In this document: positions 1 through 61,359 of the stretch, piece by piece
Layout of the letters: each line of letters opens with the position of its first letter
Numbering within the stretch: position 1 is the first letter of the stretch
IMG/VR virus record: IMGVR_UViG_3300035190_000963
Location: 1-61,359 of that record
DNA length: 61,359 bases
DNA from: a virus
Direction: 5' to 3' (one strand)
Notes under the pieces: generated by a model
Databases searched by the model: none
What the model was told of the DNA's origin: nothing
The model's input: the letters and a program-made list of their open reading frames with translations, nothing else
Made by a program: the position numbers and the translations under genes

Positions 1-69
1 GACGGGAATCGAACCTCGTGGCACAAGAAATTTCCGTTTCTCTGCTCTACCTACTGAGCTACCTCAACC
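1..69 (-). tRNA. tRNA, 3' end cut by window edge; anticodon unclear
   Basis: Minus-strand cloverleaf with 5' acceptor GGTTGAG, a D-arm with GTAGAGC and a T-loop TTCGATT. The last acceptor bases lie outside the window. The anticodon arm closes only around an 8-base loop (ACGGAAAT) without T33, and the T-stem carries one extra A. It is either degraded or unusual, so the isotype is left open. Confidence 0.6.
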
Positions 70-77
70 ATTTTTTG

Positions 78-158
78 TACCCCCTGTAGGATTCGAACCT
101 ACATGCTAATTTGCGATAGTTTCTAAAACTATTGTGTCTACCATTCCACCAAGGGGGC
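78..158 (-). tRNA. tRNA-Leu (TAG)
   Basis: Acceptor GCCCCCT pairs with AGGGGGT. The anticodon stem ATAGT/ACTAT encloses loop TTTAGAA, giving anticodon TAG. A long variable arm is present, as expected for leucine tRNA. The T-loop is canonical and CCA is not encoded. Confidence 0.9.
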
Positions 159-166
159 AATTGTTG

Positions 167-240
167 TGGTCCTCACAGGAATCGAACCTGTTACCTAATG
201 ATTATGAGTCATTTGCTCTAACCAAATGAGCTAGAGGACC
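167..240 (-). tRNA. tRNA with CAT anticodon (Met or Ile2)
   Basis: Perfect acceptor GGTCCTC/GAGGACC and anticodon stem AATGA/TCATT around CTCATAA, giving CAT. From sequence alone it could be elongator Met or a lysidine-modified Ile tRNA. Confidence 0.9.
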
Positions 241-251
241 TTTAATTATTG

Positions 252-335
252 TACCTCGAATAGGACTCGAACCTATACGACCTTTCAGGTCACCACATCT
301 TAAGCGTGGCGTGTCTACCATTTCACCACCGAGGC
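252..335 (-). tRNA. tRNA-Leu (TAA)
   Basis: Class II tRNA with a long variable arm. Anticodon stem CCACG/TGTGG encloses CTTAAGA, giving TAA. It is the first gene after the promoter at 359-390 and probably heads the array running off the left edge. Confidence 0.9.
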
Positions 336-358
336 GTTTTATTTCTCAAATAACAACA

Positions 359-390
359 CAAAGATAATCAATATTTTACAAAAAGACAAA
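359..390 (-). promoter_or_regulatory. Bacteroidetes-type promoter of left tRNA array
   Basis: On the minus strand TTTG (390-387) is followed after exactly 20 bases by TATCTTTG (366-359). This matches the -33 TTTG / -7 TAnnTTTG consensus of Bacteroidetes sigma-A. Transcription would start just before tRNA-Leu(TAA). Confidence 0.7.
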
Positions 391-501
391 TCTTTGTTTA
401 TTTTTTTGGTCACTCTTCAGCATTCTACTTCCAGCTCCGAGAAATTGTATCTAACTTAGCCCGTCTCACCGCTGTACGGGTACTGAAGTTGATGACCTTT
501 G

Positions 502-601
502 TTGTTAGGATGGGACTCGAACCCACAATGAAAACCCGTCTCGGGTACCATAACCGTTTCGGCTTAAAGGATTGACTCCTTGGACTATTTTCTACCTAAC
601 A
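502..601 (-). tRNA. tRNA-like element with atypical core
   Basis: A perfect acceptor TGTTAGG/CCTAACA and a good T-arm (GTGGG TTCGAGT CCCAT) frame the element. A class II style hairpin ACCCG-AGA-CGGGT sits before the T-arm. No normal D-arm or 7-base anticodon loop can be folded; the middle instead holds AAGGA/TCCTT and CCG/CGG hairpins. It may be a tRNA-like domain of the larger RNA and not a decoder. Confidence 0.45.
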
Positions 602-822
602 ATTCCCCACTCTGAGAATCCGAGTGAGTAGTTATATCGGTTTATTACTGTTTGAAAAACCTGTCGGGCATCCCCTATTAAAAAGTCAACCGTTACTGGG
701 AGCAAGGACGATTCTCCAGCTTTATTCCCACGAGACTGGCGTTTAAGGATGTCCAGTCCAATACCCTATCCATTGTTAAATGAGTCTTGGATTAAAGACT
801 GCTGAGTATCTCTTACTCATTG

Positions 823-893
823 TAGTGTAGAAAGGAATTGAACCTTTAATCTTCCGAATAACTTCAGGGCTTTAACCATTAAGCTACTACACT
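823..893 (-). tRNA. tRNA-like element with shortened anticodon arm
   Basis: Acceptor AGTGTAG/CTACACT, D-arm GCTTAATGGTTAAAGC and T-arm AAAGG TTCAATT CCTTT are all good. Only 21 bases lie between D- and T-stems. They fold as CTGAA/TTCGG with a four-base loop GTTA, so no anticodon loop is available. It is either a decayed tRNA or a non-decoding tRNA-like structure. Confidence 0.55.
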
Positions 894-1007
894 ATGTCCC
901 AAACTTCACTTAACACGTCTGTTAAGGGGTGTCGTGCACCGTACACCATAATCAATTCGGAAGTTTCGAACCTTCCAGTTTCAGGATAATTAATCCTGAG
1001 ATTTGAA

Positions 1008-1188
1008 ATCATGGACAGGATTCGAACCTGTATTCTCATGGATTGACAACTTCCACTTGTACTGAGAATCTACGATGATTTTGAAATTGTACTTCTTTCT
1101 AATCATCAGCTACCTACTCATCACCTTGTCATTCGCTTCGTGTAGGTCATTGCTAATTGTAGTGCGTCTACCGTTTCGCCACCAGATT
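1008..1188 (-). tRNA. tRNA-Leu-like element with ~95-base insertion
   Basis: The 5' part (AATCTGGTGGCGAAACGG, then GACGC) and the 3' T-arm ACAGG TTCGAAT CCTGT are leucine-like. The anticodon stem halves CTAC and GTAG are separated by an insertion that contains ATTAG (possible TAG anticodon) and two hairpins, ACCTAC/GTAGGT and GATGATT/AATCATC. The variable arm is stem ATTCTCA/TGAGAAT. The acceptor needs one bulged T. It is too short for a group I intron. Confidence 0.5.
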
Positions 1189-1213
1189 ATATTTTATTCA
1201 AAGAACTTGAGTA

Positions 1214-1245
1214 CAAAAATATGAGTTTTTTTTGGAACTACCAAA
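1214..1245 (-). promoter_or_regulatory. Bacteroidetes-type promoter of RNA unit B
   Basis: Minus strand TTTG (1245-1242), a 20-base spacer, then TATTTTTG (1221-1214), matching TAnnTTTG. It lies directly upstream of the tRNA-Leu-like element and unit B. Confidence 0.65.
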
Positions 1246-1471
1246 ATTTTTTTCATATATAATTTTTTAATTAATAACACCCTGATTTATCCAACTTACA
1301 GGTGTTAAGGCTGTCCCCATTTTTGGGTTAGGAATAATCATTCGTCCTCACGAGGTCGAGCTGACTTGCTCAAGAGTTATCCCCATCCACTCTTATGTAG
1401 GTTCCCATACGGACATCACTCCGTTTCTCATCGTGTAGGGCACACTATCCGTTGTCGTGTTTCGGAACGTG

Positions 1472-1616
1472 TAATCAGGACAGGACTCGAACCTGTATGT
1501 ATCAATTAAAAATGTCGTCTTACTAAACATAACGCAAGACCGTCTATTATGATATGCGAGAGCCTAATTCGCATTTGATACTACATTTTAGCGTCTACCA
1601 GTTCCGCCACCTGACT
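1472..1616 (-). tRNA. tRNA-Leu-like element with ~60-base insertion
   Basis: Acceptor AGTCAGG/CCTGATT, D-arm GCGGAACTGGTAGACGC and T-arm ACAGG TTCGAGT CCTGT are intact. The anticodon stem AAAATGT/ACATTTT encloses an insertion with hairpins ATGCGA/TCGCAT and GTCTT/AAGAC. GTATCAA in the insertion can alternatively pair with TTGATAC in the variable region. It is embedded in RNA unit A. Confidence 0.5.
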
Positions 1617-2233
1617 ATGTTGAGGATGAGAAGTCCTCTGTGTTGTCTGTACTGTTTTACCCATCATTAAAATGACCACCTTTTTTATTAAAGTCAGTTT
1701 CATACATAGCATCTGTTCAGTCTTCCTTTCTCAAGGGAACAACACATTTTTTGAAATTGTTCAGTTAGACCATCTCTCCGCTATTACGGACATTCTGCAT
1801 AAACTGGTTTTCGTACAGATAGTCTGCACTCGGCCTTACAATTTCATTTAAACATCCCACTCAATGCTCGGTATTAACACATTTAGGGATGTCAACCCCA
1901 CTTTACTCAAATGGGGGGTGATACCGAATTAAGTTAGATAGTGTTGGGATACCCGTCTCGTCCCAATCTTAACAGCTTTATTTAAGTTTTACGAAGCTTC
2001 GGCTGAGGGTGCTGTACACTATGAACCTTACAACTACTTTGTCGACTTTCATTGTAAGAGTGACCACTATCTATATTTTTAAAGGAAAACAGAAGATGGT
2101 CGAGTGGACATCTGTTTTTACGAACGGCATTACTATGTTGGTTTCAACTCCGAAGGTAATCACCAACCACCAACAGGTGTCTTATCCTTCATTCCCCATT
2201 CAACCCTATTTTTCAAAGAACTTCTTATATATT

Positions 2234-2274
2234 GGGGGACAGGTCACCAACTAACCAACACAAACCTGTCCCCC
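2234..2274 (-). other. Perfect 11-bp hairpin at 5' end of RNA unit A
   Basis: GGGGGACAGGT pairs perfectly with ACCTGTCCCCC around a 19-base loop. A related hairpin with the same GTTGGTGACC strand lies at 4325-4361. There is no U-run on the minus strand, so it is more likely an RNA 5' element than a terminator. Confidence 0.55.
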
Positions 2275-2287
2275 TCAAATCTGAATA

Positions 2288-2319
2288 CAAAGTTACAAAA
2301 TATTTTTCAATTCTCCAAA
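2288..2319 (-). promoter_or_regulatory. Bacteroidetes-type promoter of RNA unit A
   Basis: Minus strand TTTG (2319-2316), a 20-base spacer, then TAACTTTG (2295-2288), a full match to TTTG-N20-TAnnTTTG. It sits between the stop of the 2339 gene and the RNA. Confidence 0.7.
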
Positions 2320-2338
2320 CCTTTCACAAAAAAAATTA

Positions 2339-2662
2339 TTATTCATCATCGTCATCAAAATTAAAATCATCATTTTCAGAAAATGTAAAATCTTCCATTT
2401 GTTCATCACTGAATTGTTGAATATACAAACCAAGATTTTTCTTGAAGTCATATCCTAATGAAATCAAATCTTCGGTTAGTTTTTCCCATTCAGGATATTT
2501 GTTTCCATAATAAGATAAGTTCTTATCCAAGTCAGACATGTACATATAAAAAGACCACATCGGAATTTCCATTGAACTATTGTTATCCAAAGTTAAAATG
2601 AATGTACTTTCTTCATATTCCGTGAAGTTAAACTCAAAGTTTTTTATTGTTCTCGAATTCAT
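2339..2662 (-). CDS. Hypothetical acidic protein
   Basis: 107 residues, not recognised. The C-terminal 20 residues are almost all Asp, Glu, Asn and Phe, ending in a run of aspartates. No signal peptide or membrane segment is visible. It lies just upstream of the promoter for RNA unit A. The strand and length agree with neighbouring small phage genes. Confidence 0.6.
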   Translation of the reverse strand: MNSRTIKNFEFNFTEYEESTFILTLDNNSSMEIPMWSFYMYMSDLDKNLSYYGNKYPEWEKLTEDLISLGYDFKKNLGLYIQQFSDEQMEDFTFSENDDFNFDDDDE

Positions 2663-2707
2663 AAAACAAATCTAAAAATAATTTTTGTAATAATCAATTT
2701 TTTTTTG

Positions 2708-2779
2708 AGCACCAAGAGAATTACGATATCTCGACCTGCGGTTTGGAAAACCGCCGCTCTACCTCTGAGCTATTGGTGC
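2708..2779 (-). tRNA. tRNA-Gly (TCC) with non-canonical T-loop
   Basis: Acceptor GCACCAA/TTGGTGC with discriminator T, anticodon stem GCGGT/ACCGC around TTTCCAA, giving TCC. The T-arm is GAGAT-ATCGTAA-TTCTC: the loop has A54 and T58 in place of T54 and A58. The 5' end overlaps the stop of the nuclease gene 2759-3577 by 21 bases. Confidence 0.8.
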
Positions 2780-3577
2780 ATTTATTTTAGATATAATATT
2801 CAAAATTTCTTTTTCATATTGTTTTTTCAATAAAGGTTTAACATCAAATCTAATAATGTTGTGATATTTTTTTATAATATTTTCTCTAGTAATTTCCTTA
2901 TTACTATTTTTATCATGCCATTGTTCACCGTCTATTTCAACCACTAAATTTATTGATGGGAAATAAAAATCAACATAATATTTCTCAACAGGATATTGAG
3001 TAAAAAAATCATAATCTTTAATTAAATTATTACTTGTTAAAAATTCCCTAAAAAATCTTTCAGGATATGTTTCATTTATCTTAGAACATCTCCTATTTGG
3101 ATGACTTTCAGGATTATTTTTATACCTCTCAATTATCTTACTTCTTATTTTTTCTTTTACTATTTCTGAATTATAAGAACATTTTTTTGAACAATATATA
3201 TGATGACTTTTTTTAACTTTTTTCCCACAATTTAAACATTCTTTTCTTTCTTTTAAAACACAATTTTTCAAATTTGAGTTTTTAATTTTTTTCTTAGTTT
3301 CTTCAGACAAAATTCTTTTTCTGTTATTGAAAGACACTCCGCAGCTTCTACCACAAAATTTCCTATCATCTGAAACATGACTTTCAAAAATTTGATGACA
3401 ATTTAAACATTCTTTTTTTATTTTAGTTTCTTCTTTAGATTTTTTAAAACCTAATCTTAAACATCTACTTGTTACTGAACGATAAGTGGTATTCAGTATT
3501 TCACTAATTTCTTTGTAATTTTTTTTGTTATTCAATAGTTCTAATAACAAATTATCTTTTTCATTGTTCCATTTCAT
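2759..3577 (-). CDS. Homing-type nuclease: helix-turn-helix, zinc clusters and PD-(D/E)XK-like C-domain
   Basis: 272 residues. The N-terminus (1-40) resembles an HTH/SANT-like DNA-binding domain. Two Cys clusters follow, with C-x2-C and C-x3-C spacings near residues 57-80 and 117-134, likely zinc knuckles. The C-terminal part (about 165-265) has the DUF559/Vsr-like signature with YYVDFYFP, then VVEIDGEQWHD, a plausible Mg-binding nuclease core. The stop codon falls inside the tRNA-Gly(TCC) gene, as if the nuclease gene had landed next to a tRNA. It could be a free-standing homing endonuclease of the phage. Confidence 0.65.
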   Translation of the reverse strand: MKWNNEKDNLLLELLNNKKNYKEISEILNTTYRSVTSRCLRLGFKKSKEETKIKKECLNCHQIFESHVSDDRKFCGRSCGVSFNNRKRILSEETKKKIKNSNLKNCVLKERKECLNCGKKVKKSHHIYCSKKCSYNSEIVKEKIRSKIIERYKNNPESHPNRRCSKINETYPERFFREFLTSNNLIKDYDFFTQYPVEKYYVDFYFPSINLVVEIDGEQWHDKNSNKEITRENIIKKYHNIIRFDVKPLLKKQYEKEILNIISKINAPIAQR

Positions 3578-3641
3578 ATATTATAAATATATGTAAAAAG
3601 AGTAAAAGTTAATAATCGAACTATGTTTTTACTTAAAATTG

Positions 3642-3714
3642 AGCGGATGGCCGAGTATGATTCGGCAACCCCTACCTTGGCAAGGTAGTGCTCTACCAAT
3701 TGAGCTACATCCGC
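3642..3714 (-). tRNA. tRNA-Gly (GCC) with non-canonical T-loop
   Basis: Perfect acceptor GCGGATG/CATCCGC, discriminator T, anticodon stem CTACC/GGTAG around TTGCCAA, giving GCC. The T-arm is a perfect stem GCCGA/TCGGC with loop ATCATAC, again A54 and T58 swapped relative to the universal T54-A58 pair. Because all stems are perfect, simple decay is unlikely. Confidence 0.85.
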
Positions 3715-3803
3715 AAAAACAAGATGGGTCGTGGACTTGTATACCACTTTTGTCCCCCTTTAATTAAATCACTAACCCTGGGTGTAGGAAAACTCATCTT
3801 TAG

Positions 3804-3877
3804 TGGAGAGTTAGGGAATTGAACCCTACTCACGATGATTGCAAATCATTGTCGCCAGCCTTGGTACATGACCCCCC
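3804..3877 (-). tRNA. tRNA, probable TGC anticodon (Ala)
   Basis: Acceptor GGGGGGT/ACTCTCC with two G-T pairs and T-arm TAGGG TTCAATT CCCTA. The anticodon arm ATGA/TCAT encloses TTTGCAA, giving TGC. The D-arm does not fold normally, so the isotype is tentative (Ala; Cys is less likely). Confidence 0.6.
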
Positions 3878-3888
3878 ATTTATTTGTG

Positions 3889-3960
3889 TTGCGGTAAGTG
3901 GGTTCGAACCACTGACCTTGAGATTATGAGACTCACGAGCTACCACCGCTCTATCCCACA
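3889..3960 (-). tRNA. tRNA-Met (CAT), initiator-like
   Basis: The D-arm GAGCGGTGGTAGCTC, the following G and loop CTCATAA strongly resemble bacterial initiator tRNA. The acceptor TGTGGGA/TACCGCA has one mismatch, and the anticodon stem has a T-T mismatch at 31-39. Confidence 0.75.
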
Positions 3961-3965
3961 ATTTG

Positions 3966-4038
3966 CGGCTCCAACGGGATTCGAACCCGTACCACGCACC
4001 GTGACAGGGTGGTATTGTGACCATTCAACCATAGAGCC
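3966..4038 (-). tRNA. tRNA-Asp (GTC)
   Basis: Acceptor GGCTCTA/TGGAGCC, discriminator G, loop CTGTCAC giving GTC, T-arm ACGGG TTCGAAT CCCGT. First tRNA after the promoter at 4052-4083. Confidence 0.9.
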
Positions 4039-4051
4039 GTCTTTAATAATA

Positions 4052-4083
4052 CAAATATACAACCAATATGTCAAAGAACCAAA
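4052..4083 (-). promoter_or_regulatory. Promoter of tRNA-Asp array with conserved TTCTTTGACATATTGGTT box
   Basis: Minus strand TTTG (4083-4080), N20, TATATTTG (4059-4052). The spacer holds TTCTTTGACATATTGGTT, which recurs exactly in front of tRNA-Gln near 7700-7717, so both tRNA arrays share upstream sequence. Confidence 0.7.
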
Positions 4084-4095
4084 TTTTTTAAAACA

Positions 4096-4128
4096 AAAAA
4101 CCCATCTTTTTTTAGGAGATGGGTTTTT
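4096..4128 (-). terminator. Intrinsic terminator ending small RNA 1
   Basis: Stem AGATGGG/CCCATCT, extended by flanking A and T runs, giving a T-rich tail on the minus strand. It separates small RNA 1 from the tRNA-Asp promoter. Confidence 0.85.
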
Positions 4129-4260
4129 ACATTTTATATGTTAATGTCTACTTTACATAATACCATTTCCTACCGAGTAGATTAAATCCGATTCAGTCCC
4201 GCCTAAAAGTGTTATTATGTTTAAAGTTTTCACCTGTTTTAACTATTTTAGAATAAATAT
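4096..4260 (-). ncRNA. Small RNA 1, paralogue of small RNA 2
   Basis: Region with no gene ending at a strong terminator. CATAATA/TATTATG closes a domain holding ACTGAATCGGATTTAATC and CTCGGTAGG. This core resembles GTGAAATCGCAGTTTAG and TTGGTATCC in the RNA at 7729-7890, and both have AACATATAA directly before the terminator. Start estimated; a hairpin at 4325-4361 may belong to the same transcript. Confidence 0.5.
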
Positions 4261-4324
4261 ATCAAAGTTTTGAAAAGTTTCAAGTCCCTCAGATAATTTT
4301 TTTATTTTATACCTCTGTCGCAAA

Positions 4325-4361
4325 GGGGAAACGGGTCACCAACACCTATATACCCGTCCCC
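4325..4361 (-). other. Hairpin related to the one at 2234-2274
   Basis: GGGGACGGGT pairs with ACCCGT-TT-CCCC. The loop-side strand carries GTTGGTGACC, as in the 2234-2274 hairpin. It lies directly after the stop of the 4374 gene. Confidence 0.5.
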
Positions 4362-4373
4362 CCAAATACAACT

Positions 4374-4760
4374 TTAATTCATTACATACGCATTACATGC
4401 CCAAGTCTTAGCATTTACCGCTTTATATTGGTCTTGATTGTAAAGATTGGTATTTAAAAATGCACTATTGATATCACCAACCTTTACGTTTTTCAATATC
4501 TCCTCATCAATCAATATGATGTTTTTACCCTTCATGGCGAAAACCGTTAACCAGTTATTTGACCCCTCAGGTTTGAACTCAATGGTTTGAAGAGCTCCTT
4601 TTTTGAATCCGTTGAATACAGACATTACGTCTTTCCAATATTCATTTTCTACATTTGTGTGAAAACCCGCTTTCACTTTTACAATCGCTCTGAAATTACC
4701 AGAACGACCATTGATGAAATTTGCAGTGTGTAATCCCGAGATGTTGATGATGTTTGACAT
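4374..4760 (-). CDS. Hypothetical protein
   Basis: 128 residues, not recognised. Soluble, mixed alpha/beta composition with a Phe/Gly-rich N-terminal half (GLHTANFINGRSGNF). No signal peptide. An upstream TTTG-rich spacer separates it from the HEYTH protein gene. Confidence 0.6.
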   Translation of the reverse strand: MSNIINISGLHTANFINGRSGNFRAIVKVKAGFHTNVENEYWKDVMSVFNGFKKGALQTIEFKPEGSNNWLTVFAMKGKNIILIDEEILKNVKVGDINSAFLNTNLYNQDQYKAVNAKTWACNAYVMN

Positions 4761-4789
4761 AGTTCGTTTGTTTTAGTAGGACAAATATA

Positions 4790-5194
4790 CTACTTTTTTT
4801 TGGATTTCAAAAACTTTTTCCAAATTATTTTTTTGTGTTCACTCGCAACCCGTCTAGCCTCAATCTCAAAAGGATGATTATTATACCCATACTCCTCAAG
4901 TAATGACATGTATTTAGTTCTACAAGGTTGTAAAGAATGAGTGTATTCGTGAACAAATGTTTCAATAAATTTACATATGTCCTTGGTGTTTTTATAATAA
5001 ACCCTTATTTCATTTATACATGGTCTGTATTCACCAAAATTTATAGTATTCTCCTCATCTGTTATTACGATGCTAAGTCCTCTCTTTTTTCTTGAGTTAT
5101 AACCAAAAACATCCATACAGTATTGCAAAGCAAACTTAATGATTTGGAGTCTTTGTCTTCTTGTTAACTTATTGACAGATGAATTTATCCTCAT
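4790..5194 (-). CDS. HEYTH metalloprotease-like protein
   Basis: 134 residues. Residues 81-88 read TFVHEYTHSLQ-like, an HExxH zinc-binding motif after an aliphatic helix, as in SprT-like and other small zinc proteases. A downstream acidic segment (EIEARRVASEHKK) could give the third ligand. TATCTTTG lies just upstream, so the promoter is host-type. Substrate unknown. One of seven HExxH proteins in the window. Confidence 0.6.
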   Translation of the reverse strand: MRINSSVNKLTRRQRLQIIKFALQYCMDVFGYNSRKKRGLSIVITDEENTINFGEYRPCINEIRVYYKNTKDICKFIETFVHEYTHSLQPCRTKYMSLLEEYGYNNHPFEIEARRVASEHKKIIWKKFLKSKKK

Positions 5195-5246
5195 GATGCA
5201 AAGATATATTCTTTTTTTGAATCTGCCAAATTATTGGTGAGAAAAA

Positions 5247-5315
5247 TTTACAAGTCTTAGGAGTCCTATTATTCTCTTCTTTATCCTTCGAGATGGGGAG
5301 GGATGGACTTGTAAA
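5247..5315 (-). other. Structured spacer between gene and tRNA-Asn
   Basis: TTTACAAGTC and GACTTGTAAA form a perfect 10-bp long-range stem enclosing about 49 bases, directly 5' of nothing coding and 3' of tRNA-Asn on the minus strand. It may be a tRNA-processing element or small RNA. Confidence 0.4.
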
Positions 5316-5320
5316 ATTAG

Positions 5321-5405
5321 CTGACAGGATGGGACTCGAACCCATGATGGAGTTTTAACTCGTTTGGTTAACAGCCAAATGCTCTCGCCGCTGAGCGACC
5401 TGCCA
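5321..5405 (-). tRNA. tRNA-Asn (GTT) with extra variable-arm hairpin
   Basis: Acceptor TGGCAGG/CCTGTCA, anticodon stem TTTGG/CCAAA around CTGTTAA, giving GTT. The variable region is 17 bases and folds as GAGTT-AA-AACTC, which a class I Asn tRNA normally lacks. Confidence 0.85.
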
Positions 5406-5412
5406 ATTTTAG

Positions 5413-5485
5413 CATAGGTGACAGGATTCGAACCTGTGACATTTCTTTTGGAGAGAAATATGATAAACCACTTCACCACACCTAC
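5413..5485 (-). tRNA. tRNA-Trp (CCA)
   Basis: Acceptor GTAGGTG/CACCTAT, anticodon stem TTTCT/AGAAA around CTCCAAA, giving CCA. Canonical T-arm. Confidence 0.9.
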
Positions 5486-5487
5486 AT

Positions 5488-5709
5488 TTACTTCCATTGA
5501 GTTTTACGATTATACTTCCAAGTTCTAAACATCCTAACCTGATACTTGAATAACCTCTTATTTGGGTTTTTAAACCCTTTTCTATATTTAGGATACTCAA
5601 CAATACCATCATCCCAATACATAGGATATTCGTAGTTTAAAAGTACTATAAAATACTCTCTGCTGTTTGTTGCTTTGTTCAGTTTTGCTCTGTTTCTGTG
5701 TTTTGACAT
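5488..5709 (-). CDS. Hypothetical basic protein
   Basis: 73 residues, rich in Lys, Arg, Tyr and Trp, with MSKHRNRAKLNKATN at the start and RTWKYNRKTQWK at the end. Probably nucleic-acid binding by composition only. It ends 3 bases before tRNA-Trp. Confidence 0.55.
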   Translation of the reverse strand: MSKHRNRAKLNKATNSREYFIVLLNYEYPMYWDDGIVEYPKYRKGFKNPNKRLFKYQVRMFRTWKYNRKTQWK

Positions 5710-5739
5710 ATCTATTGGTTTTAAACCTAATAGAAGTCC

Positions 5740-6426
5740 TTACTTTTTTTCATAATTTTTAAATTTTAAAAAGTTCTTTTTAAATGTTTTCTTCAAGATT
5801 ATTGATGATTCTTTCCATGTTGAATGAGGTACCGTTGATAAATAAGCTTGAATCTCATCATCAATTATACTTTTAATATCAACATATCCCATTTTAACCA
5901 ATTCTTTATTTAAATAGTTATAAGTTTTTGTGGGAATTGTTTTAATAATCTCATTCACTTCCAACTTATATTCAGGATTTGTATAATATAATCCGTGAGC
6001 AATTTCGTGGTCCATAACATCGGAACTTAATTTATCAGCACCAATTAAATAGAACTTTTCATTTTTAGAATGTTTATCACAACAAGAAATAATATCTGCC
6101 ATAACATCATCATATAAATTATTAGTTTTAAAAAAAACTTTCTGACCTTTTTTTAGAACATCGGATGGAATATTATAACCCGCCCAATCTGCAGGATATG
6201 TGAACATTCCTGATTTATTTTTCTTAACATATGTCCTCATAAGTTCTTCCAAAGTAAATTCTTTATTTCTAATCTCAGGAAATGGTGACTCATAAAATTC
6301 TTGATATCTGCAGAACAACATACCTCTATCATAATCGTTTTTAACAATAACGGCATATATGTGGGGCATAATTTTATTAATTGAACCTGACACCACTTTT
6401 GACTTAAAAGATTTTAATTTTTTCAT
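5740..6426 (-). CDS. HEIAH metalloprotease-like protein
   Basis: 228 residues. DVMDHEIAHGLYYTNPEYK near residues 134-150 is an HExxHG zinc-protease motif. Tyr and Glu residues follow (NPEYKLEVNEI), and Glu could be the third ligand. No signal peptide, so it would act in the cytoplasm or from the virion. The family is common in large phages but functionally undefined. Confidence 0.6.
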   Translation of the reverse strand: MKKLKSFKSKVVSGSINKIMPHIYAVIVKNDYDRGMLFCRYQEFYESPFPEIRNKEFTLEELMRTYVKKNKSGMFTYPADWAGYNIPSDVLKKGQKVFFKTNNLYDDVMADIISCCDKHSKNEKFYLIGADKLSSDVMDHEIAHGLYYTNPEYKLEVNEIIKTIPTKTYNYLNKELVKMGYVDIKSIIDDEIQAYLSTVPHSTWKESSIILKKTFKKNFLKFKNYEKK

Positions 6427-6488
6427 AATTTATTTATTTCTGAAACAAAGATATCTTTTTTTTCTTGATTTACCAAACATTTTTTTTG

Positions 6489-6562
6489 AGTCCAAAGTTG
6501 GGTTCGAACCAACGAATACTTGTTTTGCAGACAAGCCCCTTAAACCACTTGGGTATTTGGAC
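6489..6562 (-). tRNA. tRNA-Cys (GCA)
   Basis: Perfect acceptor GTCCAAA/TTTGGAC and anticodon stem CTTGT/ACAAG around CTGCAAA, giving GCA. Confidence 0.92.
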
Positions 6563-6568
6563 ATTTTA

Positions 6569-6656
6569 GTGACGCAAGTGGGACTCGAACCCACAACGGC
6601 ATTACGCTCCCTTCGCATTAAAAGTGCGAAGCTCTACCAATTGAGCTATTGCGTCA
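6569..6656 (-). tRNA. tRNA-Lys (TTT) with 18-base variable region
   Basis: Perfect acceptor TGACGCA/TGCGTCA and anticodon stem TCGCA/TGCGA around CTTTTAA, giving TTT. The variable region is 18 bases and can pair AGCG/CGTT, unlike normal class I Lys tRNA. Confidence 0.88.
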
Positions 6657-6661
6657 TTTTG

Positions 6662-6736
6662 TCGTCTCGGATGGACTTGAACCATCGACTTTCATCGTAT
6701 CAGGATGACACTCTAATCCAACTGAGTTACGAGACG
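6662..6736 (-). tRNA. tRNA-Ile (GAT)
   Basis: Acceptor CGTCTCG/CGAGACG, anticodon stem TCATC/GATGA around CTGATAC, giving GAT. Confidence 0.92.
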
Positions 6737-6741
6737 AATTG

Positions 6742-6817
6742 TAGAGTAGACAGGACTTGAACCTGCAATAATGTCCTTGTCCCAAACAAGGCGACTTACC
6801 AATTAGTCTACTACTCT
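6742..6817 (-). tRNA. tRNA-Pro (TGG)
   Basis: Acceptor AGAGTAG/CTACTCT, anticodon stem CCTTG/CAAGG around TTTGGGA, giving TGG. Variable loop is slightly long (8 bases). Confidence 0.9.
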
Positions 6818-6829
6818 ATATATTTTTTG

Positions 6830-6917
6830 CTGAGAGAAGTGGAATCGAACCACGCCCAACTTAATGGGTTATTGTTTAGCAAACAATCGGGGACACCATT
6901 TCCCTCCTTTACTCTCA
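6830..6917 (-). tRNA. tRNA-Ser (GCT)
   Basis: Class II tRNA, anticodon stem ATTGT/ACAAT around TTGCTAA, giving GCT, with variable arm CCCA/TGGG. Mismatches at 7-66 and 49-65. Confidence 0.85.
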
Positions 6918-6958
6918 ATTTATCCCGACCTAGCTCGGGAACACACATCGGATGTTTG

Positions 6959-7031
6959 TAGTCTCCTTGGGATTTGAACCCAAACTTTATCATCCGTAGT
7001 GATAGGTGCTTATCCATTACACCAAGAGACC
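6959..7031 (-). tRNA. tRNA-Arg (ACG)
   Basis: Acceptor GGTCTCT/GGAGACT, anticodon stem TATCA/TGATA around CTACGGA, giving ACG. A small hairpin CCCGA/TCGGG lies in the spacer at 6924-6939. Confidence 0.9.
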
Positions 7032-7036
7032 ATTCG

Positions 7037-7119
7037 CGGAAGCGAAGGGAATTGAACCCCCAAAGCTGTTACACCCGACTGTTTTCAAGACAGTTTCCTC
7101 GTCCATTCGGACCACTTCC
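7037..7119 (-). tRNA. tRNA-Ser (TGA)
   Basis: Class II, acceptor GGAAGTG/CGCTTCC, anticodon stem ACTGT/ACAGT around CTTGAAA, giving TGA. Confidence 0.9.
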
Positions 7120-7125
7120 ATTGTT

Positions 7126-7209
7126 GTCGGAGTAGGAGGACTCGAACCTCCGAACTCTAATGAGGGCTGATTTACAGTCAGCTGCAATTGCCACTATGCG
7201 ATACTCCGA
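7126..7209 (-). tRNA. tRNA-Tyr (GTA)
   Basis: Class II, acceptor TCGGAGT/ACTCCGA, anticodon stem GCTGA/TCAGC around CTGTAAA, giving GTA. Confidence 0.92.
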
Positions 7210-7214
7210 TTTTG

Positions 7215-7291
7215 GGGTGTTGTACGAGATTCGAACTCGTGACCTGATGAACCACAATCATCCGCTCTAAACCAACTGAGCTAACAACACC
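7215..7291 (-). tRNA. tRNA-His (GTG)
   Basis: Acceptor GGTGTTG/CAACACC, anticodon stem GATGA/TCATC around TTGTGGT, giving GTG. Confidence 0.92.
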
Positions 7292-7298
7292 ATATAAA

Positions 7299-7348
7299 CC
7301 CCCCATTTACCAGATTATCGGACTGGTTGCCATATTGGGAGTGGGGGA
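7299..7348 (-). other. Structured spacer between tRNA-His and tRNA-Phe
   Basis: CCCCCA/TGGGGG encloses a CCAG/CTGG hairpin. The 80-base spacer is much longer than the others in this array, so it could be a small non-tRNA RNA. Confidence 0.35.
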
Positions 7349-7371
7349 TTTCCTGTTTATTCAGGACTCCG

Positions 7372-7446
7372 TGGTGAGGGTGAGAATCGAACTCACATCA
7401 CTCGCTCTTCAGACGAGCGCGAACTGACCAACTGCGCTACCTCACC
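7372..7446 (-). tRNA. tRNA-Phe (GAA)
   Basis: Acceptor GGTGAGG/CCTCACC, anticodon stem CTCGT/GCGAG around CTGAAGA, giving GAA. The D-loop is long. Confidence 0.85.
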
Positions 7447-7456
7447 AATTATAATG

Positions 7457-7530
7457 TAGTCCCCCCATGAATCGAACACGGGACTTATTGTTTGTAAAAC
7501 AATCACTCTAAACCACTGAGCTAGGGGACC
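7457..7530 (-). tRNA. tRNA-Val (TAC)
   Basis: Acceptor GGTCCCC/GGGGACT, anticodon stem ATTGT/ACAAT around TTTACAA, giving TAC. Confidence 0.9.
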
Positions 7531-7539
7531 GAATTTATG

Positions 7540-7611
7540 TAGTGATGGGAGGAATTGAACCTCCGACCTCTTGGATATGAATCAAGGGTTCTTCCACTGA
7601 ACTACATCACT
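7540..7611 (-). tRNA. tRNA with CAT anticodon (Met or Ile2)
   Basis: Acceptor AGTGATG/CATCACT. The loop TTCATAT gives CAT, with an A-C mismatch at the top of the anticodon stem CTTGA/CCAAG. Confidence 0.8.
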
Positions 7612-7616
7612 ATCTG

Positions 7617-7687
7617 TTGTCGGTGATGGGTTCGAACCACCATCATTTCTTCCAAAGAGAAATATCCTGCCATTAGACGAACCGACA
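7617..7687 (-). tRNA. tRNA-Gln (TTG)
   Basis: Acceptor TGTCGGT/ACCGACA, anticodon stem TTTCT/AGAAA around CTTTGGA, giving TTG. It heads the array behind the TTCTTTGACATATTGGTT box (7700-7717). Confidence 0.9.
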
Positions 7688-7728
7688 ATTTATAAATTTT
7701 CAAACCAATATGTCAAAGAACTAAAACA

Positions 7729-7766
7729 AAAAACCCCGAACTTTTTACGGTTCGGGGTTTTTTTTT
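7729..7766 (-). terminator. Intrinsic terminator ending small RNA 2
   Basis: CCCCGAAC/GTTCG-type stem with A and T runs on both sides, strong in both directions. It insulates small RNA 2 from the tRNA-Gln promoter. Confidence 0.88.
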
Positions 7767-7890
7767 ACAATTATATGTTATTATCTAAATCTCACGATTT
7801 TACCGAACCAATAAATAACATACGGGGATACCAACAGTTACTAAACTGCGATTTCACGACTTGGATATTATGTTTATTAATTCGTTTCAT
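7729..7890 (-). ncRNA. Small RNA 2, paralogue of small RNA 1
   Basis: A stretch without a gene that ends at the terminator. It shares AACATAATA, a GTGAAATCGCAGTTTAG core like ACTGAATCGGATTTAAT, a GGTA box and AACATATAA with small RNA 1 (4096-4260). A hairpin CAGTT-TAGT-AACTG is present. Both precede a tRNA array with the same promoter box. Start estimated. Confidence 0.5.
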
Positions 7891-7963
7891 TTTATTATAT
7901 TTTAATAAGTATTACAAAGTTAGTAAAAGTTTCTGTATTTGTCAAATGTTTTTAAAAAAAATA

Positions 7964-8230
7964 TTAATACTTGTTTATTATTTTTTTAATTGTTTCTTCT
8001 TCTTCAACTGTCAATCTCAATCTTAGTGATAACAATTTATCACAAAGGATATCCCACTCTAAATCCAAAACATTTTTTTCTATGTTTATATCATGAGGTA
8101 ATGAACTTTTATTTAAATGACCTTCATCAACTAATATCTCAATTAGTTCTTTGATTTCACGTTTTGAACATGAAGAAACAAAATCGTCAACTTCAACGTC
8201 AATTTCAGCATCTTGATTAAATGTTGGCAT
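7964..8230 (-). CDS. Hypothetical acidic protein
   Basis: 88 residues, predicted mostly helical and acidic, not recognised. It follows the 8235 gene after 4 bases and is probably cotranscribed with it and the archaemetzincin gene. Confidence 0.65.
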   Translation of the reverse strand: MPTFNQDAEIDVEVDDFVSSCSKREIKELIEILVDEGHLNKSSLPHDINIEKNVLDLEWDILCDKLLSLRLRLTVEEEETIKKIINKY

Positions 8231-8234
8231 AGTT

Positions 8235-8492
8235 TTATAATTTTTGAATTTTAATCATATAATCACTCACTTCAGGTTCTGTTAGATAACCTATAACATC
8301 ATTAGTTATTGGTGTATCATAATTTAAACCTTCCTTATCTAACACCGCAATCTCATAAAGACCTATTGACCCACCATATGTATGGTCTCCTTGGACAACA
8401 GAGATTCCGTATCCATTTTCAAACATTATAATCGCTTGAATTGAACGACCAAATCCGGCACTTTTGAAAGTTAAATCGTCAAATGTTTTCAT
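8235..8492 (-). CDS. Conserved small phage protein
   Basis: 85 residues with MKTFDDLTFK at the start, FENGYGISVVQGDHTYGG in the middle and YDTPITNDVIGYLTEPEV near the end. I recognise this pattern from many uncharacterised phage proteins with GYGxSV and DTPITxDVIG motifs; no function is known. Its start overlaps the end of the archaemetzincin gene by 14 bases. Confidence 0.7.
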   Translation of the reverse strand: MKTFDDLTFKSAGFGRSIQAIIMFENGYGISVVQGDHTYGGSIGLYEIAVLDKEGLNYDTPITNDVIGYLTEPEVSDYMIKIQKL

Positions 8493-9123
8493 TTAATGTT
8501 ATTTTGGATGAACAATCGTCACAAAAATTAGACCCATAACTAACATCATATCCATTTCCAAAGGTTGACATAACACAGTGAGAATCTGAACAATGAGATA
8601 GCCCTAATGTGTGTCCGTATTCATGAATTAAAGTTTCTTTAAATGGCGATATTGTACTCACTAATATCGTGTTTCCACCACAAATTCCCATAACACTAGT
8701 AATACCATCATCATCCGTCATTTCTCTATCAGTTATGATAATTCTCTTCCGAGATGTACCATAATTTAGTTTTTCAACACTATAATACGGATTAATTTTA
8801 TCATAGTTCGCATAAAATAAATCTTCAGTATAATCAATACCATCAACTATTTTTGTCGTAACACCAAATTTTTCAGATATTACATGAGATGCTTTTTCTA
8901 ATGTTGAATTTTTGATAACACCCAAACTCAATATATATACGGTATCATCAACGGGTTTAGTTGTTTCCCACGTTTCTTTTTTCAAGAGACCACTCATGTC
9001 TCCATCATTTTTAATACCATATTCTGTAATACCTACGATTACCAAGAATATTAAACCGTAATTTACGATTCTTTTTGCTAGTGTGTCTTTTTCTCCGAAG
9101 AGGAATACTTTTAAATTTTTCAT
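8479..9123 (-). CDS. Archaemetzincin-like metalloprotease with membrane anchor
   Basis: 214 residues. A hydrophobic segment at about 18-35 suggests a signal anchor. HEYGHTLGLSHCSDSHCVM near 167-185 matches the archaemetzincin signature HExxHxxGxxHCxxxxCxM. FCDDC near the C-terminus supplies the structural CxxC pair. All key residues are present, so an active zinc aminopeptidase-like enzyme is likely. A paralogue lies at 57854-58456. Confidence 0.8.
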   Translation of the reverse strand: MKNLKVFLFGEKDTLAKRIVNYGLIFLVIVGITEYGIKNDGDMSGLLKKETWETTKPVDDTVYILSLGVIKNSTLEKASHVISEKFGVTTKIVDGIDYTEDLFYANYDKINPYYSVEKLNYGTSRKRIIITDREMTDDDGITSVMGICGGNTILVSTISPFKETLIHEYGHTLGLSHCSDSHCVMSTFGNGYDVSYGSNFCDDCSSKITLNENI

Positions 9124-9159
9124 GAAGCTAAGTTAATAATAATTTTTGAAATTACAAAA

Positions 9160-9363
9160 TTATTCTTCATTTAAATCTTCTTTCATCCAATCTTCTAAAA
9201 TTTTGGGATTGTTTTTCCACTCCTTCCAATCATCAAAATTCTGTAATCTTTCCAATGATTTCTCGGTTATTAATAAAAAACTTTCGGGGGCGACCTTATC
9301 AAACTTGTGATAATGTGAGTTTTTTATCTTTTTTTTGATAATATCACAAAGTAATTCTTTCAT
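9160..9363 (-). CDS. Hypothetical small protein
   Basis: 67 residues from MKELLCDII; an upstream in-frame ATG adds four residues. Basic N-terminal half and acidic Trp-rich C-terminal half (WKEWKNNPKILEDWMKED). Not recognised. Confidence 0.55.
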   Translation of the reverse strand: MKELLCDIIKKKIKNSHYHKFDKVAPESFLLITEKSLERLQNFDDWKEWKNNPKILEDWMKEDLNEE

Positions 9364-9383
9364 AAGAATGTACAATATTTTAG

Positions 9384-9456
9384 TAGTCCTATCAAGATTC
9401 GAACTTGAATTTTAGCTTTAGAAGAGCCGCGTGTTAATCCATTACACTATAAGACC
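9384..9456 (-). tRNA. tRNA-Arg (TCT)
   Basis: Acceptor GGTCTTA/TAGGACT, anticodon arm GGCT/AGCT around CTTCTAA, giving TCT. Stand-alone between two small genes. Confidence 0.85.
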
Positions 9457-9477
9457 TTATTTATTTTAGTTGTATTA

Positions 9478-9660
9478 TTATTTGGGCGTTTTCTTAACTT
9501 CGTATCTATGACCACTATCAGAGTTTTTTTCAAACAAAACTTTATATTTTTCAGCCTCATCAAAAGTTTCAAACATCCAAACTTCTTCGTGTGAATCAAT
9601 TAATACCACAGGTATTTCAACCCCATTCGTGTTTTTAATGTGTTTTATAATTATGTACAT
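9478..9660 (-). CDS. Hypothetical small phage protein
   Basis: 60 residues with alternating beta pattern (MYIIIKHIKN, PVVLIDSHEEVWMFETFDEAEKY). The DEAxKY turn is common in short phage ORFs of unknown role. Confidence 0.6.
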   Translation of the reverse strand: MYIIIKHIKNTNGVEIPVVLIDSHEEVWMFETFDEAEKYKVLFEKNSDSGHRYEVKKTPK

Positions 9661-9698
9661 ATCGTAATTTTATAGAAATATAGTAAAAAAAATTGAAA

Positions 9699-11516
9699 TT
9701 ACAAATAGTATGACCCTCCTTTTTTATTTCTTGGGTTGGGTGATGTATTATCAGTCCTTCTTTTTGGTTTTTGATTACTCAAACGTAAAGAAATATCGGC
9801 TAATGACCCCTTTTTAACTTCAAACATATCATTTCTATTCACAGGTATATTTTCACGTATTGGTCTTTTACTCGTGTTAGGATTATAAACTTCTTTTTTA
9901 TTTATTACGTGATTTAGAAAATCATAATTAATATTAGTAGTATGTTTTTTAACCCTTTCTGTTAGTAATTTTACAATTTCTTTATTTTGTTCAATTTTTA
10001 TTCTAACTTGTTCATTAAATTCATCATTAGTTTTTTGAACATAAACTTCGTAGTATGAACCTGTAGTTAGTACTGGTAGTGGGCCGAAATGTTTTCTATT
10101 TCTACTGATTGAATTGTAACTTGACCTTTTTGATGAACCAATTCCAGTATCTTTTCTTTGTGTTAGACTATTTTTATGAACTCTTCTGAAAAATACCACG
10201 TCAGATGTTAAGGCTATTTTACGATTGTTTTTATATAATCTACTCATAAAATCAGTATCGGCTTCACATACCCACCCCTCAAAACCATTCATTGATAAAA
10301 AAACATCCTTTTTAATTGAGAAAACACCATCACCAAAATTACTAGTTTTTTTAGTATTTTTTCCCTCTATTTCATATTCATTTTTAAAGTTAAAATACAT
10401 TAGTCTAACAACATCAAAATCTTTTTGTTTTGATATTATTTCTTCTATCATATTTTCACACATAATATCATCAGAATCAAAAAATAAAATGATATTTGAA
10501 TTTGCTATTTTGGATAATGTATTTTTGATTATATAAGGACCAGCATGATTTTTAAAATAAAAAACACTAAATCTATTGTCAAATATTTTATATTTTAAAT
10601 GGGTTAATGTTTCTTCACATGCGTCAATTCCTATTAATACCTCACAATTTATATTTCCGATTGATTTTGTGATTGACTCTAAACATTTATCAATATATTG
10701 AACATTTTTGTATGTTGGTATAATAATGCTAAACTCTTTGTCGGTTTCCTCTTTGATTAAACTAAATGAATCAATCAAATATTTTTCATAAAACAAATCA
10801 TCAACTAAGATTGAGTTTGAGATTACTAATTCTTTTAAAGGTTGTTTTAAATTTCTTTCTATTTTATATTTTTTTTCATTATGATATTTTTTTCGTAATA
10901 ATGATTTCATTCCTGTTGAAGGTAACAAAGTTAAATTTGTATCATGTCTTCTATATAAAATATTGATTTCTTTTGATAATGATATTTTGTAATTATTTGA
11001 TTGGATTCTCCAAAAAAACTCACCATCTGATGCACATAACCAAGGTTCAAATCCATTCATTTCTAAAAAAACACTTTTTTTGATTCCAAAAGCACCATAA
11101 GAATACGAAAAAGGTTTATTTAAAACCTCTTTTTTTGGTATATCTAATTTATTATTAAATGTAATATATCCAAAACGAAAATAATCATTACCACTTTGTA
11201 ATGAACTAATCGTAGATTTAACAGTATCGGTTATCATTACATCATCGGAATCAAAAAATATTAAATTATCATATTTTGACAATTTAACCAATGAATTCCT
11301 TATGATGTAAGTTCCAACTTTATTTTTAAAAAAATATATTTTAATATTTTTATTTAAATTAGGGTACAGTGAAATTAAATTGTCCATAGTTTTACGACAA
11401 TTATCAACACCTATCAAAATTTCATAATCATGATTTTCACACGATTCAATAAAAGAATCAATCGCTTCCTTTATATATTTTGTATTGTTATAGGCGGTTG
11501 TTATTATAGATATCAT
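9699..11516 (-). CDS. Tandem GT-A family 2 glycosyltransferase
   Basis: 605 residues with two GT2 domains. The first starts at residue 1 (MISIITTAYNNTKYI) with FFDSDD near 91; the second starts near 260 (FSIIIPTYKNVQYI) with LFFDSDD near 345. Both DxD motifs and the following GAFGIK/GVFSIKK loops are present. The C-terminal 100 residues are basic and low complexity. Last gene of a four-gene operon with 1-2 base gaps. Likely role: glycosylating phage DNA, virion or host surface. Confidence 0.8.
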   Translation of the reverse strand: MISIITTAYNNTKYIKEAIDSFIESCENHDYEILIGVDNCRKTMDNLISLYPNLNKNIKIYFFKNKVGTYIIRNSLVKLSKYDNLIFFDSDDVMITDTVKSTISSLQSGNDYFRFGYITFNNKLDIPKKEVLNKPFSYSYGAFGIKKSVFLEMNGFEPWLCASDGEFFWRIQSNNYKISLSKEINILYRRHDTNLTLLPSTGMKSLLRKKYHNEKKYKIERNLKQPLKELVISNSILVDDLFYEKYLIDSFSLIKEETDKEFSIIIPTYKNVQYIDKCLESITKSIGNINCEVLIGIDACEETLTHLKYKIFDNRFSVFYFKNHAGPYIIKNTLSKIANSNIILFFDSDDIMCENMIEEIISKQKDFDVVRLMYFNFKNEYEIEGKNTKKTSNFGDGVFSIKKDVFLSMNGFEGWVCEADTDFMSRLYKNNRKIALTSDVVFFRRVHKNSLTQRKDTGIGSSKRSSYNSISRNRKHFGPLPVLTTGSYYEVYVQKTNDEFNEQVRIKIEQNKEIVKLLTERVKKHTTNINYDFLNHVINKKEVYNPNTSKRPIRENIPVNRNDMFEVKKGSLADISLRLSNQKPKRRTDNTSPNPRNKKGGSYYL

Positions 11517-11518
11517 AT

Positions 11519-12160
11519 CTAAAAATTTTTTATATTAGTTAAATGTCCCCATTTTTTTTTTAATCTTTTTTTATATTCAATATAGTTTCCCCATTGATAT
11601 TTAACAGTTCTACATGTGTAACTATGATGTTGTATATTATTTAAAAGTATTCGCCCTTCAGAATCTAAATGACTTTTTCCCCAATTTAGAGGTAAAGAAT
11701 AAGTTCCTTTATTCATTTTTTCCTTTATACCTATACAATAATCTTCAACACAAAAATGAAAATCGTCAAAAATAATTTCATCAAATTTAAAATCATTATC
11801 TTTATTAATCACAAAAAAACAAGGGTCACAAAATTTCAATTCATATTTTGTAGATGCTAATGACCCAATATTTTTATTAAATTCATCTTTTCCTACAATA
11901 CATAACACCCCAAAATTTGGAGTCTCACTAATACATTTTTCTATTTGTTCTAATAAATTATGTGAGAATGTTATATCCTCATGTGAAAAAATAATATATT
12001 TATTAGGTGATTCTTTTTGTACTAAATTAAAAAACTTAGACGGTTTTATATTTGGTTTTGATATTATATCAACGTTATCAATAATATTATCTAAACAAGG
12101 TTTTAAATATTTTTCAAAAACATCTTTTTTATATTCTATATATGAAAATGTGAATCTCAT
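11519..12160 (-). CDS. Glycosyltransferase-like protein
   Basis: 213 residues. A GT-A-like core: beta-alpha start MRFTFSYIEYKK, YIIFSHEDITF in the place of the metal-binding motif, then SLPLNWGKSHLDSEG. Resembles proteins annotated as family 2-like sugar transferases in capsule loci. It sits 2 bases upstream of the tandem transferase gene. Confidence 0.6.
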   Translation of the reverse strand: MRFTFSYIEYKKDVFEKYLKPCLDNIIDNVDIISKPNIKPSKFFNLVQKESPNKYIIFSHEDITFSHNLLEQIEKCISETPNFGVLCIVGKDEFNKNIGSLASTKYELKFCDPCFFVINKDNDFKFDEIIFDDFHFCVEDYCIGIKEKMNKGTYSLPLNWGKSHLDSEGRILLNNIQHHSYTCRTVKYQWGNYIEYKKRLKKKWGHLTNIKNF

Positions 12161-12161
12161 T

Positions 12162-12779
12162 TTAATTTAATGGTTTATCATTTGGGGTTAATTTAGATAT
12201 CGTGTTATTCCCATGAATACCTAGTTTTACATACCCTCTAGGTATATAGATAATATTTTTTGTAATCCCCTTTAAATGGTCGTGAACACAATCCATGATA
12301 CCACTATTCACTTTTTTTTGAATTAATGTACTAAACATTGAGCAAACTTTAGAATAATCTCTTCCATGAGTATATTCCTTACCTGTGTCTATAACCAATT
12401 TAGTGGGGTGAAAATTTAAAATAAAATCATCATATTTGTTCTTATTCTCATCATAAAGATTATGTATGTATTCAATATAGTTTGGTACCATTATATCGTC
12501 ACAATCATGTCTTGTTTGTATTGTAATATTATTTTTAACAACAAAATCTTTATAATCTTTTTTTGTGTCTGAAAATGGTATTAAATCAATTTCAATGTCT
12601 TTATTAATTTCATTTCTAATTAAATCGTAATGTCTTGGATTAACAATCAAAGCAATTGAAAAGTTTTTATCCGTTTGAGAATTAATTGATGGGATGTAAG
12701 TTTTCTTCATTACTTTAAAGTAATTTTCAAATTGTTCATCTTTACCGAATTTACATCTAGTAACTATTATGTGTTTCAT
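12162..12779 (-). CDS. Putative rhamnosyltransferase-like glycosyltransferase
   Basis: 205 residues. N-terminus MKHIIVTRCKFG with FSIALIVNPRHY, and a DxDD-type motif TRHDCDDIM near residue 102 typical of the putative rhamnosyltransferase family. No membrane segment. Same operon. Confidence 0.65.
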   Translation of the reverse strand: MKHIIVTRCKFGKDEQFENYFKVMKKTYIPSINSQTDKNFSIALIVNPRHYDLIRNEINKDIEIDLIPFSDTKKDYKDFVVKNNITIQTRHDCDDIMVPNYIEYIHNLYDENKNKYDDFILNFHPTKLVIDTGKEYTHGRDYSKVCSMFSTLIQKKVNSGIMDCVHDHLKGITKNIIYIPRGYVKLGIHGNNTISKLTPNDKPLN

Positions 12780-12780
12780 T

Positions 12781-13515
12781 TTAATCTACTGTTATTACAT
12801 TTTTATTTTCTTTGGCCACAATATACCCTAGAATTCTTTCTACGGCGTGCATTGTGGATGGCTCTATAATATATCCGGGTTGGGTGTTATTCATTATTTG
12901 ATTTATAACGTTTTCTGTAAAATATTTTTTTATTATACCATATCTCACCCAAAAAATAGTACCCCCTATAAAATTTTTGTCAAGATATGTGGAGTCCAAT
13001 CCGAATAAAGGTAATAATTTAACGATATTATTTTTATTAACGGAAGAATTATTATATAATTTATACCCAACCATTCCACAATTATTATCTATTTTAAATT
13101 TATTTAAAATTCTATTAACTTTATCCTCATCCATTAAAACTCCCTTCATTAATCCATGAAACCACTGTCTACCGTGACTAATAGATACATCAATACCACT
13201 ACGTTTTACTCTTAAGGAGGGACTATTGGGTAAACCGATTCCTTTTTTTGTATGAATTTTTAGAACTAAATCAGTATCATTATCGATTACTTTTAAACAA
13301 TTTAAAAAACCACCAATATCCACTCCTTTGTTTTCAACAAATAATATTACCGCATCACTTTTATATTTTTTTATTTTTTCTATAATATCATTTGTGTAAT
13401 ATCCATTTACTAATGTTATGTATAATTTATACGGATGTTTCAAATTATTTAAATAATTAACAATATCGTTAAACATATCAGGATAGAATAAATGAACACA
13501 AACCGCAATCTTCAT
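12781..13515 (-). CDS. RgpF-like rhamnan synthesis glycosyltransferase
   Basis: 244 residues. VHLFYPDMFNDIVNYLN, then VENKGVDIGGFLNCL and LVLKIHTKKG are the hallmarks of the RgpF (rhamnan synthesis F) family. GGTIFWVRY appears near 185. It is the first gene of the glycosyltransferase operon, with TAATTTTG upstream as a likely -7 box. Confidence 0.8.
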   Translation of the reverse strand: MKIAVCVHLFYPDMFNDIVNYLNNLKHPYKLYITLVNGYYTNDIIEKIKKYKSDAVILFVENKGVDIGGFLNCLKVIDNDTDLVLKIHTKKGIGLPNSPSLRVKRSGIDVSISHGRQWFHGLMKGVLMDEDKVNRILNKFKIDNNCGMVGYKLYNNSSVNKNNIVKLLPLFGLDSTYLDKNFIGGTIFWVRYGIIKKYFTENVINQIMNNTQPGYIIEPSTMHAVERILGYIVAKENKNVITVD

Positions 13516-13578
13516 ATTGTGACTTTATTTGTTTTTTTACAAAATTATAACTATATTTACTTATAAATACAGTTCGAT

Positions 13579-14073
13579 ATGGAAAAAGTGTTGGTTCTTA
13601 ATGCGGATTATACTCCTTTGAATGTTACTACAGTATTCAAAGGGTTTAATTTAGTTACCAGAGGTAAAGCCGAGGTTTTGAAATCTTCGGATAATCCATT
13701 TTCAGCGGGACATAGAACATTCATTAGACCCTTAATAATTCGTTTACTAAACTATGTCAAATATCGAGTTAGTAATTTAAAAATAAACAGACATCGTTTA
13801 TTTAAACGTGATGGATATCAATGCACTTACTGTGGAAGTAAGAAAAATTTAACCATTGACCACATTTTACCCAAATCAAGGGGTGGTAGAAATACATGGC
13901 AAAACTTAATTACTTGTTGTTCAGGTTGTAATAGAATTAAAGGTGATAAAACACCTGAAGAAGCTAAAATGACAATGATTTTTAGACCTTATGAACCTTC
14001 TATATTTTCAGAAGTTATTAACCCTTCCGTTGAAAATCTTTGGAAAGATTTTAAGAAAACATATTTTGGATAA
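13579..14073 (+). CDS. HNH endonuclease
   Basis: 164 residues. The N-terminal part (MEKVLVLNADYTPLN) and the HNH core are those of free-standing bacterial HNH nucleases: CTYCGSKKNLTIDHILPKSRGG, then NLITCCSGCNRIKG. Catalytic DH and both CxxC zinc pairs are intact. Divergent from the glycosyltransferase operon. Confidence 0.85.
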   Translation: MEKVLVLNADYTPLNVTTVFKGFNLVTRGKAEVLKSSDNPFSAGHRTFIRPLIIRLLNYVKYRVSNLKINRHRLFKRDGYQCTYCGSKKNLTIDHILPKSRGGRNTWQNLITCCSGCNRIKGDKTPEEAKMTMIFRPYEPSIFSEVINPSVENLWKDFKKTYFG

Positions 14074-14078
14074 AAAAA

Positions 14079-14102
14079 CAGAAAGGTGTCTCACGACACC
14101 TT
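14079..14102 (+). terminator. Hairpin terminator after HNH gene
   Basis: AAAGGTGTC/GACACCTTT stem just after the stop. A second small hairpin AAATGGA/TCCATTT lies at 14152-14171. These separate two convergent genes. Confidence 0.65.
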
Positions 14103-14178
14103 TACTGCTAGATTTTGGAATATCCCCCTTTCTTTTTAATGGTTTATCCCGAAATGGATGTTACTCCATTTGGTATCT

Positions 14179-15846
14179 TTAGCTTAATGCTTTTTGTTTC
14201 ATATCTGTTGCTGCTAATTCCATTTTTTGTTTAACACCACCTAATAAAGGACAAATTACTGAACCTATAGCATTTTCTATTTTTTGTCCTAATTCAGAAT
14301 CTTCTAACACTTCGACTAAACTGTTTCTTAATAAATCATAAAATTTACCTTCCATACCAGCGGAGTTTTTCATTTTATCTATTGCCTGTTCTGCAATAGA
14401 TTTAGATAAAACACTTGTTAAAAAGTTACATTCTGTTAATTTTGGTATATCACCAATTTCGACATCACCCAAAGCTTTAACGATTGTTCCACCAATCCAA
14501 CCATTAGTATCAACACCTAATGTGTCTAATATAAATTTTCCGATACTTTCTTTAAATGTTTGCATAATAGCATCGCCACCATGACCAAATAAACCTTTAA
14601 TCATATCCCAAAACTGTTCATTAATAATTTCTTGACTGAAACCTTGTTTGTTCAAATAAATCATTTCAAACATTAATTCTTTTGAAAACTTTTTTTGACC
14701 CTTTTTTGTTTTAACATTAACATTCTCAGTAATAAGAGCAAATCTGTTTTTAACAATTTTAATTTCAGTTAAGATTGTTTTATTTTTTTGTTCTTTAACT
14801 TCTAATAAACTTTCTTTAACAATGTTTTTAAGTTTAAATAAACTTTCAGTTTGTGTAGTACCTGAAGTTTGTGTAGTACTCGTATCATCAGTTAAACCTT
14901 TTACAGGTTTAGCCAAACCAAGAGCACTTGATGAGTCATTTTTAATTTTTTCCAATTTACCGTTTGTAATATTAAAATCATTGAAGTTCTTAACTTTAAC
15001 ATCACAACTATTAATCGCCAATTTCCAATTTTTTAGAGTTGCTTTGTCTACTGGTATTTTTTCATTATTTTTACTTTTTTTCCAAAGAGTGAAATAAGTA
15101 TTAATACCTTTTTTACATGATTTTCTATCACCAAAATTTTTACTTAAAGCAAATGCAGTCATTTCTTGAAATAAGGTATTAGTATCGGCCGATTCGATAG
15201 GTTGTACTAACAAATAAGGAGTCCCTGAAAATTCAAGAGGATATTCATCTCTTAAATCTAAAGTTTCATATTTATCTATCTCAGCGGGATTTATTTTGCC
15301 TCCTAAATCTTTCCAACCTCTATCCACATAAGTCGCGATTATTTTTTCTTGTTGTGGACTATTTGTTTGTCTTAAACCACCTTTTTCGTATATGATGTAA
15401 TCAAATTTAAATTGTTCAGGAAATCTATTTTTTAAATTTATTTTTTTCCATTCACCCGTTTTTAATTGGTCTGCAGTAGGTGTCTCTTTTTGGTACGTAC
15501 CAGGATATTTTGCAATTAAATCATCAACAGACTTCATTTGGTCTGCAGAAATTTGTGGTAGTACTACATCTTTATTTAATGTTGAACACGCCCATTTAAG
15601 ATTTGATTTAACTAATTTTTTGTCCCTAACAACGTCATATGTATAATCATCTTTAATAAATAAAAAATCACCAATGATATAATTTCCTTTCGGGCTATTT
15701 GTTTTGGCAATTCTTCTCATAACTTGTTTACCACCAACAGCAGGACCTGATTTGGCACCTATCAAAAATGGGCATTTATATACATCTCGTCCTTGTATTA
15801 AATCAATTTTATTTTGACTAACTTGTTCTTTTAAAATAGTTTTCAT
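14179..15846 (-). CDS. Large tagged protein, probable virion cargo
   Basis: 555 residues, not recognised. The start MKTILKEQVSQNK resembles the tag group. A linker of Lys, Ser and Thr near 300-330 leads to a C-terminal 190 residues with amphipathic and hydrophobic helices (GWIGGTIVKALGDVEIGD, NFLTSVLSKSIAEQAI), which could insert in membrane. Adjacent to another tagged glycine-rich membrane protein (15852), which suggests the two are partners. Confidence 0.6.
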   Translation of the reverse strand: MKTILKEQVSQNKIDLIQGRDVYKCPFLIGAKSGPAVGGKQVMRRIAKTNSPKGNYIIGDFLFIKDDYTYDVVRDKKLVKSNLKWACSTLNKDVVLPQISADQMKSVDDLIAKYPGTYQKETPTADQLKTGEWKKINLKNRFPEQFKFDYIIYEKGGLRQTNSPQQEKIIATYVDRGWKDLGGKINPAEIDKYETLDLRDEYPLEFSGTPYLLVQPIESADTNTLFQEMTAFALSKNFGDRKSCKKGINTYFTLWKKSKNNEKIPVDKATLKNWKLAINSCDVKVKNFNDFNITNGKLEKIKNDSSSALGLAKPVKGLTDDTSTTQTSGTTQTESLFKLKNIVKESLLEVKEQKNKTILTEIKIVKNRFALITENVNVKTKKGQKKFSKELMFEMIYLNKQGFSQEIINEQFWDMIKGLFGHGGDAIMQTFKESIGKFILDTLGVDTNGWIGGTIVKALGDVEIGDIPKLTECNFLTSVLSKSIAEQAIDKMKNSAGMEGKFYDLLRNSLVEVLEDSELGQKIENAIGSVICPLLGGVKQKMELAATDMKQKALS

Positions 15847-15851
15847 AGTAA

Positions 15852-16967
15852 TTATCCTTCGGTTGTATCTGTTTCTTGTTTATTTATTGAAGCGTCTCCT
15901 GTTTCGGGTTCATTTGGTTCCCAATTATCATATGGATTTACTTCAGTTTGTTGAGTACTTGTTTGAGTACCACTACATTTTGCAACAATTTTATCATACA
16001 TTTCTTTAGTTAATGGTAATGAATAACCATTAGCTTTTAATGCGTTTTCAGTTGCTGGACCTAATAAACTGTCATCTTTCGTTCCAAGACATTGTTGTAC
16101 TTTTCTAATGACCTCACTTTTGCAATATAATCCATAAGGGAAATTATTACATACTTTATACTTTGAAGTACCATTTCCACCCTTTTTTAAAGGTTCACAT
16201 TTATTTGTCTTAGGGTTTATTATTTGACCTTCAGGACATTTATTTTCTTCTTTTACTTTAAGTAAACTATCTTCAACACAATTTCTTAAAGGTCTATATA
16301 TTTTTTTCCACTCATCAGGACTATCAATATCACTATCCAAATCTTCATATAAATCACCGTAAGATGTTTTATACTTATCATTTAAAGCACATATATCGGC
16401 CGCAGTACCTTCACTTACAGAATTAAAAGCAGAATATAAACTTTCTTCATCAGTTCCTGCGGGTATAAAACCTCCAGTTGAATAATTTATCGCATCATTT
16501 ATTTTATCGGATAAATCTCTAATTTGAGTGTCTGATAATTTACGTTCCAATTTTTTTATATTTGGATTTGTACTACACATTTGTAAAAGTTCTTTAACCG
16601 AATTTGCAGAACCCGTATCTTTTCTAATAATCCAATATGCTAAAGGTAATACCGCCAATCCTACTGCACCACCCAAAACAGCTGCACCACCTGCTAGACC
16701 AATACCTAAAGTAGAACCAATTGCCGCCGCTGTAGGTCCAAACGTAGAACCAACCGCAACCGCCACTGGTACACTTTGAGAACCCAATGCAACGGCACCA
16801 GCACCTAACGCAGCACCACCACCAACTCCAACCGCAGCGGCTGTTCCATAATCATCTTCCAAAATTTGTTCTTTATTCTCACTTAATGTTTTTGAAGAAT
16901 CGTATTTCATCATAAGAAGAACTCTTTTAAGTTGTTCTTCCGCTTCTTGTATTTTTTTGTCTTTCAT
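15852..16967 (-). CDS. Tagged virion-like protein with Gly/Ala membrane region and peptidoglycan-binding-like domain
   Basis: 371 residues. The N-terminal tag ends in LLMMKYDSSKTLSEN. Residues about 45-115 are an almost continuous Gly/Ala/Val stretch, likely membrane-inserting hairpins. Near 270-330, IRKVQQCLGTKDDSLLGPAT then ALKANGY follows the pattern of PG_binding_1 repeats. ATATTTAT sits 17 bases before the start. A role in penetrating the envelope during DNA entry is a reasonable guess. Confidence 0.65.
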   Translation of the reverse strand: MKDKKIQEAEEQLKRVLLMMKYDSSKTLSENKEQILEDDYGTAAAVGVGGGAALGAGAVALGSQSVPVAVAVGSTFGPTAAAIGSTLGIGLAGGAAVLGGAVGLAVLPLAYWIIRKDTGSANSVKELLQMCSTNPNIKKLERKLSDTQIRDLSDKINDAINYSTGGFIPAGTDEESLYSAFNSVSEGTAADICALNDKYKTSYGDLYEDLDSDIDSPDEWKKIYRPLRNCVEDSLLKVKEENKCPEGQIINPKTNKCEPLKKGGNGTSKYKVCNNFPYGLYCKSEVIRKVQQCLGTKDDSLLGPATENALKANGYSLPLTKEMYDKIVAKCSGTQTSTQQTEVNPYDNWEPNEPETGDASINKQETDTTEG

Positions 16968-16998
16968 AAGTTATTTTATTTTATATAAATATTTGAGT

Positions 16999-17250
16999 TT
17001 ATAATAAAGTATTTGCTTTTCCTCGATTAACTTTTACGCTATCTGACCATTTTGTATTACCAATTTGATTTGCCGGTCCTCTTGTTAAACCTGTTTCCCA
17101 TTTAGTAACTGAAGGATATTTTGGTTTTGTACCACCTCCTCCACCTGATGGAGTTCCACCTGCAGAATCTTGTTCACCAATTTCCCCATCATTAGTTGAT
17201 GTGGTAAATTTTGACATTAGATTAATAATATAGTCTAAATCATTTCTCAT
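16999..17250 (-). CDS. Hypothetical glycine-rich protein
   Basis: 83 residues. A Gly/Ser/Pro linker (GGTPSGGGGG) joins a short N-terminal helix to KWETGLTRGPANQIGNTKW, a motif seen in uncharacterised phage virion proteins. One base upstream lies the next gene of the same operon. Confidence 0.6.
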   Translation of the reverse strand: MRNDLDYIINLMSKFTTSTNDGEIGEQDSAGGTPSGGGGGTKPKYPSVTKWETGLTRGPANQIGNTKWSDSVKVNRGKANTLL

Positions 17251-17251
17251 T

Positions 17252-17566
17252 TTAATATATTGTTACTGATGGTAGTCTTTCAGGATATATTGCGTAATAT
17301 TCATTTAAAAACGAAATAACTTCCTCCACCTCAATTTCTTCATCTTCATCCTCATCAATATCGAAAACATCCTCATCAAGGTTTAAATCTTCGTATAAAT
17401 CCTCAACATTTGTTTTTGTAAATAAAAAACCAAAGTTTTCGGCTTCATTCAAATCTACTTGGTCAACTCTTAACTCGTCATCGTTATCATTATTTGTTTT
17501 AAATGTAACTTCTAAAGTATGAAGAGTTTCATTTATATAATAATTAACAATTTCTCTAACTTCCAT
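17252..17566 (-). CDS. Hypothetical very acidic protein
   Basis: 104 residues with long Asp/Glu runs (EDVFDIDEDEDEEIEVEEV). Could be a scaffold or internal head component. Not recognised. Same operon, 1-base gap. Confidence 0.6.
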   Translation of the reverse strand: MEVREIVNYYINETLHTLEVTFKTNNDNDDELRVDQVDLNEAENFGFLFTKTNVEDLYEDLNLDEDVFDIDEDEDEEIEVEEVISFLNEYYAIYPERLPSVTIY

Positions 17567-17567
17567 T

Positions 17568-18020
17568 TTAATAATTTTTAAATCTTCTGAACATATCCAA
17601 AGTCTTATTTACCTGTTCTTTTAAAGGTTCCTTAACTTCTTCTTCCACTTCATCAAATGTAATAACATCAATATCTGAAAAGTCAATATCTTCATCATCA
17701 AAAGTACCATGTTCCAAATCATCATCACCATCCCCAATCATATCCAATTGTTCATCGGTTTCACCCTCATCAAAAGATACTTCAGGTTCGAACTTAGTGC
17801 CGGAAAAAACGTCTTCATTGATACCCATGTAGGTGTGGTGTTTAACTTCACCTTTATTGTTTACAGTCAAACCTTTTTTATCATTTGCAAAGTCTTGAAC
17901 GTAAAGTGGTTGAACTTCAGGTTTAATGTATTGTGTAACATAACCATCGTATGGTTTTTTGTGTTGGTCGAGAATGTTTTCTTTCTCTTCTTTTGTGATT
18001 CCGAAAAAATATGAGTTCAT
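17568..18020 (-). CDS. Tagged acidic protein
   Basis: 150 residues. N-terminus MNSYFFGITKEEKENILDQH belongs to the tag group (short strand, then ITKEEKENIL helix). The rest is highly acidic, with a Lys-rich end LDMFRRFKNY. Possible internal virion protein; no known domain. Confidence 0.65.
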   Translation of the reverse strand: MNSYFFGITKEEKENILDQHKKPYDGYVTQYIKPEVQPLYVQDFANDKKGLTVNNKGEVKHHTYMGINEDVFSGTKFEPEVSFDEGETDEQLDMIGDGDDDLEHGTFDDEDIDFSDIDVITFDEVEEEVKEPLKEQVNKTLDMFRRFKNY

Positions 18021-18078
18021 AATTGTTTTTTCAATAAATATATTGATTCAATAGAATGTTTTAATTATAATTGTTATT

Positions 18079-18369
18079 ATGGAATTAAATATAGACGAAT
18101 ACGCAGAAGGTGCAATCCTACTTGATGGTTTGGAAGATGCAATAATAGGTATTGTTGAAGAATTTGGTAACGGACCTAGAATTTTGTACAGTAAACCTAA
18201 AATAATACAAATCTTACGTGAAAAAGATTTGATGACTGAGGAGGAGGCTGAAGAATATTATGATTATAATATCTTGGGGTTATATGCTGGTGAACAAAAT
18301 GCAGTTTTCTTAGATAGAGAAGTTACCCCAAAAAATGTTGATGGTGAGTGGAAATATATGTTAGTATAA
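18079..18369 (+). CDS. Conserved phage protein of unknown function
   Basis: 96 residues. ILLDGLEDAIIGIVEEFG, MTEEEAEEYYDYNILGLYAGE and AVFLD follow a pattern common in unrelated phages (DGFxDAIIG...DYNxxGxYxGE). Function unknown. Overlaps the convergent gene by 9 bases. Confidence 0.75.
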   Translation: MELNIDEYAEGAILLDGLEDAIIGIVEEFGNGPRILYSKPKIIQILREKDLMTEEEAEEYYDYNILGLYAGEQNAVFLDREVTPKNVDGEWKYMLV

Positions 18370-18972
18370 AAACATATAGTTCTCAACTATTTTTGTTGCA
18401 AATCTTGGTAAAAACCTCTTAACATTTTCAACACTAACTTCTTTTCCGGTTTTTTCCAAAAAACTTACAGTACCTTGAATCATTAAGTCTCTAGACTTAT
18501 CCGCATTTTCTAACATTTCGTCATATTGTTCACCTTCTAAATCTTTATATGACATTTCTTCTTCTATTTTTTGTCTTCCAACATATAAATAAGGTGATGC
18601 ACCAAACATATTTATAATTCCTGAGTTTCTAACCATAATTAGATATTTTTGAAAGAATTTCATTTTAAAATGAACAAAAACATCAATATTCGCTAACATT
18701 TTTTTATTAAAATCACTCTCATCATTTTCAATGATGTCTTTTTTCTTAATTTTGTTTAATATTCTTTTTTCAAAATTTTCAACAGTATCCCATTTATCAC
18801 AACAGTTTAATAACGACAATTTTGAACCATTATCCCATTCAATATTATATTGGTCATCACCAAAAACATTTGATTTATAAATTACCGTTCCTTTTTCACC
18901 CATAAGAACAGAACTTTCATTTTCCATATAAAGTAAAACTACTCTATCACCAATTTTTAACTCAGGATTCAT
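18361..18972 (-). CDS. KOW/SH3-like protein
   Basis: 203 residues from MNPELKIGDRVVLLYM. An in-frame ATG 14 codons upstream is less likely. Residues 1-45 look like a small beta-barrel (LKIGDRVVLLY, GEKGTVIYKS, YNIEWDNG), as in KOW or SH3 folds. The remainder is helical and unrecognised. Confidence 0.6.
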   Translation of the reverse strand: MNPELKIGDRVVLLYMENESSVLMGEKGTVIYKSNVFGDDQYNIEWDNGSKLSLLNCCDKWDTVENFEKRILNKIKKKDIIENDESDFNKKMLANIDVFVHFKMKFFQKYLIMVRNSGIINMFGASPYLYVGRQKIEEEMSYKDLEGEQYDEMLENADKSRDLMIQGTVSFLEKTGKEVSVENVKRFLPRFATKIVENYMFLY

Positions 18973-19000
18973 TTTGTATTTTACAATAAATATATTCGAA

Positions 19001-19008
19001 GTATTTAT
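19001..19008 (+). promoter_or_regulatory. Late-box GTATTTAT before tagged gene
   Basis: The 8-base box ends 6 bases before the ATG of the 19015 gene, with no ribosome binding site between. One of many such boxes before tagged genes. Confidence 0.5.
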
Positions 19009-19014
19009 TATCAT

Positions 19015-19656
19015 ATGAGTATATCAATTATTATCACAGAGTCACAAAAAAGAACAATTTTGAGTGAATCATTTAAGAATGATTTTGAAGCACAAATTAA
19101 AAAAAATAATGATTTCATAAAAAAAATTGTTAAAGATTCTTCTGAACAAACGGGGTTGAACTTAGAGTTTATGTTAACTTGGGGTGCAGTAATTGGAGGA
19201 TTTATGAGACCAATTAATGATTTTGTCCAAGGAATATATCCTGAAATGTCAGATATTGAATTGAGTTTGGTATTAACAGGTATAATAGCAATTCATTTCA
19301 TTGATAATAAAAAAACTGTTGGGAGTATTTTAGAAACCATTAAAGAAAAAGGATTATATAATATTTTCAAAAAGATTCTATCAAAAAGTAATGAATTAAA
19401 AAGAGTTTTTATCGGTTTTATCCAAAGTTTGGGAATTACCTTTCATAAAGTAACAAATATTTTAAGTTACGCATTCATTATTCCTATTTTACCAATGTTA
19501 TATGAAATCGCAACGGACGGAGAACTGAATAATAAAGACATTCAAGAGATTGTTAAAAGATTAGGGACTTTCACAGTTTTAACGGTATCTGGGATTATTG
19601 TTAAAGAATTAATAACCAAATTGTTAAAAAGATTCAACAAAACAGTATCTGATTAA
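19015..19656 (+). CDS. Tagged membrane protein
   Basis: 213 residues. Tag MSISIIITESQKRTILSES, then about four hydrophobic segments (LTWGAVIGGF, LSLVLTGIIAIHFI, AFIIPILPMLY, VLTVSGIIVKEL). Probably packaged in the virion and inserted in the host membrane, or a holin-like protein. Confidence 0.65.
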   Translation: MSISIIITESQKRTILSESFKNDFEAQIKKNNDFIKKIVKDSSEQTGLNLEFMLTWGAVIGGFMRPINDFVQGIYPEMSDIELSLVLTGIIAIHFIDNKKTVGSILETIKEKGLYNIFKKILSKSNELKRVFIGFIQSLGITFHKVTNILSYAFIIPILPMLYEIATDGELNNKDIQEIVKRLGTFTVLTVSGIIVKELITKLLKRFNKTVSD

Positions 19657-19658
19657 AT

Positions 19659-20624
19659 TCATTTACTACTATTATAAGTACTTATAATTGTTTTTATTAC
19701 CGTGTTTTTATCTTTTTCATTTAATGTATGTATATCACTATGGGTATCAAACCAATTCAGCACAACCTCTTCAAAAGGTTTTTTTCTAAGTTTCGATAGT
19801 CGTTTAAACCCTTTAATTTGGGCAGAAATTTCATGAGATTGTGTGTAGTATTTTAATGGGTCTTTAATTTCCTCAATATCATCATCAATTTCATATTCAC
19901 CACGATGTGATTGTAAAATATGTTCGATTTCATGTGCAACAATTTCATTCAATTCCCCAACCAAATCATATAATTGTTTTTCTATTAAATTAGGATTGTA
20001 TTCAACACCAATCTCAATTATATCCACACTACTTACAGAATACGCTTCAGTATTAAAATTTTTTATATCATTGTTTTGAACTAAGTAAAGTTCTACTCTG
20101 AAATCAACAGGTGAATTTGTAAAACTATATTCATCACCATCAATTGGTAAATTAAACTCACCCTCTTCATTGTCTTTTATTATTTTTATAATGTCTTTAA
20201 CAACAGTTCTGATTGCAATTCTACTCATTTTTGACTCTGTTAATTGTTTATTATCTGAAACATCAAGTACTAATTCATCTATAGTAATCCTAACATCAGT
20301 ATCAAAAAATTTAAATGTATCATAAAGATATGACCCTAAGTGTTGTTTAAAATACCAAAGTTCTTTTTCACCAAAATTTTCTAAATTAGGTATTAAACCC
20401 AGAATTAACCTAGATATATCATTATTTACCTCTACAATAGTTATTTTCAACGACAAATAATCATACCATTCACCAACACTAATCATTTTTTTTGACTTCA
20501 GAACCTCGACTTTGAAATCTATGTCAGCATTCATTTCTACCCCATGTATTATAGGACCATTATATTTCAATACTCTATCTTTAAAGTATTTGTTTACAAT
20601 TTTTAATAAATTTTCTTTCACCAC
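19659..20624 (-). CDS. HEIEH metalloprotease-like protein, GTG start
   Basis: 321 residues from a GTG that lies 4 bases after GTATTTAT (20636-20629). NEIVAHEIEHILQSHRGEY near 230-248 is an HExxH motif. An internal LTESKMSRIAIRTVVKDI segment resembles the tag, as if two tagged modules were fused. Duplicated N- and C-halves are possible. Confidence 0.65.
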   Translation of the reverse strand: MVKENLLKIVNKYFKDRVLKYNGPIIHGVEMNADIDFKVEVLKSKKMISVGEWYDYLSLKITIVEVNNDISRLILGLIPNLENFGEKELWYFKQHLGSYLYDTFKFFDTDVRITIDELVLDVSDNKQLTESKMSRIAIRTVVKDIIKIIKDNEEGEFNLPIDGDEYSFTNSPVDFRVELYLVQNNDIKNFNTEAYSVSSVDIIEIGVEYNPNLIEKQLYDLVGELNEIVAHEIEHILQSHRGEYEIDDDIEEIKDPLKYYTQSHEISAQIKGFKRLSKLRKKPFEEVVLNWFDTHSDIHTLNEKDKNTVIKTIISTYNSSK

Positions 20625-20673
20625 ATTGATAAATACTTTGATTTTTTGTAATTAAATTATTATATTTGAATTT

Positions 20674-21123
20674 ATGGAATTACTAAGTACGTTTATTTGT
20701 AAAAACAGTGAACTTGGAGTTCACGGCAACATGTTTGGCGGAGCAATGTTAGCGCTAATTGATGAAACCGCAGCTGCATACGCTTCTCAAGTTTGTGATA
20801 CTCCCAAAGTGGTCACAATAAAAATTGAAGAGTTAATATTCAAAAGTCCTGTAAAGTTGGGAAACTTGTTAAAAGTATATGGTAAAGTTTTGAAATTTGG
20901 AAGAACTTCTTTAACTTTATACATTGAAGTTAGAAAACATAATGTACACACAGGATTACAAGATGTTGTTACTCACACAAACATAACTTTTGTTAAAATT
21001 GATGATGATGGAAATTCAATACCTATTTCTGATAGAGTAAAAGTTCGTTACCACGAACGTGTAAAGATATATGGTAAAGGATTATTAACACCTGAAGAAT
21101 TAGAAAAAGAAAGGAAAAAATAA
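20674..21123 (+). CDS. Hotdog-fold acyl-CoA thioesterase
   Basis: 149 residues with the YciA/BFIT-type pattern: GVHGNMFGGAMLALIDETAA, VTIKIEELIFKSPVKLGNLL and FGRTSLTLYIEV. Conserved Asp in the ALIDE helix is present. Substrate unknown. Followed after 3 bases by the GMP-reductase-like gene, so the two are cotranscribed. Confidence 0.85.
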   Translation: MELLSTFICKNSELGVHGNMFGGAMLALIDETAAAYASQVCDTPKVVTIKIEELIFKSPVKLGNLLKVYGKVLKFGRTSLTLYIEVRKHNVHTGLQDVVTHTNITFVKIDDDGNSIPISDRVKVRYHERVKIYGKGLLTPEELEKERKK

Positions 21124-21126
21124 GAT

Positions 21127-22158
21127 ATGAACAGAAAATTTGATTTCAAAGACATCACACTTGTTCCGGAAGTGTTAAGTTCTATTTATAGTAGAACAAG
21201 TTGTTCGATTTTGAACGACAAAGGAACTTTACCTATTATGGTATCACCAATGGATACTGTTGTTAGTGAAGAAAATTATGAATTATTTATAAATCAAGGA
21301 TTTGATGTTTGTTTACCAAGATGTGAATATTCAGATTCAAAAAATATTTTCATTTCAATATCGTTAGATGAATTTGAGGAATACATCACTTATTTTGATG
21401 ATTTTGAAGTAGATAAATCACCTAAAAGAATATTGGTAGATATTGCGAATGGTCATATGAAGAAACTTTATGATTTGTCCAAAACTTTTTTGTCCAAAAC
21501 TAAAGGTACTAATTATGAATTAATGGTTGGTAATATTGCAAATCCTAAAACATATCAAAAATTCGCAGAAATAGGTGTTCATTATATAAGAGTGGGTATT
21601 GGCGGAGGTAGTGGTTGCTTAACATCGGCAAATACAGGTATTCACTATCCTATGGCATCACTAATTAATGAATGTTTTGTCATTAAAAAACAAAATGGAT
21701 ATCAAACTAAAATAGTTGCTGACGGAGGTTTCAGAAACTATGACGATATTATTAAAGCATTAGCGTTAGGTGCTGATTATGTAATGTTGGGTGGAGTATT
21801 AAATAAAACATTAGAATCATCTTCAGAAACTGAATTGTTTAAATTATTTCCAATTTCAGAAAACACATCTATTTATTTGTGGAACGAGTTCCCATTTTTG
21901 AGAAAGCACTTTTACAAGAAATTCAGGGGTATGAGTACCAAAGAAGTACAGAAAAAATGGGGAAAAAGTAAATTAACAACATCTGAAGGAATTACAAAGT
22001 ATAATAAAGTTGAATATACATTATCTTCTTGGACTGAAAATTTAAAAGATTATTTACGTTCAGCGATGTCATACACAAATTCAACAACTTTAGAAGAATT
22101 TAAAGAATCTGAACATGTTTTTATTAGTCAAAACGCACTTAATAGATTTCATAAGTAA
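21127..22158 (+). CDS. IMP dehydrogenase / GMP reductase family enzyme
   Basis: 343 residues, beta/alpha barrel. LPIMVSPMDTV binds substrate. GNIANPKTYQKFAEIGVHYI then GIGGGSGCLTS holds the catalytic Cys in a loop that departs from the usual GPGSxCTTR. VADGGFRNYDDIIKALALGA is the phosphate site. No CBS domains, so closer to GMP reductase in layout. Would interconvert GMP and IMP for the phage nucleotide pool. Confidence 0.8.
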   Translation: MNRKFDFKDITLVPEVLSSIYSRTSCSILNDKGTLPIMVSPMDTVVSEENYELFINQGFDVCLPRCEYSDSKNIFISISLDEFEEYITYFDDFEVDKSPKRILVDIANGHMKKLYDLSKTFLSKTKGTNYELMVGNIANPKTYQKFAEIGVHYIRVGIGGGSGCLTSANTGIHYPMASLINECFVIKKQNGYQTKIVADGGFRNYDDIIKALALGADYVMLGGVLNKTLESSSETELFKLFPISENTSIYLWNEFPFLRKHFYKKFRGMSTKEVQKKWGKSKLTTSEGITKYNKVEYTLSSWTENLKDYLRSAMSYTNSTTLEEFKESEHVFISQNALNRFHK

Positions 22159-22214
22159 ATTATATACGAAACTATTTTTATTTTGTGTAAAATATGAGTG
22201 GATTTTCAGAACAA

Positions 22215-22781
22215 TTACCTAAAAGTAATTTCAACTTTTAAATCTCCATTACCCTTAATTACTCGGTGGTAAACACCTTTAGGTATAAAATATTCTTTAC
22301 CTTCAGTTAGTGATTTTGGCATCTGATTGTCCATTTGAATTTTCCAATTGTTACTTTGGATTACTTTTACACTTCTATCTTCATTATCGAAATGCCATTT
22401 TAATTCATCAGACTTAGTATTTTCAGAAAAAACTCTCGTTCTGGCGTTTCCATTAACTTTTTCTTTGAAGGGTAGTTTTTCTTCATCTAATTTAAACAAA
22501 GGTCTTTTGTTGTAAGATATTAAATAATCACTATAATTTTCACCAAATAAAGATAATCCAACTTCAATCTCATCTTGTATCATATACTCAAGATATCTTT
22601 CATCTTTGGTTCTTTGATTTGGGATTTTTCTTGTTGTTGGTGTTGTATCTATAAAAATTTGTCCAATTGTTTCTGAAGGTGATTTAAACCCATATACAGA
22701 TATATCGGTCAATCCAAATTCTTTCAATCTTGGTAAAGAATATTCTTTCAAATATTTGTCTAAACGTTGTTTTAGTTTCAT
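22215..22781 (-). CDS. Cupin-like protein
   Basis: 188 residues. The C-terminal 75 residues form a cupin-like strand series: ELKWHFDNEDRSVKVI, then SLTEGKEYFIPKGVYHRV. The HxD-like pair and YHRV His could bind metal. N-terminal part unrecognised. Similar proteins occur in large phages as small-molecule or RNA 2-OG-type neighbours, without known role. Confidence 0.6.
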   Translation of the reverse strand: MKLKQRLDKYLKEYSLPRLKEFGLTDISVYGFKSPSETIGQIFIDTTPTTRKIPNQRTKDERYLEYMIQDEIEVGLSLFGENYSDYLISYNKRPLFKLDEEKLPFKEKVNGNARTRVFSENTKSDELKWHFDNEDRSVKVIQSNNWKIQMDNQMPKSLTEGKEYFIPKGVYHRVIKGNGDLKVEITFR

Positions 22782-23014
22782 AAATTATGATGGAATATAT
22801 TAATTTTATCTCTTTCCATATTAAAAAAATTTGTAAGTCCTGTTATGATATCATGTTCAATTTCTTCCTCTTGTTCATATTCCGTACCATCAACATAAAC
22901 AATAATTTCACATAAACCATTTCGAGTATCATAAATAACATCAAATGAATCTATCTCAGGGTGATATGGTTTAACCATTTCACCCAATAATTTTAATATT
23001 GCTCTTTCTTCCAT
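22778..23014 (-). CDS. Hypothetical protein
   Basis: 78 residues, acidic centre, not recognised. Overlaps the start of the downstream cupin gene by 4 bases (ATGA), so translation is coupled. Confidence 0.6.
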   Translation of the reverse strand: MEERAILKLLGEMVKPYHPEIDSFDVIYDTRNGLCEIIVYVDGTEYEQEEEIEHDIITGLTNFFNMERDKINIFHHNL

Positions 23015-23017
23015 AAT

Positions 23018-23644
23018 TTACCAACTTCTTGAACTTTTTAAACCTAATTTTTTTGCATATCTACCAACAGAACAACTCCAATAACCAGCAGTAGTTCTAT
23101 CTTTCTTTTGGTCACATTTATGACGAGCTCTAAATGATTTTGCAGCTTTTGGATTTCTATTTCTAACTTTTAAATTTGGGTCACCAAATGTTACTTTTTT
23201 AATAGTACCTTTAGGTGTTTTCACATAAACGGCAAACTTTTTAGGACCACCAGGTGTTCTGAATGGACTATTTAATTTAACATTTTTACCACGGTGTTTT
23301 GCTTCAGTCAAAACATCTTCTAAATCATTCTCATAAATTGGAGCATCCAACCAAACAATATCACCATTATTTAATTTAACTCTTTTTCCTAAATCACTTT
23401 CAACAATCCAAGTATCGTCATCATTAAGTCTTATTAAATTACGGTTATATAGGTCTCTAACTTCGTTTATTAATTTAAAATATCCGTCAGAGTATATTCT
23501 AAAAACATTTTCAGATAAACTTATATTATTATCTAAATGATATTCTAATTCTTCTGAAATTTCAACATTTTCAGTCAGTTTCATTGGGGGATTAACCAAT
23601 TCTAATAAACTTTCTCTTATTATATTTTTTATTTTTTTGTTCAT
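23018..23644 (-). CDS. Tagged protein with conserved FGDPN / SFRARHxC / YWSC phage domain
   Basis: 208 residues. Tag KKIKNIIRESLLELV at the N-terminus. The last 85 residues contain KFAVYVKTPKGTIKKVTFGD, then SFRARHKCDQ and YWSC. This Cys/His-containing module recurs in T4-like and other phage head-associated proteins of unknown function and may bind zinc. Start lies after ATATTTAT with a longer spacer. Confidence 0.65.
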   Translation of the reverse strand: MNKKIKNIIRESLLELVNPPMKLTENVEISEELEYHLDNNISLSENVFRIYSDGYFKLINEVRDLYNRNLIRLNDDDTWIVESDLGKRVKLNNGDIVWLDAPIYENDLEDVLTEAKHRGKNVKLNSPFRTPGGPKKFAVYVKTPKGTIKKVTFGDPNLKVRNRNPKAAKSFRARHKCDQKKDRTTAGYWSCSVGRYAKKLGLKSSRSW

Positions 23645-23682
23645 AATTTCGTTTTTTAAATAAATATTCGTATCTTTGTGTT

Positions 23683-24084
23683 ATGAACAAAGAACTTTAT
23701 TTATTAAGAGGATTACCAGGTTCTGGTAAAAGTACATTAGCAAAATCATTAGTCGGTGACAAAGATTATTGTCATAAGGAAGCTGATATGTATTTCATTG
23801 ATAGAGAAGGTAATTACAAATTTAATTCGTCTCAGATAAAGGATGCACATAAATGGTGTCAAGAAGAAATTGAATTTGTGATGAAATATGAACACCCTCG
23901 GGTTGTGGTTTCAAACACTTTTACTCAAGAATGGGAAATACTACCATATTATGAATTAGCCGCAAAGTATGGATACAAAGTTTATTCTCTAATTGTTGAA
24001 AACCGACATGGGGGTGTTAACGAACATGGTGTTCCTGAAGATAAATTAACTCAAATGAAAAACAGATTTGAAATTCGATTATGA
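23683..24084 (+). CDS. P-loop kinase / AAA ATPase-like
   Basis: 133 residues. LLRGLPGSGKSTLAKSL is a Walker A motif at the N-terminus; VVVSNTFTQEWE serves as the Walker B/second strand as in polynucleotide-kinase-type phage enzymes. The HKWCQEEIEFVM helix fits that group. TATCTTTG lies just upstream. Substrate unknown. Confidence 0.8.
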   Translation: MNKELYLLRGLPGSGKSTLAKSLVGDKDYCHKEADMYFIDREGNYKFNSSQIKDAHKWCQEEIEFVMKYEHPRVVVSNTFTQEWEILPYYELAAKYGYKVYSLIVENRHGGVNEHGVPEDKLTQMKNRFEIRL

Positions 24085-24269
24085 AAACAATATTATCATT
24101 ATTATTAATCCTTGGTAGGATTATTGTTACTATTAAAGTAATAATTTTCTTATTTGATTCTAGAAATGGTTTCAGTTCAAATTTAATTGATGTTGCTGTT
24201 TGGTGGATTTTGTTTCTTGTTTTTGATATTTGGTTACAGATTATACTACCATCTCAAAAAGAAGAGTAA
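24081..24269 (+). CDS. Small membrane protein
   Basis: 62 residues with two hydrophobic segments (LSLLLILGRIIVTIKVIIFL and VAVWWILFLVFDIWLQIIL). Overlaps the kinase stop by 4 bases (ATGA), so coupled. Not recognised. Confidence 0.6.
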   Translation: MKTILSLLLILGRIIVTIKVIIFLFDSRNGFSSNLIDVAVWWILFLVFDIWLQIILPSQKEE

Positions 24270-24271
24270 AT

Positions 24272-24493
24272 CTAATTATCAGAAGTTTTTTGTGATAAAA
24301 AAGATAACCCAAAGAAAAGAACCGAAACAAAGTACAAAATTAAGTTTGCTTTCCACAAATTTCCTGTTAAACATACAAGTTGATATTGCACGATATCGAA
24401 TCCAAATGGATTGAAAAACATTGCAAGCATCAAAAACTTCACGGATAAGTTTTTTGTAAAAAAATCTACTATTTTTTGTTTTACTATCACCAT
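24272..24493 (-). CDS. Small membrane protein
   Basis: 73 residues. KNLSVKFLMLAMFFNPFGFDI and a second hydrophobic segment NLILYFVSVLFFGLSFL. An overlapping frame is also open, but this one has the more protein-like composition. Convergent with the 24081 gene. Confidence 0.5.
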   Translation of the reverse strand: MVIVKQKIVDFFTKNLSVKFLMLAMFFNPFGFDIVQYQLVCLTGNLWKANLILYFVSVLFFGLSFLSQKTSDN

Positions 24494-24617
24494 CGTCCAT
24501 ATATTTCTGTTAAAAAGTTTATTTACATCTCTTAAATTGAGGGTAATTTTATTATAAATACACCTGTAAGTGAATATTTATTGGTAAATGGATATTTATA
24601 ATTAAAAACATTTTATT

Positions 24618-25121
24618 ATGCCTAAATATATTATAAACGAGAAAAAACTTCGTCAATCTATACGAGAATACATTTTGGAACAAAGTAATGTTGAACCAAA
24701 AGAAGAGAAACAGAGATGTGTTGCTGGAAATATAATTTCTTTAGACGAGATAGTTGGTCCTTCTAAAGAATTTCAAAACTACACAAGTAATTTAACTAAA
24801 AGAGATGGTGGTATAAACGGAATTGTTGACACATTGGATATGTTAAAAACAATTAGATTACATCCTGATATTAAAGACGGTGGTGAACATTTATCTTACG
24901 GTTTAATGAATCATTTAAACAAATTCAGAAATAAAAATTACTTTGATGAGACTAATAGTGGTTGTTTAAAGGCTATGGATAAAGTAATCGAATTGTATAA
25001 AGAGAATGAACATGGTGAAGAATTAGTTAGGGATATTGAAAAAGTATTAAAACACAATGACCCGTCACCAAGAGCAAAAGAGTACTTAAAAAGATGTTTA
25101 ATTTTAATAAAAGAAAAATAA
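24618..25121 (+). CDS. Tagged hypothetical protein
   Basis: 167 residues. Tag MPKYIINEKKLRQSIREYIL followed by E, combining both tag styles (strand plus helix ending in Leu-Glu). The rest is helical and unrecognised. ATATTTAT lies 18 bases upstream. Confidence 0.65.
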   Translation: MPKYIINEKKLRQSIREYILEQSNVEPKEEKQRCVAGNIISLDEIVGPSKEFQNYTSNLTKRDGGINGIVDTLDMLKTIRLHPDIKDGGEHLSYGLMNHLNKFRNKNYFDETNSGCLKAMDKVIELYKENEHGEELVRDIEKVLKHNDPSPRAKEYLKRCLILIKEK

Positions 25122-25165
25122 TTATGGAAAAAAGATTATCTGAAGAACTAAATCAAATTTTATAT
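25114..25165 (+). repeat. 52-bp direct repeat, copy 1
   Basis: Identical to 26183-26234. It covers the start codon and first residues (MEKRLSEELNQIL) of the 25124 gene. Confidence 0.95.
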
Positions 25166-25660
25166 TTGACAAATTATAAAAAAGGTGTTGTTATAAGTGA
25201 ACAAGCCTTACCTCAAAAATACTTCTCATTAATTGGGAACAAGTTAACTATTCAGAATTCAAAACTTTATTTATATGATAAAGATGGTGAAATGACCCCA
25301 TTAAATGGTGTTGTATCAGAATTCAAAGTAAACCCAAAAACAAATGAGATTGTTGACGGTGATTTTATTAAAAATCAAGGAATTGTTTCTGAAAACTTCA
25401 ATAATATTGTTCGTTCAAGTCTATCCCCGATACAAATTAACGCAAAATTCAAATTTGTTGGTATAGACCCTAAAGACAATAATGTTAGGGTATTTACTGG
25501 TGATATTGCTGAAATGGATATTACTGTATTAGAAAATGATAAGTCATTTAAAAAATCAACAGACGGTCTTATATCTCCAAACACATTTGTGAAAAAAGGT
25601 AAAAATGGTTTATTTATTAGACTTTACCCTGGTGGAAAACCTTTACCACTTAGTGCATAA
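25124..25660 (+). CDS. Tagged hypothetical protein
   Basis: 178 residues from MEKRLSEELNQILYLTNYKK; the ATG is 3 bases after the previous stop. The tag style YLTNYKKGVVISEQ matches YDSSKTLSEN of the 15852 protein. The body has beta-rich segments (FSLIGNKLTIQNSKLYLYD) and is not recognised. A truncated copy of its 5' end lies at 26154. Confidence 0.7.
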   Translation: MEKRLSEELNQILYLTNYKKGVVISEQALPQKYFSLIGNKLTIQNSKLYLYDKDGEMTPLNGVVSEFKVNPKTNEIVDGDFIKNQGIVSENFNNIVRSSLSPIQINAKFKFVGIDPKDNNVRVFTGDIAEMDITVLENDKSFKKSTDGLISPNTFVKKGKNGLFIRLYPGGKPLPLSA

Positions 25661-25661
25661 A

Positions 25662-26048
25662 TTAAAAAACAAATATACCGATTACTTTTTCATCATAAAA
25701 AGAATCAAATGAAAAAATCGTAAAATATTTATTGTTTTTAGGATTTTTTCTATGAATTTCCTTTGTTTTATAAGTTGATACTTTTGTTCTCTTATCCAAA
25801 GTGAGAGAGTAAGAAGTGTAATCACAAGTATCTAATAACCCTAGAGACGCCGCTTTATCCATAGATATCAATTCATATTCTTTAATATCGATATGGAAAA
25901 CATCGATGAGTTTTGATATCAGTACTGAGTCTTTTTCAATAAGAGATTTACCATCATAAAAATACCCACCAACAGGTAATGATTCATTTTGTCCGAATAG
26001 TAGTTTTGAAAAAACAATCAAAACTAACAATATAAGTATTCTTTTCAT
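25662..26048 (-). CDS. Secreted hypothetical protein
   Basis: 128 residues with a signal peptide (KRILILLVLIVFSKLLFGQ, cleavage near GQ). The body is not recognised. It has its own host-type promoter at 26070-26100. Confidence 0.65.
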   Translation of the reverse strand: MKRILILLVLIVFSKLLFGQNESLPVGGYFYDGKSLIEKDSVLISKLIDVFHIDIKEYELISMDKAASLGLLDTCDYTSYSLTLDKRTKVSTYKTKEIHRKNPKNNKYFTIFSFDSFYDEKVIGIFVF

Positions 26049-26069
26049 AATTCTGTTTATTTAGTAATA

Positions 26070-26100
26070 CAAAGATACTCTTTTTTTCCAAACTAACAAA
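26070..26100 (-). promoter_or_regulatory. Bacteroidetes-type promoter
   Basis: Minus strand TTTG (26100-26097), a 19-base spacer, TATCTTTG (26077-26070), directly upstream of the secreted protein gene. Confidence 0.7.
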
Positions 26101-26153
26101 ATTTTTTTCAAAAAAAAATGTACAAATATATTTATAGAAAAAAGTGTTAAAAA

Positions 26154-26264
26154 ATGGCAAAATCTAAATCAACAAGTAATGAAAAAATAATTATGGAAAA
26201 AAGATTATCTGAAGAACTAAATCAAATTTTATATAACTCCACCGAAAAACCCACAAATCTTTAG
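26154..26264 (+). pseudogene. Truncated copy of tagged gene fused to IS605-type end
   Basis: A 36-codon frame. Residues 1-13 are unique, the middle repeats MEKRLSEELNQILY of the 25124 protein, and the end NSTEKPTNL with its stop is supplied by the 61-bp hairpin element at 26228-26288. The gene therefore looks cut by the insertion. A short peptide may still be made. Confidence 0.65.
26183..26234 (+). repeat. 52-bp direct repeat, copy 2
   Basis: Identical to 25114-25165. It ends inside the start of the 61-bp hairpin element. Confidence 0.95.
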
Positions 26265-26288
26265 TTTGTGGGATGAAAGGTGGTTTTA
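26228..26288 (+). mobile_element. 61-bp IS605-type hairpin element, copy 1
   Basis: Two-layer palindrome: outer CCACC/GGTGG, inner CCCACAAA/TTTGTGGG around loop TCTTTAG. Identical to 47609-47669. The decayed IS605 element at 49148-49395 has a hairpin with the same TCTTTAG loop, so this is probably a small non-autonomous relative (PATE-like) or solo end. Confidence 0.75.
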
Positions 26289-26347
26289 GTTATATGACTC
26301 CTTTCTTTTTCAAACAATTGTATAATTATAGTAATAAAATAACAAAG

Positions 26348-26977
26348 ATGAAATTCACGTCAATATTAAAAAAAGTCATTTTAGAACAATCAAGATTTGA
26401 ATTGGTTTACAATCGTTTTTTGACAAAAGAATATGGTAGTGTTGAACCTATTGAGTCCGATGATAAAATTTCATTTATGAAAAATGGTGATGAAGTTTTC
26501 ACTTATTATAAAAAATTAAAAAGACCTACACTGAGTCACCATGTTAGTGGGTTTTTACGTAATATTTTTGGGTTTAATTTTGATGACACTGAAGATATCT
26601 TTGATAAGTGGTTTTCAAAACATTTCAACTTGGAAGTTGATTTTAATAGAAAAGATTATATAAGGAATTATATTAAAAATCAAAAATTAAAAATTAAAAC
26701 TTATAATCAATTTTTTGGTCTTAAAAAACCGAAAAATTGGGGTAAAGGTGATGATATAACTGTTGACACTATTAAAGACCAAATTGTTGGTGATTTAACC
26801 GATGGGTATGATTTATCAGGTATCAATAAAGAGGTTGTGAAACATGGTGTTGATAGATTTGCTCAAAAGTGGTATAATGATGTTAGAGATTTAGATTATG
26901 ATTCCGCAATTTATAAAACAAATTATATTAGTGAGACTGATGATTGGGATGAATTTTTGGGTGAAATAGGGATTTAA
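26348..26977 (+). CDS. Tagged hypothetical protein
   Basis: 209 residues from MKFTSILKKVILEQSRFEL; an ATG 25 codons upstream lies inside the hairpin element and is less likely. Tag ends in ILEQ. The rest is helical with many Asp/Lys and is not recognised. Confidence 0.65.
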   Translation: MKFTSILKKVILEQSRFELVYNRFLTKEYGSVEPIESDDKISFMKNGDEVFTYYKKLKRPTLSHHVSGFLRNIFGFNFDDTEDIFDKWFSKHFNLEVDFNRKDYIRNYIKNQKLKIKTYNQFFGLKKPKNWGKGDDITVDTIKDQIVGDLTDGYDLSGINKEVVKHGVDRFAQKWYNDVRDLDYDSAIYKTNYISETDDWDEFLGEIGI

Positions 26978-27016
26978 CAGTACAACCGATGTAATTGATA
27001 CAACAAGTGAATAAAC

Positions 27017-27048
27017 TCCTCCAACTCCTTAAAGTAGAAATTGGAGGA
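27017..27048. terminator. Bidirectional terminator between convergent genes
   Basis: Perfect TCCTCCAA/TTGGAGGA stem followed by a T-run on the plus strand. Confidence 0.75.
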
Positions 27049-27616
27049 TTTTTTCTTTAATTCCTGATTGTTTAATACCTTCGTTACCATTTGGTGTTAG
27101 AACAAAATTATCCAATCCCCATTCGTGTTCAAATTCCATACCATTAACTTTACCTGTTTTACCCATATTAAGGTCATCAATTGCAACCCAATGAGTAATT
27201 TCAGGATGATTTTGTAGGTACTGTTTGATTTCAATAGACCTAGTTTGTTCTAAATCCCATTGACGAGACCACGGAAATGTATCTTTATCGTAATTGGTAC
27301 ATTCACCTAGATTTGGTGTAAAATCAATAGGTTTATTAATAATACCTTGAGACTCGTAATATTCTCCCATCTCATGAACATTAGCCCAACGTTTCCAGTC
27401 TGATGATACAACAATTTCAGCACCCGTTTCTTCTAAAATTTCATTTAAAACTTTGATTGCCTTTTTGTTGAAATTATCAAAACGGTATTCGATAGGAATC
27501 TCTAAGTTAGTCGTAGATAATTTACGACCACCCCACTTCTTCTGTTTATTAAAACGACCACCCCATTCTGAGGATAGACAGATAACACCATCATGGTCTA
27601 AAAAAATTATTTTCAT
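27029..27616 (-). CDS. HAD-superfamily phosphatase
   Basis: 195 residues from MKIIFLDHDGVICLSSEWG, which holds motif I DxDG. IVVSSDWKRWANV gives motif II, and HWVAIDDLNMGKTG gives motif III/IV with two Asp. The start ATG overlaps the upstream stop (ATGA); an ATG four codons earlier is possible. Phage HAD proteins of this type are often deoxynucleotidase-like. Confidence 0.75.
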   Translation of the reverse strand: MKIIFLDHDGVICLSSEWGGRFNKQKKWGGRKLSTTNLEIPIEYRFDNFNKKAIKVLNEILEETGAEIVVSSDWKRWANVHEMGEYYESQGIINKPIDFTPNLGECTNYDKDTFPWSRQWDLEQTRSIEIKQYLQNHPEITHWVAIDDLNMGKTGKVNGMEFEHEWGLDNFVLTPNGNEGIKQSGIKEKILQFLL

Positions 27617-28092
27617 ACTATTTTCCATATACTTTGTAAAACTTTTCTTGTTTTTTTAGCGTCCTCAACATTACCAATAACCACACCATTTTTAATTGTA
27701 AAAACATGACCTCTTACTGAAACCAAAAATGTTCCAATCGGATTATCTTTGATGAATTTTCCAACAGTCAAAGCTCTTTTTATTTTTTTATTCTTAATCT
27801 TAACATCGTAGTATAGCGAATAAAACTTACCAACAAGATTGAATTTTTTACCGTTAATTACTTCATTTTTTTTAACCAAGATTTCCAATTTTACTACAAA
27901 ATTATGAACACCATCTCTGTGTTTTCTTTTCAACACTTTCTCACAATATGTATGAGATTCATCATATGGTATATCAAATGATGATGCAAATGCTCTTACC
28001 ACACAATCATTTCGTTCTCCTTTAGCAATTACAGATTCTTGATATCCTTTAATTGCTTCGTTCGTTTTACAATAAGGTAGTTTCATATCCAT
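27613..28092 (-). CDS. Papain-like cysteine protease-like protein
   Basis: 159 residues from MDMKLPYCK. ERNDCVVRAFASSFDIPYDE carries the candidate catalytic Cys, GTFLVSVRGHVFTIKNGVV the His, and GNVED a possible third residue. This layout is seen in phage proteins with a C39/papain-like fold. TATCTTTG lies at 28104-28097 upstream. Overlaps the HAD gene. Confidence 0.6.
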   Translation of the reverse strand: MDMKLPYCKTNEAIKGYQESVIAKGERNDCVVRAFASSFDIPYDESHTYCEKVLKRKHRDGVHNFVVKLEILVKKNEVINGKKFNLVGKFYSLYYDVKIKNKKIKRALTVGKFIKDNPIGTFLVSVRGHVFTIKNGVVIGNVEDAKKTRKVLQSIWKIV

Positions 28093-28118
28093 GATACAAA
28101 GATACAAAAAAAATATGA

Positions 28119-28155
28119 AATAAAAAAACCCCCATTGTAAAAAAATGGGGGTTTA
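28119..28155 (-). terminator. Intrinsic terminator after dnaK
   Basis: CCCCCAT/ATGGGGG stem with A and T runs on both sides. Confidence 0.8.
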
Positions 28156-28158
28156 ACA

Positions 28159-30018
28159 TTAATTTTTATTAACTTCCTCAAATTCGACATCTGAACCATC
28201 AAAACCCGTATCTGTCGTTGTTTGATTATAAAGGTCTTGACTAATTTTTTGGAACTTCAAGTTAATTTCATCTAGTTTTGTTCGGATAGATTCAATATCC
28301 CTACCACTTATTGATTTTTTTAATTCTTCAATACCATTTACAACCTCACTTTTTTGTTCCTCGGACAATTTATCGTCCAAGTCTTTTAATGATTTTTCCA
28401 TTTGAAATACTGTTGAATCGGCAGTATTGATTAACTCAGCTTCTTCTTTGAATTTCTTATCCGATTCTGCATTCAACTCAGCATCTTTTTTCATTTTTTC
28501 AATATCTTCTTTTGAAAGTCCTGAAGATGACTCAATTCTAATTTCTTGTTTTTTATTAGTCCCTTTATCAAGTGCCGAAACTTGAATAATACCATTTGCA
28601 TCAATATCAAATGTAACTTCAATTTGTGGAATACCTCTCATTGAAGGGGGAATACCATCTAAATGGAATCGACCAATTGTTTTATTGTCTTTTGCCATAC
28701 TTCTTTCTCCTTGGAGAACGTGAATTTCAACTGATGGTTGGTTATCTACTGCGGTAGAGAAAACTTGAGATTTTTTAGTTGGGATTGTGGTATTTGATTC
28801 AATTAATTTTGTAAATACACCACCCATAGTTTCAATTCCTAATGATAAAGGAGTAACATCAAGTAACAATACATCTTTTACATCACCACCCAATACACCA
28901 CCTTGAATCGCGGCACCTAATGCCACAACCTCATCAGGATTTACACCTTTTGAAGGTTCTTTTCCGAAATATTTTTTAACCGCTTCCTGAATTGCGGGAA
29001 TACGTGTTGAACCTCCAACCAAAATAATTTCATCAATTTGGTCAGGATTTAATTTTGCATTTCTTAATGCCGATTTACAAGGTTCAATTGTTCTTTCAAC
29101 CAATTTTTCAATTAATTGTTCAAACTTAGCTTTAGTCAAATTTCTAACCAAATGTTTTGGTACACCATCCACCGGCATTAAATAAGGTAAATTAATCTCA
29201 GTTGATGGAGTTGATGACAATTCAATTTTAGCCTTCTCAGAGGATTCTTTTAATCGTTGTAGCGCCATTGAATCTTTTGACACATCAACGCCATTTTCAT
29301 CTTTAAATTCTTTCACCAACCAATCAATAATCACCTGGTCGAAGTCATCACCACCAAGATGTGTATCACCATCAGTTGATAATACTTCAAATACACCATC
29401 ACCCAATTCTAATACAGATACGTCATGTGTGCCACCACCACAGTCGAACACAACAACAATCATATCTTTATCTTTTTTATCTAACCCATACGCTAATGCC
29501 GCAGCGGTTGGTTCATTAATAATTCGTCTAACATTTAGACCTGCAATTTCACCTGCTTCTTTTGTTGCCTGTCTTTGAGCATCATTAAAATACGCAGGAA
29601 CTGTAATAACCGCATCAGTCACAGTTTCACCTAAATAATCTTCAGCGGTTTGTTTCATTTTTTGTAGTACCGCAGCAGATATCTCCTGTGGTGTAAATGT
29701 TCTACCATCAATATCCACTCTTGGTGTGTCATTATCACCCTTAACTACTTTATAAGGAACTCTACCAACCTCATTGATTGATTCTGAATACTTAGACCCC
29801 ATAAATCGTTTTATGGAATAAACCGTTTTTGTTGGATTCGTGACCGCTTGTCGTTTAGCAGAGTCACCTACTTTTCTTTCACCATCTTTAATGAATCCTA
29901 CGATAGATGGAGTTGTTCTTTTGCCTTCATTATTTGTAATTACAGTAGGTCCACTACTTTCCATAACTGCAACACATGAATTTGTGGTACCTAAATCCAC
30001 GCCTATTATTTTTCCCAT
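28159..30018 (-). CDS. dnaK: Hsp70 chaperone DnaK
   Basis: 619 residues, full length. [17 protein letters not shown] (phosphate 1), the nucleotide-binding domain to about 380, [18 protein letters not shown] opening the substrate-binding domain, a helical lid, and the tail DVEFEEV. The phosphate-2 motif reads [13 protein letters not shown], where cellular DnaK usually has DLGGGTFD. The Bacteroidetes-like tail and high similarity to cellular DnaK suggest capture from a host. No J-domain gene is seen nearby. Confidence 0.97.
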
Positions 30019-30127
30019 GTTTTTAATTTTTTTTGTTTAGTTTATTTTTTTTAAATTTAGTTAATTTATTTTATGGAATCAAGTCCGAAACAAATATTGT
30101 TAAAAACCATACCAAATTAATAATACA

Positions 30128-30176
30128 GACATTTTGTCATTAAATTTGAAAAAATGTCAGATTAATATGACATTTT
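30128..30176. promoter_or_regulatory. Inverted-repeat operator candidate between dnaK and 30217 gene
   Basis: Palindrome GACATTTTGTC (30128-30138) and a perfect 9-bp inverted repeat AAAATGTCA-N8-TGACATTTT (30151-30176). Three copies of the GACAT half-site lie in the divergent promoter region. A repressor-binding site is plausible. Confidence 0.5.
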
Positions 30177-30181
30177 TTCAT

Positions 30182-30212
30182 TTTGATTTTTATTTTTTTA
30201 TTTGTAACTTTG
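30182..30212 (+). promoter_or_regulatory. Bacteroidetes-type promoter
   Basis: TTTG (30182-30185), a 19-base spacer, TAACTTTG (30205-30212), four bases before the ATG of the 30217 gene. Confidence 0.65.
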
Positions 30213-30216
30213 TGAA

Positions 30217-30408
30217 ATGGATAATAAGAAAAAAAATACTAATATTGCACCCTTAACAAAGTGGGAGGTGATATACGAAGATGAAAATACCTTGGATATT
30301 TGGAGATATGATATCAAAGTAAGTCGTATTAATCCATATGAGGTTGAAATACTATATAAAAATGATAAGAATGACAGAGCAAAAATTGCAAGAATGAACA
30401 AAAAGTGA
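30217..30408 (+). CDS. Hypothetical small protein
   Basis: 63 residues, basic ends, central beta-like segment (WEVIYEDENTLDIWRYDIK). Not recognised. The near-leaderless start follows the promoter at 30182-30212. Confidence 0.65.
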   Translation: MDNKKKNTNIAPLTKWEVIYEDENTLDIWRYDIKVSRINPYEVEILYKNDKNDRAKIARMNKK

Positions 30409-30421
30409 TATTTATCATAAT

Positions 30422-30847
30422 ATGAAAATGATTTCTGTTCTTGGTCAACGAATCGATAAACAATATTTGTTATCAAAACTATATGAAATGGGTTTTGATG
30501 AAGAAAGTGCTGAAGATGAATTAGAGTACTTGATTGATTATTTATATGAACTACCTGACCTTATTGATTTATATAGAATAATCTCTGTCGATAATAAAAA
30601 AGATATTGATATAAAAAAACCGGGCTCACATTACTCAACATCAAAAAAAGATTTATTAAAATCTTACTCTTTTTGTACAGGTTGTGGTGATGAAATCTAT
30701 CTACTAACAGTAGAATCACCAAAAGAATTGATTGATATATCACAAACTTTGGCAAATAGGATACTTTATCCAAATGAACAAGAGATAACCTTAAAAAATA
30801 AAGGTAGTGGGGTTAACACGGTCTCAATTAAAAAAATCAAACGTTAG
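30422..30847 (+). CDS. Putative mono-ADP-ribosyltransferase
   Basis: 141 residues. LIDLYRIISVDN (Arg 52), GSHYSTSKKDL (Ser-Thr-Ser region near 72-74) and YPNEQEITL (Glu-x-Glu, 119-121) follow the R-S-E pattern of small arginine-specific ADP-ribosyltransferases, as in phage Alt/Mod-type enzymes. ATATTTAT ends 6 bases before the ATG, placing it with virion-cargo genes. Assignment by motif reading only. Confidence 0.45.
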   Translation: MKMISVLGQRIDKQYLLSKLYEMGFDEESAEDELEYLIDYLYELPDLIDLYRIISVDNKKDIDIKKPGSHYSTSKKDLLKSYSFCTGCGDEIYLLTVESPKELIDISQTLANRILYPNEQEITLKNKGSGVNTVSIKKIKR

Positions 30848-30849
30848 AA

Positions 30850-31524
30850 TTAATTTTCTTTTGATGCGTATTTTACACCCATAATAGTTCCGATAATACT
30901 AAATGCGTTGGTTAATAAAATACCAAGCATGTTTGACCATGTTGACCCAATAATCTGAGTGTCTTTGTTCATATATAAAGAAATCATATACATGATTGTT
31001 GTAATCACCCCAACAGTTATAATAACACCTAAAGAAACTTTAACGATAACACTAATCAATTCTGTTTGACTTTTTTTCTGTAACAAATCCAAATCATTCA
31101 TCGCAACATGTTTTGCATTTTCAGCCTCAATACGTGCTTGTTCTGATTTAATCATTGATTCTCGTAACTCCTGACCAATTCTTTGGTTGTCTTCTTTCCA
31201 AGAGGTTAGTTCTCGGTTTTGTAATTCAATCTGAGATTTGGATTCCTCAACACTCGTTAAAGTGTTTTGTAATTCAGTCATTATTCTTTGATTCTCTAAG
31301 TTTAATTCAGAAAGTTCTTTATTTTGGATTTGGACTTGTTTTGTTATTTCTAATCTTCTTCTTCTTATTTCTTTATCTTTTGAAATACAGAAATCAAGAT
31401 ACTCTTTGAATTCAATATTATCATCAGCGTCAATTACTTTAGCAATATTACCCTCAAGGGCGATATTTTTTGACTTATTTAAATCAATTAATTGTTGTTG
31501 ACTATTTTTATCAAATACTATCAT
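30850..31524 (-). CDS. Coiled-coil membrane protein of the two-component operon
   Basis: 224 residues. Residues about 55-140 form a coiled coil with repeated LxxxNxxL patterns, followed by two membrane segments (VKVSLGVIITVGVITTIMY and LLTNAFSIIGTIMGV). Start overlaps the response regulator stop (ATGA). It could be an output or scaffold component of the kinase-regulator pair. Confidence 0.7.
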   Translation of the reverse strand: MIVFDKNSQQQLIDLNKSKNIALEGNIAKVIDADDNIEFKEYLDFCISKDKEIRRRRLEITKQVQIQNKELSELNLENQRIMTELQNTLTSVEESKSQIELQNRELTSWKEDNQRIGQELRESMIKSEQARIEAENAKHVAMNDLDLLQKKSQTELISVIVKVSLGVIITVGVITTIMYMISLYMNKDTQIIGSTWSNMLGILLTNAFSIIGTIMGVKYASKEN

Positions 31525-31955
31525 TTATATATTTTAAATGGTGCGGTTCTATTTTTGTAACTTTCGTAATCTTGTCTAAACTCATCTAACCTTGGTTCAA
31601 TGTCATCCGATTTTATAATCCAAAATTGAGCACCCGCCTGTAGAGCTTTTGCTTGTTCTTCAGGTTCATCTGAAGATGAAATAATCCCAATAACTACATT
31701 GTTCCCGTATTCAAAATTTATTTTTCTTATTAACTCAATACCATCAAAGGAAGAACCAATAATATTTAAATCAACGAATACACATTCAGGTCTATCACTA
31801 TTATCCCCAGTTAACCATCGTTTAAATAGTTTCGCCGCTTCATCCGAACTGTTTAAAGATTTTAGTGAAAGACTAATATCCAATAACGAACACGCATCTT
31901 CGAATACTAAATGGAATAAATCTTCATCATCCACTAATAAAATTGAATCAATCAT
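31521..31955 (-). CDS. Response regulator receiver protein
   Basis: 144 residues, single REC domain. SILLVDDEDLFHLVF (acidic pocket), ECVFVDLNIIGSSFDG with the phospho-accepting Asp near 61, GIISSSDEPEE (Ser/Thr position) and FWIIKSDD (Lys). No output domain, so it would act by protein contact. Lies 12 bases downstream of the kinase gene. Confidence 0.88.
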   Translation of the reverse strand: MIDSILLVDDEDLFHLVFEDACSLLDISLSLKSLNSSDEAAKLFKRWLTGDNSDRPECVFVDLNIIGSSFDGIELIRKINFEYGNNVVIGIISSSDEPEEQAKALQAGAQFWIIKSDDIEPRLDEFRQDYESYKNRTAPFKIYK

Positions 31956-31967
31956 TTTTTTGTTTTT

Positions 31968-33593
31968 TTACTTTTTTATGTTTATTTTAATTTTAGTTCC
32001 GACTTCATTTTTTTCACAGGTAATTTTAAACCCATGTTCTTCCAAAATTGCAACACAAATATTCAACCCCAATCCACTACCTGATTCTTTTTGACCTTCT
32101 TTTCTTGTGTAAGGTTTTGATAAATGGTCAAAGTCTTCTTGAGTAATTCCTCTACCATTGTCTTGGATATATATGGATTCTTCATCTGAATATATTTTAA
32201 CAAATTTGGTTTCTGAGTCATTATATTTTAACCCATTTCTGATTAAATTGTCCACTGCGGTGCAGAATAGAGCTTCGTTAACATCAATAGTTGGTAAATC
32301 TTCGATAATCACCTGACTAATATATGCAGTTGATGACAAGTAATCGTTTAAAATAGTTTTTAAATTACATTCTGTTTTATTTAAAACAACGTCTTTCTTA
32401 ACTAAATTAGTAAACTCATACACTCCTTTATAAACTTTTTGAGAATGTTTTAAACCTTCTTTAATCATTTTAAGAGGTGATTCAATCTTTAATGATTCGA
32501 TATCTTCAGGTTTTAATCTACGTTCTAAAGAATTAAGTCCTCTTGGCATGTAAGTATTAATCCCTGAGTGCATATCGTGTCTTAATATTTTGGCGGCATG
32601 TTCTAAATACGTATTTTTCTTTTCAATCTCTTTCTTTTGTTCATAAGAATTGGTGATGTCTGTTGCGATTTTCATAACACGATAAATCTTACCATCAGTA
32701 CCAATAATAGGATTGTAAGTTGCCTGTAAATAAACTAACGACCCATCTTTTTTGACTCTAACAATTTCACCTGAAAACAATACGCCCTCATTTAATTTTT
32801 CCCAAAAAATACGATATTCATCGCTTTTTGAATACTCTTCATCTATAAAAATTCTATGATGTTTTCCAGATATCTTATCTTGTAAAGAATAACCCATAGT
32901 ATTTAAAAACAATTCATTAGCGAAAATAATGTTTCCTTGTAAATCGAACTCAATAACCGCATTAGATTTATTTATGGCGTTCATTCTATTACGAATCTCC
33001 GCTTCTTTTTTCTTTAATTCGGTAACGTCTTGTCTAATTGATGAAAACCCTACCAACTTATTATTTTTATCAAATTTTGCTTTAATGTATGTATCAACAT
33101 AATACAATTCACCTGATTTTGTTTTATTGGTAACAACATCATTCCATATTTCACCGTTCATTACCGTCTTATACATCTTACCCCAATAACCGTCAGGTTG
33201 TAATCCCGAATTAACGATAATATGGTCCTTACCTATTACTTCATCTAATGACCATCCAGAAACTTCCTCAAATTTTTTATTAACATACGTTATTTTACCG
33301 TTTTTATCTGCAACTGAAACAATTGCTGCAGTATCAATAAACTCCTCACTCTCTTTTATTGTTTTTAATAAATCACTTTTTAGTTCAGCGGTTTGTGATT
33401 TCATTAAAAAATAAAATATTGGTATAAATAAAACTATACAAAGGTATTCAACAATACGAGTTAATTGAGTTGGTTCAAACATTCCAATTAATATTGCGGT
33501 TTTAAGGATAAAAAAAACCGACATAATGATGATTGAAAAAAGTAAATAGTGTTTTGATTCTTTATTCATATTCATAAATACTTCTTTATTCAT
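31968..33593 (-). CDS. PAS-domain sensor histidine kinase
   Basis: 541 residues. Two membrane segments (14-36 and 45-64), two PAS domains (about 85-200 and 205-325 with NGKITYVNKKFEEVSG and GNIIFANELFLNTMG), the H-box AAKILRHDMHSGINTY, the N-box DNLIRNGLKYND, and G boxes IQDNGRGI and GSGLGLNICVA. All catalytic elements are intact. Divergent from the endolysin gene. A complete kinase-regulator pair is unusual in a phage. Confidence 0.9.
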   Translation of the reverse strand: MNKEVFMNMNKESKHYLLFSIIIMSVFFILKTAILIGMFEPTQLTRIVEYLCIVLFIPIFYFLMKSQTAELKSDLLKTIKESEEFIDTAAIVSVADKNGKITYVNKKFEEVSGWSLDEVIGKDHIIVNSGLQPDGYWGKMYKTVMNGEIWNDVVTNKTKSGELYYVDTYIKAKFDKNNKLVGFSSIRQDVTELKKKEAEIRNRMNAINKSNAVIEFDLQGNIIFANELFLNTMGYSLQDKISGKHHRIFIDEEYSKSDEYRIFWEKLNEGVLFSGEIVRVKKDGSLVYLQATYNPIIGTDGKIYRVMKIATDITNSYEQKKEIEKKNTYLEHAAKILRHDMHSGINTYMPRGLNSLERRLKPEDIESLKIESPLKMIKEGLKHSQKVYKGVYEFTNLVKKDVVLNKTECNLKTILNDYLSSTAYISQVIIEDLPTIDVNEALFCTAVDNLIRNGLKYNDSETKFVKIYSDEESIYIQDNGRGITQEDFDHLSKPYTRKEGQKESGSGLGLNICVAILEEHGFKITCEKNEVGTKIKINIKK

Positions 33594-33610
33594 TTAAGTT
33601 TATATTTATA

Positions 33611-34441
33611 ATGAAAAACATTATGATTAAATTAGGTTCAAACGGAGATGTTGTTAAACAAATCCAACAAAAATTAGGAATTTCTGCAGATGGTAACTTC
33701 GGTCCCGGTACTGAAAAATCCGTAAAAGAATGGCAAACAAAAAATGGATTAACTGCTGATGGTATTGTTGGTTCTTCAACTTTGGAAAAAATGGGAATCA
33801 CTTCAGTTATTAAGGAGAATATAATTATTCCTTCAGGTGGTTCGTTAAATCTTGAGAAATTAAAGGGACATATCCCTGACTCAGTAATTGCACAAATCCC
33901 CGATACCTGTGCAAAATTTAACATCACAACACCACTTAGATTGGCACACTTTTTAGCTCAATGTGCTCATGAGAGTGGTAATTTCAAAGCGATAAATGAA
34001 AATTTAAACTACTCTGCTGATGGTTTAAAGAAAATATTCCCTAAATATTTTCCTGGTACTTTGGCAGAATCTTATGCAAAACAACCTGAAAAAATTGCTT
34101 CAAGAGTATATGGTGGTCGAATGGGTAATGGTGATGAAACCACAAAGGAAGGTTTTAAATTTCGTGGCAGAGGATTTATCCAATTGACTGGAAAAGAAAA
34201 TTATAAAAAACTAGGTGATTTTTTAAAAGAAGATTTGACAACCAATCCTGATTTAGTTGCAACTAAATACCCATTAGCATCTGCAGCATTTTTCTTTAAT
34301 AATAACGGACTTTGGTCTATCTGTGACAAAGGTGCTGATGACGCAACTGTTACCGCAGTAACAAAACGAGTAAACGGCGGAATCATAGGGTTGACCGATA
34401 GAATAAAACATTTCAAAGAATTTTATTCACTTTTAAAATAA
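33611..34441 (+). CDS. Endolysin: PG-binding domain plus GH19 lytic glycosidase
   Basis: 276 residues. Residues 1-68 are a PG_binding_1 domain (GDVVKQIQQKLGISADGNFG, then GIVGSSTLEKMG). Residues about 90-276 are a chitinase-class GH19 domain: LAQCAHESGNF holds the catalytic Glu, and RGRGFIQLTGKENY is the family signature. No signal peptide, so a holin would be needed. It degrades host peptidoglycan at lysis. Confidence 0.92.
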   Translation: MKNIMIKLGSNGDVVKQIQQKLGISADGNFGPGTEKSVKEWQTKNGLTADGIVGSSTLEKMGITSVIKENIIIPSGGSLNLEKLKGHIPDSVIAQIPDTCAKFNITTPLRLAHFLAQCAHESGNFKAINENLNYSADGLKKIFPKYFPGTLAESYAKQPEKIASRVYGGRMGNGDETTKEGFKFRGRGFIQLTGKENYKKLGDFLKEDLTTNPDLVATKYPLASAAFFFNNNGLWSICDKGADDATVTAVTKRVNGGIIGLTDRIKHFKEFYSLLK

Positions 34442-34460
34442 TTTTTCATATCTTTGATGT

Positions 34461-34580
34461 ATGAAAAATTTACTTAAAAAAATATCTGATAAGTTCGAAT
34501 TCCATTTCGGATGGTTTTTTGTCAATGGTATGAAACACGAAAAATGGCAAGAAAAGATGAAGGAAAAATACGGAAAATAA
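34461..34580 (+). CDS. Small basic protein
   Basis: 39 residues beginning MKNLLKKISDKFEFHFGWFF and ending EKMKEKYGK. Host-type TATCTTTG lies 3 bases before the ATG, and a terminator follows directly, making a compact monocistronic unit. Not recognised. Confidence 0.65.
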   Translation: MKNLLKKISDKFEFHFGWFFVNGMKHEKWQEKMKEKYGK

Positions 34581-34609
34581 AAAAACCCCCAATTTTATGG
34601 GGGATTTTA
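34581..34609. terminator. Bidirectional terminator
   Basis: CCCCC-AATTTTAT-GGGGG with A-run before and T-rich after, between convergent genes. Confidence 0.8.
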
Positions 34610-34611
34610 GT

Positions 34612-35304
34612 TTATAGGAATATTAACTCATTTGTTTCAGGATTCCAATCTGCTGTTAATGGTTTGTTATAGTATTCATACCTTTCACTCAAAACTGAAC
34701 CATTAATAAAGTGAGTTGTTCCATCAAATATATAACCATGACCACTATGAATATGACCGCAAAGGTGTATTTTTGGTTTTATTTCTTTAATTCTTTGAAC
34801 TAACAATTCACAACCAAGATTTTCAGTTCCCCCAATTACTTTGTCAACATAACCCCAAGCAGGTCCGTGACTTATCAAAATATCGGTATTTTCGGGTATT
34901 TGATTCCATTTTTCGGATAATTCTAAACCATTTCTTGGTAAATTAAACGCCCAATTATGAAATTCAGGTTGCCAAGGACTACCATAAACTTTAATTGATG
35001 TCTCATAGTCTTCACCGATAACATGTAAATCGTCTTGAAGATAATTTAATTTATCGTCATATAATTCGAGCATTTCTTTACACCAATCAGGACTGTCTTG
35101 GAATCCCCAATCATGATTACCTGCAATAAAAACTTTATTCTTATAGTTATCCAATTTAGAGAACCATTCAAGAAAATTAATTATTTCGTGATTATATCCT
35201 CTAGAAGACATATCACCAGCATGTAGTAATAAATCACCGCCAGGTAAATCCTTTGTGATTTGGTTATGTTTAGAATGTGTGTCTGATATGAATGTAATTC
35301 TCAT
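34612..35304 (-). CDS. Calcineurin-like metallophosphoesterase
   Basis: 230 residues. Motifs in order: FISDTHSKH (DxH), LLHAGDMSSRG (GD), FIAGNHDWGF (GNHD), SHGPAWGYVD and LCGHIHSGHGY (GHxH). All metal ligands are present. Substrate (nucleotide, RNA or protein phosphate) cannot be told. Confidence 0.9.
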   Translation of the reverse strand: MRITFISDTHSKHNQITKDLPGGDLLLHAGDMSSRGYNHEIINFLEWFSKLDNYKNKVFIAGNHDWGFQDSPDWCKEMLELYDDKLNYLQDDLHVIGEDYETSIKVYGSPWQPEFHNWAFNLPRNGLELSEKWNQIPENTDILISHGPAWGYVDKVIGGTENLGCELLVQRIKEIKPKIHLCGHIHSGHGYIFDGTTHFINGSVLSERYEYYNKPLTADWNPETNELIFL

Positions 35305-35319
35305 AATTTTTATTTTTTT

Positions 35320-35919
35320 TTAATCCCACCACCCACGAAGACCACTTCCATCAAAATGTTTATCGAAGTCTTCGTCTTTTGGGAATTTAGAATAATCTTG
35401 TCCTTTAAGGATTTCAAAAAGTTCTATCCATTCTTGTTCTCCAATTTCATGTGCTCGTTTAAACACCTTACTATTATGTTTCTTTTCTTCAGGTGTGTCT
35501 TTATCTTTTAGTTCATATAATTCAGGTTTACCTTCAACAGGAATAAATTCCCAAGGATGAAGAACTAATTCACCTAATTCACTTTCCGCCATTTCAATGT
35601 ATCTGTCCTGATTGTAGTTTCTAATAAGTTCAACAACCCTCCTCATCTTTTCGATTTTTTTTAATCTAGAAGAATCCACTTCACAACCTTTTTCCTCAAT
35701 GTTTTTTGACATATCTTCAAGAGCGGTCTCAACAAACATTAAAAGGCCGTGATGGTCAAACCAATAATGATTATATAATGCTTTACGAAACTTCCAAAAG
35801 TTTTTAAAAAATCTTGGTACATCTCTCCTTAAAAAGGAATATGACTCATATATTTTGGTGTTCTCCCAATAGAAGTTTTTGAAATAATCTACAACAGATT
35901 CGGTTAGTTTATTTTTCAT
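35320..35919 (-). CDS. Hypothetical phage protein
   Basis: 199 residues, helical and rich in Trp, Tyr and charged residues (FRKALYNHYWFDHHGLLMFV, SGLRGWWD end). This type is repeatedly found in large phage genomes with no function known. Start shares a base with the upstream stop. Confidence 0.65.
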   Translation of the reverse strand: MKNKLTESVVDYFKNFYWENTKIYESYSFLRRDVPRFFKNFWKFRKALYNHYWFDHHGLLMFVETALEDMSKNIEEKGCEVDSSRLKKIEKMRRVVELIRNYNQDRYIEMAESELGELVLHPWEFIPVEGKPELYELKDKDTPEEKKHNSKVFKRAHEIGEQEWIELFEILKGQDYSKFPKDEDFDKHFDGSGLRGWWD

Positions 35920-36137
35920 TATTTTTTTAATTTAAAAAAGTTTAACATTTTATCGTTTTTCAATTTAGTATAATGATAAACCATAGTCAAATAATTTTGT
36001 TCTGTTAATTTATCTGACCATTTTTTTAAGAATAGATTAAAGTAATTTTCCGCAACACTAATTTGCGCATCAGTGTTACAAGAATTAAGAACTTTAACAA
36101 CCCTGTGGTAGTCAGTAACAAAAGTTTTATTTTTCAT
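35919..36137 (-). CDS. Hypothetical phage protein
   Basis: 72 residues, two predicted helices (DAQISVAENYFNLFLKKWSD). The pattern YHRVVKVLxSCxTxxQ recurs in short phage ORFs. Function unknown. Confidence 0.65.
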   Translation of the reverse strand: MKNKTFVTDYHRVVKVLNSCNTDAQISVAENYFNLFLKKWSDKLTEQNYLTMVYHYTKLKNDKMLNFFKLKK

Positions 36138-36172
36138 AATATTTAATTTTACACAAATATACGGATTATTTT

Positions 36173-36481
36173 TTAATCTAACAAAGCCAAACTTAAAAAT
36201 TTTTTTATTGTCCTTACTAAAGTAGGCATAGATACGTATGAAAACTCATCTTTTAACATATTTTTAAACTTTTCCGCTAAATACGATTTATTATCCTTTA
36301 AATAATATGTTTTATCATCAATAATTAGATATTTCATCTTTATTTTTGGTTCAAAATCTAACTCATGTGTTAATACAGGATAGTGTCTACGTAAATAATT
36401 AAAAACATTATCGTCCGTATTTTTGGAATATTTATCTAATATATCTCTTTTTTCCTGTTCAGAAATTGTAAATGATTTCAT
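36173..36481 (-). CDS. Tagged small protein
   Basis: 102 residues. Tag MKSFTISEQEKRDILDKYSK at the N-terminus. Then YLIIDDKTYYLKDNKSYLAE and a helical end. Not recognised. Confidence 0.65.
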   Translation of the reverse strand: MKSFTISEQEKRDILDKYSKNTDDNVFNYLRRHYPVLTHELDFEPKIKMKYLIIDDKTYYLKDNKSYLAEKFKNMLKDEFSYVSMPTLVRTIKKFLSLALLD

Positions 36482-36501
36482 ATACTTAAATATATTTTTA
36501 A

Positions 36502-36774
36502 ATGAAAAAATGTCTATACGTTTTATTAAACACCACCTTCAAAAATGAGTTGGAATTATTATATGGTAAGGGTAGTATTGTTGAAATTACTGACATAATA
36601 TATTCGACAAATGCAAAACACCTATCGGTATCCTGTAAATTACTTTTTACCGATATTCAATTATTTGAGGAAACAAATACAGAAGGCGTTGAGTTTTTAA
36701 TCAAAGAATGTTGGAATTATTTAGGTATAGAACAGAGTAAAATATCCCTTACAATGTCTGTTGATATTATTTAA
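36502..36774 (+). CDS. Hypothetical protein
   Basis: 90 residues, beta-alpha-beta pattern, ending SKISLTMSVDII. Not recognised. Divergent from the tagged gene. Confidence 0.6.
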   Translation: MKKCLYVLLNTTFKNELELLYGKGSIVEITDIIYSTNAKHLSVSCKLLFTDIQLFEETNTEGVEFLIKECWNYLGIEQSKISLTMSVDII

Positions 36775-36821
36775 TATTTGATTATTAATTTTTTTTTCTT
36801 ATCTTTACAAAAAAAAACATT

Positions 36822-37247
36822 ATGAAAAAAGTTCAAAATGGTGACACCGTTACAGTCAATTACACCGGAAGATTAGAAGATGGAACAGTATTCGATTCTT
36901 CTTTAAACGAGGGTCGTACACCTCTAACAGCTAAACTTGGTGAAGGTAGACTTATCAAAGGTTTTGAAAATGGTTTATTCGAAATGACCATTGGTGAAAA
37001 GAAAACAGTTGAGATTGAACCATCTGAAGCATATGGAGAATACAATATCCTTATGATTAGTGAGGTTCCAAAATCTAATATTCCACCTGATATTAATGTT
37101 GGCGATACTTTACAAGGGATGGGTCCTAACGGCCCTGTAATCGTCAAAATTATGGAAATTAAGGAAGACACCGTATTAATTGATGCAAATCATCCTTTAT
37201 CGGGTAAGAAACTTATCTTCGATTTAGAAGTTGTTGGTGTTGAATAA
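36822..37247 (+). CDS. FKBP-type peptidyl-prolyl isomerase, SlyD-like
   Basis: 141 residues. VTVNYTGRLEDGTVFDSS opens the FKBP fold, LIKGFENGLFEMTIGEKK forms the active-site strand, and an IF-like insert (about 65-115) precedes DANHPLSGKKLIFDLEVV. The SlyD His-rich tail is missing. Assists proline-limited folding; with DnaK it suggests a phage chaperone set. A 9-bp hairpin overlaps its stop. Confidence 0.9.
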   Translation: MKKVQNGDTVTVNYTGRLEDGTVFDSSLNEGRTPLTAKLGEGRLIKGFENGLFEMTIGEKKTVEIEPSEAYGEYNILMISEVPKSNIPPDINVGDTLQGMGPNGPVIVKIMEIKEDTVLIDANHPLSGKKLIFDLEVVGVE

Positions 37248-37254
37248 CACCAAC
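37233..37254 (+). terminator. Intrinsic terminator overlapping FKBP stop
   Basis: Perfect GTTGGTGTT-GAAT-AACACCAAC stem followed by a T-rich tract. Confidence 0.8.
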
Positions 37255-37300
37255 AATTCTTATTTTTTTTACTTTTTACTAACAATTAAATTTTTATTTT

Positions 37301-37639
37301 ATGGAAAATCAAATGAATAATAGATTAGAAAAAATTAAATCTGGTTTTAAGAATATTTTGAAACATCTAACAATTTATTCTGTAATTATTTTATCATGCG
37401 TAACCTCTTTTTTTATAGGTTTCTATTATCGAAAAATGTTGATTGTTAAAAATGGCGAAACTCGAGAGGTTGTAAAAATATCTAAAAGTGATGTTACATT
37501 AGCCGTAGATGAATATAATAACCTTATGATAATTGATAGGGAATCAGGAAATTATACCATTTTTACGGACTCTGTTGGTAAATCAATATTTAACATTTAC
37601 GCTAAGAGTATGGTTGAGAAACACATCTCATCTAAATAA
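37301..37639 (+). CDS. Membrane-anchored hypothetical protein
   Basis: 112 residues with one membrane segment (about 25-45, TIYSVIILSCVTSFFIGFYY) and a C-terminal beta-rich domain. Followed by the transglycosylase gene after 22 bases. It may be a lysis accessory. Confidence 0.6.
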   Translation: MENQMNNRLEKIKSGFKNILKHLTIYSVIILSCVTSFFIGFYYRKMLIVKNGETREVVKISKSDVTLAVDEYNNLMIIDRESGNYTIFTDSVGKSIFNIYAKSMVEKHISSK

Positions 37640-37661
37640 TAAATCCTTTAATAAATAATCT

Positions 37662-38210
37662 ATGAATATAAGAAATGTAGTTTTATTCGGAGCGTCATTA
37701 ATTAGTTGTTTGGTTTTATTTTGTGCTAACAAACTTAGTAACGATTACAAATCATTAGTTAATCAAAAAAAATCAGAGAATGAAATAAAAGGGCTTGAAC
37801 AACCAGTTTCTATCGAAATGTATGATAATTTGGAAAAATACTCTGATGAGTATGATATTCCAAAATATATTGCTTACAATATCGCTTATTTAGAAACAAC
37901 ATATCAAGGACCTTTTGATTGGGATTATAAACATAACAGAACTTCATCGGCAGGTGCTGTTGGTCCAATGCAAATTATGCCAACAACTGCTAATGGAATT
38001 TACAAGAAAAAAATCCCAACCTCAAAATTAAAAAACGATGTCGAGTTTAATGTTATTACAAGTATGAAATTATTGTCCAAACTTCACGATAAATATGAGA
38101 ATTGGGGTCTTGTTTGTGGTTATTATAACACAGGAAGACCAATTATTAATCAATATGCCGAGTTTTGCATATCAAATACTGATTATTATAAAAATTGGGT
38201 ATCTTACTAA
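37662..38210 (+). CDS. Secreted SLT-type lytic transglycosylase
   Basis: 182 residues. N-terminal hydrophobic signal or lipoprotein-like segment (LFGASLISCLVLFC). Catalytic Glu in AYNIAYLETTYQG, then SSAGAVGPMQIMPTTANGIY and LVCGYYNTGRP, the SLT motifs in order. It cleaves glycan strands of peptidoglycan, at entry or lysis. Confidence 0.88.
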   Translation: MNIRNVVLFGASLISCLVLFCANKLSNDYKSLVNQKKSENEIKGLEQPVSIEMYDNLEKYSDEYDIPKYIAYNIAYLETTYQGPFDWDYKHNRTSSAGAVGPMQIMPTTANGIYKKKIPTSKLKNDVEFNVITSMKLLSKLHDKYENWGLVCGYYNTGRPIINQYAEFCISNTDYYKNWVSY

Positions 38211-38596
38211 TTATACATTCTTTCTTCTAAGTTCGGGAATTTTTTCTCGAACTTTTTTATTAAAACACCGGCAACACTATTTGCCATATCTTCATTCTTT
38301 CCACCAATATCAGGTCCTTTTTTCATTTTTAGATTCACTCTTTGATGTTCGTGAACCCATTCATGACTAAGTGTTCTTAAAATGTCACGATTCATTCTAT
38401 TTTTGGTCAAAACATTTATTACATGTTTATCCATTCTATTCCCTGTTGTCATATTACCAACCCTATTATTTACAAAATTGATTTTAATATCCTGAGTTAA
38501 AGGATATTCATCCTGTAAAAATTCAATAAAATCATGATAAAAACTATGGTCTTCATCATATACAGAATCTTTTTGATATCTAACGGTTACTTTCAT
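38207..38596 (-). CDS. HEWVH metalloprotease-like protein
   Basis: 129 residues. ILRTLSHEWVHEHQRV near 68-83 is an HExxH motif in a helix, and GGKNEDMANSVAGVLI could supply a further acidic ligand. GATATTTAT ends 4 bases before the ATG. Convergent with the transglycosylase gene by 4 bases. Confidence 0.65.
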   Translation of the reverse strand: MKVTVRYQKDSVYDEDHSFYHDFIEFLQDEYPLTQDIKINFVNNRVGNMTTGNRMDKHVINVLTKNRMNRDILRTLSHEWVHEHQRVNLKMKKGPDIGGKNEDMANSVAGVLIKKFEKKFPNLEERMYN

Positions 38597-38600
38597 ATTG

Positions 38601-38608
38601 ATAAATAT
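38601..38608 (-). promoter_or_regulatory. Late-box ATATTTAT before HEWVH gene
   Basis: Box ends 4 bases before the start codon at 38596; no ribosome binding site between. Confidence 0.5.
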
Positions 38609-38621
38609 CTTAGGATACTAA

Positions 38622-38921
38622 TTACTGTAAATTAGAAAGTAAGAATGCCAACTTATATCCTACAAATGCACCTAAAGCGGCTGCGGAAGGGAATATCATG
38701 TATTTACCGACTTTTGTTTGATATTTTTCTCGATTAATAACAATACTCACAAACATATAGTATATTAGAAAATTTATTAAAATCGCAACATCATACTTTA
38801 AAATAATAAATACTGTTACGGTGTTTGCTATAAAACCATATAAAAAATTAACTAAAGTCTCAATAATTAATTCTCGTGCTGATGTTTCAGCATCCAAAAA
38901 TTGAAATTTTCTATCTATCAT
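38622..38921 (-). CDS. Membrane protein with three hydrophobic segments
   Basis: 99 residues: about 25-45 (FLYGFIANTVTVFIILKY), 48-65 (LINFLIYYMFVSIVI) and 78-97. Size and topology allow a holin role beside lysis genes, but there is no family match. Its ATG overlaps the upstream stop (ATGA). Confidence 0.6.
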   Translation of the reverse strand: MIDRKFQFLDAETSARELIIETLVNFLYGFIANTVTVFIILKYDVAILINFLIYYMFVSIVINREKYQTKVGKYMIFPSAAALGAFVGYKLAFLLSNLQ

Positions 38922-39061
38922 TTTTTAATGCTTATGTAGATATCACCGTACCAACCAAATATCTCATCGTTAAACTCTTTATTTGGTTTGAATTTATTCA
39001 TGTCGATATATGTTTCCTCAAAAAAAGATTCATTTGGGAATCTAACTAACATTTTTTTCAT
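38918..39061 (-). CDS. Small hypothetical protein
   Basis: 47 residues starting MKKMLVRFPNESFFEETYID and ending WYGDIYISIKK. Lies 4 bases after the thyA stop and overlaps the next gene by 4 bases. Not recognised. Confidence 0.65.
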   Translation of the reverse strand: MKKMLVRFPNESFFEETYIDMNKFKPNKEFNDEIFGWYGDIYISIKK

Positions 39062-39065
39062 ATCT

Positions 39066-40160
39066 TTAATTTGATAAGGGGAATTTTATACTAGGGTGTG
39101 ATTTATAATCTTTAATTTGAAAATCTACAATATCTAAATGAGATAACAGAGACAAATTTTCAGATAATGATTTATAAAAATCATCTGTCTTCATGTGAAT
39201 TAATTTAGGTAGTTCGTATGGTTTTCTTGTTAATTGTTCTTTAATACCATCAATCTGGTTTAAGTAGATATGACAATCACCCATATTAGTAATCAATTCA
39301 TCAGGAGCCATGTTAACCATCTTTGCGATTATATCTAATAGTAAAGCATAAGACGCTATATTAAATGGTGTTCCCAACGGAACATCTTGACTTCTGGCAT
39401 TATACATTAAAGAGATTGCTCTGGTTGGGATGTTATATTCTTTGTAGTACTCTTCTATTTGTTCTTTATTAGTGGAACCTTTTATTGTTGGTGTTTTTAA
39501 TCGGTTACTAGTAGTAACATATAATTCCCATCTTTCTTGTTCACTCAACTCTCTTGTATACACTTGAAATCCATAATGACAAGGCGGTAAAACGCAACTA
39601 TCAACTTCTGATGGGTTCCAAGCTGTGACAATCATTCTCCTATCATCAGGATTGGTTTTTAACTTGTTAATTAGGTTTGCAATTTGGTCTGTCCCAATAA
39701 AGTACTCGTTATCGATTGAATCGTACCTTCTTTCACCCCACTTGCGCCATTGATGTCCATATATCTTTCCGAGTGCCCCCCATTTCTTAGCAAACTCATC
39801 ATCTGTTTTTATACGGTTAATGAATTCTTCTTTTGATAGTGGTATTGGCGCACCGCCTGGAGAGTAAGATTTCCACCATTTTTCATAGTTCTTATAAGCG
39901 TCCCCATCCCAAATATGACAACCATTATCAACAAGGAATTTAATATTTGTATCACCACGAAGGAACCAAAGTAACTCAGTTACCATTGTTTTAAACGCCA
40001 TTTTTTTGGTGGTAAGAAGTGGAAAGCCATCTTTCATAGAATGTCTTATTTGTCTACCGAATACAGATATGGTACCACCATTTCTTGTTTCTTTTTTAGT
40101 ACCCTTATCAAGAATGTCTTGACATAGTGCTAAATAATCTTTATCGAGTTTGTTAGTCAT
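39066..40160 (-). CDS. thyA: Thymidylate synthase
   Basis: 364 residues, longer than the usual ~264 because of an N-terminal extension and inserts around residues 75-130 and 215-245. RNGGTISVFGRQIRH, the catalytic Cys in DSCVLPPCHYGFQVY, RSQDVPLGTPFNIASYALLL and GDCHIYLNQID are all present. Makes dTMP from dUMP with methylene-THF for phage DNA synthesis. Overlaps the upstream gene by 8 bases. Confidence 0.96.
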   Translation of the reverse strand: MTNKLDKDYLALCQDILDKGTKKETRNGGTISVFGRQIRHSMKDGFPLLTTKKMAFKTMVTELLWFLRGDTNIKFLVDNGCHIWDGDAYKNYEKWWKSYSPGGAPIPLSKEEFINRIKTDDEFAKKWGALGKIYGHQWRKWGERRYDSIDNEYFIGTDQIANLINKLKTNPDDRRMIVTAWNPSEVDSCVLPPCHYGFQVYTRELSEQERWELYVTTSNRLKTPTIKGSTNKEQIEEYYKEYNIPTRAISLMYNARSQDVPLGTPFNIASYALLLDIIAKMVNMAPDELITNMGDCHIYLNQIDGIKEQLTRKPYELPKLIHMKTDDFYKSLSENLSLLSHLDIVDFQIKDYKSHPSIKFPLSN

Positions 40161-40416
40161 TTGTAATTATTTTTTCTAAGGTAATCGGTTTTTCAGATAC
40201 AATTATATTCTTTTTAATTCCGTCAAATACTTCAATATCATCATAAGGACCAATAATATAAACCATTTCGGTTTTATCTTTATTTAATTCAACTGTCAAT
40301 GTTTGGTCAGGATGATATCTATCGTAGTATATTTTAACACCATCAACTTCTCCAAGATTAACGATTCCGTCCCAATCTTTATAGGGGTACACAAGGTCTT
40401 TATTTTCCATTTTCAT
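40153..40416 (-). CDS. Hypothetical protein
   Basis: 87 residues (or 85 from the second Met). YPYKDWDGIVNLGEVDGVKI and a central DxDxTLTVELNKD strand pair. Not recognised; coupled to thyA by overlap. Confidence 0.6.
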   Translation of the reverse strand: MKMENKDLVYPYKDWDGIVNLGEVDGVKIYYDRYHPDQTLTVELNKDKTEMVYIIGPYDDIEVFDGIKKNIIVSEKPITLEKIITND

Positions 40417-40706
40417 CAGTTACTATTAATATTATTAATTATCTTCTTATCTTTTCTTTTTTTATATTCTACTGTACCAGCGGTTCCAATAAATGAGCCG
40501 ATTATGGCGGCAACAATTAGAGTTTTATCTTCAATATAAGAAGTCACCGTAAATGCACCGAATATGTAAATCAAACATGCCCATATACCTGCAGAAATTG
40601 ATTTTCTTTCGGCAATTTTAATAAAGTAATAAGTCCAACAAATATCAGCTAACGTCATAGCAACCATAACGCCAAGGAACTTAGTAATGTAATTATAGTC
40701 TATCAT
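40416..40706 (-). CDS. Small membrane protein
   Basis: 96 residues with three hydrophobic segments (FLGVMVAMTLADICWTYYF, AGIWACLIYIFGAFTV, LIVAAIIGSFIGTAGTV) and a Lys-rich tail. Similar proteins occur in other large phages; function unknown. Confidence 0.65.
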   Translation of the reverse strand: MIDYNYITKFLGVMVAMTLADICWTYYFIKIAERKSISAGIWACLIYIFGAFTVTSYIEDKTLIVAAIIGSFIGTAGTVEYKKRKDKKIINNINSN

Positions 40707-40729
40707 AGTTATTTATGTTAAATTGTCTA

Positions 40730-40795
40730 TCATACATTTCTATATATTTTATCGTATGTTTCATGTAAAATATTATCTATTAGTTCTTTATTCAT
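40730..40795 (-). CDS. Possible 21-residue peptide
   Basis: Short frame starting MNKELIDNILHETYDKIYRN. It overlaps the upstream stop by 8 bases. HETYDKIYRN resembles the end of the 42517 protein (DETYDKIYRK), so it may be a real mini-gene or a remnant. Confidence 0.35.
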   Translation of the reverse strand: MNKELIDNILHETYDKIYRNV

Positions 40796-41123
40796 ATATT
40801 TCTATTGTTTCGTTATATGTTATTGTTATTAGTTTGGTTGGTGTTGGTGTATAATACTGGTTATCAAAGTTTGGAATATTGTTTGAGTGAAAGTATCTTT
40901 CCATACCTGTTTCATAATTATTATTAAACCATAGATGGTATCTCTCTTCCAAACTCAATTCTCGTTCTTCAATCTTTAACCCCCATTTTTCAGAGAACTC
41001 TGGATTGGTTTTAATTTCATGAATAAAAAGTTCTTTTATTGGAACATCTTCATATCCAATATACTTGTCGGTGTATTTTTTATACACCTCATCAATAATC
41101 TGATTCATTTTTTCGTTATTCAT
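40788..41123 (-). CDS. Hypothetical protein
   Basis: 111 residues, acidic helical N-terminus (MNNEKMNQIIDEVYKKYTDK), SLEERYHLWFNNNYETGMER in the middle. Not recognised. Confidence 0.6.
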   Translation of the reverse strand: MNNEKMNQIIDEVYKKYTDKYIGYEDVPIKELFIHEIKTNPEFSEKWGLKIEERELSLEERYHLWFNNNYETGMERYFHSNNIPNFDNQYYTPTPTKLITITYNETIEIYE

Positions 41124-41127
41124 AATA

Positions 41128-41502
41128 TTAATTTAATTCCCAATAAGGTCCTAATATAAATTTTGTGTTTTTATCCCAATCACTAGTCAACTCTTCTTTG
41201 TGTTTTTCATTAAATTCGGAAATGTTCTTATTAGTACCCCATAAAGATGGTTGGTCATAATGATTCAATTTCGCAATACGAATCATTTCATTATAATGGT
41301 CTTCTATGATGTAACCTTTTAATGGAGTTATTCTCATCAAACAAGTTGTTAATTTAAGTTTTCTACCATCATATAAACAATAATAGTAATCATGTTCATC
41401 CTCAACAATTCCTATTAGACGAAACGATTCACAATCAACAAGAACATATTGTCCTTTTAGATTTTCAAACTCATTAGTTATTAATGTTAAATTATCTGTC
41501 AT
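41128..41502 (-). CDS. Hypothetical protein
   Basis: 124 residues. N-terminal SH3-like strand series (LKGQYVLVDCESFRLIGIVE, YYYCLYDGRKLKLT), helical C-terminus. Not recognised. Same direction and close spacing as neighbours. Confidence 0.6.
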   Translation of the reverse strand: MTDNLTLITNEFENLKGQYVLVDCESFRLIGIVEDEHDYYYCLYDGRKLKLTTCLMRITPLKGYIIEDHYNEMIRIAKLNHYDQPSLWGTNKNISEFNEKHKEELTSDWDKNTKFILGPYWELN

Positions 41503-41511
41503 GTATTATTA

Positions 41512-42039
41512 TTAATGTGTCCCGTTTGTTAAACTAATTCCATGTCTAATTCCTGAAATAAAAATACTAATTTCATTTTCAGTCATATTCTCAACCCCTT
41601 TACCAACAGAAATTCCAATTTCATTTCCCAAATCGGATATATCACCATTATCATATTGAACATTTTGTAATTGTTCACTCACCTTCCAAAGAATACTTTG
41701 GAAACTTATATTTCTGTCAGAATGTTCATACGCCCCATCAGGACCTATTTGAAAATCATCTGAAATAATAGGTTCACATTCATCAACCTTTATTTTTGCA
41801 AAACCTGATAATAAAAATTTTGTATTTTTATTATTCGGTAAATACTCAAACTCAACCTCCATACCTTCACATTTATTTTTCCAATCATCACTTAACTCCG
41901 CAAACATATATAAGCTTTGTTGTTCAGAGATAACCGGTAATTTAATTGAAATAAATTCCATGTATGAACTATATTGGTCGTCTATATATTCAAATTTGAC
42001 AACCCAACCATCTTTTGTATTATGTAATTTTCCTTTCAT
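41512..42039 (-). CDS. Hypothetical protein
   Basis: 175 residues. Beta-rich first half (DGWVVKFEYIDDQYSSYMEF) and helical end with GNEIGISVGKGVENMTENEI. Not recognised. A hairpin terminator at 42047-42082 lies just upstream, so it starts a new unit. Confidence 0.6.
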   Translation of the reverse strand: MKGKLHNTKDGWVVKFEYIDDQYSSYMEFISIKLPVISEQQSLYMFAELSDDWKNKCEGMEVEFEYLPNNKNTKFLLSGFAKIKVDECEPIISDDFQIGPDGAYEHSDRNISFQSILWKVSEQLQNVQYDNGDISDLGNEIGISVGKGVENMTENEISIFISGIRHGISLTNGTH

Positions 42040-42046
42040 GTTTAAT

Positions 42047-42082
42047 AAAAAAAACCTTTATCTATTAAGATGATAAAGGTTT
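42047..42082 (-). terminator. Intrinsic terminator after AP2-like gene
   Basis: AAACCTTTATC/GATAAAGGTTT stem followed by a T-run on the minus strand. It ends the transcript from the 42265 gene through its structured 3' region. Confidence 0.8.
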
Positions 42083-42119
42083 AGTTGTTAAGATTAAAAT
42101 CGATAATTCTAATAATAGT

Positions 42120-42262
42120 GAATTTTGATTAACCATTTATCTATTTTTATAAAGAATTAAAAAAAAATGGTGGGAGAACAACTTAGGAGACTAAACCAAT
42201 TCTGTCCTCCACACCTTAACATCTTTTCTGATTACTACATCAGAGTTAATAGATGTTCTTGT
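42120..42262 (-). other. Structured 3' region of AP2-like gene
   Basis: The 180 bases between stop and terminator fold as AACATC/GATGTT enclosing CTGAT/ATCAG. A second stem pairs GGTG-GGAG-ACA strands around TGTTCTCCCACC and is followed by nine T. It may be a tandem terminator or a small RNA released from the 3' UTR. Confidence 0.4.
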
Positions 42263-42264
42263 GA

Positions 42265-42447
42265 TTAGGCTTCTGCCTGCTCAGACTTCCAAGTTCTACG
42301 AAGAGAACGAGCCTCGTTTAATGTGGTCACATAAGCATCATTACGATTTCCTCCTACTGATACACGAACACGATAACGATTACCGCTTTTGTAAATGTTG
42401 CTACCGTAAGTCGCCTTGTAGCTGCCGTTGTTTTGGTTTCTAGCCAT
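42265..42447 (-). CDS. Small AP2/integrase-arm-like DNA-binding protein
   Basis: 60 residues, basic. SNIYKSGNRYRVRVSVGG, then AYVTTLNEARSLRRTWKSE follows the three-strand-plus-helix pattern of AP2-like or phage integrase arm domains. A regulator of phage transcription is possible. Confidence 0.65.
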   Translation of the reverse strand: MARNQNNGSYKATYGSNIYKSGNRYRVRVSVGGNRNDAYVTTLNEARSLRRTWKSEQAEA

Positions 42448-42516
42448 TTTGTTTTGATTTAAAGTGATTAATTAATTATGATACAAGTATAAGGGTTTTT
42501 TTCGTGAAGTCAAATT

Positions 42517-42762
42517 TTATTTACGATAAATTTTGTCGTAAGTCTCATCCCACATTTTATCTATTTGTTCTTTGTACTTCTCATCCTCACCAACCAATTC
42601 TATTATATGTTTATACATTTGATAACCAAATCTCAAATCTTTAAGATATGTTTTACAATAATGACCATCAGGACTCTGTTCACAAAACATAGGTGAACAA
42701 CAACCTTCTTCACCACAACCATCACATACAGGGCAATAAGGTGATTCAATTTCTTCCGTCAT
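42517..42762 (-). CDS. Small Cys-rich phage protein
   Basis: 81 residues. SPYCPVCDGCGEEGCCSPMF with further Cys (FCEQ, YCKTYLKDL) suggests a zinc-binding knuckle at the N-terminus. The RFGYQMYKHIIELV helix is typical of a small uncharacterised phage family. Overlaps the upstream gene by 4 bases. Confidence 0.7.
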   Translation of the reverse strand: MTEEIESPYCPVCDGCGEEGCCSPMFCEQSPDGHYCKTYLKDLRFGYQMYKHIIELVGEDEKYKEQIDKMWDETYDKIYRK

Positions 42763-43016
42763 ATTTTATAAATGTTAAATTCTTTTCCTGTAAATTTACA
42801 AACTTCATCGGTTATATTATTAGTCTCATCCGATGACAAATCTTCGGGTTCGATTTCTTTATTAGTTTCAATAGTAACAAAAATACTTGGTTCACATTTT
42901 ATAAACTCACCCTCCTTATCCATATCAAATCTTTCATGAACCTCATATTCCTTGACACTAAATTTTGTTTTAGGATACAAAGATAATAAAACTTTCTCAA
43001 AAATTTCTCTCCTCAT
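42759..43016 (-). CDS. Hypothetical protein
   Basis: 85 residues, acidic, with alternating strand pattern (FIKCEPSIFVTIETNKEI). Not recognised. Overlaps neighbours at both ends. Confidence 0.6.
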   Translation of the reverse strand: MRREIFEKVLLSLYPKTKFSVKEYEVHERFDMDKEGEFIKCEPSIFVTIETNKEIEPEDLSSDETNNITDEVCKFTGKEFNIYKI

Positions 43017-43260
43017 TATATTTTTTTGTTAAAAAAGTTATCGTATCTCCTTTAATATATTTGTTACCTTGTTTTGTAGTTATATTAACCCCACAATCAG
43101 TTCTTATTTCCCATGTTAAATCCGGTTCAATTGTTGAATGTTGTCCTTTGTATACAATAGTATCAACAACACATTTTTTCGTAATTAACTCAAAATCAGT
43201 CGTTTTTTGATTACAACTAGTCATTATTACGGGTAAAATTATAAAAATTAGTTTTTTCAT
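42997..43260 (-). CDS. Small lipoprotein
   Basis: 87 residues from MKKLIFIILPVIMTSC, a lipobox with Cys 16. The mature part has two further Cys and beta-strand character. TATATCTTTG lies just upstream, so it has a host-type promoter. Possibly a superinfection or surface protein. Confidence 0.7.
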   Translation of the reverse strand: MKKLIFIILPVIMTSCNQKTTDFELITKKCVVDTIVYKGQHSTIEPDLTWEIRTDCGVNITTKQGNKYIKGDTITFLTKKYNEERNF

Positions 43261-43297
43261 AATCACAAAGATATAAAAAATAATTGTTAAAAACAAG

Positions 43298-43305
43298 GTA
43301 TTTAT
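43298..43305 (+). promoter_or_regulatory. Late-box GTATTTAT before HELMH gene
   Basis: Box ends 5 bases before the ATG at 43311. Confidence 0.5.
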
Positions 43306-43310
43306 CAATT

Positions 43311-44498
43311 ATGAGAGATTTAATTAAAAAAGTATTAAGAGAAGCTGTCGGTGTTCCGTCAGGAATATATGAGACAACAATTGAACTTTATAAGAAAATT
43401 AATAAATCTATTAAAACATTAGAAGAACCATTGTTTCCTGAAGGAGAGAAGGATGTTGAGTTTAAATACACTTACGATATGAATTTTAAAATCTCTGATT
43501 ATGAAATTGATAAAATTAATACCACGGTAAGATTTATCAAACATGAGTCTGTTGATGTAATTACACTTGTCAGTATGTCTTATCATCACAAATCAAGTAT
43601 TGAAGATTCGAAAGTTAAAACAATTATTGAGGATGGTGAAGTATCAATAAGTATCACTATTGCCATCCCATTAAACACTGAAATTAATGATATTATTTCT
43701 TTTTTTAATCAAAATAAAACCGAAATTGTATCTTCACTATCTCACGAGTTAATGCACTCATATGATGATTTTAAATCTAAAGAAAAGTCATTATATCCTT
43801 TTACAAAATATGTAGGGTTTCAAAAAGTCACATTTAAAGTTAAACCTGTTGATAGATTTTTATTTTTAATATATTTTGTACATGGTATTGAGAATGTAGT
43901 TAGACCATCTGAATTATTTACGAACATGAAAGAAAACAGTATATCTTCAGAAGAATTTTACAATTTCATAACATCAACAAAAACATGGAATTATCTAAAA
44001 GAAGCACAAAATTGGAGTTTTTCTGAATTCAAAGACGATTTGAAGAACAACATACCAGATATTATTAGAGTTCTTGATATCGCAGGTGCGGTAGTCCCAC
44101 ATAATGAAGATGATATGATTAATTATTTTTTAAGAATTATATATATTAATTTGATAAATTCTCAATTAGACACAACCAAAGAGATGTTAACCACCAATTT
44201 TTTTGAAGCATTCATGGGTTTATCAGGAGATAAAGAAGAATTATTCAAAAAAATAATAAAAAAAGCATCTAAATTTGAAAATAACGTAGAAAATTTCTAT
44301 CTTTACGAAGAAAAAAATTTTAAAACAGTGTCAAGAGAAGTTATGAAAAAGATAAGTAAACTATACAGTTTAACAAATAAAACTGAAAAAACATCTATTT
44401 TGGATTGGGATTTACATCATGAGATTAATAAAACTTATGAGAAAATAGATAAGGACTATAAATATAAAAAAAACAAATCCAAAAATGGAAATTTATAA
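43311..44498 (+). CDS. Tagged HELMH metalloprotease-like protein
   Basis: 395 residues from MRDLIKKVLREAVGVPSG, a tag ending in LRE; an ATG nine codons upstream is rejected because the box lies between. SSLSHELMHSYDDFKSKEKS near 145-160 is the HExxH motif. The rest is helical. A packaged, tag-cleaved protease is a plausible reading. Confidence 0.7.
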   Translation: MRDLIKKVLREAVGVPSGIYETTIELYKKINKSIKTLEEPLFPEGEKDVEFKYTYDMNFKISDYEIDKINTTVRFIKHESVDVITLVSMSYHHKSSIEDSKVKTIIEDGEVSISITIAIPLNTEINDIISFFNQNKTEIVSSLSHELMHSYDDFKSKEKSLYPFTKYVGFQKVTFKVKPVDRFLFLIYFVHGIENVVRPSELFTNMKENSISSEEFYNFITSTKTWNYLKEAQNWSFSEFKDDLKNNIPDIIRVLDIAGAVVPHNEDDMINYFLRIIYINLINSQLDTTKEMLTTNFFEAFMGLSGDKEELFKKIIKKASKFENNVENFYLYEEKNFKTVSREVMKKISKLYSLTNKTEKTSILDWDLHHEINKTYEKIDKDYKYKKNKSKNGNL

Positions 44499-45267
44499 AT
44501 TAGCACAACTATCATTAAAAATAGGTGGAACTTTTAAAAATAGAAGACCAGGATTCTTTTATCAAGAATTCAAATCAAATTTGTTTTTTAAACAGATGTA
44601 TGAAAATATGACATCCGATGAAATTGTCTTATTCTGTTTTCTTTGTTCTCAAGTGTCGACAGGATTAAACCCCAAAGAAATTGGTCAACTTATTGAAGAT
44701 ATAAAAAATAATTTATTTTGTTTTTCCGTTATTGAAGTAACCAGTGAAGAACCAGTTGAAACATGTGGTAATTGTGGTGGTGATGGTGAAGTGACATGTG
44801 GTGAATGTGGTGGTGGTGGTGAAATTGAATGTGATTATTGTAATGGTAGTGGTAATGTTGAGGATGATGAAGGTAATGATATTACATGTAGTAATTGTGG
44901 TGGTGATGGTAAGTTACAATGTGATGAATGTCAAAATGGACATATTGAATGCGATAGTTGTGATGGTTATGGTGAGGTAGAAAAAAGTGGTTACATATCA
45001 ATTAGCGTTGAAGAATTTATAAGTTATGATTCTGAAATTTTTAACAAAATTGAATTGTTAAATGAATTTGATAAGATAGATAATGAAACAATTAATCTAT
45101 TCTACGATACTGAAACAACATTTATATCGAATAGATATCATACTGATACAGATACTTTACCATCTAATGTATATAGTGGGAATTATTATTTTGGAGAGTT
45201 AGAAAAAGAAAACTATAGAACATGGAAAAAATCAACAAGTATTGATACTCTCCTATCAACATACTAA
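44485..45267 (+). CDS. DnaJ-type zinc-finger protein without J domain
   Basis: 260 residues. Residues about 92-170 carry repeated CxxCxGxG-type units (CGNCGGDGEVTCGECGGGGE, CDYCNGSGN, CSNCGGDGK, CDECQNGH, CDSCDGYGE), the DnaJ Cys-rich pattern. No HPD-bearing J domain is seen. It overlaps the HELMH gene by 14 bases. Could bind unfolded clients or RNA. Confidence 0.75.
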   Translation: MEIYKLAQLSLKIGGTFKNRRPGFFYQEFKSNLFFKQMYENMTSDEIVLFCFLCSQVSTGLNPKEIGQLIEDIKNNLFCFSVIEVTSEEPVETCGNCGGDGEVTCGECGGGGEIECDYCNGSGNVEDDEGNDITCSNCGGDGKLQCDECQNGHIECDSCDGYGEVEKSGYISISVEEFISYDSEIFNKIELLNEFDKIDNETINLFYDTETTFISNRYHTDTDTLPSNVYSGNYYFGELEKENYRTWKKSTSIDTLLSTY

Positions 45268-45866
45268 CCTTGTCTTTTACCACCAAAGAACACATTACTT
45301 AAAAATTGTTTAACGATTTCAGATTCAAAACCTGATGGTGTAGAACTTGATGATGAACTTGTACTACCTGATACGTCAAAATAACCTGAAGAATTCACTT
45401 CAGGAGAACCTTTAGTGTAAGAAATATGGAAATGTCCTCCCGTAGAACCCTTACTAGGATTTTTATATTCATCAATAAAGCTAAAACCAGGATATTTTGT
45501 TTTAAAAACGTTAAGTAAATCAATAAATTTACCATGACAGGATGATTCCATAGTTACATCAACCGCCATTCCTTGGTTATGTCTACTTTTTCTATTCTTA
45601 TGAAATTTATCGTTACCTGATGTAAATGTTCCTTTGCATCCAGGTCCCGGAACATATGTCTGTGCAGAATAAACTAATTCATTAATAATTGTTGATAATT
45701 CACTTGTAATGTCACCACCGCTAGATAATTCATCATTTTTTTCTTTCCATCCTAAATCATTAATTGCATAATTTCTAATATCAGAAGCTCTCTCATTAAT
45801 AAATCTTTCTTCTAATTTTAAATTAGATTCATTAATGTATCTTTTTTTTGTATAACTTCTGTTCAT
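45264..45866 (-). CDS. Tagged M15-type D,D/L,D-peptidase
   Basis: 200 residues from MNRSYTKKRYINESN (a tag-like start 4 bases after ATATTTAT). KSRHNQGMAVDVTMES has the His/Asp zinc ligands, and TGGHFHISY the C-terminal HxH of peptidase M15 (VanY-like endopeptidases). Ser-rich linker then a C-terminal helix. It would cut peptidoglycan cross-links or stems, at entry or lysis. Confidence 0.8.
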   Translation of the reverse strand: MNRSYTKKRYINESNLKLEERFINERASDIRNYAINDLGWKEKNDELSSGGDITSELSTIINELVYSAQTYVPGPGCKGTFTSGNDKFHKNRKSRHNQGMAVDVTMESSCHGKFIDLLNVFKTKYPGFSFIDEYKNPSKGSTGGHFHISYTKGSPEVNSSGYFDVSGSTSSSSSSTPSGFESEIVKQFLSNVFFGGKRQG

Positions 45867-45877
45867 AATAATAAATA

Positions 45878-46381
45878 TCACATCAAACGATAATCCAAAT
45901 ATTCATCGACTTGTAAACCAATCGTATTAATAATTACTTGACCTGTTGATATAGAATACTCGTATTTGATTAAAAATTCATCAGGTAATTTTTCATACAA
46001 ACTCATAAGAGTTGTTTTAAATTTTTTGGTGTTTTCAAAACCTTTATTACGAAAAATTTCACTTTCTTCCTTATTAAATTCGTCTAAGTCAAAAAAGACG
46101 TATGGAGCAGGTGATTTTAAATAAATAGAACTATTATCATAATTTTTCTCATAATAGTCTCTAAACCTATATCCATTAACTTCACCATATTCTTTCCAAT
46201 TCACAAATATATCGATATATAAAGTTGTTGGCCATTTATCATATTCTTCATCAAATTTCCAACCTTTTACATATGGATATTTCTTAGCCATTGATTTTAC
46301 TACTAAATCAATACCTCTAATTTGTTTTGGAGTGAAATTATTATCTCTTATAGCATCCATGAAATGAATATTATTGGTCAA
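45878..46381 (-). CDS. Hypothetical protein
   Basis: 167 residues, not recognised. KQIRGIDLVVKSMAKKYPYV and YIDIFVNWKEYGEVN suggest an alpha/beta fold. A coupled start follows it at 45881/45866. Confidence 0.6.
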   Translation of the reverse strand: MTNNIHFMDAIRDNNFTPKQIRGIDLVVKSMAKKYPYVKGWKFDEEYDKWPTTLYIDIFVNWKEYGEVNGYRFRDYYEKNYDNSSIYLKSPAPYVFFDLDEFNKEESEIFRNKGFENTKKFKTTLMSLYEKLPDEFLIKYEYSISTGQVIINTIGLQVDEYLDYRLM

Positions 46382-46411
46382 ACAATTAATTATTTGACAA
46401 AATTATAAAGA

Positions 46412-46531
46412 TTACCCTTTTAAAGTTGTTGTCTTAGTAGTCACCTGTGATTGTGCTAATTTTTTAGATTCAACAAGTTTTTTTATAGTATCTAAAATAC
46501 TATGATTGATTTTAAAATTTTTAAATTTCAT
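46412..46531 (-). CDS. Small basic protein
   Basis: 39 residues, MKFKNFKINHSILDTIKKLV then ESKKLAQSQVTTKTTT. ATATTTAT lies 15 bases before the ATG. Tag-like helix at the start, so it may be a minimal tagged peptide. Confidence 0.55.
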   Translation of the reverse strand: MKFKNFKINHSILDTIKKLVESKKLAQSQVTTKTTTLKG

Positions 46532-46561
46532 AAATTTCTTTTTAATATAAATATCTCAAAA

Positions 46562-46798
46562 TTATTTAAAATAACATGTTATAGTGTCACCTATTTCATA
46601 ATCAACATCATTAAATTTATCTCTAACCCACATAACATCTTGATTATTTAAGAATAGTATTTTTGTAGCTATTGAAGTTGTATCTCTTATTGGATAAGGA
46701 TAAACTGTTTTTGGTGTTACTTTATCTAAAACTACAACATTGTATAGTTGACAAGATGATAGTGTTAAAGAAAGTAAAATGATGGGGATTTTTTTCAT
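46562..46798 (-). CDS. Small lipoprotein
   Basis: 78 residues. Signal MKKIPIILLSLTLSSC with lipobox Cys 16. The mature domain ends YEIGDTITCYFK, echoing KGDTITFLTKK of the 42997 lipoprotein, so the two may be distant paralogues. Confidence 0.7.
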   Translation of the reverse strand: MKKIPIILLSLTLSSCQLYNVVVLDKVTPKTVYPYPIRDTTSIATKILFLNNQDVMWVRDKFNDVDYEIGDTITCYFK

Positions 46799-46916
46799 AA
46801 ATTAAAAAGATTTGACCATAAATATATGAAAATTAAACTTTTTTATGTGGTCAGAATATTTTTTTTATTATTAAAAAAATGAGTAGTGAATATATTATGT
46901 TTTTTGGAGATTATTA

Positions 46917-47237
46917 CTAATCATAAATTAAATTGCCGTCAGGCCCAAATACTGAGATATAAACCTGTTCGATATCTCTTTTTGATATACTGAGAAACTT
47001 CAATAAGTCGATAACATGTTTGTCCACCAAATAATGGGGGTCAAAATTTTTGACATACATGTTATCTTTATTTATGGATTTATCATTCAAATATATCTCA
47101 ATACCTATTTTATACCAGGTATCTTCGATATCACCATCATCCTCAACCCAAGTTTCAATGTGGTCAATCATTGGATAAATCTTATGTATTATTCCTGAAT
47201 TTAATAACTTATCCAATTTTTCACTATCCAAAATCAT
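46917..47237 (-). CDS. Hypothetical acidic protein
   Basis: 106 residues, strand-rich (WYKIGIEIYLNDKSINKD), similar in size and composition to the small tagged acidic proteins but without the tag start. Follows the 47242 gene by 4 bases. Confidence 0.6.
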   Translation of the reverse strand: MILDSEKLDKLLNSGIIHKIYPMIDHIETWVEDDGDIEDTWYKIGIEIYLNDKSINKDNMYVKNFDPHYLVDKHVIDLLKFLSISKRDIEQVYISVFGPDGNLIYD

Positions 47238-47241
47238 TGGG

Positions 47242-47481
47242 TTATCCTTTTTTTAGGTAATCAATTCTTTTTAACCTTGTTGGTATAAATTCACTGTTAA
47301 GTTCATTTAATCTGTCTACATAGTCATACCCAAACTCTATAATTCTATTTATAACATCATCAACTATAATCTTTCTATCTTCATAAGAAATTTTATTGTC
47401 TAACATTTTACTTTGTTCAACTATTTTACCAATAGTTTCAACCAATTGTTTTTCCGATAATTTTACTATTTTCTTTGACAT
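47242..47481 (-). CDS. Tagged small protein
   Basis: 79 residues. Tag MSKKIVKLSEKQLVETIGKI then VEQS. TATAAATA and ATATTTAT lie 12 bases upstream. Helical remainder. Confidence 0.65.
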   Translation of the reverse strand: MSKKIVKLSEKQLVETIGKIVEQSKMLDNKISYEDRKIIVDDVINRIIEFGYDYVDRLNELNSEFIPTRLKRIDYLKKG

Positions 47482-47499
47482 AATTTTTTATTTATAAAT

Positions 47500-47608
47500 A
47501 TCTCGTTTATCTACATTTTTTCACATACGAACCAACCCTAACATCAATATCTGTAAAACTTTTAATTTGTTCTCTAACCTAACGTCTAATTTTGTTTACC
47601 CAAGCAAC
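47500..47608 (-). other. Coding-like remnant downstream of hairpin element
   Basis: Minus-strand translation next to the 61-bp element reads KVAWVNKIRR, a stop, then VREQIKSFTDIDVRVGSYVK. It looks like the broken end of a gene. No start codon and one internal stop, so it is not annotated as a gene. Confidence 0.35.
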
Positions 47609-47669
47609 TTTATATAACTCCACCGAAAAACCCACAAATCTTTAGTTTGTGGGATGAAAGGTGGTTTTA
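47609..47669 (+). mobile_element. 61-bp IS605-type hairpin element, copy 2
   Basis: Identical to 26228-26288. Its last three bases supply the stop codon of the kinase-like gene 47667-49097, exactly after a DI dipeptide. See copy 1 for structure. Confidence 0.75.
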
Positions 47670-49097
47670 AATGTCTAATGATTTTAATAAACCATTACTA
47701 TCATAACCAAAATTAAATTTTCTGATGTCAGGATTTGGTGTTATTTCATATAATCGGTCAATTAATTTAAAAAAATTATTAGTCTCGGAAGAGGTTTTAG
47801 TTTGTTTTTTTAAAATATTAAATTGTTTGTAAACCGATTCATTTGTTTTAAAATTTTTCAATATATATTCTAAACTATTTTGTTTATTATGTGGTAGTTT
47901 TTTTTGAATCTGAAATAGATTTTTCTCCATGTCATCCCAAAAATTCATAAATTTTGAAGTATCTAATCGTTCCATAACAACAGCGTTTAACATTTTACCA
48001 CTATCGTCTTTAACTTTTACTTTTTTACCTACTTTTGGAAAAACATCAGGGTTTTTAGAAAATAAATCATACCATTTATCTACTTCACCAGGTCTAATTT
48101 CCGCTTTATATACTAACTTTGGATTTATTGAACTAAATATTCTGTGGTCAGCACCACCCCCAATAGGAGATTTGACTCTGATATTGGGGTTTTGTATATT
48201 TTTCAATTTAGAAATTAGAGTTTTTTTATCAATCCCCCCATAAAGGTATTTTTGCATCAATGATTTATACTCTCGTTCACCATATTTTTTAACATAATTA
48301 GATTTAATTATTTCAATTTCATTACCTAATTTTTTTAAATTGGAAGTTAATGTAGAAACTTCTTTAGGATTTTTTAAATAATTAGGCGGTATAAACTCCT
48401 CAAGTTTTTTTGTGTAATCTATTTTAGATAACGGGAGTTTCACTTTATTAGTGATTTTACTTAACAATTGTTTAATTCTGTTTGTAAAATTAGTAATAAA
48501 ACCTGAAATTTTATTTGCCCATTTTCCCATTATATTTTTAGCTAACGGAGATTTTAATGCAGAATTTACTTGTGAGGGTATACCCACCAATAAAGTATCA
48601 AGAGAACTAGCAATAATTTTTAAACCGTTTAATACAACTTTTGATGTCATTCCCACACCAGTTCTTATTGCTTTTTTTAGAGGTATTGCAATAGCTTGTA
48701 AAGGACCCGGCAATAAAACAAACCCAAATGATATTAATGCCATCAAATATAAAGAATCTCTTTCTTTTTCTCCTTTGAATTGACCTTCAATAATATAACT
48801 TATTGCATTCAATACATCAACAACGGCACCAGAACCTGGAATAACAAAATCTAAGCCCATAGATAATATATCAGCACCTGTGTGTAATATATCACTTAAT
48901 GTCCACTCTTCGTTAATTGGGACTTTTTCACCAGTAAAACAAGAATATGCCATTCCTTCAAAAATGACGTATTTTCCATCCGTAGTAAATTTGCATGTTA
49001 AAAGTTTTTCAAATGGTCGTCTTAAATCCTCACGAATAATACCGTATAATCCTAATATATATTCTCTATCATTTTCAGAAATTAAAATATTACCCAT
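47667..49097 (-). CDS. Tagged protein with membrane region and truncated kinase-like domain
   Basis: 476 residues. Tag MGNILISENDREYILGLYG. Hydrophobic segments near 80-110 and 125-150. C-terminal part resembles a protein kinase/APH fold: GGGADHRIF (Gly loop), LVYKAE (Lys), VVMERLD (hinge), NPDIRKFNFGYD (catalytic-loop-like) and LKSLDI as the metal-binding Asp, where the frame stops because the 61-bp element begins. Anything after the DFG-like Asp is lost. ATATTTAT ends 4 bases before the ATG. Confidence 0.6.
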   Translation of the reverse strand: MGNILISENDREYILGLYGIIREDLRRPFEKLLTCKFTTDGKYVIFEGMAYSCFTGEKVPINEEWTLSDILHTGADILSMGLDFVIPGSGAVVDVLNAISYIIEGQFKGEKERDSLYLMALISFGFVLLPGPLQAIAIPLKKAIRTGVGMTSKVVLNGLKIIASSLDTLLVGIPSQVNSALKSPLAKNIMGKWANKISGFITNFTNRIKQLLSKITNKVKLPLSKIDYTKKLEEFIPPNYLKNPKEVSTLTSNLKKLGNEIEIIKSNYVKKYGEREYKSLMQKYLYGGIDKKTLISKLKNIQNPNIRVKSPIGGGADHRIFSSINPKLVYKAEIRPGEVDKWYDLFSKNPDVFPKVGKKVKVKDDSGKMLNAVVMERLDTSKFMNFWDDMEKNLFQIQKKLPHNKQNSLEYILKNFKTNESVYKQFNILKKQTKTSSETNNFFKLIDRLYEITPNPDIRKFNFGYDSNGLLKSLDI

Positions 49098-49101
49098 ATT
49101 A

Positions 49102-49109
49102 ATAAATAT
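49102..49109 (-). promoter_or_regulatory. Late-box ATATTTAT before kinase-like gene
   Basis: Box ends 4 bases before the start codon at 49097. Confidence 0.5.
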
Positions 49110-49146
49110 CCATCAAAAAAAAAACGATTTTTCTGAAAAAATATTT

Positions 49147-49300
49147 TTAACCTTGATTTAAAATATATTCTCTAATTGTTTCTGGTGAAGCTTCACCAAT
49201 TGAACAAGCAAAATAACCATCAGACCAAAAAGTTTTCTCCAACCAAAATTCTTGACTTAAAACATCCTTAAACAAGGAATAAACATATTGTCTGGTTATG
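49147..49300 (-). pseudogene. tnpA: IS200/IS605 transposase TnpA remnant
   Basis: An open minus-strand stretch reads QYVYSLFKDVLSQEFW, then FWSDGYFACSIGEASPETI and a stop after YILNQG. This is the C-terminal end of a Y1 transposase. The N-terminal part with the HUH motif is missing. Confidence 0.8.
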
Positions 49301-49395
49301 GAATAGAATCGGACATTAAACAAAAACAGGAGGAGGCGTTACCATTAGGTGAGTCTGTGATTCCTGAAGCCCAACCATCTTTAGTGGTTGGGTAG
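49297..49395 (+). pseudogene. tnpB: IS605 TnpB remnant with end hairpin
   Basis: Plus-strand frame YGIESDIKQKQEEALPLGES then EAQPSLVVG and stop is the typical C-terminus of an IS605 TnpB. Divergent TnpA and TnpB tails joined back to back show an internal deletion of the element. Hairpin CCCAACCA-TCTTTAG-TGGTTGGG lies at 49370-49392. Confidence 0.75.
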
Positions 49396-49463
49396 TTCAC
49401 TGAATTCACAAATATTTGTAAAACATCAAAAATTTTGGATTCTTGGATAATGTATTTCATATC

Positions 49464-49832
49464 TTAGTTATAATAATCGATTGTTTTTGCACCAAATACT
49501 TCGAATTTTTTATTAAACCATTCTTTGAATACTGGTATCCATTTATCGTTAAAAAATCCCGTCATTTCATTTGTGAATTTTTCATCTTCTATTGTTACTA
49601 TTGGACTCATTTTTATCTTGTGTTCTACATGTTCATCCCAATATTTTGGACCATACCATCTAAATATTGTGTCATCATCCATATAATCACCTATATAGAA
49701 TTCAACCCCCTCAATTTCATCACCCCATTCATCCTCCATATGTGTCCAATTAATATCATCTAAATTATAATACTTATCAATATGACTCATAATTAATTTC
49801 TCCAATGTATTTTCACTAATAATGTATTTCAT
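49464..49832 (-). CDS. Tagged acidic protein
   Basis: 122 residues. Tag MKYIISENTLEKLIMSHIDK. Strand-rich acidic body and a final amphipathic segment (FFNDKWIPVFKEWFNKKFEV). Shares the overall plan of the 49835 and 50851 proteins. Unknown function. Confidence 0.7.
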   Translation of the reverse strand: MKYIISENTLEKLIMSHIDKYYNLDDINWTHMEDEWGDEIEGVEFYIGDYMDDDTIFRWYGPKYWDEHVEHKIKMSPIVTIEDEKFTNEMTGFFNDKWIPVFKEWFNKKFEVFGAKTIDYYN

Positions 49833-49834
49833 AA

Positions 49835-50146
49835 CTAACTTTCAATTAAAAAAATTTGAACATCAAATTTATTTGCAAACCACTCACCAACTTTTTGATA
49901 GGCTTCTTCCCTATCTAAACCGAACAATGAATACATTTTTTCAATAATCTGGTGAACTACATATAATCTACCATCAGAATAATCATATTCCATAATTACA
50001 TCACCCATTTCTTCAATTTCTTCATCAACAAGTTCTCGTAAAACAATAAAATTATCCCAAGAATCAATGTATGAATTATTATTTATATCATTCAAAAATT
50101 CAATTATATATTTGTCTAATTTACTTTCTGATATAAGATATCTCAT
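49835..50146 (-). CDS. Tagged acidic protein
   Basis: 103 residues. Tag MRYLISESKLDKYIIEFLND. Acidic body, ending KVGEWFANKFDVQIFLIES, like WFNKKFEVFG in the previous protein, so the two are paralogues in tandem, 2 bases apart. Confidence 0.7.
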   Translation of the reverse strand: MRYLISESKLDKYIIEFLNDINNNSYIDSWDNFIVLRELVDEEIEEMGDVIMEYDYSDGRLYVVHQIIEKMYSLFGLDREEAYQKVGEWFANKFDVQIFLIES

Positions 50147-50203
50147 TTTTCACAAAATTTATTATAGTATTCGATTATCTTTTCCATATACCATATAAAT
50201 ACT

Positions 50204-50803
50204 TTACTTTTTGGTATATAATTTTTCTAATAAATCATAATTAATTTCGTTTTTGTGAGGATTTCTTTTTGTGTATTGTGTATGTGGTGATAAACCGGCG
50301 GGAACTCTAACCAACTTAGATATTTTACCTAAAGTATAAGGAAAACTTAACTGGTCTCTACTACTACCTCTACATATTTCAGCCCACCATCTTTCATTAT
50401 ATTGATTGCATAGTTCTGAATTTTTTCTAATAATTAAACCACAAAATCCTAACACACCACTTTTATTTCTGTGATATTCCAAATTTTCAATAGAATCCAA
50501 CCCCTTACATTCAGTTATCTCATCATTAATATGGATTCTATCTCGGTGTTTTAACACCATACAATGATAATCACCCAATTCTTCGATTAATTCCTCTTTA
50601 GTCACTTTAAGTTCTAAATTTGCATCAACCCAAATACTATAATCATGTTTGGGTAAATAAAGATGTGGTAATATTTTAGGTGCTTTAGCGTTCATTCTAT
50701 CTGAATTAAACTTATCAGACCCCTTAACGTAAAATCTACCATCCTCAACAGGAGTATCTCTTTTACCAACATGACAAGAATATACTATAATATTTTCTGA
50801 CAT
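50204..50803 (-). CDS. DUF616-like glycosyltransferase
   Basis: 199 residues. VYSCHVGKRDTP, PKILPHLYLPKHDYSIWVDA (DxN-type motif at the sugar site), CMVLKHRDRIHINDE and WWAEICRGSSRDQLSFPYTL match the DUF616/TOD1-like glycosyltransferase family common in large phages and capsule loci. Substrate unknown. Confidence 0.75.
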   Translation of the reverse strand: MSENIIVYSCHVGKRDTPVEDGRFYVKGSDKFNSDRMNAKAPKILPHLYLPKHDYSIWVDANLELKVTKEELIEELGDYHCMVLKHRDRIHINDEITECKGLDSIENLEYHRNKSGVLGFCGLIIRKNSELCNQYNERWWAEICRGSSRDQLSFPYTLGKISKLVRVPAGLSPHTQYTKRNPHKNEINYDLLEKLYTKK

Positions 50804-50850
50804 AAATTTACGAATAAATTATAGAGGAATTAAGGCAAATGTGAATATAA

Positions 50851-51198
50851 TTACCAATCAATACCAGGACCAAATGTCCTCTCATCAATTATTTCGGCAA
50901 TGTATATCTCAATATTTGGAAACCACTTATCAACTCTGTATTGAATTTCCGCCCTTATATTATCAAAATCTTCTCTATTAGTGTTTCTAAATATTTTAAC
51001 ATAAACCTTTGGTTTTGTGACATTAACAATACTATCAATTACAATTTTATCAATAGATTCAAGTTCATTCAACTCATCCATCTCACCAAGACCCCACTCT
51101 TCAGATTCTTCACGAATTTCGTTTAAAGCTGAGTCAATTAATTTTTGTATTATCGGATACATTTTCTTTACCTGAGATTCTGTTATAATATATTTCAC
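50851..51198 (-). CDS. Tagged acidic protein
   Basis: 115 residues. Tag MKYIITESQVKKMYPIIQKL. Body has strand pairs (KPKVYVKIFRN, FPNIEIYIAEII). CTATTTAT ends 5 bases before the ATG. Unknown function. Confidence 0.7.
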   Translation of the reverse strand: MKYIITESQVKKMYPIIQKLIDSALNEIREESEEWGLGEMDELNELESIDKIVIDSIVNVTKPKVYVKIFRNTNREDFDNIRAEIQYRVDKWFPNIEIYIAEIIDERTFGPGIDW

Positions 51199-51224
51199 GT
51201 TATATAAATAGAGTTCAAAATAAT

Positions 51225-51539
51225 TTATTTAATAAATTCTCTTTTAAAATAAGCACCCAATATAAATAATCCAATCAAAATGAATACATAAGATGGGAAT
51301 AATGGTGTGTTATATAATTCGTGTAACATCCAAAATACGTTCATCATTACCCAAGATGAAAATATGGTTGTGGTTGAAACAAATTTTTTTTGTTTGATGA
51401 CAATATATAATGTTAATACTATTGTTGGGATTAACATTAAACTGGCAAGTACTTTAAATTTAAGTAGCCAAAATATGTCCTTGAGTAACCAAAAACTAAA
51501 ATGAAAAAAATCAATCTTATCCTCACTTTGTACCATCAC
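51225..51539 (-). CDS. Membrane protein
   Basis: 104 residues with about three hydrophobic segments (VLASLMLIPTIVLTLYIVI, IFSSWVMMNVFWML, YVFILIGLFILGAYF). Overlaps the SpeD-like stop by 17 bases, so translation is probably coupled. Confidence 0.6.
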   Translation of the reverse strand: MMVQSEDKIDFFHFSFWLLKDIFWLLKFKVLASLMLIPTIVLTLYIVIKQKKFVSTTTIFSSWVMMNVFWMLHELYNTPLFPSYVFILIGLFILGAYFKREFIK

Positions 51540-51909
51540 CTATGATTGTCATTTTTTCACCATTTCTATCAATCAACAAATATTCATAATTAAGTAACTC
51601 AAATTGATTTAAATGGTTTAAAACTTCTTCAGGTGTAAAGTGAGAACATGAATATAAATCAAATTGAAACATGGGTTGGGTATATTTTTCCCATATGTGT
51701 ATAGAAGCATGTGATGTTGCCAATGTTACGGTTCCTGTCAACCCTTCGTTACCTTCTTCAGATACATATACGGAGGTGGGTCCAGCTACTACAACCATCC
51801 TAACTTTTTCAACTAAATCGGAAAACCATTTATTTAAAATATCAACTTCTGTTGGTGGGTTTTTAATAGTACCCTTAACTAATAGGTGGAGGTGGTTTGG
51901 TTTAAACAT
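51523..51909 (-). CDS. S-adenosylmethionine decarboxylase-like protein
   Basis: 128 residues. N-terminal FKPNHLHLLVKGT, then LATSHASIHIWEKY and FDLYSCSHFTPEEV align with the SpeD core, with the active-site His and Cys. In SpeD the chain is cut between Glu and Ser of ESH to form pyruvoyl; here the Glu is Thr (TSH). It may be inactive, process differently, or serve another role. Confidence 0.7.
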   Translation of the reverse strand: MFKPNHLHLLVKGTIKNPPTEVDILNKWFSDLVEKVRMVVVAGPTSVYVSEEGNEGLTGTVTLATSHASIHIWEKYTQPMFQFDLYSCSHFTPEEVLNHLNQFELLNYEYLLIDRNGEKMTIIGDGTK

Positions 51910-52019
51910 TTAATTTTTTAAATATAAATACCTCGATTAATATGAAAATATCATCATTAAACCACCATCAGAAAACATTTTATTAATTTTATCTGATAAA
52001 TATTATTCGGGGCAAATTT

Positions 52020-52496
52020 TTATATTAATTTAGGTTCTATGAAATCTTTATCAAGGTTTTCAAACTCCACCCTTTTTTCATTTAACTCATCACGAGACCA
52101 ATAAGGTTTAAAATATGGTCGTTGATTAAATGGTTTATTTTCACTATTCTCCCATTCAATTAATGATTCTTCAATGTCTTTTAGTATTATCTCAGTATCA
52201 TGATAATTTTTCCATTTGTTATAATCCTCAACGGATTCAATGTAAAAAACATTTCCGTAAATTTCAATCTTTAAATTAGGATTTGTTGTATATACATCAA
52301 CAATTCCATCATCACCAAAATATCTATAAGATAGATTTTGTACTTCATAACTATTTTGAGGTCTCTCAACCCAATTCCTACCATATGAACGAACTTTACA
52401 GATATACTCATATCCATCCGTATATGAATAAATCATACCTTCAATAGTGTTTTTCAGTTCAATAAGTTGTTCGAAAGTGTATCCTGTTAAATCCAT
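52020..52496 (-). CDS. Hypothetical protein
   Basis: 158 residues. Leading helix YTFEQLIELKNTIEGMIYSY, aromatic strands, then an acidic Trp-containing end. Not recognised. It follows the methylase cassette on the same strand. Confidence 0.6.
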   Translation of the reverse strand: MDLTGYTFEQLIELKNTIEGMIYSYTDGYEYICKVRSYGRNWVERPQNSYEVQNLSYRYFGDDGIVDVYTTNPNLKIEIYGNVFYIESVEDYNKWKNYHDTEIILKDIEESLIEWENSENKPFNQRPYFKPYWSRDELNEKRVEFENLDKDFIEPKLI

Positions 52497-52533
52497 AGTA
52501 CAAATATAGGAAAAATTTTTAATTAATCAAAAT

Positions 52534-53448
52534 TTAATCTTTTATTATCAAAATTTCATGTGATTCTTTTGAATTTACAATACCTTCTCTAATTCTATTC
52601 TCACCAATTCTAGTTTCTCCGTTACCCATAGAATAATTCCACTTAGGATATTCCAATCTAAAATCCTGATAATAATCCCTAATTGTCTCACAATTATTAT
52701 AGGACATAATAAATTTACCCTTGTGATTATGTAGTAAATCTCTTAAACCTTCATGGTTAAATCCATCGTGGTGAACCGGTATATTTTTCATTGGGTATAT
52801 TGCTGCGTGCATTTTATTATCACTATCTTTACCCATAAAATACGGTGGGTCTAAATAAATGAAATCCTCAGGATGTCCTTTAATAACTTCAGAAAAATCA
52901 GATAATCCAACTTCCAAATTACTACCATCGAATTTAGATATGTTTTCAATCATATTATTCCATGATTTTTGATTTAAATAAACTGAAGATGGCCAACCCA
53001 AATACCCTGGACCATATGATGTATTATGATTAAAATAATAATACGCCGCAACTTGTAAATCAGTCAATGATATTGGATTTTCTCGTTTATAAAAATCAGT
53101 CTTCCAATCCTTTAACATTTCTTGGGTATAATCCCATTTTATAAGTTCGTCTTTAATTTCTTTGTATCTTTCTTCATTTGGTTGAATAGTTTTTAATAAA
53201 TTAACTAATTCCTCATTATTAGTTATAATTTGATTCCAAAACACCACTAATGGCTTAAAGATATCATACCCATGTACTTTTATACCCAAGTTTGTTAAAT
53301 AAACTTCTAAAGAACCTCCACCCATAAATGGTGAGATAATTTTTTTCAAGTTAGTTGGGAAATAAGGTATAATATGTTTTATAGCTCTTGTTTTTCCACC
53401 AGCATATCTAATCGGTGTCTTATTTAATTTTGTAGATTTCTTTAACAT
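52534..53448 (-). CDS. DNA adenine methyltransferase, D12 class
   Basis: 304 residues. TPIRYAGGKTRAIKHIIPYF is the FxGxK-type SAM motif, ISPFMGGGSLEVYL follows, and DFIYLDPPYF is the DPPY catalytic motif. A target-recognition insert lies between. The most likely product is N6-methyladenine. Overlaps the nuclease-like gene by 29 bases. Confidence 0.92.
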   Translation of the reverse strand: MLKKSTKLNKTPIRYAGGKTRAIKHIIPYFPTNLKKIISPFMGGGSLEVYLTNLGIKVHGYDIFKPLVVFWNQIITNNEELVNLLKTIQPNEERYKEIKDELIKWDYTQEMLKDWKTDFYKRENPISLTDLQVAAYYYFNHNTSYGPGYLGWPSSVYLNQKSWNNMIENISKFDGSNLEVGLSDFSEVIKGHPEDFIYLDPPYFMGKDSDNKMHAAIYPMKNIPVHHDGFNHEGLRDLLHNHKGKFIMSYNNCETIRDYYQDFRLEYPKWNYSMGNGETRIGENRIREGIVNSKESHEILIIKD

Positions 53449-54265
53449 CTATTTTGTATTTTTTTATTATTTTTATTATTACCTCACTGGTTCCGTGCAT
53501 CAATAAATTCTTTTTATCTTTTCTAATCTCAAATTCAAACAATACTCTTCTTTTTTTTTCACCCAAATCAATATTGGTATTAATCTTAATTGTTCCTTTA
53601 GTAGTATAAAAATTTATGTTATCAACAATAACATTTATCAAGTCATCATAACTTATCCTATAATACATTTCTCCATTTTTAACATCTCTAATGATAATAT
53701 AAGGTAAATTTTCATATTTTCTACAAAACCAATTTATCCAATAATATCTTAATTCTCTAGAATTTTGTAACTTTTGAATTATTTTGTTTGCAATATCAAG
53801 TCTTTCATTAAAAGATACTAAATTATTTTTATAAGTAAAAACCCAATCAGAAAATAATTCTTTTATTTTTTCTGGAGTATTATTTAAAACGTGCATCCCG
53901 TATTGTATTTTTTTACCTCCTTTGAGTGACGCATAAATCTCACCATCTTTTATTAAATCAGCCTTTTCCTGACCAGATTTAACTTCAAAACCATATTTTA
54001 ATTTAAAATCATTCTCTCTTTTATGCCCCTCACGTTTTTTTTGCGATGCTAATTCACTATTCATACCATGATAACGAATTACCTTATCTTTTATCTTCAA
54101 TTCTTTACACACATAATGATAATAATTCCATCTTTCTTCATTTTCAATACCATCAATAAAAATAAAAGTGTTGGTATCAATTATATTTTCATTTATTAAA
54201 TCCCATCTTAATGAAAATTTATTAAGTATTTTCAACAAATGTTCTTGCATTTCTAAATTCTTCAC
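53420..54265 (-). CDS. Restriction-endonuclease-like protein (PD-(D/E)XK)
   Basis: 281 residues. Near residues 77-115, GHKRENDFKLKYGFEVKSGQ then KADLIKDGEIYASLKGGK reads as E...D...xLK, a plausible PD-(D/E)XK core. The gene is sandwiched between the DUF262-like and methylase genes with overlaps at both ends, the layout of a restriction module. No specificity can be read. Confidence 0.6.
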   Translation of the reverse strand: MKNLEMQEHLLKILNKFSLRWDLINENIIDTNTFIFIDGIENEERWNYYHYVCKELKIKDKVIRYHGMNSELASQKKREGHKRENDFKLKYGFEVKSGQEKADLIKDGEIYASLKGGKKIQYGMHVLNNTPEKIKELFSDWVFTYKNNLVSFNERLDIANKIIQKLQNSRELRYYWINWFCRKYENLPYIIIRDVKNGEMYYRISYDDLINVIVDNINFYTTKGTIKINTNIDLGEKKRRVLFEFEIRKDKKNLLMHGTSEVIIKIIKKYKIDVKEIYKIK

Positions 54266-55196
54266 TATTAATATAATTTAAAATATTAGTATATCTAATT
54301 TCCGCACTACCTCTCGAACCAAAACTATTAACCTTTTTTAATATATCTAAAATAACTTTATCATCTGTCAAAAAATATTTTTTACATGACAATATATGTA
54401 TAATAAAATATAAATTTGATTGTGAAACGAATGTTGTTTTTTTATCAATATAATTTACCAATCTTTTCCATATCACCATCAAATTATTGAAATTAATAAA
54501 CAATTTGATGTTTAAGTTGGAGTTTACAAATTCTTTCATTGAATCTTGTCTAGTATCATTTGTAATTCCGATACCTTCATGTGATAATGAAACTTTAAGA
54601 ATCTTGGTCACATTTTTGTAAATGTCTCTTTTATTTTTTTCAATATCTTTTCCCTTATATATTCTAATTAAATCTTGTTCTTTTATATAAGTTTTAATTG
54701 AATTATTAAACTCATTATTAACACCCCAAAGTTTTTCATCATTGGTAACCGTTGCCCCACCATTTATTTTACCAAATAAACTAATTAGTCTATTACGACT
54801 AGCATATTTAATTATTTTAACAAAAACATATGAATTTAAAAACTTTTTCTTCTCGTTCATATCCATAAAATCAGAATCGTCAATTAATTGTAAAACAGAA
54901 ATTCTGTGTTGACTATCCTCAATTGAATATAAATTATTTTTATCCACATACTCAGAAAAAAAACTTGAATCATTAGGATTATTGTTTAATTTAGAATATT
55001 CTAAGTTGGTAATTAAATCAGAAAATATAAAATCAACCAAAAGATTTTCATTGATGATATCATCAATTAACATTCTTTTGTTAATGTTTTTTTTATTTTT
55101 AGGTCTTTGGTGTGATAATAGAACTAATTTTCTATTTGATGCGAGTTCGATTATTTTAGAAACTTTCCATTTCTCAGAAATAACTTGGTAATTCAT
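54222..55196 (-). CDS. DUF262/ParB-like protein
   Basis: 324 residues. LVLLSHQRPKNK, then YSIEDSQHRISVLQLID matches the DGQQRL-type motif of DUF262/GmrS-like proteins, and SLFGKINGGATVTNDEKLWG matches their later FxxxNxxG signature. In known systems this domain works with a nuclease in antiphage or restriction modules. First gene of the cassette; overlaps the nuclease-like gene by 44 bases. Confidence 0.65.
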   Translation of the reverse strand: MNYQVISEKWKVSKIIELASNRKLVLLSHQRPKNKKNINKRMLIDDIINENLLVDFIFSDLITNLEYSKLNNNPNDSSFFSEYVDKNNLYSIEDSQHRISVLQLIDDSDFMDMNEKKKFLNSYVFVKIIKYASRNRLISLFGKINGGATVTNDEKLWGVNNEFNNSIKTYIKEQDLIRIYKGKDIEKNKRDIYKNVTKILKVSLSHEGIGITNDTRQDSMKEFVNSNLNIKLFINFNNLMVIWKRLVNYIDKKTTFVSQSNLYFIIHILSCKKYFLTDDKVILDILKKVNSFGSRGSAEIRYTNILNYINSEEFRNARTFVENT

Positions 55197-55365
55197 GCTA
55201 TTATTTTTTGGTTATACTCAATAAAGACACAAATATAATACTATTTTATTAAAAAACCAAACAAAGGGGTAAATAAAAAAATCACTATAACATTTTACTA
55301 GTTAATTAAAATAAAACACATAAAAGAAATTTGTGAACTCTTAGGATTAGAATTAATAGAATTGT

Positions 55366-55400
55366 AAAAACTACCCATCATTAATTTGGTGGGGTTTTTT
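55366..55400 (-). terminator. Intrinsic terminator after 55403 gene
   Basis: ACCCCACCA../..GGTGGGGT-like imperfect stem with T-run on the minus side. The region 55197-55365 holds no visible gene. Confidence 0.5.
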
Positions 55401-55402
55401 AT

Positions 55403-55744
55403 TTATTCTTCATAAAATGTATCAATCACATCATTGAGGGATATTCCAACAGGTGGGACACCCAATATATCAAGAACTTCACCTTCAGAAAGTTGTTCAC
55501 GATTATTATCATAGATTCTAACAATACTATCTCGGTTTTGATATAAAAACTTATTATCAGGGGTTTCAATAACAAACATAGGACCGAATTCATTTAAATT
55601 GTTATTAACTATTGCCCTATTCAAAAATCTAAATTCGATTGGGAGTTCATTAAAATGAGTTACAATGTGAATCTTACCAGTTAAGTCAACACCGAATTTT
55701 GTTAATACTTTTTTTAATGCGGAATCTTTAATTACGTAGTTCAT
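55403..55744 (-). CDS. Tagged-type small protein
   Basis: 113 residues starting MNYVIKDSALKKVLTKFGVD, a variant of the tag. GTATTTAT ends 7 bases before the ATG. Beta-rich body (GPMFVIETPDNKFLYQ). Unknown function. Confidence 0.65.
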   Translation of the reverse strand: MNYVIKDSALKKVLTKFGVDLTGKIHIVTHFNELPIEFRFLNRAIVNNNLNEFGPMFVIETPDNKFLYQNRDSIVRIYDNNREQLSEGEVLDILGVPPVGISLNDVIDTFYEE

Positions 55745-55779
55745 GATTATTATAAATACCCCGATTAACCAAAAAAGGG

Positions 55780-55923
55780 GGTCTACACATTTTCACGATA
55801 TATATTTCTGATATAGTCTTGGAAATGGTCATCAATAAATGACATTAAATCTTCACGATTTATTTCATCCCAATGCAAACCTTCTCGATTACCAAGAAAT
55901 ACGTTCTTATATACCAAATCTTT
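55780..55923 (+). repeat. 144-bp perfect direct repeat, copy 1
   Basis: Identical to 60147-60290. It encodes (minus strand) the C-terminal 46 or so residues of the 55783 protein. Confidence 0.95.
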
Positions 55924-55956
55924 TACATCCTCTTCAGATATGTAGTTTTTTTCCAT
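55783..55956 (-). CDS. Small acidic protein, paralogue of 60150 protein
   Basis: 57 residues from MEKNYISEEDVKDLVYKN. From DVKDLVYKN to the end (IYRENV) it is identical to the C-terminus of the 60150 protein. TATATCTTTG lies upstream, so the copy has a host-type promoter and a different N-terminus. Confidence 0.75.
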   Translation of the reverse strand: MEKNYISEEDVKDLVYKNVFLGNREGLHWDEINREDLMSFIDDHFQDYIRNIYRENV

Positions 55957-55997
55957 AGTCACAAAGATATAAAAAAAGATTGAGATTACAAAATAAA

Positions 55998-56029
55998 TTT
56001 GATGTAATGCAAAATATTAGGTATATTTG
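55998..56029 (+). promoter_or_regulatory. Bacteroidetes-type promoter of GIY-YIG gene
   Basis: TTTG (55998-56001), a 20-base spacer, TATATTTG (56022-56029). It fixes the start at 56046 and rules out the ATG at 55980. Confidence 0.75.
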
Positions 56030-56045
56030 TTATTATTTTTTTAAT

Positions 56046-57812
56046 ATGAAATGTGATATAAAATATACCGATGAACAAATTTTAGAGTCCGCAAAAAAAT
56101 ATAACAATCAAAGAGATTGGAAAAATAATGACCTACTATTATTTCAAGCGGCAAATAACCGTAAACGTTATGATTTAAATTTTTGGAATAAATGTATTTC
56201 ACATATGAGTTACATTTTCAAACCAAATGGTTATTGGACTTATGAGAGATGTCAGGAAGTTTCAAAAAAATATGAAAATATACAGTTATTTAGAAAAGAA
56301 CAATTACAAGTTTATAATAAAATAAAAAAAATGAAGTGGGATAATCTTATCTCACATTTAAAATCAAACATTAAACCAAATGGTTATTGGACGTTTGAAA
56401 TTTGTTTAGAAGCATCAAGAAAATATTCCACAAGGGGTGAAATGTCTAAAAATGATTCAACACCATACCATATGATATTAAAAAATAAATGGGATGATGT
56501 TTGTTTTAGTCATATGAAAAGAGGTCTAACATTAAAAGAAAGACATATTTACGCATTTGAGTTTAATAATACTAAATTTGCTTATATTGGTTTAACGTGT
56601 CAAGTAGAAAGGAGAAAAAACGCTCATCTTGGAAAAGAATCAAAATATGGAAGAGTAGTCTCAAATGTTTATCATCATATGGTTCAACATAATGAAGAAC
56701 CGTTATTCAAACTATTAACAGATACTCCTGTTCATGAGGAAATTGCCACGAAATTGGAAGACGATTGGATAAAAAAATATATTTCGATGGGTTATAAGCT
56801 TTTAAATAAAACAAAGGCAGGGTCACTTGGAATGATGAAACCAAAATGGACTTATGAAATTTTTTTGGAAATAAAGAAAAATTGTACGACAATAGAAGAA
56901 TTTAAAAATAAACTAAACTCACACTCCATTAATCTAGCAAAAAGAAACAAATGGTGGGAAGAATTAACCAAAGATTTAATTGATACAGGTAAACCAATTA
57001 CAGAGTGGACATATGAAAAAGTTATTGAGGAATCTAAAAAATATAATTCAATATCCGAAATACAAAAAGAACGAAGAGGTTTATATAAAGCAATTATAAG
57101 ATTGAATCTTAAAAAAACATTATTTCCAATTAACTTACATGAAAAAAGAATTCAAAAGTTTTCAAAAGAGAATTGTACTAAAGAAGCATTAAAATATAAA
57201 ACAAGAAAAGAATTCAAGGATAACTCAAAATCCTATTATAATTACGCATCATATAAAAAATGGATGAAAGATATTTGTTCCCATATGAACATCCCCAAAC
57301 CAATAAAAAAAATAAATATAATTAACAAAGAAGATTTGTTGGAAGACGCAAAAAAATACAATTCAATAAAAGATTGGAAAAACTCATCAAGAATTTATTG
57401 GAGGAAGTCAACCAAATTGGGGAGAGAATTTATGGAGCAATGTAAATCACATATGATACCCCCAAATGAACAGAAAACCAAATGGACTAAAGATAAAATA
57501 TTGATAGAATCGAAAAAATACATACAAAGATGGGAATGGAGATTAAGTTCAAGAGGAAGTTATGACGCCGCTCTAAGATATGATAAATATTTTTATGAAG
57601 AATGTGTTAAACATATGTTGCCAAAATCAACGGTAATTAAAATAAAATGGACAAAAGAGAAAACATTACTTGAATCAAAAAAATATAATCAAGTAAGAAA
57701 ATGGTGTAAAAATTCAAAAGGAAGTTATAATGCTGCACTAAGATATGGTAAAGATTTTTATGAAGAATGTACCAATCACATGTTAAAAAGGACAAAAAAT
57801 TTGGTTAATTGA
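56046..57812 (+). CDS. GIY-YIG nuclease with repeated DNA-binding-like modules
   Basis: 588 residues. About seven ~45-residue modules repeat the pattern W(T/S)xExxxxxAKKYxxxxxW...Y..A..x...C.SHM. In the middle (about 172-270) sits a GIY-YIG domain: RHIYAFEFNNTKFAYIGLTC, then VERRKNAHLG and a Glu in EEIATKLEDDWI. A homing endonuclease built on repeat modules is likely. Confidence 0.75.
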   Translation: MKCDIKYTDEQILESAKKYNNQRDWKNNDLLLFQAANNRKRYDLNFWNKCISHMSYIFKPNGYWTYERCQEVSKKYENIQLFRKEQLQVYNKIKKMKWDNLISHLKSNIKPNGYWTFEICLEASRKYSTRGEMSKNDSTPYHMILKNKWDDVCFSHMKRGLTLKERHIYAFEFNNTKFAYIGLTCQVERRKNAHLGKESKYGRVVSNVYHHMVQHNEEPLFKLLTDTPVHEEIATKLEDDWIKKYISMGYKLLNKTKAGSLGMMKPKWTYEIFLEIKKNCTTIEEFKNKLNSHSINLAKRNKWWEELTKDLIDTGKPITEWTYEKVIEESKKYNSISEIQKERRGLYKAIIRLNLKKTLFPINLHEKRIQKFSKENCTKEALKYKTRKEFKDNSKSYYNYASYKKWMKDICSHMNIPKPIKKINIINKEDLLEDAKKYNSIKDWKNSSRIYWRKSTKLGREFMEQCKSHMIPPNEQKTKWTKDKILIESKKYIQRWEWRLSSRGSYDAALRYDKYFYEECVKHMLPKSTVIKIKWTKEKTLLESKKYNQVRKWCKNSKGSYNAALRYGKDFYEECTNHMLKRTKNLVN

Positions 57813-57831
57813 AATAAAATACATACCTTTG
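57800..57831 (+). promoter_or_regulatory. Bacteroidetes-type promoter of second archaemetzincin
   Basis: TTTG (57800-57803), a 20-base spacer, TACCTTTG (57824-57831), 22 bases before the ATG. Confidence 0.75.
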
Positions 57832-57853
57832 TTCTCAATAAAATAATAATACT

Positions 57854-58456
57854 ATGAAATATATCTTATTGTCCATTCTTTTGATTATAATTAACAATGT
57901 TAATTCGAATATTTATAATCCTCTTATAAAAAAAGAAAAATTAAAAATTGGTATTACTGTAATGGGTAATGTTGAAAAAAATGATATAAATTTAATTAGA
58001 GATAATTTGATTAAATTTTATGATTGTGAAGTGGTTTTACTTCCAAAGACAAAATTATTGACCGAAACTAAAGTTATGGGTACTGATAAATATTCTGCGA
58101 ATAAAATATTGGAAAATATGAATAAAATATTCTCCAATAAAGAATATAAAATCTTAATGATAACAAATTATAACATATGTACCGATAGAAAATTAAATGG
58201 TGTCACACATAAAAATTGGAGTATTTTTGGATTAGCGTTTTTGAATAAAAAACCTTGTGTTGTATCAACAAATAGATTGAAGGGTAGTAAAGAAAAATTA
58301 GTAAAAACATCTATTCATGAAATTGGTCACACATTAGGAATACCACATTGTGAAAACGATAGATGTATTTTAACTGACGCCAAAGGAAAAGGTAGTCGAG
58401 TTGATAACATGAAGATATGGTTGTGTGAAAATTGTACTAAAAAAATAAAATATTAA
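57854..58456 (+). CDS. Secreted archaemetzincin-like metalloprotease
   Basis: 200 residues with a signal peptide (MKYILLSILLIIINNVNS). HEIGHTLGIPHCENDRCIL near 155-173 and WLCENC near 190 match archaemetzincin, but the Met after the second Cys is replaced (CILTD). Paralogue of 8479-9123. It would act outside the cytoplasm. Confidence 0.8.
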   Translation: MKYILLSILLIIINNVNSNIYNPLIKKEKLKIGITVMGNVEKNDINLIRDNLIKFYDCEVVLLPKTKLLTETKVMGTDKYSANKILENMNKIFSNKEYKILMITNYNICTDRKLNGVTHKNWSIFGLAFLNKKPCVVSTNRLKGSKEKLVKTSIHEIGHTLGIPHCENDRCILTDAKGKGSRVDNMKIWLCENCTKKIKY

Positions 58457-58460
58457 AAAA

Positions 58461-59864
58461 TTACGCAACATTAGTATTAATACCTTGACCTAAATCCGTT
58501 CCTATACTTTCTATTGGTTTACAACTTTTACCATCACCCTTCAAATCCAAAAAGAATTCATCTTGTTTATTTGGTTCTACTTGAACTAAATAATTTTCTT
58601 GTCTTTCGGACATTATAAATACAAAAGCTTTACTCTTAGCGATTTCAATAACTTTAGGGTTATTTGCGAATTCAGGACTTACGTTAAAACATCCTGAACT
58701 TAAATCATATTTAGATGTTAAATTTTCAACTGCGTTTATATATTCTTTAGGTATTTTACCATATTGTTTTTCTTTTTGTAAAAATTTACGTAATTCTTCA
58801 TCAGCAGTAACCCTATTACGGGTATTAGGGGTATTTACTAGAGCATGAATGGCGGTTGGAACTTGTGTACCATCAGGAGTCTCCAAATGAAACAAATTGT
58901 CAACACCTTTTTCACCAAAATAACCCGGTTCATATCTGGTTTTACTAACTTTAAAGATACCCTCTTTTTGACTTCTAAGTTGTACATCTTTTAAAATGTC
59001 ATACTTAGGTGTTACACCTTTCGTTTTCACCGAATCAACGGCAGATGATACATCCTCACCAACACATTTCTTACCAAATTTATCATATTTTAATTTTGAC
59101 AATTTACACCATTGTTCATATGTGAATATTTCTTCAGGTTGTTTGTCAGCACCAGCAACACTAGCGCTATAATCAATCAATTTATGTTCTTTATTAAATG
59201 CTAAAACTAAATTATGTCTTGGGTCAACAATAAAAAAAGGTTTTCCATTATATTCAGGTCTTTTATTAATGTAAACTAATTCTTTATTTATTCTGTCAGA
59301 ACCTTCAATTTCTGTTGGTACAGGATAATAATCAGATTCTATCTTACTTTTAACTTCTATATCAGGATTTTTTAATTTATAATATTCTCCTAATTTCATA
59401 GTTTTACCAGATTTTAATGGTAAATCATAATTCCAAGCATTTATAATATTTGGACTGGTGTAACTTCCTTTTTTATCTAACTCAAATCTCTTTGCAACAC
59501 TAGGTAAATTTTGATTAACCCATAATCTAAAATGATTCCCCCATTCAACGGATTTAAATGGTGAAGTTAAATTTTGACTTGGTTTTGTTTTTTCAGTACT
59601 TTTAGTTTGTTTTGGTGTTGAACCTGATATTGGTTTTTTAAAAACATTTACTTTTATTGATTCTAAACCTTTACCTGTCGCCTTTACCCAATCTTGACTA
59701 TTTTTTAACTTATAAAAATAATTTTCACCTTCTTTTTTATAATCATATTTTTTATCATAATTAGTAACAACTTGTTCTGACAAATAAAGATTTTTTGCGG
59801 CAACCTCATGCAGATTCAATATTCTCTTTTTTTCTTCTTCAGATATTAAGAATAGTTTTGACAT
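58461..59864 (-). CDS. Tagged L,D-transpeptidase-like (YkuD) virion protein
   Basis: 467 residues. Tag MSKLFLISEEEKKRILNLHE. Low-complexity Lys/Ser/Thr linker near 85-105. The C-terminal part has PFFIVDPRHNLVLAFNKEHK, then VPTAIHALVNTP (His) and DLSSGCFNVSPEF, which follows the YkuD pattern of a His then SxGCxN. Active Cys and His are present. It could remodel or block peptidoglycan cross-linking at infection. Confidence 0.7.
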   Translation of the reverse strand: MSKLFLISEEEKKRILNLHEVAAKNLYLSEQVVTNYDKKYDYKKEGENYFYKLKNSQDWVKATGKGLESIKVNVFKKPISGSTPKQTKSTEKTKPSQNLTSPFKSVEWGNHFRLWVNQNLPSVAKRFELDKKGSYTSPNIINAWNYDLPLKSGKTMKLGEYYKLKNPDIEVKSKIESDYYPVPTEIEGSDRINKELVYINKRPEYNGKPFFIVDPRHNLVLAFNKEHKLIDYSASVAGADKQPEEIFTYEQWCKLSKLKYDKFGKKCVGEDVSSAVDSVKTKGVTPKYDILKDVQLRSQKEGIFKVSKTRYEPGYFGEKGVDNLFHLETPDGTQVPTAIHALVNTPNTRNRVTADEELRKFLQKEKQYGKIPKEYINAVENLTSKYDLSSGCFNVSPEFANNPKVIEIAKSKAFVFIMSERQENYLVQVEPNKQDEFFLDLKGDGKSCKPIESIGTDLGQGINTNVA

Positions 59865-59865
59865 A

Positions 59866-60099
59866 TTAACGAGTATTAGGTTGTTTGGTTATTGTATAAA
59901 TATTACCAAAAGCGTCAATAACTAATTTATTTGTGGTAAATGAAACCAATTCTACATTATCACCATCTATGTTTGATATCATCTCTTTATAAAAAGGATG
60001 ATTCATTGGATGTTCCTTAAAATTACTCTCTTCTTCATTAATCACTCGTTTAACAATTCTCATTAAATCGTTTTCTGTAAGTCTTATTGTTTTTTTCAT
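59866..60099 (-). CDS. Tagged small protein
   Basis: 77 residues. MKKTIRLTENDLMRIVKRVI then NEEES, the clearest form of the tag. Short body with strands VELVSFTTNKLVIDAFGNIY. GTATTTAT lies 14 bases before the ATG. Confidence 0.72.
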   Translation of the reverse strand: MKKTIRLTENDLMRIVKRVINEEESNFKEHPMNHPFYKEMISNIDGDNVELVSFTTNKLVIDAFGNIYTITKQPNTR

Positions 60100-60146
60100 A
60101 ATATATTTTAATTATAAATACTCAGATTTTTCAAAAAAAAAACGGT

Positions 60147-60290
60147 GGTCTACACATTTTCACGATATATATTTCTGATATAGTCTTGGAAATGGTCATC
60201 AATAAATGACATTAAATCTTCACGATTTATTTCATCCCAATGCAAACCTTCTCGATTACCAAGAAATACGTTCTTATATACCAAATCTTT
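60147..60290 (+). repeat. 144-bp perfect direct repeat, copy 2
   Basis: Identical to 55780-55923, coding the C-terminus of the 60150 protein on the minus strand. Confidence 0.95.
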
Positions 60291-60428
60291 CACATCATCA
60301 TAAAACTCACCCTCATCATCATACAAATCAGGATTGTCAGAAAGACCATCAATTAATTTTTTAATTTGATTATATCTTCGTTTATAAATAATCGAATTGT
60401 ATTGTTCTTCAGTTATAATGTATTTCAT
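60150..60428 (-). CDS. Tagged acidic protein
   Basis: 92 residues from MKYIITEEQYNSIIYKRR; a longer upstream frame is not used because GTATTTAT (60441-60434) ends 5 bases before this ATG. C-terminal half shared with the 55783 protein. Confidence 0.75.
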   Translation of the reverse strand: MKYIITEEQYNSIIYKRRYNQIKKLIDGLSDNPDLYDDEGEFYDDVKDLVYKNVFLGNREGLHWDEINREDLMSFIDDHFQDYIRNIYRENV

Positions 60429-60433
60429 ATAAC

Positions 60434-60441
60434 ATAAATAC
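60434..60441 (-). promoter_or_regulatory. Late-box GTATTTAT
   Basis: Box ends 5 bases before the ATG at 60428. Confidence 0.5.
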
Positions 60442-60451
60442 CTTATAAAAT

Positions 60452-60480
60452 AAAAAACCCCCACTATAATAATGGGGTGA
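60452..60480 (-). terminator. Intrinsic terminator after 60484 gene
   Basis: CACCCCATT / ..GGGGG imperfect stem with A/T runs, T-rich on the minus strand. Confidence 0.6.
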
Positions 60481-60483
60481 TAA

Positions 60484-60756
60484 TCAACAATCTTCTTGGG
60501 AATTAATATAATACTGCGATATATAATCTTTCTTATGTTTTTTGATATAATTAATAATCTCCTCAGATTCAACCCCCTCAAATTTTAATAAATCCAAATT
60601 AACTTCCAATTCATATATAACACCAACATAAAAATGAGCATCATTTGAAAAATCACAAGGATTCATATTGTCTAAAGTAACATTCAATAAATTATTAATG
60701 TGTTGAAGTCTTCGTCTTAATTTAATGCTTTGTTCTTCTGTAATAATATATTTCAT
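60484..60756 (-). CDS. Tagged small protein
   Basis: 90 residues. Tag MKYIITEEQSIKLRRRLQHI. Helical acidic body. ATATTTAT (60769-60762) ends 5 bases before the ATG. Unknown function. Confidence 0.72.
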   Translation of the reverse strand: MKYIITEEQSIKLRRRLQHINNLLNVTLDNMNPCDFSNDAHFYVGVIYELEVNLDLLKFEGVESEEIINYIKKHKKDYISQYYINSQEDC

Positions 60757-60761
60757 ATTAG

Positions 60762-60769
60762 ATAAATAT
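60762..60769 (-). promoter_or_regulatory. Late-box ATATTTAT
   Basis: Box ends 5 bases before the ATG at 60756. Confidence 0.5.
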
Positions 60770-60780
60770 TATATAAAATA

Positions 60781-60811
60781 AAAAACCCCACCTATAAAAG
60801 ATGGGGGTTCA
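60781..60811 (-). terminator. Intrinsic terminator after 60817 gene
   Basis: CCCCCATCTTTTATAGGTGGGG stem on the minus strand followed by a T-run. Confidence 0.7.
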
Positions 60812-60816
60812 TATTC

Positions 60817-61209
60817 TTAAATAACATTCATAAAACAAACCCCAAACACATTACCAAGAGTGCTGGTATTCAAACCAATCATTGGAAGAAGGTTTTTAAT
60901 CTCATTACTTACTATACTATTATGAAATCCGTCAGAAACCTTATTATGTTTCTTTTTATACTCATCATTATATGTAAAATACTTAGGTACACCAATGTCC
61001 GAATAAACCTCAATCACATAATTATAAGGTTCCCCGTGAGAACCAGCATTACAACCAACAAATGGTGTATCTGTACCTTTTCTTACTTTAACCCTAAAAT
61101 TAAAATCATAATCAATCGTGGTAGTCTTTTTAAGATAGTTACCAATTACCGAATTAACCACCTTAGTTAATAATACATTAAACTTTTCCGAACCAATATT
61201 ATTATTCAT
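60817..61209 (-). CDS. Hypothetical protein
   Basis: 130 residues, beta-rich centre (YDFNFRVKVRKGTDTPFVG). ATATTTAT ends 5 bases before the ATG, so it belongs to the late-box group although its N-terminus is not a clear tag. Confidence 0.65.
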   Translation of the reverse strand: MNNNIGSEKFNVLLTKVVNSVIGNYLKKTTTIDYDFNFRVKVRKGTDTPFVGCNAGSHGEPYNYVIEVYSDIGVPKYFTYNDEYKKKHNKVSDGFHNSIVSNEIKNLLPMIGLNTSTLGNVFGVCFMNVI

Positions 61210-61279
61210 ATTCCATAAATATCAAAATTTTCCCAGAAATTTTTTTGTATAAAATGGGGGTCATGTTTTAGAAAAATTA

Positions 61280-61306
61280 GTTTACAGTAAACACTCTACT
61301 GTAAAC
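61280..61306. promoter_or_regulatory. Inverted repeat, operator candidate
   Basis: GTTTACAG and CTGTAAAC form a perfect 8-bp inverted repeat with an 11-base spacer in the gene-free right edge (61210-61359). GTTTACAGTAAAC is itself near-palindromic. Confidence 0.4.
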
Positions 61307-61359
61307 AAAATAATTAACAATCCTCTTTATTAAACTCCCAAAACTCAGTAATCCTATTG

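Follow-up and report, generated by a model that had tools for sequence, protein, structure and literature searches.

Our analysis of a 61,359-nt stretch of viral DNA, here referred to as the window (a 61-kb virus record with 24 tRNA-type genes), revealed a two-unit RNA array on the minus strand (2281-1270 and 1245-405) within the tRNA cluster of a huge Bacteroidota-type phage. The array comprises the predicted modules X, W, K, T and Y in unit 1 and M6, Z and M8 in unit 2. In each predicted unit, a promoter and a boxA-like element are followed by a chain of structured modules and tRNA or tRNA-like elements. Compensatory base changes in homologues support nearly all modules, and the same modules were found in new combinations in more than 100 other viral sequences. 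A sequence-only reading of the DNA had proposed a kilobase structured RNA here. The region is indeed structured, noncoding and located on the minus strand, but it is not self-contained, being unit 1 of a modular array that extends to about position 405. The array reading replaces that of a single RNA family because related phages carry the modules individually and in different arrangements. Overall, the phage probably has an array of stable RNAs organised in two transcription units, of which this region is the first. Its features, in the order of transcription, are as follows.

2288-2319, minus strand: promoter of unit 1, a perfect TTTG-N20-TAACTTTG that ends 7 nt before position 2281
2234-2275, minus strand: leader hairpin of unit 1, with a perfect 11-bp stem GGGGGACAGGT/ACCTGTCCCCC; a similar hairpin occurs in locus L116
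2213-2222, minus strand: boxA-like element of unit 1, AGTTCTTTGA, shortly after the promoter
2083-2204, minus strand: module X, which ends in the covarying hairpin AAAACAGA/TCTGTTTT
1937-2075, minus strand: module W, five helices closed by GATAGTG/CACTATC
1747-1936, minus strand: window-specific segment, with helices 1926-1921/1874-1869 and 1892-1886/1858-1852
1622-1746, minus strand: module K, with helix P1 (1746-1739/1646-1639), kissing loop (1733-1728 with 1632-1627) and variable insert (1722-1647)
1472-1616, minus strand: tRNA-like element T-A, with acceptor AGTCAGG 1616-1610/CCTGATT 1479-1473, D arm, T arm 1496-1480 and insert 1590-1497
1270-1472, minus strand: module Y, the 3' end of unit 1, closed by AACACC/GGTGTT
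1214-1245, minus strand: promoter of unit 2, TTTG-N20-TATTTTTG
1198-1207, minus strand: boxA-like element of unit 2, AGTTCTTTGA, shortly after the promoter
1007-1188, minus strand: tRNA-like element T-B, with an imperfect acceptor and an insert that has a covarying homologue in locus L369
933-1008, minus strand: module M6, two covarying hairpins (one of them T-arm-like) and a D-arm-like hairpin
822-893, minus strand: tRNA-type gene without a readable anticodon ('tt', two bases, in the ARAGORN output); module Z comes immediately after it
603-822, minus strand: module Z, with 22 homologues, most of which begin where a tRNA or T element ends (3')
502-601, minus strand: tRNA-like element T-C, with acceptor TGTTAGG/CCTAACA and T arm and no clear D arm
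405-500, minus strand: module M8, the 3' end of unit 2

An IMPDH-like protein led to 80 related phage contigs, and its best INPHARED matches were uncultured phages of 460-640 kb; neighbouring proteins used as queries retrieved only one near-identical fragment. A DNA search with positions 2340-340 matched 41 of 50 related contigs, only piecewise and with some pieces repeated within one contig, while BLAST of the region against INPHARED phages and PLSDB plasmids gave no convincing match. The order of the modules differs among the related contigs, as in a mosaic, and most modules directly adjoin a tRNA 3' end; X mostly comes first and Y last. These related loci are fragments of metagenomic contigs whose hosts we infer: the promoter type together with the boxA-like element points to the phylum Bacteroidota. 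Among the densest arrays is L265 (positions 1-3600, minus strand), in which many tRNA-like elements with different inserts, W, Z, M6 and real tRNAs are packed into 3.6 kb. The window also encodes an HNH-type endonuclease within the tRNA cluster (2759-3577, minus strand), possibly a homing or cassette-moving enzyme. Elsewhere it encodes several small proteins with HExxH-like metallopeptidase motifs (4790-5194, 5740-6426, 8479-9123 and 57854-58456).

Protein coding was ruled out for the region, as its open reading frames on both strands do not exceed 86 amino acids and a Pfam search with eight of them gave no match at an E value of ≤1, which agrees with the initial impression that no protein gene fits. 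The many perfect helices noted by eye were also recovered: the region contains 17 perfect helices of at least 7 bp within 200 nt, compared with 9.1 ± 3.2 in dinucleotide shuffles (3 of 200 shuffles reached 17), an excess that is modest by itself. The corresponding numbers for interleaved helix pairs were 31 and 14 (31 was reached in 7 of 200 shuffles), and the single-sequence folding energy of 200-nt chunks was weak (z of +0.4 to −1.8). Since these single-sequence signals are modest, the case rests on covariation in homologues.

A cmscan search of the whole window with all 4227 Rfam families returned only tRNAs. Between 336 and 2710, at E values of up to 10, it gave only tRNA matches and chance matches, the tRNA matches at 502-601 and 1007-1079 being weak and containing insertions. 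The covariance models of GOLLD (its conserved 3' domain) and ROOL matched neither the window at gathering threshold, nor positions 336-2710 at E ≤ 10, nor the homologous loci at gathering threshold, and the group I intron, group II intron and tmRNA models had no match in the window or, at E ≤ 10, in 336-2710. Given the absence of cmscan matches at E ≤ 10, GOLLD, ROOL, tmRNA, group I and II introns and other Rfam families were ruled out as the identity of the RNA; visual inspection had likewise failed to recognise a GOLLD or ROOL consensus, so that the model search (GOLLD, ROOL and both intron groups) and the eye agree. The array has no counterpart in Rfam: we found no prior description in Rfam 15 and only work on GOLLD and ROOL in the open-access literature. 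We rate it as a new kind of phage RNA organisation, with an earlier publication being possible, because of its shuffled modules and its frame-and-insert design.

The minus-strand RNA had been placed behind a full promoter, and the sequence at 2288-2319 is an exact match on that strand. The Bacteroidota-type motif occurs at 19 sites in the window, compared with 2.1 expected, which indicates that it is real in this phage genome. The boxA-like element lies just past the promoter, as in an rRNA-like stable-RNA operon, and is enriched in T-bearing loci (45 occurrences versus 3 in one shuffle). Upstream of the 16S rRNA, GTTCTTTGA was present in 16 of 19 related host loci; these 16S loci come from the class to which a Sphingobacteriales MAG belongs and include sufficient sequence upstream of the gene. 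BoxA has a known role in rRNA leaders, and we infer by analogy that the boxA-like element of the units would act as a boxA. Two more AGTTCTTTGA sites occur in the window (7713-7722, minus strand, and 8145-8154, plus strand), one of which heads the main tRNA block. At the 3' boundary of unit 1 (1270), no clear intrinsic terminator was found. A comparison of the host 16S loci with the region revealed no shared or complementary stretch of at least 12 nt, and complementarity to, or mimicry of, these loci was ruled out on this ground. By analogy with the rRNA leaders, it is quite probable that the unit is transcribed like rRNA, with the help of host antitermination, as a long untranslated precursor.

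The expectation that homologues would show helix-preserving substitutions was borne out by a covariation check, in which nearly all modules displayed compensatory changes. In W, 15 of 25 pairs showed such changes, 96.7% of cells were paired and the signal exceeded that of 500 of 500 shuffles; M8 likewise showed changes in 15 of 25 pairs (score of 0.484 versus 0.184), and M6 in 7 of 16. The alignments of Y, X and the K insert of the window comprise 6-9 sequences each: compensatory changes affected 9 of 21 pairs of Y, with 99.2% paired (six sequences), the terminal helix of X was 100% paired with three compensated pairs, and the K insert covaried with five aligned homologues. In Z, the first hairpin covaries; the quality of the Z alignment did not permit counting over the whole structure. 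The K frame, counted on spliced frames with the inserts taken out and on sequences picked for variety, covaried under both the slide and the shuffle controls. When partners were moved by one to three columns (slide control), the covariation signal was lost in every case. In the shuffle control, kinship alone can lift sequences above shuffles without any structure; nevertheless, a kinship artefact is unlikely in view of the slide control and of how many different pairs are compensated.

We then scored how often a module starts a fixed short distance past a T arm, a position that corresponds to the 3' terminus of the preceding tRNA or T element. This was the case for 13 of 14 M6 copies, 7 of 9 Y copies and 13 of 19 Z copies, against a background of 0.4%. 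For M8 the count was 6 of 23, several others following K, and for K in tRNA arrays 23 of 72; some copies of K and W have no tRNA end before them. The position of the module starts suits release by RNase P and RNase Z, which would cut the precursor at the ends of the tRNAs and tRNA-like elements and set the modules free. The T elements would then become stable, CCA-tailed, tRNA-shaped RNAs that do not decode and carry an insert in place of the anticodon arm. On balance, we consider this release of modules and T elements likely.

The array could instead be a further, so far undescribed member of the large ornate phage RNAs that functions without being cut and assembles from RNA alone, like GOLLD or ROOL, with the tRNA-like element and inserts being peripheral or linker parts. 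Its size, its site in a phage tRNA island and its conserved kissing loops are common to GOLLD and ROOL (PMC12286853), and X tends to come first and Y last, as if they were the ends of a single molecule. However, the modules occur separately, reordered and beside real tRNAs, so that cutting fits better than a fixed particle, and the GOLLD and ROOL models found nothing. We regard this alternative as improbable; if one fixed particle were shown, the array would belong with the large ornate phage RNAs.

The feature that had first drawn attention was an interleaved pseudoknot in the segment 1936-1747. Both helices are present, as CGGTAT (1926-1921)/ATACCG (1874-1869) interleaves with ACATCCC (1892-1886)/GGGATGT (1858-1852). 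A BLAST search with this segment among the related loci gave no convincing homologue, and the only related segment, in L342, is shorter and lies between W (before) and K (after) of that locus. It has GCGTAT/ATACGC for helix 1, with two compensated pairs, and a local hairpin in place of helix 2. The comparison thus lends thin support to the first helix, whereas the second is without homologue support. Judged from these alignments, this pseudoknot appears to be the least conserved part of the array, and the conserved kissing loop of module K is a better candidate for a pseudoknot, as is, by sequence potential only, a pair of helices within the insert of T-A.

The K frame has the order TGTGTTGT-TCCCTTGAGAAAGGAA-insert-ACAACACA-GAGGACTTCTCATCCTC, and its kissing loop is formed by TGAGAA (1733-1728), the reverse complement of TTCTCA (1632-1627) in the second hairpin. 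The 20-mer GTTGTTCCCTTGAGAAAGGA of the frame had at least 120 matches in viral contigs, and the 20-mer shifted by one base occurred in only two contigs among 84,980 prokaryote genomes. A scan for changed loops yielded eight matches, of which three were real K frames; the other five, without the remaining parts of the frame, were seemingly due to chance. In L270 and L373, both sides of the kissing loop have changed (TGAGAA to TGATAA and TTCTCA to TTATCA), and in L237 both loops have changed with partial pairing. The K frame is also held by a second RNA of about 350-600 nt, with the order AGGTTAAACATTGAATACCT ... ACATAAAGATACTATCAG ... K ... AAATGAGTTCTCAGCAAGTAGTTA ... TAACTACGTGACCCTACTC ... 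AGAGGGTGCTAA, which was found at 33 loci (including L142, L158, L161, L146 and L147) and directly after a tRNA in 0 of 49 cases. Phage tmRNA genes adjoin this second RNA at L215:1225-1547 and L161:2254-2658. Similar inserts occurred in both K contexts (L214 and L154; L169, L181 and L205). No insert family common to K and T was found among 326 inserts, 199 of which had no relative within the set.

The T frame consists of the acceptor AGTCAGG/CCTGACT, a D arm and a T arm, with a variable insert where the anticodon arm belongs. The tRNA-like element that the sequence-only reading had seen embedded in the region corresponds to T-A (1616-1472), in which acceptor stem, D arm and T arm are all recognisable by sequence and which ARAGORN and the Rfam tRNA model both missed. 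Its 7-bp acceptor contains one G-U pair, and a 94-nt insert replaces the anticodon arm. Within this insert, for which no homologue was found, AAAATGT (1589-1583)/ACATTTT (1515-1509) and GTATCAA (1581-1575)/TTGATAC (1505-1499) could form a pseudoknot, a potential read from the letters only. The insert of T-B recurs before a CCTGTCCTGACT 3' end in L369.

A scan of the related loci for acceptor, D arm and T arm yielded 848 distinct tRNA-type elements. Those with the acceptor AGTCAGG, GGTCAGG or AGTTAGG were defined as the T class (257 elements), and T-A is the only one of the three T elements of the window with a class acceptor. A canonical anticodon arm, with a 5-bp stem and a 7-nt loop after the D arm, was present in 14 of the 257 (5%), compared with 354 of the other 591 (60%), and the median distance between D and T arms was 54 versus 23 nt. 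Loci chosen by the K pattern rather than by T gave a similar picture (5 of 103 versus 168 of 295). The T frame is near-invariant in more than 100 elements; the inserts, mostly 38-70 nt long, recur in different contexts, and some insert families show compensatory changes among their members, as judged by eye. Of the T elements, 134 have a further tRNA-type element no more than 3 kb away, and every one of the 134 lies on the same strand as the nearest such element. Collectively, the alignments showed that K and T are conserved frames with exchangeable inserts.

Acceptor, D arm and T arm as in a tRNA, along with the weak gapped matches of the Rfam tRNA model to T-B and T-C, would be expected of ordinary tRNA genes that carry introns or decay. 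Introns are unlikely because pairing of the insert flanks into an anticodon stem is no more frequent than expected by chance (0.27 versus 0.27 in shuffles, for inserts of at least 46 nt), compared with 0.71 versus 0.17 in other tRNAs, and no intron model matched; decay is at odds with the near-invariant frame. On the chance-level pairing, intron-bearing or decayed tRNAs were ruled out, and we give them hardly any weight. Only slightly more credible, and still very improbable, is that T elements resemble tmRNA, as tRNA shells charged by an anticodon-blind enzyme (LeuRS) with an insert acting at the ribosome. The design principle is that of tmRNA, the D arm appears tRNA-Leu-like, judging from known tRNA-Leu features, and a real tmRNA is also encoded in some contigs (L215 and L161). 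Nevertheless, the tmRNA model did not match the T elements of the searched loci, these elements retain their D arm, which tmRNA does not, and in the mostly 38-70-nt inserts a shared tag-like reading frame was not seen.

The conserved acceptor, T arm and D arm and the lost anticodon arm would also suit a decoy role, in which T elements would bait host enzymes whose attack on tRNA is directed at the acceptor, T arm or tail, and the variable part would do no more than abolish decoding. One conceivable target of such decoys is Cas12a3, which recognises the tail, acceptor and T arm when it loads tRNA (PMC12851939). This proposal is unlikely as well, since it leaves the structured, recurring inserts unexplained, along with modules K, W, Y, Z and M8. 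A stable-RNA operon cut by tRNA enzymes fits best, because the elements form an ordered same-strand chain with rRNA-type leaders, conserved frames and free inserts; T would serve as a tRNA-shaped carrier. In the most likely reading of the sequences, tRNA-processing enzymes would set free the array products as stable RNAs, whose inserts may be the parts that do the work. That the inserts do have this role, and that their diversity reflects conflict with host factors (such as tRNA-directed defence nucleases or other RNA-binding proteins), is a doubtful further idea. It is scarcely less tentative to suggest that huge Bacteroidota phages own a combinatorial cassette system, in which two kinds of conserved frame, one a non-decoding tRNA shell and the other built around the kissing loop, present hundreds of exchangeable RNA domains. 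These RNAs would be transcribed with host rRNA antitermination, released by host tRNA-processing enzymes and act as a diversifying set directed at host factors.

If our reading is true, a widespread class of phage noncoding RNA is absent from Rfam, built as arrays of structured modules shuffled between tRNAs, and the role of large phage RNAs near tRNA islands gains a modular, testable form. The inserts would then amount to a catalogue of evolved RNA domains, possibly binding host proteins, and the T elements to a natural version of an engineered tool. In the laboratory tRNA scaffold, an RNA of interest is placed at the anticodon position of a tRNA and is processed and stabilised as a tRNA; T elements would be its natural counterpart, arranged in arrays and putatively processed.

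Among known systems, ordinary phage tRNA arrays share the location, strand and promoter type and real tRNAs are interleaved here as well, but the present array has structured modules and non-decoding tRNA-like elements between its tRNAs. The leader of bacterial rRNA operons likewise has a promoter followed by the boxA-like GTTCTTTGA, whereas the array units contain no rRNA. With tmRNA (RF00023), T elements share a tRNA shell in which a large pseudoknot-capable domain replaces the anticodon arm; in contrast to tmRNA, they keep the D arm and have hundreds of different inserts, and a contig holds several of them, arranged in tandem with tRNAs. Covariation and the 24 tRNA-type genes mark the array, like GOLLD (RF02032) and ROOL, as large, structured, phage-encoded and close to tRNAs, and it has kissing loops too. 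GOLLD and ROOL have kissing loops and lie near tRNA islands, and GOLLD sometimes holds a tRNA in its linker (PMC12286853). However, they are single cage-forming RNAs, whereas in the array the modules have been reshuffled from phage to phage and alternate with tRNA ends.
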